Shown here piece after piece: positions 1-10,254 of a DNA stretch of 10,254 bases. Position 1 is the stretch's first letter. Every line of letters starts with the position of its first letter. The stretch is from assembly GCA_019308985.1 (NCBI GenBank), contig JAFDHB010000129.1, positions 1-10,254 on the forward strand, written 5' to 3'. The translations under genes were made by a program, and so were the position numbers. Source of the DNA: Deltaproteobacteria bacterium. Its GTDB lineage: Bacteria > Desulfobacterota > DSM-4660 > Desulfatiglandales > HGW-15. The notes below the pieces were generated by a model. It did not search any database. It had not been told where the DNA came from and saw nothing but the letters and a program-made list of their open reading frames with translations.

Positions 1-114
1 ATCTCGTTGTGATTGCGGCGTACGGTAAGTACGCCTCATCACACGAGATTTGCGCGCCTTGAACTTGAAGCTTTTTACTTTGCCATCTCAATTTTGACTT
101 TTTACGAGTTCATC
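1..114 (+). repeat. palindromic repeat, copy 1 (left end cut by the window)
   Basis: This is the right three quarters of a short interspersed repeat found three times in the window; the others are at 5011-5163 and, inverted, 9793-10033. Alignment to copy 2 starts about 40 bases into the element, so its left end lies outside the window. It contains the central near-palindrome GGCGTAC-n5-GTACGCC and ends in ATTTTGACTTTTTACGAG plus TTCATC. The right end overlaps the 3' end of the small leftward ORF 88-243 and supplies that ORF's last residues and stop codon. It has no coding capacity and no transposase. Confidence 0.9.
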
Positions 115-243
115 CTTCTTGGATGACACCAAGTCTTCAACATGTATCAACAACTCTTCAAGGGCCTTGATAATCTCCGGGAGGGCTTTTGATTGGTCTC
201 TTCGATGGGATCCATCACCTCCCCTGTCTTTCTCAGCGGGCAC
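88..243 (-). CDS. small helical protein, 51 aa, last gene of the GTPase operon
   Basis: This leftward ORF begins with GTG at 241-243, preceded by a GGAG ribosome site seven bases upstream, and ends with TGA at 88-90. The protein starts MPAEKDRGGDGS and continues with an amphipathic stretch (SKALPEIIKALEELLIHVEDL), which reads like real protein. It lies 21 bases after the stop of the HAMP sensor and in the same frame, separated by three stop codons (TAG TAA TAG). The final residues (DELVKSQN) come from the flanking repeat, so an originally longer gene was probably cut and re-terminated by repeat insertion. No family was recognised. It could also be a decayed remnant of a domain once downstream of HAMP. 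Confidence 0.5.
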   Translation of the reverse strand: MPAEKDRGGDGSHRRDQSKALPEIIKALEELLIHVEDLVSSKKDELVKSQN

Positions 244-264
244 TTTGATTCTCCGTCCCTATTA

Positions 265-1428
265 CTATCTCCTCCGCTTCAATCGTTCTATTGAGAGGCG
301 AATACTGTCCTGCATACGGGAGATTGCCTCTGCCAGCATCCCCAGCTCATCCTTGGACTTGACTTCTATTTCAGCGCTCAACTCACCGATGCTTATCCGT
401 TCGGTTACCTCCGTCAGGTGCTTTATTCTAGAGATGAGCCTTTGCCCGTAAAGGGAGACTATGAGGCCGATCAGGACCAGAGTGCCGGCCAGGATTTGCA
501 TATTCATGTTTCTGGTCCTAAGGGTCAGGTCCTTCGCCTTTTGTTCCAGGATGTTCATAGGCATGGTAAACTCATCAAGATATGTAGTGCTAGCGATGAC
601 GAAACGGGTCCCCTCCACGGGTGTGCAGACCATGAACTTGTCCCTGAAACGACCGTCTTTGTCCTGCCACGTGTAATAACCCCTGGATTCCTTGCCGTTT
701 CTGACCCCAGTATAGACCCTCCAAAAACCGGGGAAGGCCTTCCCCAGGGGTTTCGCCAATTTGCTCATATCAATCTCGATAATCTTGGGATTCACGTGGG
801 CCCAAGTTCTCCATACCCCATCGGATCCCGGCAATTCGTACAGGGCGGTATACCCTGTCCTTCCCACCTTTTGAACGGCAATTTTCTTGAATTCCGCATT
901 GTTGTTGAAATTCTCCTTCTTCAGATCCCTGTGACTCTCCAGGTAAAGGCTGGTCTGTTTGGCAACGGATCTCGCGTTCTCTGCAATCACTGTCTCTGCC
1001 AATTGGGTCGCAGCCCTGGTCCCCTCATTGGTGATAAAATCAGACAGGGCGTAGATCTGCTTCATGTAGAAGAGACCGGCCCCGGCCATCAAAATGATAG
1101 GGACGCATACGAACAAGACGAACATTTTGCCCCTTAGACCGATACGTCCTTTCCTCAAGGAGCGCCTAACCCTTCTTGCTCCCTTTTCCGAGACCTCTCT
1201 TGCCTCCTTGCCGGGTGAAGGGGCCTGGGCCTCTGATGGAATTCCATTTCCCGGATTGGGACTGGAGGGCATGGCCGGTGTCTCAAGGGTCTTTGTCTCA
1301 GACATCCTTGGTTTTCTTATGGTGATTACCTGACCGCAGGCCTTGCACCTGGACTTTGCCGTATCCCCTTTTATCTTAGAAATATCAATTTGGTACTTCT
1401 TCCCGCATTCTTCGCATATCACTATCAT
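265..1428 (-). CDS. membrane sensor: zinc ribbon, Cache-like domain, HAMP, no output domain
   Basis: This is a predicted inner-membrane signal sensor of 387 residues. It starts with a short cytoplasmic zinc ribbon of the MJ0042 type (Cys5, Cys8, Cys28, Cys31), then a Pro/Ser-rich linker and a basic stretch ending about residue 100. TM1 is at about 102-122. A periplasmic Cache-like sensing domain follows to about 305, with the family-typical VGRTGYTALYE strand at 188-198 and a long helix after TM1. TM2 is at about 310-328, and a HAMP domain spans about 329-381. The protein ends straight after HAMP, with no kinase, methyl-accepting or cyclase domain. I chose the ATG at 1426-1428 because GAGGT lies at a suitable distance and zinc ribbons of this kind normally begin MIVxCexC; a GTG at 1443 is the alternative. 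It is last or next-to-last in the MglAB-like operon, so its output is probably passed by HAMP or the zinc ribbon to a partner protein (inference). Confidence 0.85.
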   Translation of the reverse strand: MIVICEECGKKYQIDISKIKGDTAKSRCKACGQVITIRKPRMSETKTLETPAMPSSPNPGNGIPSEAQAPSPGKEAREVSEKGARRVRRSLRKGRIGLRGKMFVLFVCVPIILMAGAGLFYMKQIYALSDFITNEGTRAATQLAETVIAENARSVAKQTSLYLESHRDLKKENFNNNAEFKKIAVQKVGRTGYTALYELPGSDGVWRTWAHVNPKIIEIDMSKLAKPLGKAFPGFWRVYTGVRNGKESRGYYTWQDKDGRFRDKFMVCTPVEGTRFVIASTTYLDEFTMPMNILEQKAKDLTLRTRNMNMQILAGTLVLIGLIVSLYGQRLISRIKHLTEVTERISIGELSAEIEVKSKDELGMLAEAISRMQDSIRLSIERLKRRR

Positions 1429-1643
1429 GGTATCAAACCTCACTGTTATGTCTTGCTCGCATTTACCACGCCACCCCGGGGCTTAACGCACCATTGGGCG
1501 GCACAGCAAATCCTGGCGCGATTACCCTTGCAAAGCCAAAACCACCCGCAAGCCTCTGCCGGGAAAAAACCCGAAATCCTGTCCGGGGCGCTCACAGCCC
1601 GGTCCAAAAAGCCTCCGGTGTTCCATTTGTGTTGTGGGTGCCA
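1429..1643 (-). other. 215-bp gap inside the operon, GC-rich hairpins
   Basis: This is non-coding DNA between the winged-helix gene and the sensor gene, and the longest gap inside the leftward operon. It holds several short GC-rich inverted repeats, such as CCGGG-n10-CCCGG around 1578-1597 and CGGG-AAAAAA-CCCG around 1560-1573. None has the long stem plus T-run of a convincing terminator. Internal transcription of the sensor is possible from the weak candidate promoter at 1459-1472. Confidence 0.4.
1459..1472 (-). promoter_or_regulatory. weak candidate sigma-54 promoter before the sensor gene
   Basis: On the minus strand there is GG-N10-GC spacing in the context GTGGCGTGGTAAATGCGA. Only about 9 of 14 defined consensus positions agree, so it is far weaker than the promoter at 4176-4192. 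A start near 1447 would leave about 20 bases before the ATG at 1428. It may be chance. Confidence 0.2.
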
Positions 1644-2114
1644 TCAGTACCCTTTTTCATTCATCTTGCTGATCAGGGCCTCCTCAAAGCTGATCCTGTT
1701 TTCATCCCTGGGGATCTCTTTGGAAAGGGATTCAACCACTTCTGAGACCCTGTGACGCGGTATCTTTTCCGGTTCGATCCCCAGGTCTTGGAGGACATCC
1801 TCAATGAGAATCTCTGCAATCGGCCCGACGGCGATGGAAAATTCAGCCTTCAGAAAATCCAAGAAATCTTCTTCCACAAGAGAAGCAGGCGTCTCAACCC
1901 TCTCGACTATCTGAAGTTCCAGGAGCCTCAAGACCATGCTCCTGATTTCACCGAGCCTTATTCCGAGTTCCTTGGCAACGGTGGCCAGATCCTTTTTGCC
2001 GTCAAGAAGCAGCAGGACCTTCAGCGTCATGCCATCAAGGGACAATTCGCCAACATCGCCTTTGAGGGCCGGTTTGAATACTGCCCCGGCAACCTCTGAA
2101 GGGGAAAGCGCCAC
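1644..2114 (-). CDS. winged-helix plus GPIA-type helical domain protein
   Basis: This is a soluble protein of 156 residues with two parts. Residues 1-75 resemble the winged-helix-like module seen in gliding and polarity regulators (GELSLDGMTLKVLLLLDG, then a helix-turn-helix-like stretch ATVAKELGIRLGEIRSMVLRL). Residues about 82-156 match a small all-helical domain often found at the C-terminus of bacterial signalling proteins, with the hallmark AVGPIAEILIED and a later KEIPRDENRISF. The start is GTG at 2112-2114, preceded by AAGGGGGGA. It is the fourth gene of the operon. DNA binding is not assured, because winged helices in such proteins often bind proteins instead. I infer an adaptor or regulator working with the GTPase or sensor; no specific function is recognised. 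Confidence 0.75.
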   Translation of the reverse strand: MALSPSEVAGAVFKPALKGDVGELSLDGMTLKVLLLLDGKKDLATVAKELGIRLGEIRSMVLRLLELQIVERVETPASLVEEDFLDFLKAEFSIAVGPIAEILIEDVLQDLGIEPEKIPRHRVSEVVESLSKEIPRDENRISFEEALISKMNEKGY

Positions 2115-2211
2115 TACAATCCCCCCTTATTATGCCTATCCCACTGGTACACCACCGATTCCACTTGATCGGATCTCCAACCTGATGGGCCTCCACATTT
2201 ACCTCGTGTGT

Positions 2212-2955
2212 TCATTGATCTCTGGTCCGTTGATTTAGAGACTCTTCCATCCATTTTCTCAATTCGGACCTAAGGGCATTCAGCTCTCCGGTAATATAAT
2301 CTTTTATCTCTTCGACAGCCGCAAGAAGGAGCTGGTTGGATTCCAGAGCCTGTTGCATTACTTTTCTTCGTGAAGTGACCTCGGCCTCTGTCCCAGGTGT
2401 GGGGGCTATATCAGTTGTCCCGCGCTTTTCACCGCGTTCCGGCTCTTGGGGATGGTGCTGAGCAGGGGTAATGGCTGGAGACGGTGATTTGGACTTCTTG
2501 CCTGCTGTTATCTCCCGCTTCAGTTCATTGAATCGCTTGATTTCCGCAAAGAGGATCTTTTTTCTTTCCATTTCAGGGGCACCCTTAAGGCCTACGACCT
2601 TTTCGAGGCTATTGTAAACGGAATTCAGTAGTCTGATTGCATCCGGGTGCGCCTTTCCCTTCTTTTTCCTGACATAACCACCCAGGGAGCGCAGTAGTTG
2701 CAGGAAGGCGAGAAATATCTTATCACCATGATATTTGGCCTTCAATCTCTCGACTTCGCCTATAAACCGGGTCATTACCTTGTCTGTGATTTCCCAATCA
2801 ATGGACAGGACTTCGGCCTTTAAATCCTTGAGCGGTTCGGTCCCTTGCCCTCCGTTCCCCTCTGCTTCGAGGGCGGGCTGGGCACCCGTTGAGGCCGATG
2901 TTTCCGGTGGATTCCTCGATTCCATCTCTAAAGAGCCACGTTTTTGTTCCGGCAA
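2212..2955 (-). CDS. helical/coiled-coil protein encoded next to the MglA-like GTPase
   Basis: This is a soluble protein of 247 residues. After a low-complexity Pro/Gly-rich N-terminus (1-42) comes a helical domain at about 43-152 (AEVLSIDWEITDKVMTRFIGEVERL, then a lysine-rich GGYVRKKKGKAHPDAIRLL). A low-complexity linker follows at 153-192, and an amphipathic, probably coiled-coil, C-terminus at 197-240. The start codon is TTG at 2953-2955 with AAGGAG eight bases upstream; the ATG at 2925 has a poorer ribosome site. The start overlaps the end of the GTPase gene by 28 bases, which suggests translational coupling and a shared complex. No enzymatic motif was seen. A scaffold or effector of the GTPase is the natural guess, from position only. 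Confidence 0.75.
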   Translation of the reverse strand: MPEQKRGSLEMESRNPPETSASTGAQPALEAEGNGGQGTEPLKDLKAEVLSIDWEITDKVMTRFIGEVERLKAKYHGDKIFLAFLQLLRSLGGYVRKKKGKAHPDAIRLLNSVYNSLEKVVGLKGAPEMERKKILFAEIKRFNELKREITAGKKSKSPSPAITPAQHHPQEPERGEKRGTTDIAPTPGTEAEVTSRRKVMQQALESNQLLLAAVEEIKDYITGELNALRSELRKWMEESLNQRTRDQ

Positions 2956-3572
2956 TTCATGTTCTCCTTTTTCATTTCTTTCTTGAGAGGTTCCAGGGTG
3001 AGGAGGATAATCTTTTTCAAGGTCTGGACTACGTTTTGTCCGGTTATGGCGCTCGCAGGGAATGATGGCGCCTTGAGCTTACTGTTCAGGTCTCTTTCCA
3101 TTGTCTCAAAAGGAAGAATGGGCATTCCCTCTTTCTCCAAGTCTCTTTTGTTATATTGCATTACCAGGGGGGTTTTGAACAGGCTCTTGCCATAGGAAAC
3201 CAGGTTTTCCTGGAGGTTTTTCAGGGAGAGGAAGTTGTACTTGCGCCTCACTTCCAGGGAGTCGGCAACAAAGACGATACCGTCAACTCCCCGTAATACC
3301 AGGCGGCGGGTGGCATTGTATTTTATCTGGCCAGGCACGGTGTACAGTTGGACCTTGACTTCAAATCCGCTGATCTTCCCGAGGTCAAAGGGAATGAAGT
3401 CGAAGAAGAGGGTTCTGTCACCGTGAGTCTTGATAGCTACCATTTCCGCCTTGATACGCGTCTTGAATTTTTCGTGGATATAAAGGAGATTCGTGGTCTT
3501 ACCACCCCTTCCCGGGCCATAGTACACGATCTTTATCTGGATCTGTTTCTGCCTCAAGTTAACGAATGCCAT
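2928..3572 (-). CDS. mglA: MglA-like Ras-superfamily small GTPase
   Basis: This cytoplasmic GTPase switch resembles Myxococcus MglA, which in its GTP form marks a cell pole and drives motility or positions protein complexes. The motifs are in order: P-loop GPGRGGKTT at 19-27; GDRTLFFDF around 51-59 with Arg53; TVPGQ at 78-82 in place of the usual Ras DxxGQ, with Gln82; NKRD at 141-144; and SAITG at 174-178. Arg53 and Gln82, which serve in catalysis in Myxococcus MglA, are kept at the same residue numbers. It is 214 residues long, about 20 more than that protein, with a lysine-rich tail (LKKEMKKENMNCRNKN). It lies downstream of a Roadblock gene, the same order as mglB-mglA. The true role here (motility, polarity or other) is not shown. 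Similar GTPases also occur in non-motile bacteria, so the symbol is family-level. Confidence 0.93.
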   Translation of the reverse strand: MAFVNLRQKQIQIKIVYYGPGRGGKTTNLLYIHEKFKTRIKAEMVAIKTHGDRTLFFDFIPFDLGKISGFEVKVQLYTVPGQIKYNATRRLVLRGVDGIVFVADSLEVRRKYNFLSLKNLQENLVSYGKSLFKTPLVMQYNKRDLEKEGMPILPFETMERDLNSKLKAPSFPASAITGQNVVQTLKKIILLTLEPLKKEMKKENMNCRNKNVAL

Positions 3573-3647
3573 AACTCGAAATCGCCAAATGCTGCCTGTT
3601 AAAGAAAGAGCAACAGGTACCTCGGATTAGACTGGAAATGCCGCTTC

Positions 3648-4040
3648 TTATGGCGCCAGGATTTTCTCTACCTTCTCTATGGCCTCACCCACCTTCAATC
3701 GCAGAAAGCCCAATGATATGTCTTTTCCAAAGATGGTGATCAGTAGGAACTCATCCAGTACTTTGCTGAAGTGGATACTCTCCTTTTCTCCCTTGTGGAA
3801 GAGCAGAGAAAACTCATCCTCACCAATCATCTTTGCCATGGTGCTAACAGCACCAAAATTACCAGCGGCAAGGGCTGCAAGCGAATAGGCATCGTGTCCT
3901 ATCTTGCCGTCATTAATGTTGGATATGACATTGCCTGCGATATCAATCAGCAGTACACAGCTGACTTTGAGATCAAAAATCTCTTCCCTCAAGATTTTTT
4001 CGATCGCATCAAGTTGTTCCCCTGAAAGTGCAAAGGTCAA
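3648..4040 (-). CDS. mglB: Roadblock/LC7 (MglB-like) GTPase regulator
   Basis: This small cytoplasmic protein of 130 residues has the Roadblock/LC7 fold: N-terminal helix (ALSGEQLDAIEKILREEI), then VSCVLLIDIAGNVISN, the helix HDAYSLAALAAGNFGAVSTMAK, the strand SLLFHKGEKESIHFSKV, and FLLITIFGKDISLGFLRLKV. In Myxococcus, MglB is the GTPase-activating partner of MglA, binding as a dimer. The neighbouring GTPase gene, 75 bases downstream, suggests the same pairing. I chose the TTG at 4038-4040 because AGGAGGGG (4046-4053) sits five bases upstream; the ATG at 4083-4085 would add 15 residues and has no such site. It is the first gene of the operon, about 125 bases after the predicted sigma-54 start. 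Confidence 0.88.
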   Translation of the reverse strand: MTFALSGEQLDAIEKILREEIFDLKVSCVLLIDIAGNVISNINDGKIGHDAYSLAALAAGNFGAVSTMAKMIGEDEFSLLFHKGEKESIHFSKVLDEFLLITIFGKDISLGFLRLKVGEAIEKVEKILAP

Positions 4041-4175
4041 CAGGTCCCCTCCTCTACCGGGGCCGAAGCTCAGGATCAGGTGCATGGCCCTTTTTCCATA
4101 GGTGGCCCCAAAATATCTTCTGGTCTGAGAAAGCCGGCTTCTGGGGAAGCTATGTGTGTTATATCTTGGGGATTC

Positions 4176-4192
4176 TGCAAAATCCGTTCCAA
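4176..4192 (-). promoter_or_regulatory. sigma-54 promoter of the mglBA-like operon
   Basis: The minus-strand sequence is TTGGAACGGATTTTGCA. Against the sigma-54 consensus YTGGCACGRNNNTTGCW it matches 13 of 14 defined positions, with one A for C, and has exact GG-N10-GC spacing. Transcription would start near 4165 and run into the Roadblock gene after an untranslated leader of about 125 bases. Sigma-54 promoters need an enhancer-binding activator, so the operon is probably switched on by a specific response regulator encoded elsewhere (inference). Confidence 0.75.
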
Positions 4193-4265
4193 GTCAACAC
4201 ACTCCCCAGGTTCTCTGTTTTCAGGCCTTTGAAAGACATAAATGTATCCAATTCTAGCGAAAACT

Positions 4266-4299
4266 GACAAAAAATGTTTTGTATTTAACAAAAATTGTC
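4266..4299. promoter_or_regulatory. AT-rich nested inverted repeats, candidate activator site
   Basis: The block begins GACAA and ends TTGTC, and holds an inner inverted repeat TTTTGT-ATTTA-ACAAAA (4277-4293). It lies 100-135 bases upstream of the predicted sigma-54 start, where enhancer-binding activators usually bind. The AT-rich setting makes chance symmetry possible. Confidence 0.35.
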
Positions 4300-4619
4300 T
4301 TCTTGAGATAAAAATAGAGATAAAGTTGCCCAAAGCTGGTATTTATTCGTTGGATTGCAAGGCGACCTTCCGCGCGGTAGGAGATTTTCAGCACTATAGA
4401 TGGGAGCGGTTCCAGGGAACGATGCGGGATAACGGCCTTGGATAATCATTCCTATAGCTGGTTATGGCCCATGGAAGGTCTCTTTCACCATGTCCATGCA
4501 TGATGGGCTGGCTTGTGGCATCCCCTGGACCGGGGCTTACTGAGGCTTCTGCAAAATATGGGTTTTTTGGCGGGGTAGAATTCGTCGTGCATTCTCGATG
4601 AGGGCTCATAGGCGTTTCC

Positions 4620-5051
4620 TTAGCCTGGATCGGACGCGTCAAACTTGACTATGACCAGGGTGATATCATCTTCCAGGGGAAGACCCTGCATAAAACTATG
4701 GATCTCAGCATAGACTGCATCAACTATTTCATGGGCGGTTCCGTTGGCATAGCGGCGGATAATATTCATAAACCTTGCTTTACCAAACATCTCTCCTTTC
4801 GGATTCATGGATTCCCAGATCCCGTCCGTTCCTATTGCTATGACAGATCCTTTTTGGAGCCCATGCTTTTGGTATTCGTCATATTGATATTCTTCATCCA
4901 GCCCAAGGGATATGCCTTTGCCCCCCCACTCCTCGAAATCATCTCCGGATGGGTCATACACAATGGCAGGGTCATGCCCGGCACGTACCCATTTTGCAAG
5001 ACCTTTCCTTGATGGCTTCGTAAAAAGTCCAATTTCTGCGTTGCGCTTCAC
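4620..5051 (-). pseudogene. C-terminal fragment of an RsbU/SpoIIE-type PP2C phosphatase
   Basis: From about residue 15 this fragment matches the last third of a serine/threonine phosphatase of the RsbU/SpoIIE type: WVRAGHDPAIVYDP, then GISLGL, KGSVIAIGTDGIWES with the metal-binding TDG aspartate, NPKGEMFGKARF, and the closing LPLEDDITLVIVKF with the second aspartate pair. Such enzymes dephosphorylate anti-anti-sigma (STAS) proteins. The first residues (KRNAEIGLFTKPS) are translated from the repeat at 5011-5163, and no good ribosome site precedes the ATG. It therefore looks like a beheaded remnant, not a working gene. The matching N-terminal half lies on the other side of the repeat (5164-5703) in another frame, and about 100 central residues are missing. 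Confidence 0.85.
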
Positions 5052-5163
5052 CTCGTTGTGGTTGCGGCGTACACTAAGTACGCCTCATCACACGAGATTC
5101 GCGCGCCTTGAACTTGAAGCTTTTTACTTTGCCATCTCAATTTTGACTTTTTGCGAGTTCGTC
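5011..5163 (+). repeat. palindromic repeat, copy 2 (complete, 153 bp)
   Basis: This is the most complete copy of the repeat. Its ends are imperfect inverted repeats: GATGGCTTCGTAAAAAGTC on the left and, read from the other strand, GACGAACTCGCAAAAAGTC on the right (13 of 19 identical; 16 of 19 using the right end of copy 1). The centre is a second imperfect inverted repeat, CTCGTTGTG...GGCGTAC against GTACGCC...CACACGAG, so a single strand can fold into a long cruciform. It lies exactly between the two halves of a broken PAS-PP2C phosphatase gene. It resembles a non-autonomous MITE- or REP-like element; no transposase in the window explains its movement. Confidence 0.9.
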
Positions 5164-5703
5164 AAAGATAATCAAAATAGTCACCTCCCACCTACTCACA
5201 GGAAATACTCCTCCCACTGACATCAAGACCCTCCACAGGTGGAGCGCTTTGAGGCAGCAAGTTCTTCTGGACTTCGGCCGCAAGGGCAAGAGCCTTCTTG
5301 TGTTCGGTCATATCCGTAACAAAGGCCATATTCCCGATGACCCTTCCTTGGTCATCACTGAGGGTGTTGCCGCGGAGGAGGACAGGAACACTGCGGCCTT
5401 GGCCTGCAAGGAGCCTTCCAACTCGCGATACTCCTGTGATAGGATATTATCCCTGTGGGAGAGCACATAGGCCTTGAATTCATCGGTGGCAAGATCAAAG
5501 GGCATTTTACCGAGAATCTCCTCTCTGCTACACTCATCGTTTCTCGATCCTTCAAGACATCCAATCCAATAACCTATTGAACAATTCTCGCGAATCACGC
5601 GAGCTGGACGCAAGCCCTTCAATGCAAAGAGCTGGAACAGCCGCTCTTTACCGCAATGAGACTGGAAAGCTGATTGGAAAGGCGGACCTGGACGCTGCGG
5701 CAC
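5164..5703 (-). pseudogene. N-terminal half of the broken PAS-PP2C phosphatase
   Basis: Read leftward, this stretch holds a PAS domain and the start of a RsbU-type PP2C domain in two frames. The first frame gives ECSREEILGKMPFDLATDEF and SHRDNILSQEYRELEGSL. After a one-base shift near 5395-5415 the second frame gives GQGRSVPVLLRGN, GRVIGNMAFVTDMTEHKKAL, and then the PP2C hallmarks AAEVQKNLLPQSAPP and SGRSISCE-stop-VGGDYFDYL. The stop is an amber TAG at 5192-5194, where the family normally has a sense codon (a CAG to TAG change would fit). The reading ends in TGA exactly at the repeat border. The original start is unclear. Pyrrolysine read-through would not restore the gene, given the frameshift and the missing core. 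Confidence 0.85.
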
Positions 5704-5826
5704 CCAAACGTTCCGTGCCCTATACGGGAAAAATGGGTTCCTGGAGTTAGGAGAGCCAACTCTATGATTGATATTCTATTGCGTTATTTATCCGGCAGTG
5801 ACTGGCGAGGGATTGTGCAGAGGAGT

Positions 5827-6213
5827 TCAGGCCTTGGCATAAATTCCTCGCCTCGGGCTTTTGAGCTTGCCTTGCCTCTTGAGCCTGTTTACGATGTCCC
5901 AGATTTTCTTTTCGGGTAATCCTGTCTCTGCCTTGATCTCAGCAGTCGAGAGTCCGGTCCTGCTACCCTCGATAGCACTCAAAACTGCGTTTGTCGCCGT
6001 TTGTCTCTTGCTCTTCTTTACTACAGGGACAGCCGTTCTGCGCGAAGGCCTTTTTCGGGCGCGTGTAGGCTCCCTCTTCCCGCTATCCGTGGGCTGCTCG
6101 ATTATCAAGGCCTCCTCGAGGTTATCCAGCAGTTTTTGCATGTCCTTGGTCTTTTGTGTCAGTGCCTCAAGCCCCTTCTCCACGGACTGGAGCACTCTTC
6201 GTAAAGCAAGCAT
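5827..6213 (-). CDS. small basic protein with coiled coil and C-terminal winged helix
   Basis: This predicted DNA-binding protein has 128 residues in three parts. Residues 1-40 form an amphipathic, probably coiled-coil helix (LQSVEKGLEALTQKTKDMQKLL). Residues 43-72 form a very basic linker (TRARKRPSRRTAVPVVKKSKR). Residues 74-126 form a winged-helix-like domain (AVLSAIEGSRTGLSTAEIK, GLPEKKIWDIVNRLKRQGKL, then RRGIYAKA). The start is ATG at 6211-6213 behind a strong AGGAGG. The layout suggests a chromatin-like or general regulatory protein, in the style of bacterial histone-like proteins with a basic linker, but no target can be named. It is transcribed leftward towards the broken phosphatase, which begins about 120 bases later. 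Confidence 0.75.
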   Translation of the reverse strand: MLALRRVLQSVEKGLEALTQKTKDMQKLLDNLEEALIIEQPTDSGKREPTRARKRPSRRTAVPVVKKSKRQTATNAVLSAIEGSRTGLSTAEIKAETGLPEKKIWDIVNRLKRQGKLKSPRRGIYAKA

Positions 6214-6419
6214 ACAATTTCCTCCTTGTCTAATATCTATCAGCTGACGGATGTTGCGCTGATTATCCGAGCGGCCCTCCGGCCGGCTCTCAATGTGCCC
6301 CGTTTACCTTCCTCCTTCTTTGACTTTTGCCAATTTTCTCACAGTTGATCACAAAAATGTTCTTGCTGTCAATAACTATTCTAATCCATTGAATTTTACT
6401 CTTAGGGCCGTTTTCCAGG

Positions 6420-6710
6420 TCATTCCGTCTCATTTAGCTCCAAGTATGTTTGAGCATGGGGCATCATCCAGTGATCTTCCCAATGCTTGGCCAGGCGCTT
6501 GGTAAAGGCCCCCTTGGAAGCTAGCTCATTGTCGAGGAGATATCTATCTGTCTGTTGATTCAAGACCAGTAGACAAGCTGCAGTGACCGTAAACAATTGT
6601 TCGGTAGAATCAAGAGTGTGAAGCCTCTCCTGAGGACAGCCGGATAACCCGGCACCGAATTTCTCCAGATTCTTCTTACTCAGCCTCAAAGAGGACTCTT
6701 GAGAGGTCAT
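6420..6710 (-). CDS. hypothetical protein, 96 aa
   Basis: This is an open leftward frame with protein-like composition (LSKKNLEKFGAGLSGCPQERL, TEQLFTVTAACLLVLNQQ, DRYLLDNELASKGAFTKRLAK), but I do not recognise a family. I chose the ATG at 6708-6710 because the upstream GTG (6740) would place translation inside the palindrome 6716-6747, which looks like a promoter or operator. The ribosome site is weak for either start. The hydrophobic TVTAACLLVL stretch is too short and mixed for a sure membrane segment. The nearby palindrome suggests it could be auto-regulated or divergent to the PilZ gene. Confidence 0.45.
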   Translation of the reverse strand: MTSQESSLRLSKKNLEKFGAGLSGCPQERLHTLDSTEQLFTVTAACLLVLNQQTDRYLLDNELASKGAFTKRLAKHWEDHWMMPHAQTYLELNETE

Positions 6711-6715
6711 ACTAC

Positions 6716-6747
6716 ATATTGTGCCTTTTTTTCTTGACACACAATAT
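6716..6747 (+). promoter_or_regulatory. palindromic operator/promoter, copy 1
   Basis: ATATTGTG (6716-6723) and CACAATAT (6740-6747) are perfect inverted arms around a 16-base T-rich spacer. A consensus -35 box, TTGACA (6734-6739), abuts the right arm. A poor -10 candidate, TATTTA (6757-6762), follows at 17 bases. Transcription would run rightward towards the PilZ gene. A near-identical arrangement occurs at 10193-10225, so both probably bind the same regulator. Confidence 0.55.
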
Positions 6748-6863
6748 TTTCCACGCTATTTATCCTCAAAATAAGGCTATCCCCTAGAGATGCCGCGTTG
6801 AAGGTCAATTGTTGCGGATCTACTAAGGAAAAAGGAGGGAATTCCTTCCCGAATCCCTTATGA

Positions 6864-7295
6864 ATGGATATGGGGTTTGGTCAAGAGCTATCTCCCGGTG
6901 TGGATGATAGGTTACACCCTGGCACTATGGAAAAACACAAACAGTATGATCGGAGAGCGAACCCAAGGTATAGGACCAAAGATGAAACCTTTGCCTATAT
7001 AAGGAACCATTTCAGTATGGTTGGGCGAATCAGGGATGCCAGCCTGGGAGGCTTGGCCGTTGAATGTGCCTCCAGCCACGATAAGGGAATAGAGGGAGAC
7101 ATCGAAGTAGATATCTTGGTCAGTACAAACGGCTTTTCATTGCTCAGGATGCCCGGGAGGATCGCCTGGAAGGAGGACGTGTTAGGTCAGGGACCCGATG
7201 GAACGAGGAGACTGGGAATAGAGTTCAACCGGCTCAGCAAGAACCAGGTATCCAGACTGAAGTATTTTTTGATGCATCACACGGAAGCAGGCTAA
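6864..7295 (+). CDS. PilZ-domain protein (c-di-GMP effector)
   Basis: This is a single-domain PilZ protein of 143 residues. The c-di-GMP contact motifs are intact: RxxxR at Arg31-Arg35 (RANPR) and DxSxxG at Asp58, Ser60, Gly63 (DASLGG). The later strands are typical (MPGRIAWKED, RRLGIEFNRLS), as is the closing helix (QVSRLKYFL). It should bind cyclic di-GMP and pass the signal to a partner protein, since it has no other domain. The ATG at 6864 gives the longest form. The ATG at 6927 (MEKHKQYDRR) is equally likely, because the first 21 residues have no domain function and neither start has a good ribosome site; an AAGGAGGG at 6829-6838 is too far away. It is isolated by about 210 bases from the next gene. 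Confidence 0.85.
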   Translation: MDMGFGQELSPGVDDRLHPGTMEKHKQYDRRANPRYRTKDETFAYIRNHFSMVGRIRDASLGGLAVECASSHDKGIEGDIEVDILVSTNGFSLLRMPGRIAWKEDVLGQGPDGTRRLGIEFNRLSKNQVSRLKYFLMHHTEAG

Positions 7296-7484
7296 CTGTA
7301 AGACCAAAGACGACTCCACATCTGCCGAAGAATCAAACCTATACCGATTCCACTCGCACCCAACACAATGGTGAAGATTTTTGTCTTGACTCAAAAAGAG
7401 ATGTTAGATAGTGATCATTGACAAGGGCGCTTTTGACTCCTAGGACAAAAGAATAGGGTTAAGGGGCCCAATTGGTTCTAAGGA

Positions 7485-7496
7485 TCTATAGATCTT
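7485..7496. promoter_or_regulatory. 12-bp perfect palindrome before the DsrE-like gene
   Basis: GATCTATAGATC is a perfect palindrome directly before the ribosome site (GAGGAAAG) of the gene at 7508. It could be an operator, an mRNA hairpin affecting initiation, or chance. Confidence 0.25.
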
Positions 7497-7507
7497 GAGG
7501 AAAGTTC

Positions 7508-7813
7508 ATGAACAGGATACTTGGAATATACGTCAGTTCTGACGACCAGCTGGATAGATTGATTGAGCTGTGCCAAGCGGCAAAGAACAAAGGGGTAGAG
7601 GTAACCGTTTTCCTGACCCATATCGCCACGCGTCTCACCCAGGAGGCCCGTTTCAACGAACTTGTCGGCCTTGCAAGAATATTCGTATGCAAGGTGGGAT
7701 TTGAGGCGAACAACTTGAAGCGGCCCGTCCCCGGCCTGGAAGACAGGGCCTATGCGTCTCAATCACAGAACGCCGAAATCATTCACGATTGTGACAAGTA
7801 TATTACCTTTTGA
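7508..7813 (+). CDS. DsrE/TusD-like sulfur-relay family protein
   Basis: This 101-residue protein has the DsrE-like alpha/beta fold: strand LGIYVSS, helix DQLDRLIELCQAAKNKGVEV, strand TVFLTH, helix LTQEARFNELVGLA, strand IFVCKVGFEANN, and C-terminal strand DKYITF. DsrE-family proteins carry sulfur as a persulfide on a cysteine and work as DsrEFH or TusBCD complexes. Candidate cysteines are Cys61 (FVCKVG, near the family's active position), Cys22 and Cys95. The start has GAGGAAAG six bases upstream. It is first of three small genes that match the DsrE, DsrF, DsrH order. Assignment is by fold pattern. A role in sulfite reduction or tRNA thiolation cannot be decided here, because no dsrAB or tusA/mnmA is in the window. 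Confidence 0.7.
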   Translation: MNRILGIYVSSDDQLDRLIELCQAAKNKGVEVTVFLTHIATRLTQEARFNELVGLARIFVCKVGFEANNLKRPVPGLEDRAYASQSQNAEIIHDCDKYITF

Positions 7814-7852
7814 TTCTGAAAGGATTTGCACTCCTCTGAGATGAGGCAAAAA

Positions 7853-7864
7853 GCGGGATCCCGC
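7853..7864. promoter_or_regulatory. 12-bp GC palindrome between the DsrE-like and DsrF-like genes
   Basis: GCGGGATCCCGC is a perfect palindrome in the 87-base gap. It can form a tight stem in the mRNA and might attenuate or stabilise part of the message. There is no T-run, so it is not a standard terminator. Confidence 0.3.
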
Positions 7865-7900
7865 CAAGTAATAAGAAGCAGGTGAGGAAGGGAATAGATA

Positions 7901-8203
7901 ATGGAGAACGTCAAGCACTGTGCTGTTTTGGTGAGAAGACCCGAGGACGTTTGGGAGGGAACCAGGACAAGCCTTGGGCTGGCTGCCCACAACTTTTATG
8001 CCTACCTGTTCGTAATCAACGTGGAAGTGGAAATGACGGATGCCCTGCGAGAAAACCTTGACTGGCTGGAAGAGATGGAGTGTGAGTATTTCACTAACGT
8101 GGAGAAAAATGGTGAACATGGCTTCAAGCTGATGTCTCTTGAGGCCATAGGCAAAAAACTGAGGGAGATGGACATGGTCATCCCCTTTGGGAAACGCGGT
8201 TGA
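7901..8203 (+). CDS. DsrF/TusC-like sulfur-relay family protein
   Basis: This 100-residue protein starts with the DsrF/TusC-like strand and turn [21 protein letters not shown] (family: hydrophobic strand, then RRPPYG...). A helix and strand follow ([20 protein letters not shown]), then FGK near the C-terminus. DsrF-type subunits usually lack the essential cysteine and act as structural partners; here Cys7 and Cys61 are present. The ribosome site is GAGGAAGGG. It lies 87 bases after the DsrE-like gene and 22 bases before the DsrH-like gene, which supports one transcript. The match is family-level and remote. Confidence 0.65.
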
Positions 8204-8225
8204 GTGACGCACCGAGGAGGAGGAG

Positions 8226-8411
8226 ATGGGGGATACGATTCTGCACATACTGAAGACAGAACCGGATGAAACACAGAAGGTTCTCATGGAAAGAATCTCG
8301 GAAGGCAGGAAAAGCTTGGAGTTTCTCCTTTTCGGTCATGAGAAAGGCGTGGATTACGAGAGGCTGATAGATCTGATCTTTGATTGCGATAAGGTCATCA
8401 CGTGGTGGTAA
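8226..8411 (+). CDS. short DsrH/TusB-like protein
   Basis: This 61-residue protein begins TILHILKTEPDE, resembling the LHxxxKSP opening of DsrH/TusB, and ends IDLIFDCDKVITWW, like the C-terminal valine/tryptophan strand of that family. It is markedly shorter than the usual 90-100 residues. It has no cysteine near position 20, where DsrH carries its sulfur-binding residue; the only cysteine is Cys54. The ribosome site is very strong (GGAGGAGGAG). Position after DsrE- and DsrF-like genes is the main support. It may be a minimal or divergent subunit, possibly using Cys54 instead (inference). Confidence 0.6.
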   Translation: MGDTILHILKTEPDETQKVLMERISEGRKSLEFLLFGHEKGVDYERLIDLIFDCDKVITWW

Positions 8412-8445
8412 GGGAACCCGTGACATCCAGGCCACAGGCATGCCT

Positions 8446-8796
8446 TCAGCCGTCATCGTATCTTGGTATGCACTTCACACACCAAAGGGACCAGTCAGGC
8501 CCTGGTCTTTCTACCACCTCCAGGATCTCCTTTTCGATCTCTTTCCTCACTTCTTCGGCAAGTTTGAGCTCTTCCAGTTTCTTGTCTGCAACGCTCCAGA
8601 ATATCCCCTGGTGAAAGGCTCTGATCCCGGACTCGTTGACCTTCAAGAACCTTTCTTCAATTGATCCCAGTGTGCTGACGATTCCTTCCTGTGGAAAGCC
8701 TTGGCCGTTAACGGTCCGAACGAGAAGGGCCTCCAGGAGAAACCCCTCGTCCCTCCTGCCTGATGTTATGCGTCTTCTTTCCCATATTACGTGCAT
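8446..8796 (-). CDS. hypothetical protein, 116 aa
   Basis: This leftward gene is convergent with the DsrH-like gene (34 bases between stops). The protein is a soluble, charged sequence: EGFLLEALLVRTVNGQGFPQ, EGIVSTLGSIEERFL, then a helical region (VADKKLEELKLAEEVRKEIEKEI) and a tail with CVKC. The pattern of a strand, a basic turn, a glutamine and then xxLGSI recalls short uncharacterised proteins of bacterial genomes in which a VNGKxRQRxxAxLGSI-like stretch occurs, but I cannot assign a function. The ATG at 8794-8796 has a modest GGGTGG upstream. The cysteine pair near the C-terminus could bind a metal only with a partner. Confidence 0.6.
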   Translation of the reverse strand: MHVIWERRRITSGRRDEGFLLEALLVRTVNGQGFPQEGIVSTLGSIEERFLKVNESGIRAFHQGIFWSVADKKLEELKLAEEVRKEIEKEILEVVERPGPDWSLWCVKCIPRYDDG

Positions 8797-8963
8797 GAAG
8801 CCACCCAGTGAGAAATGAGTCCATATCTGCGCTTAATACCAAACCTATAGCACATTGTAGGATGTGATTGCAAGGGAGGTGCTACTTGACTCGGGGTGGA
8901 TCAGGGCAATAGCCTCAAACCAGGGAGGATGTAACAAAAACGGCAGCATTCGAGGGGAACAGG

Positions 8964-8999
8964 AAAAGCCGTCCCACCTGATGTGCCAGGCTGACGGCT
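8964..8999 (-). terminator. Rho-independent terminator of the djlA-like gene
   Basis: Two bases after the stop codon at 9002-9004 the minus strand reads AGCCGTC, a loop with an inner CCTG/CAGG stem, then GACGGCT followed at once by TTTT. The stem has seven perfect pairs (arms 8993-8999 and 8967-8973). The T-run is short but well placed. Confidence 0.6.
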
Positions 9000-9001
9000 A
9001 C

Positions 9002-9766
9002 CTAGAAGCCTCTTTCCTGTCTTATTTTTTCGTAGGCCTCCTGAATCTCGCGAAATTTTTTTTCGGCGAATTCGATGAATTCTTCTGGGAGACCTTTGGA
9101 TAGGATCCTGTCCGGATGGAATTCCTTTACGAGTTTCTTGTGGTTTGACTTGATCTCTTCATTGGTGCTTTGAGGGGTACAACTAAGCATCCTGTAATAT
9201 CGATCCAAGTCCTTGAAATAGAGGGCCTTAGTGCTCTCGTATTGCTGATCGCTGATCCTGAAGATTTCCTTTATCCTTTTTAGGGCAGCCTCTTCACCAG
9301 GATGTAATCCGCCGTCTGCCGCTGCGATCTGAAAGAGGAGATCAAGGAACGACAGGAGCACATCAGGCTGGTGCTTGGCGACCTGGTACATCTGGATTGC
9401 AAAGTCCTCTATGGAATAGGGGGAGTTCTTGGCCTGGTTGAATATCTGTTTGGCGAATTGTCTTTCCTCTTCAGTAATGGGCAACTGGTCGATAAAGCGC
9501 TGAACGACGCCTATCTCATCCTTTGTCACCAGGCCGTCTATCTTGGAAAATTTTCCTAAAATGGAGAAGAGGCTAATAAAATATGCGGCTTGAGTCTGCT
9601 CAAGATAATCGGGGACAGGCCCGCCGATTCTCTGGGTCTTCCTGGCCGCGACATCGGTTTTCTTGTCCACCATATGGTGACCGAGGGCAGCTCCCAGGAT
9701 AGCACCCAGTGGACCTCCCAGAAACATCCCCAGTGAACCGAAAGCCAGCTTTCCAAACCACCCCAT
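9002..9766 (-). CDS. djlA: DjlA-type co-chaperone (TerB plus J domain)
   Basis: This is a DnaJ-class partner of DnaK, 254 residues. Residues 6-30 are a glycine-rich hydrophobic stretch (FGSLGMFLGGPLGAILGAALG), probably a membrane anchor or glycine zipper as in DjlA. Residues about 58-165 are a TerB-like helical domain (FISLFSILGKFSKIDGLVTKDE; LDLLFQIAAADGGLHPGEE). Residues 189-254 are a J domain (YYRMLSCTPQSTNEEIKSNH) with the essential HPD at 217-219. This order and length fit DjlA. The J domain stimulates the ATPase of DnaK. The ATG at 9764-9766 follows GGGAG. A terminator follows the stop, and repeat copy 3 begins 26 bases upstream, so its promoter lies in or beyond the repeat. Confidence 0.9.
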   Translation of the reverse strand: MGWFGKLAFGSLGMFLGGPLGAILGAALGHHMVDKKTDVAARKTQRIGGPVPDYLEQTQAAYFISLFSILGKFSKIDGLVTKDEIGVVQRFIDQLPITEEERQFAKQIFNQAKNSPYSIEDFAIQMYQVAKHQPDVLLSFLDLLFQIAAADGGLHPGEEAALKRIKEIFRISDQQYESTKALYFKDLDRYYRMLSCTPQSTNEEIKSNHKKLVKEFHPDRILSKGLPEEFIEFAEKKFREIQEAYEKIRQERGF

Positions 9767-9792
9767 TACATTCTCCCAGCCTGAGCAAGATT

Positions 9793-10033
9793 GACAAGCT
9801 CGTAAAAAGTCGAAATTGGGATGGCAAAGTAAAAAGCTTCAAGTTCAAGGCGCGCGAATCTCGTGTGATGAGGCGTACTTAGCGTACGCCGCAATCATTT
9901 ACCCCGTTAAATAACTCCAGATTCAGAGGCCGTTCTTAGGTGCTCCTAGACCTCTGATTCAGCGCCACCAGTACCCATTAAACGGGGCAGGGATGAAGCG
10001 CAACGCAGAAATTGGACTTTTTACGAAGCCATC
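9793..10033 (-). repeat. palindromic repeat, copy 3 (inverted, interrupted)
   Basis: This is the same element as at 1-114 and 5011-5163, in the opposite orientation. The parts 9793-9897 and about 9992-10033 align with copy 2. Between them lies a foreign 94-base insert (9898-9991), which replaces about seven bases of the element. The outer ends (GACAAGCTCGTAAAAAGTC; and ACTTTTTACGAAGCCATC on the other side) keep the terminal inverted-repeat pattern. Confidence 0.9.
9898..9991. repeat. 94-bp palindromic insert inside repeat copy 3
   Basis: The insert has its own imperfect terminal inverted repeats, CCCCGTTAAAT (9902-9912) and ATTAAACGGGG (9977-9987), with one mismatch in 11. It also has an inner pair, GATTCAGAGG and CCTCTGATTC (about 9920-9960), imperfect when folded. 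It is too small to code for anything. No target-site duplication is visible, and about seven bases of the host repeat are missing. It is probably a second kind of small mobile or REP-like element. Confidence 0.65.
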
Positions 10034-10192
10034 AAGATTTGACTCTGCAAATTTAGCAAATGGAGGGGCCGGAGTCAAAGGGCATAACGAGAATTTAAGT
10101 GGAAATTGTATGGAAACTGCGAAAGCGGTTCTGATCCAAAGTCCGGGACATTAATAGATGAGCGCAAACATCAGCCTTGATTTTTTTTCTAT

Positions 10193-10225
10193 ATATTGTG
10201 CCAGTTTTTTCTTGACACACAATAT
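10193..10225 (+). promoter_or_regulatory. palindromic operator/promoter, copy 2
   Basis: This is the same layout as at 6716-6747: ATATTGTG (10193-10200), a T-rich 17-base spacer, and CACAATAT (10218-10225), with TTGACA at 10212-10217. A -10 box is likely within TATACACT (10233-10240; TACACT at 17 bases, or TATACA at 15). Transcription would run rightward out of the window. The driven gene is not visible. Confidence 0.6.
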
Positions 10226-10254
10226 ATTCTGGTATACACTTCAATTGATCATTC

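Follow-up and report, generated by a model that had tools for sequence, protein, structure and literature searches.

The small GTPase MglA of Myxococcus xanthus carries a Group 1 signature, namely an Arg beside the G2 Thr and an NKxD motif, and has the Roadblock protein MglB as its partner. According to the accessible part of the literature, SgmX, a TPR protein that binds MglA-GTP, localises PilB, SgmX and PilB being separate proteins, and mglA is not close to partner genes such as those for AglZ, FrzS, and RomR. GltJ (AgmX), a zinc ribbon protein of the same organism, is listed as an MglA effector. In the actinobacterial conservons (CvnA-D), as far as the available text of the source goes, one operon encodes a HAMP membrane sensor of the histidine kinase type (CvnA), a Roadblock protein, and a Group 2 small GTPase, along with an uncharacterised protein. 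Lastly, the portion of the source available for Af1503/Af1502 of Archaeoglobus fulgidus describes a receptor with HAMP as its sole cytosolic part, coupled to a GPx(x)A four-helix (STAC) protein and adjoining an MgtE-type transporter. Two questions emerge from these systems, i.e., what the targets of HAMP-ending receptors such as Af1503 are, and which outside signals feed MglA-type switches. The operon reported here touches both. A literature search of partial coverage, mostly without subscription literature, found no paper joining MglA with a STAC protein.

The operon was found in the window (the whole stretch of DNA analysed, 10,254 nt) of a sulfate-reducer-type bacterium, and comprises five adjoining genes, all on the minus strand:

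3648..4040, minus strand: Roadblock/LC7 protein, MglB-like (frame open to 4085; Robl_LC7 and MglB-chain matches, 130-aa relatives)
2928..3572, minus strand: MglA-like Ras-type GTPase, 214 aa (MglA chains 3t12/6h17 at 1e-53)
2212..2955, minus strand: 247-aa adaptor candidate (family alignments, AF2)
1644..2114, minus strand: 156-aa protein with a winged helix and a STAC-like/GPIA domain
265..1428, minus strand: zinc ribbon/Cache/HAMP membrane sensor (frame open to 1443; Pfam domain matches)
88..243, minus strand: doubtful 51-aa frame 3' of the sensor, running into a repeat
3..114, no strand assigned: 112-nt repeat at the contig end, with copies at 5052-5163 and 9786-9897 (inverted)

Like M. xanthus MglA/MglB, the switch encoded here combines the Group 1 signature with a Roadblock partner; unlike mglA, it shares an operon with a sensor, an adaptor candidate, and, in relatives, an ATPase. 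The likeness to the conservons lies in the one-operon set, whereas the window's sensor has no kinase domain. The likeness to Af1503/Af1502 lies in the HAMP-ending receptor and its four-helix partner; however, the receptor here has a cytosolic zinc ribbon, the STAC-like protein bears an N-terminal winged helix, and an MglA switch, rather than a transporter, is attached to the module.

The initial annotation had proposed a five-gene set on one strand with MglA-like residues Arg53 and Gln82 in the GTPase and a coiled-coil gene overlapping the GTPase gene. All of this was borne out, the overlap (2212-2955 versus 2928-3572) amounting to 28 nt. The GTPase contains the P-loop GPGRGGKT (19-26), Arg53-Thr54, TVPGQ (78-82), and NKRD (141-144). 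R53, T54, and TVPGQ are kept in all 76 relatives that have residues at these positions (the alignment shows gaps in 2 more), N141 and D144 in 78/78, and K142 in 77/78, while P-loop position 23 is variable. By the criterion of an Arg finger beside the conserved Thr of G2, as given in the accessible part of PMC4316618, together with the G4 motif [NT]KxD, the sequence places the protein in MglA Group 1. The Roadblock frame (3648-4085) matches Robl_LC7 at 5.1e-8 (33 bits versus a cut-off of 23) and MglB chains in the PDB at 1e-16 to 1e-6 (6hjm at 1.4e-16), and it reaches 59 of the 200 bits required by the MglB equivalog model (NCBIfam NF052242, named ...MglBThm). Its domain can be classed as MglB-related from these matches, with a putative GAP role. 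Translation more likely starts at TTG 4040 than at 4085, since the former lies five bases behind AGGAGGGG and yields the 130 aa seen in many relatives.

The sensor is laid out as cytosolic zinc ribbon, linker, TM, Cache, TM, HAMP, and conserved tail RMQDSIRLSIERLKRRR, with the TM segments read directly from the sequence. Of its initially assigned domains, the ribbon (Zn_ribbon_4, 1.8e-10) and HAMP (7e-11) stood, and the Cache match (1.9e-4) fell under its curated cut-off. The start is more likely ATG 1428 (387 aa) than 1443, since most aligned relatives begin there. HAMP occupies residues 333-382 of the 392-aa frame with no recognisable effector module after it, and HisKA/HATPase models gave no match in this sensor at E 0.1. 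The tail has a mean column identity of 0.91; in two loci (L022, L033) the periplasmic parts are 17-20% identical to the window's and the tails 77-82%. As judged from these alignments, the ends of the sensor are constant and its input part is variable. The ribbon precedes the first TM in 37/37 close sensors and is missing from 20/23 distant ones; it resembles that of GltJ (7zok, E 5e-5), a comparison covering the ribbon alone.

The 156-aa protein consists of an N-terminal winged helix (1-77) and a C-terminal STAC-like four-helix domain (81-151). Its AVGPIA motif sits between helices 82-96 and 100-110, as the STAC motif LGPx(x)A demands, and GPx(x)A occurs in 41/42 proteins of this type with a variable leading residue. 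Both the four-helix bundle fold and the motif match Af1502. A sequence-profile search against 5a1q aligned weakly across the motif (E 0.49 to 0.51); in the part of the source at hand, the authors state that Af1502 itself escapes this kind of search. The absence of an output domain from the sensor, initially held to be a new arrangement, thus has a precedent in Af1503, which is coupled to STAC proteins, and what is new is the joining of a HAMP-ending receptor to MglA.

Gene linkage was surveyed by using the 247-aa coiled-coil protein alone as bait, and 80 genomic loci were retained; the counts are uncorrected for relatedness, and related genomes inflate them. The MglA gene lies directly 5' of the 247-aa-type gene in 74/76 loci with room, and a Roadblock gene is present in 73/74. 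Where the adaptor gene is short (60 loci), a 156-aa-type gene comes next in 42, followed by a HAMP sensor on the same strand wherever there was room (36/36). The gene order is thus strongly conserved in other genomes, the five genes are real, and their proximity is not a matter of chance; the initial reading, which would have been refuted by an absence of the gene set elsewhere, withstood this check. Across four genomes, five MglA paralogues (L123-L127) had no adjoining Roadblock, adaptor, 156-aa, or sensor match at E 1e-4. When 20 loci were chosen with the 156-aa protein as bait, the sensor profile matched a same-strand gene no more than 300 nt away in 18, mostly without MglA, so that two separable modules, a GTPase module and a receptor-STAC module, are joined in this operon. 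The genomic coupling to a HAMP-ending receptor that characterises STAC proteins is thereby found in both surveys. Among the receptors, 17 of 18 were complete; Pfam HAMP was present in 15 of these 17, and a kinase or chemoreceptor domain in none.

The 247-aa protein has a five-helix "SIDWEI" domain (residues 43-155), a disordered linker, and a C-terminal helix (191-246), based on alignments and on a family of 73 proteins including the window's own; AF2 block means are 87-97 over the SIDWEI domain and drop to 39-46 in stretches of the linker and of the N-terminus. Its domain is naturally fused to TM-HAMP in three proteins (P0049, P0058, and L025, the last by profile) and to CheW in 6/20 distant relatives (the 21st protein scanned, the window's, lacks CheW), and the 156-aa-type domain is fused to DUF4388. 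These fusions are consistent with the effector or adaptor role initially assigned to the two soluble proteins, which stays putative.

The proposal of a self-contained pathway did not hold, as relatives carry further same-strand genes downstream. A receiver-DUF4388 type gene follows in 30/31 loci, and a PilB-like ATPase gene often ends the operon (25 of the 30 loci having receiver-DUF4388 and 2.2 kb of room). For 26 of the 28 ATPase family members, the PilB model gave the best E-value in 26/26, and the GspE model also matched 26/26; in the member shown, PilB scored 498 and GspE 471 bits, both below curated cut-offs. These ATPases have an N-terminal TPR region of their own (TPR_14 in 19/26), unlike PilB of M. 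xanthus with its separate SgmX; no such ATPase is encoded in the window.

The linkage points to a route by which an outside signal could direct the placement of pili in the cell, for which we infer the physical contacts, the signalling direction, the ligand, and, in the window's organism, the pilus output. Module 1 would be a polarity switch of the MglA-type GTPase, its Roadblock regulator, and the dedicated five-helix adaptor; module 2 would be the HAMP-ending receptor, for which the winged-helix/STAC protein would supply the output domain as a separate polypeptide. Ligand binding to Cache may turn HAMP and the conserved SIERLRRRR tail, a change that the STAC domain would sense and the attached winged helix relay to the Roadblock/MglA pair, setting the amount and location of MglA-GTP. 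The adaptor and the sensor's zinc ribbon could keep MglA-GTP at the receptor, and the output would be the type IV pilus extension ATPase together with the receiver-DUF4388 protein. This reading, from receptor via STAC/winged-helix adaptor and MglA state to the pilus ATPase, is given a probability of about 0.45. A bolder version, which we consider rather doubtful, holds that the operon is a complete pathway from a kinase-less receptor to a Ras-like GTPase, in which the STAC/winged-helix subunit is, or controls, an MglA exchange or activating factor and MglA-GTP acts directly on the pilus ATPase via its TPR region. If true, bacteria would have their own version of receptor-to-small-GTPase signalling, in which, as in GATOR1, the GTPase regulator carries a winged helix.

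Other explanations of the locus were weighed against this route. Plain lineage synteny or chance would fit the record titles, of which 79/80 refer to Deltaproteobacteria or Desulfo- groups and one to Proteobacteria only, and the inflation of counts by relatedness. However, the genes 5' of the operon vary between lineages, the operon is broken in two in genome G004 with the stretch from adaptor to PilB-like gene still one block (L128, L129), and four loci (L083, L088-L090) have a rearranged order with the gene set largely kept, leaving this explanation highly improbable. The receptor and STAC protein might instead sense solutes for uptake or chemosensing and share only the operon, MglA receiving its input from receiver-DUF4388 or a chemosensory array; the constant position of the receptor downstream of Roadblock-MglA-adaptor in all loci with room and the three TM-HAMP fusions of the adaptor domain speak against this, and we regard it as rather unlikely.

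The 156-aa protein could also be a DNA-binding regulator through whose winged helix the receptor acts on transcription, with MglA merely co-expressed, which seems quite unlikely. An output other than type IV pili, such as type II secretion, gliding, or the division plane, draws on the nearly equal GspE scores and on the fact that MglA also works on gliding machinery. It is nevertheless deemed improbable given the MglA-SgmX-PilB route known from the accessible literature, strong PilM_2 matches (251-270 bits) in 7/7 genomes (the family was also found in 9/14 control genomes), and PilT above its cut-off in 3/3 genomes. The conserved receptor, STAC-type, and MglA operon, with its PilB-like ATPase in relatives, makes both questions raised above directly testable in environmental bacteria.

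The strong promoter initially placed ahead of the operon was unsupported, with a single 9-of-12 match in 4000-4640 where 0.6 are expected in shuffles. The window's contig stops at the 112-nt repeat, before the point where the operon of relatives continues, and the repeat may be the cause of this stop. For the sixth gene suggested at 88-243, a reading frame is present; it is doubtful, as it ends within the repeat. In one relative (L001), another gene occupies this place behind the sensor.

With the 247-aa adaptor family as the sole bait, 196 stretches matched the pattern [LF]SIDWEI[TNS] and 155 were confirmed, of which the best 80 loci were retained (Deltaproteobacteria or Desulfo- groups appear in 79 of the 80 record titles). 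Among these best 80 of 155, 76 have 700 nt or more upstream, and in 74 of them (all but L042 and L045) MglA is the next 5' gene on the same strand; 74 have 1300 nt or more upstream, and Roadblock lies within three genes in 73. The adaptor measures at most 430 aa in 64 loci; where 800 nt follow such an adaptor, the 156-aa gene is found within three genes (42/60), and where that gene is present with 2 kb of room, the sensor is found within four genes (36/36). Where the 156-aa gene is present and the contig runs on far enough, genes farther along encode a 330-aa protein (32/34; no Pfam match in two members scanned), a receiver-DUF4388 protein (30/31; domain content verified for two members) and, in 24/30, a 120-aa protein. 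The expectation of the initial annotation that these genes occur together in other genomes is thereby borne out, and both the linkage and the modularity of the operon are observed. Gene content upstream of Roadblock varies between lineages; the block is therefore kept while its surroundings change.

The pairing of a Roadblock gene with an MglA-like GTPase carrying Arg53, as originally annotated, also holds: the Roadblock protein matches MglB chains, and the solved structures nearest to the GTPase are Thermus and Myxococcus MglA (1e-53). Arg53-Thr54, TVPGQ and NKxD are present and invariant or nearly so across 78 aligned relatives, and the P-loop is otherwise invariant but varies among aligned relatives at T27 and at position 23, where G occurs 58 times, C 15 times and S once. 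By the criterion that Wuichet and Sogaard-Andersen set out in their survey (PMC4316618), the GTPase is a Group 1 member.

The window operon looks like two modules joined, one of the GTPase and one of the receptor, since no receptor genes follow the long adaptors and the receptor-STAC pairs at the chosen loci mostly occur without MglA. Adaptors longer than 430 aa occur in 16 of the best 80 of 155 loci; 13 of them carry three SIDWEI domains and 3 carry two. In none of these 16 loci, some of whose contigs stop there, does a 156-aa or sensor gene stand downstream of the long adaptor. They include L052, L058, L060, L065 and 12 other loci; several reach 700-1200 aa, and the members whose sequences were viewed have long acidic linkers. 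The 156-aa family, likely a STAC-like protein, was matched in 53 of 395 genomes. Among 20 places with such a gene, picked rather than drawn at random, 18 have a same-strand sensor-profile match no more than 300 nt away (on the 3' side in 17), and MglA or Roadblock is matched in three (L101 to L103). Seventeen of the 18 sensors are complete, with Pfam HAMP in 15 and Cache_3-Cache_2 in 11; at E 0.01, no kinase or chemoreceptor domain is matched in any of the 17. The bait proteins are 260-281 aa long in 19 of 20 cases, and the three proteins of this long form that were scanned with Pfam (L083, L088, L105) read DUF4388-winged helix-C-domain, the helix match being weak in L083. At L114, where a long 156-aa-type gene accompanies a HAMP-ending receptor, TRAP transporter genes flank the pair. 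Gene sizes at loci such as L105 and L112 are similar to those around L114, the Pfam check covering the L114 neighbours only.

Five MglA paralogues outside the operon (L123 to L127, in genomes G001 to G004) have no adjoining Roadblock, adaptor, 156-aa or sensor match; a receiver-DUF4388-profile match lies next to four, and two adjoin a stretch of about 300 aa that matches the PilB-like profile. They are a second, different MglA gene set. Genome G004 has the operon divided between two chromosomal places, Roadblock-MglA at L128 and the adaptor through the PilB-like gene together at L129, where the MglA match next to the adaptor gene is broken by an internal stop and is missing its first 38 residues. 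No MglA other than the operon's is matched at 1e-15 in G005 to G007, whose adaptor is of the long form. The adaptor was present in 66 of 395 genomes in a phylum-wide search, which speaks against generality. Twenty weaker adaptor matches were also retrieved: MglA lies within 300 nt in 13 and about 5.2 kb off in two, and is absent from the retrieved stretch in five.

The sensor opens with a zinc ribbon and a long linker; a Cache domain between two TM segments follows, then HAMP and a tail, whose motif RMQ[DE]S..S[IL]ER is found in 33 of 37 close relatives. Compared with the window sensor, those of L022 and L033 are 17 to 20% identical in the periplasmic part and 77 to 82% in the tail; the input therefore varies while the output end is fixed. 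The best solved match of the ribbon is GltJ/AgmX (7zok, 5e-5), and GltJ is named among MglA effectors in a review (PMC12288465). Among distant sensors, the ribbon occurs in 2 of the 7 whose stretch also includes MglA or Roadblock and in 1 of the 16 whose stretch includes neither, so it is largely a trait of the window's own lineage.

In the 247-aa protein, residues 43-155 form a five-helix domain that contains the invariant SIDWEI stretch, and a disordered linker leads from it to a long C-terminal helix; a structure search returned CheA P1 domains and designed bundles and was not decisive. Proteins of this family are fused to TM-HAMP in P0049 and P0058 and, by profile, at L025, whose 7.4-kb contig has no separate sensor, and to CheW in 6 of 20 distant relatives. 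We read the 247-aa protein as a tether linking MglA to a receptor or array. At L083, the adaptor-CheW fusion (L083:5615-7012) shares a gene run with a receiver-DUF4388-Roadblock fusion (L083:3296-4435).

Of the 30 loci (best 80 of 155) where the contig runs on for 2.2 kb or more past the receiver-DUF4388-type gene, 25 encode an MshEN-T2SSE protein whose N-terminal part is a TPR region. T2SSE and MshEN are present in 26 of 26 of these PilB-like proteins and TPR_14 in 19; the NCBIfam PilB model gives the best E-value in all 26, GspE second, both being below cut-off in the one member shown. G001, the genome of L001, has two relatives of the PilB-like protein on contigs other than the operon's: C354, which is near full-length, and C261, in which the match begins only at position 209. 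Its matches to the PilM and PilT families are strong. For M. xanthus, two papers (PMC7519303, PMC11580455) describe the TPR protein SgmX as bound by MglA-GTP and as localising PilB. Pilus output is proposed because of this MglA-SgmX-PilB precedent and the PilB-like neighbour in relatives. The receptor may act through the STAC/winged-helix protein on the state of MglA and thence on the pilus ATPase. We infer the contacts, signal direction and ligand of this route. The operon looks like the Myxococcus polarity module to which an Af1503-type receptor has been added. Its parts list is also similar to that of the actinobacterial conservon, but the window sensor has no kinase, and the operon is for that reason not a conservon.

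Other features of the window are as follows.
3-114, 5052-5163 and 9786-9897 (inverted): three copies of a 112-nt repeat, the copy at the contig end lying behind the sensor gene
4620-5051: SpoIIE-type phosphatase, C-terminal part only, beside a 112-nt repeat copy
5008-5050 and 9994-10036: 43-nt exact inverted pair
6864-7295, plus strand: PilZ-domain gene (PilZ 1.7e-10)
7508-7813 and 7901-8203: two small proteins, each about 100 aa long and lacking an NCBIfam match, with look-alike neighbours in L001
9002-9766: TerB/DnaJ protein, weak glycine-zipper match

At L011, a PilZ gene lies 3' of the PilB-like gene, and L001:4583-6382 is an uninterrupted PAS/SpoIIE gene (600 aa) upstream of Roadblock.
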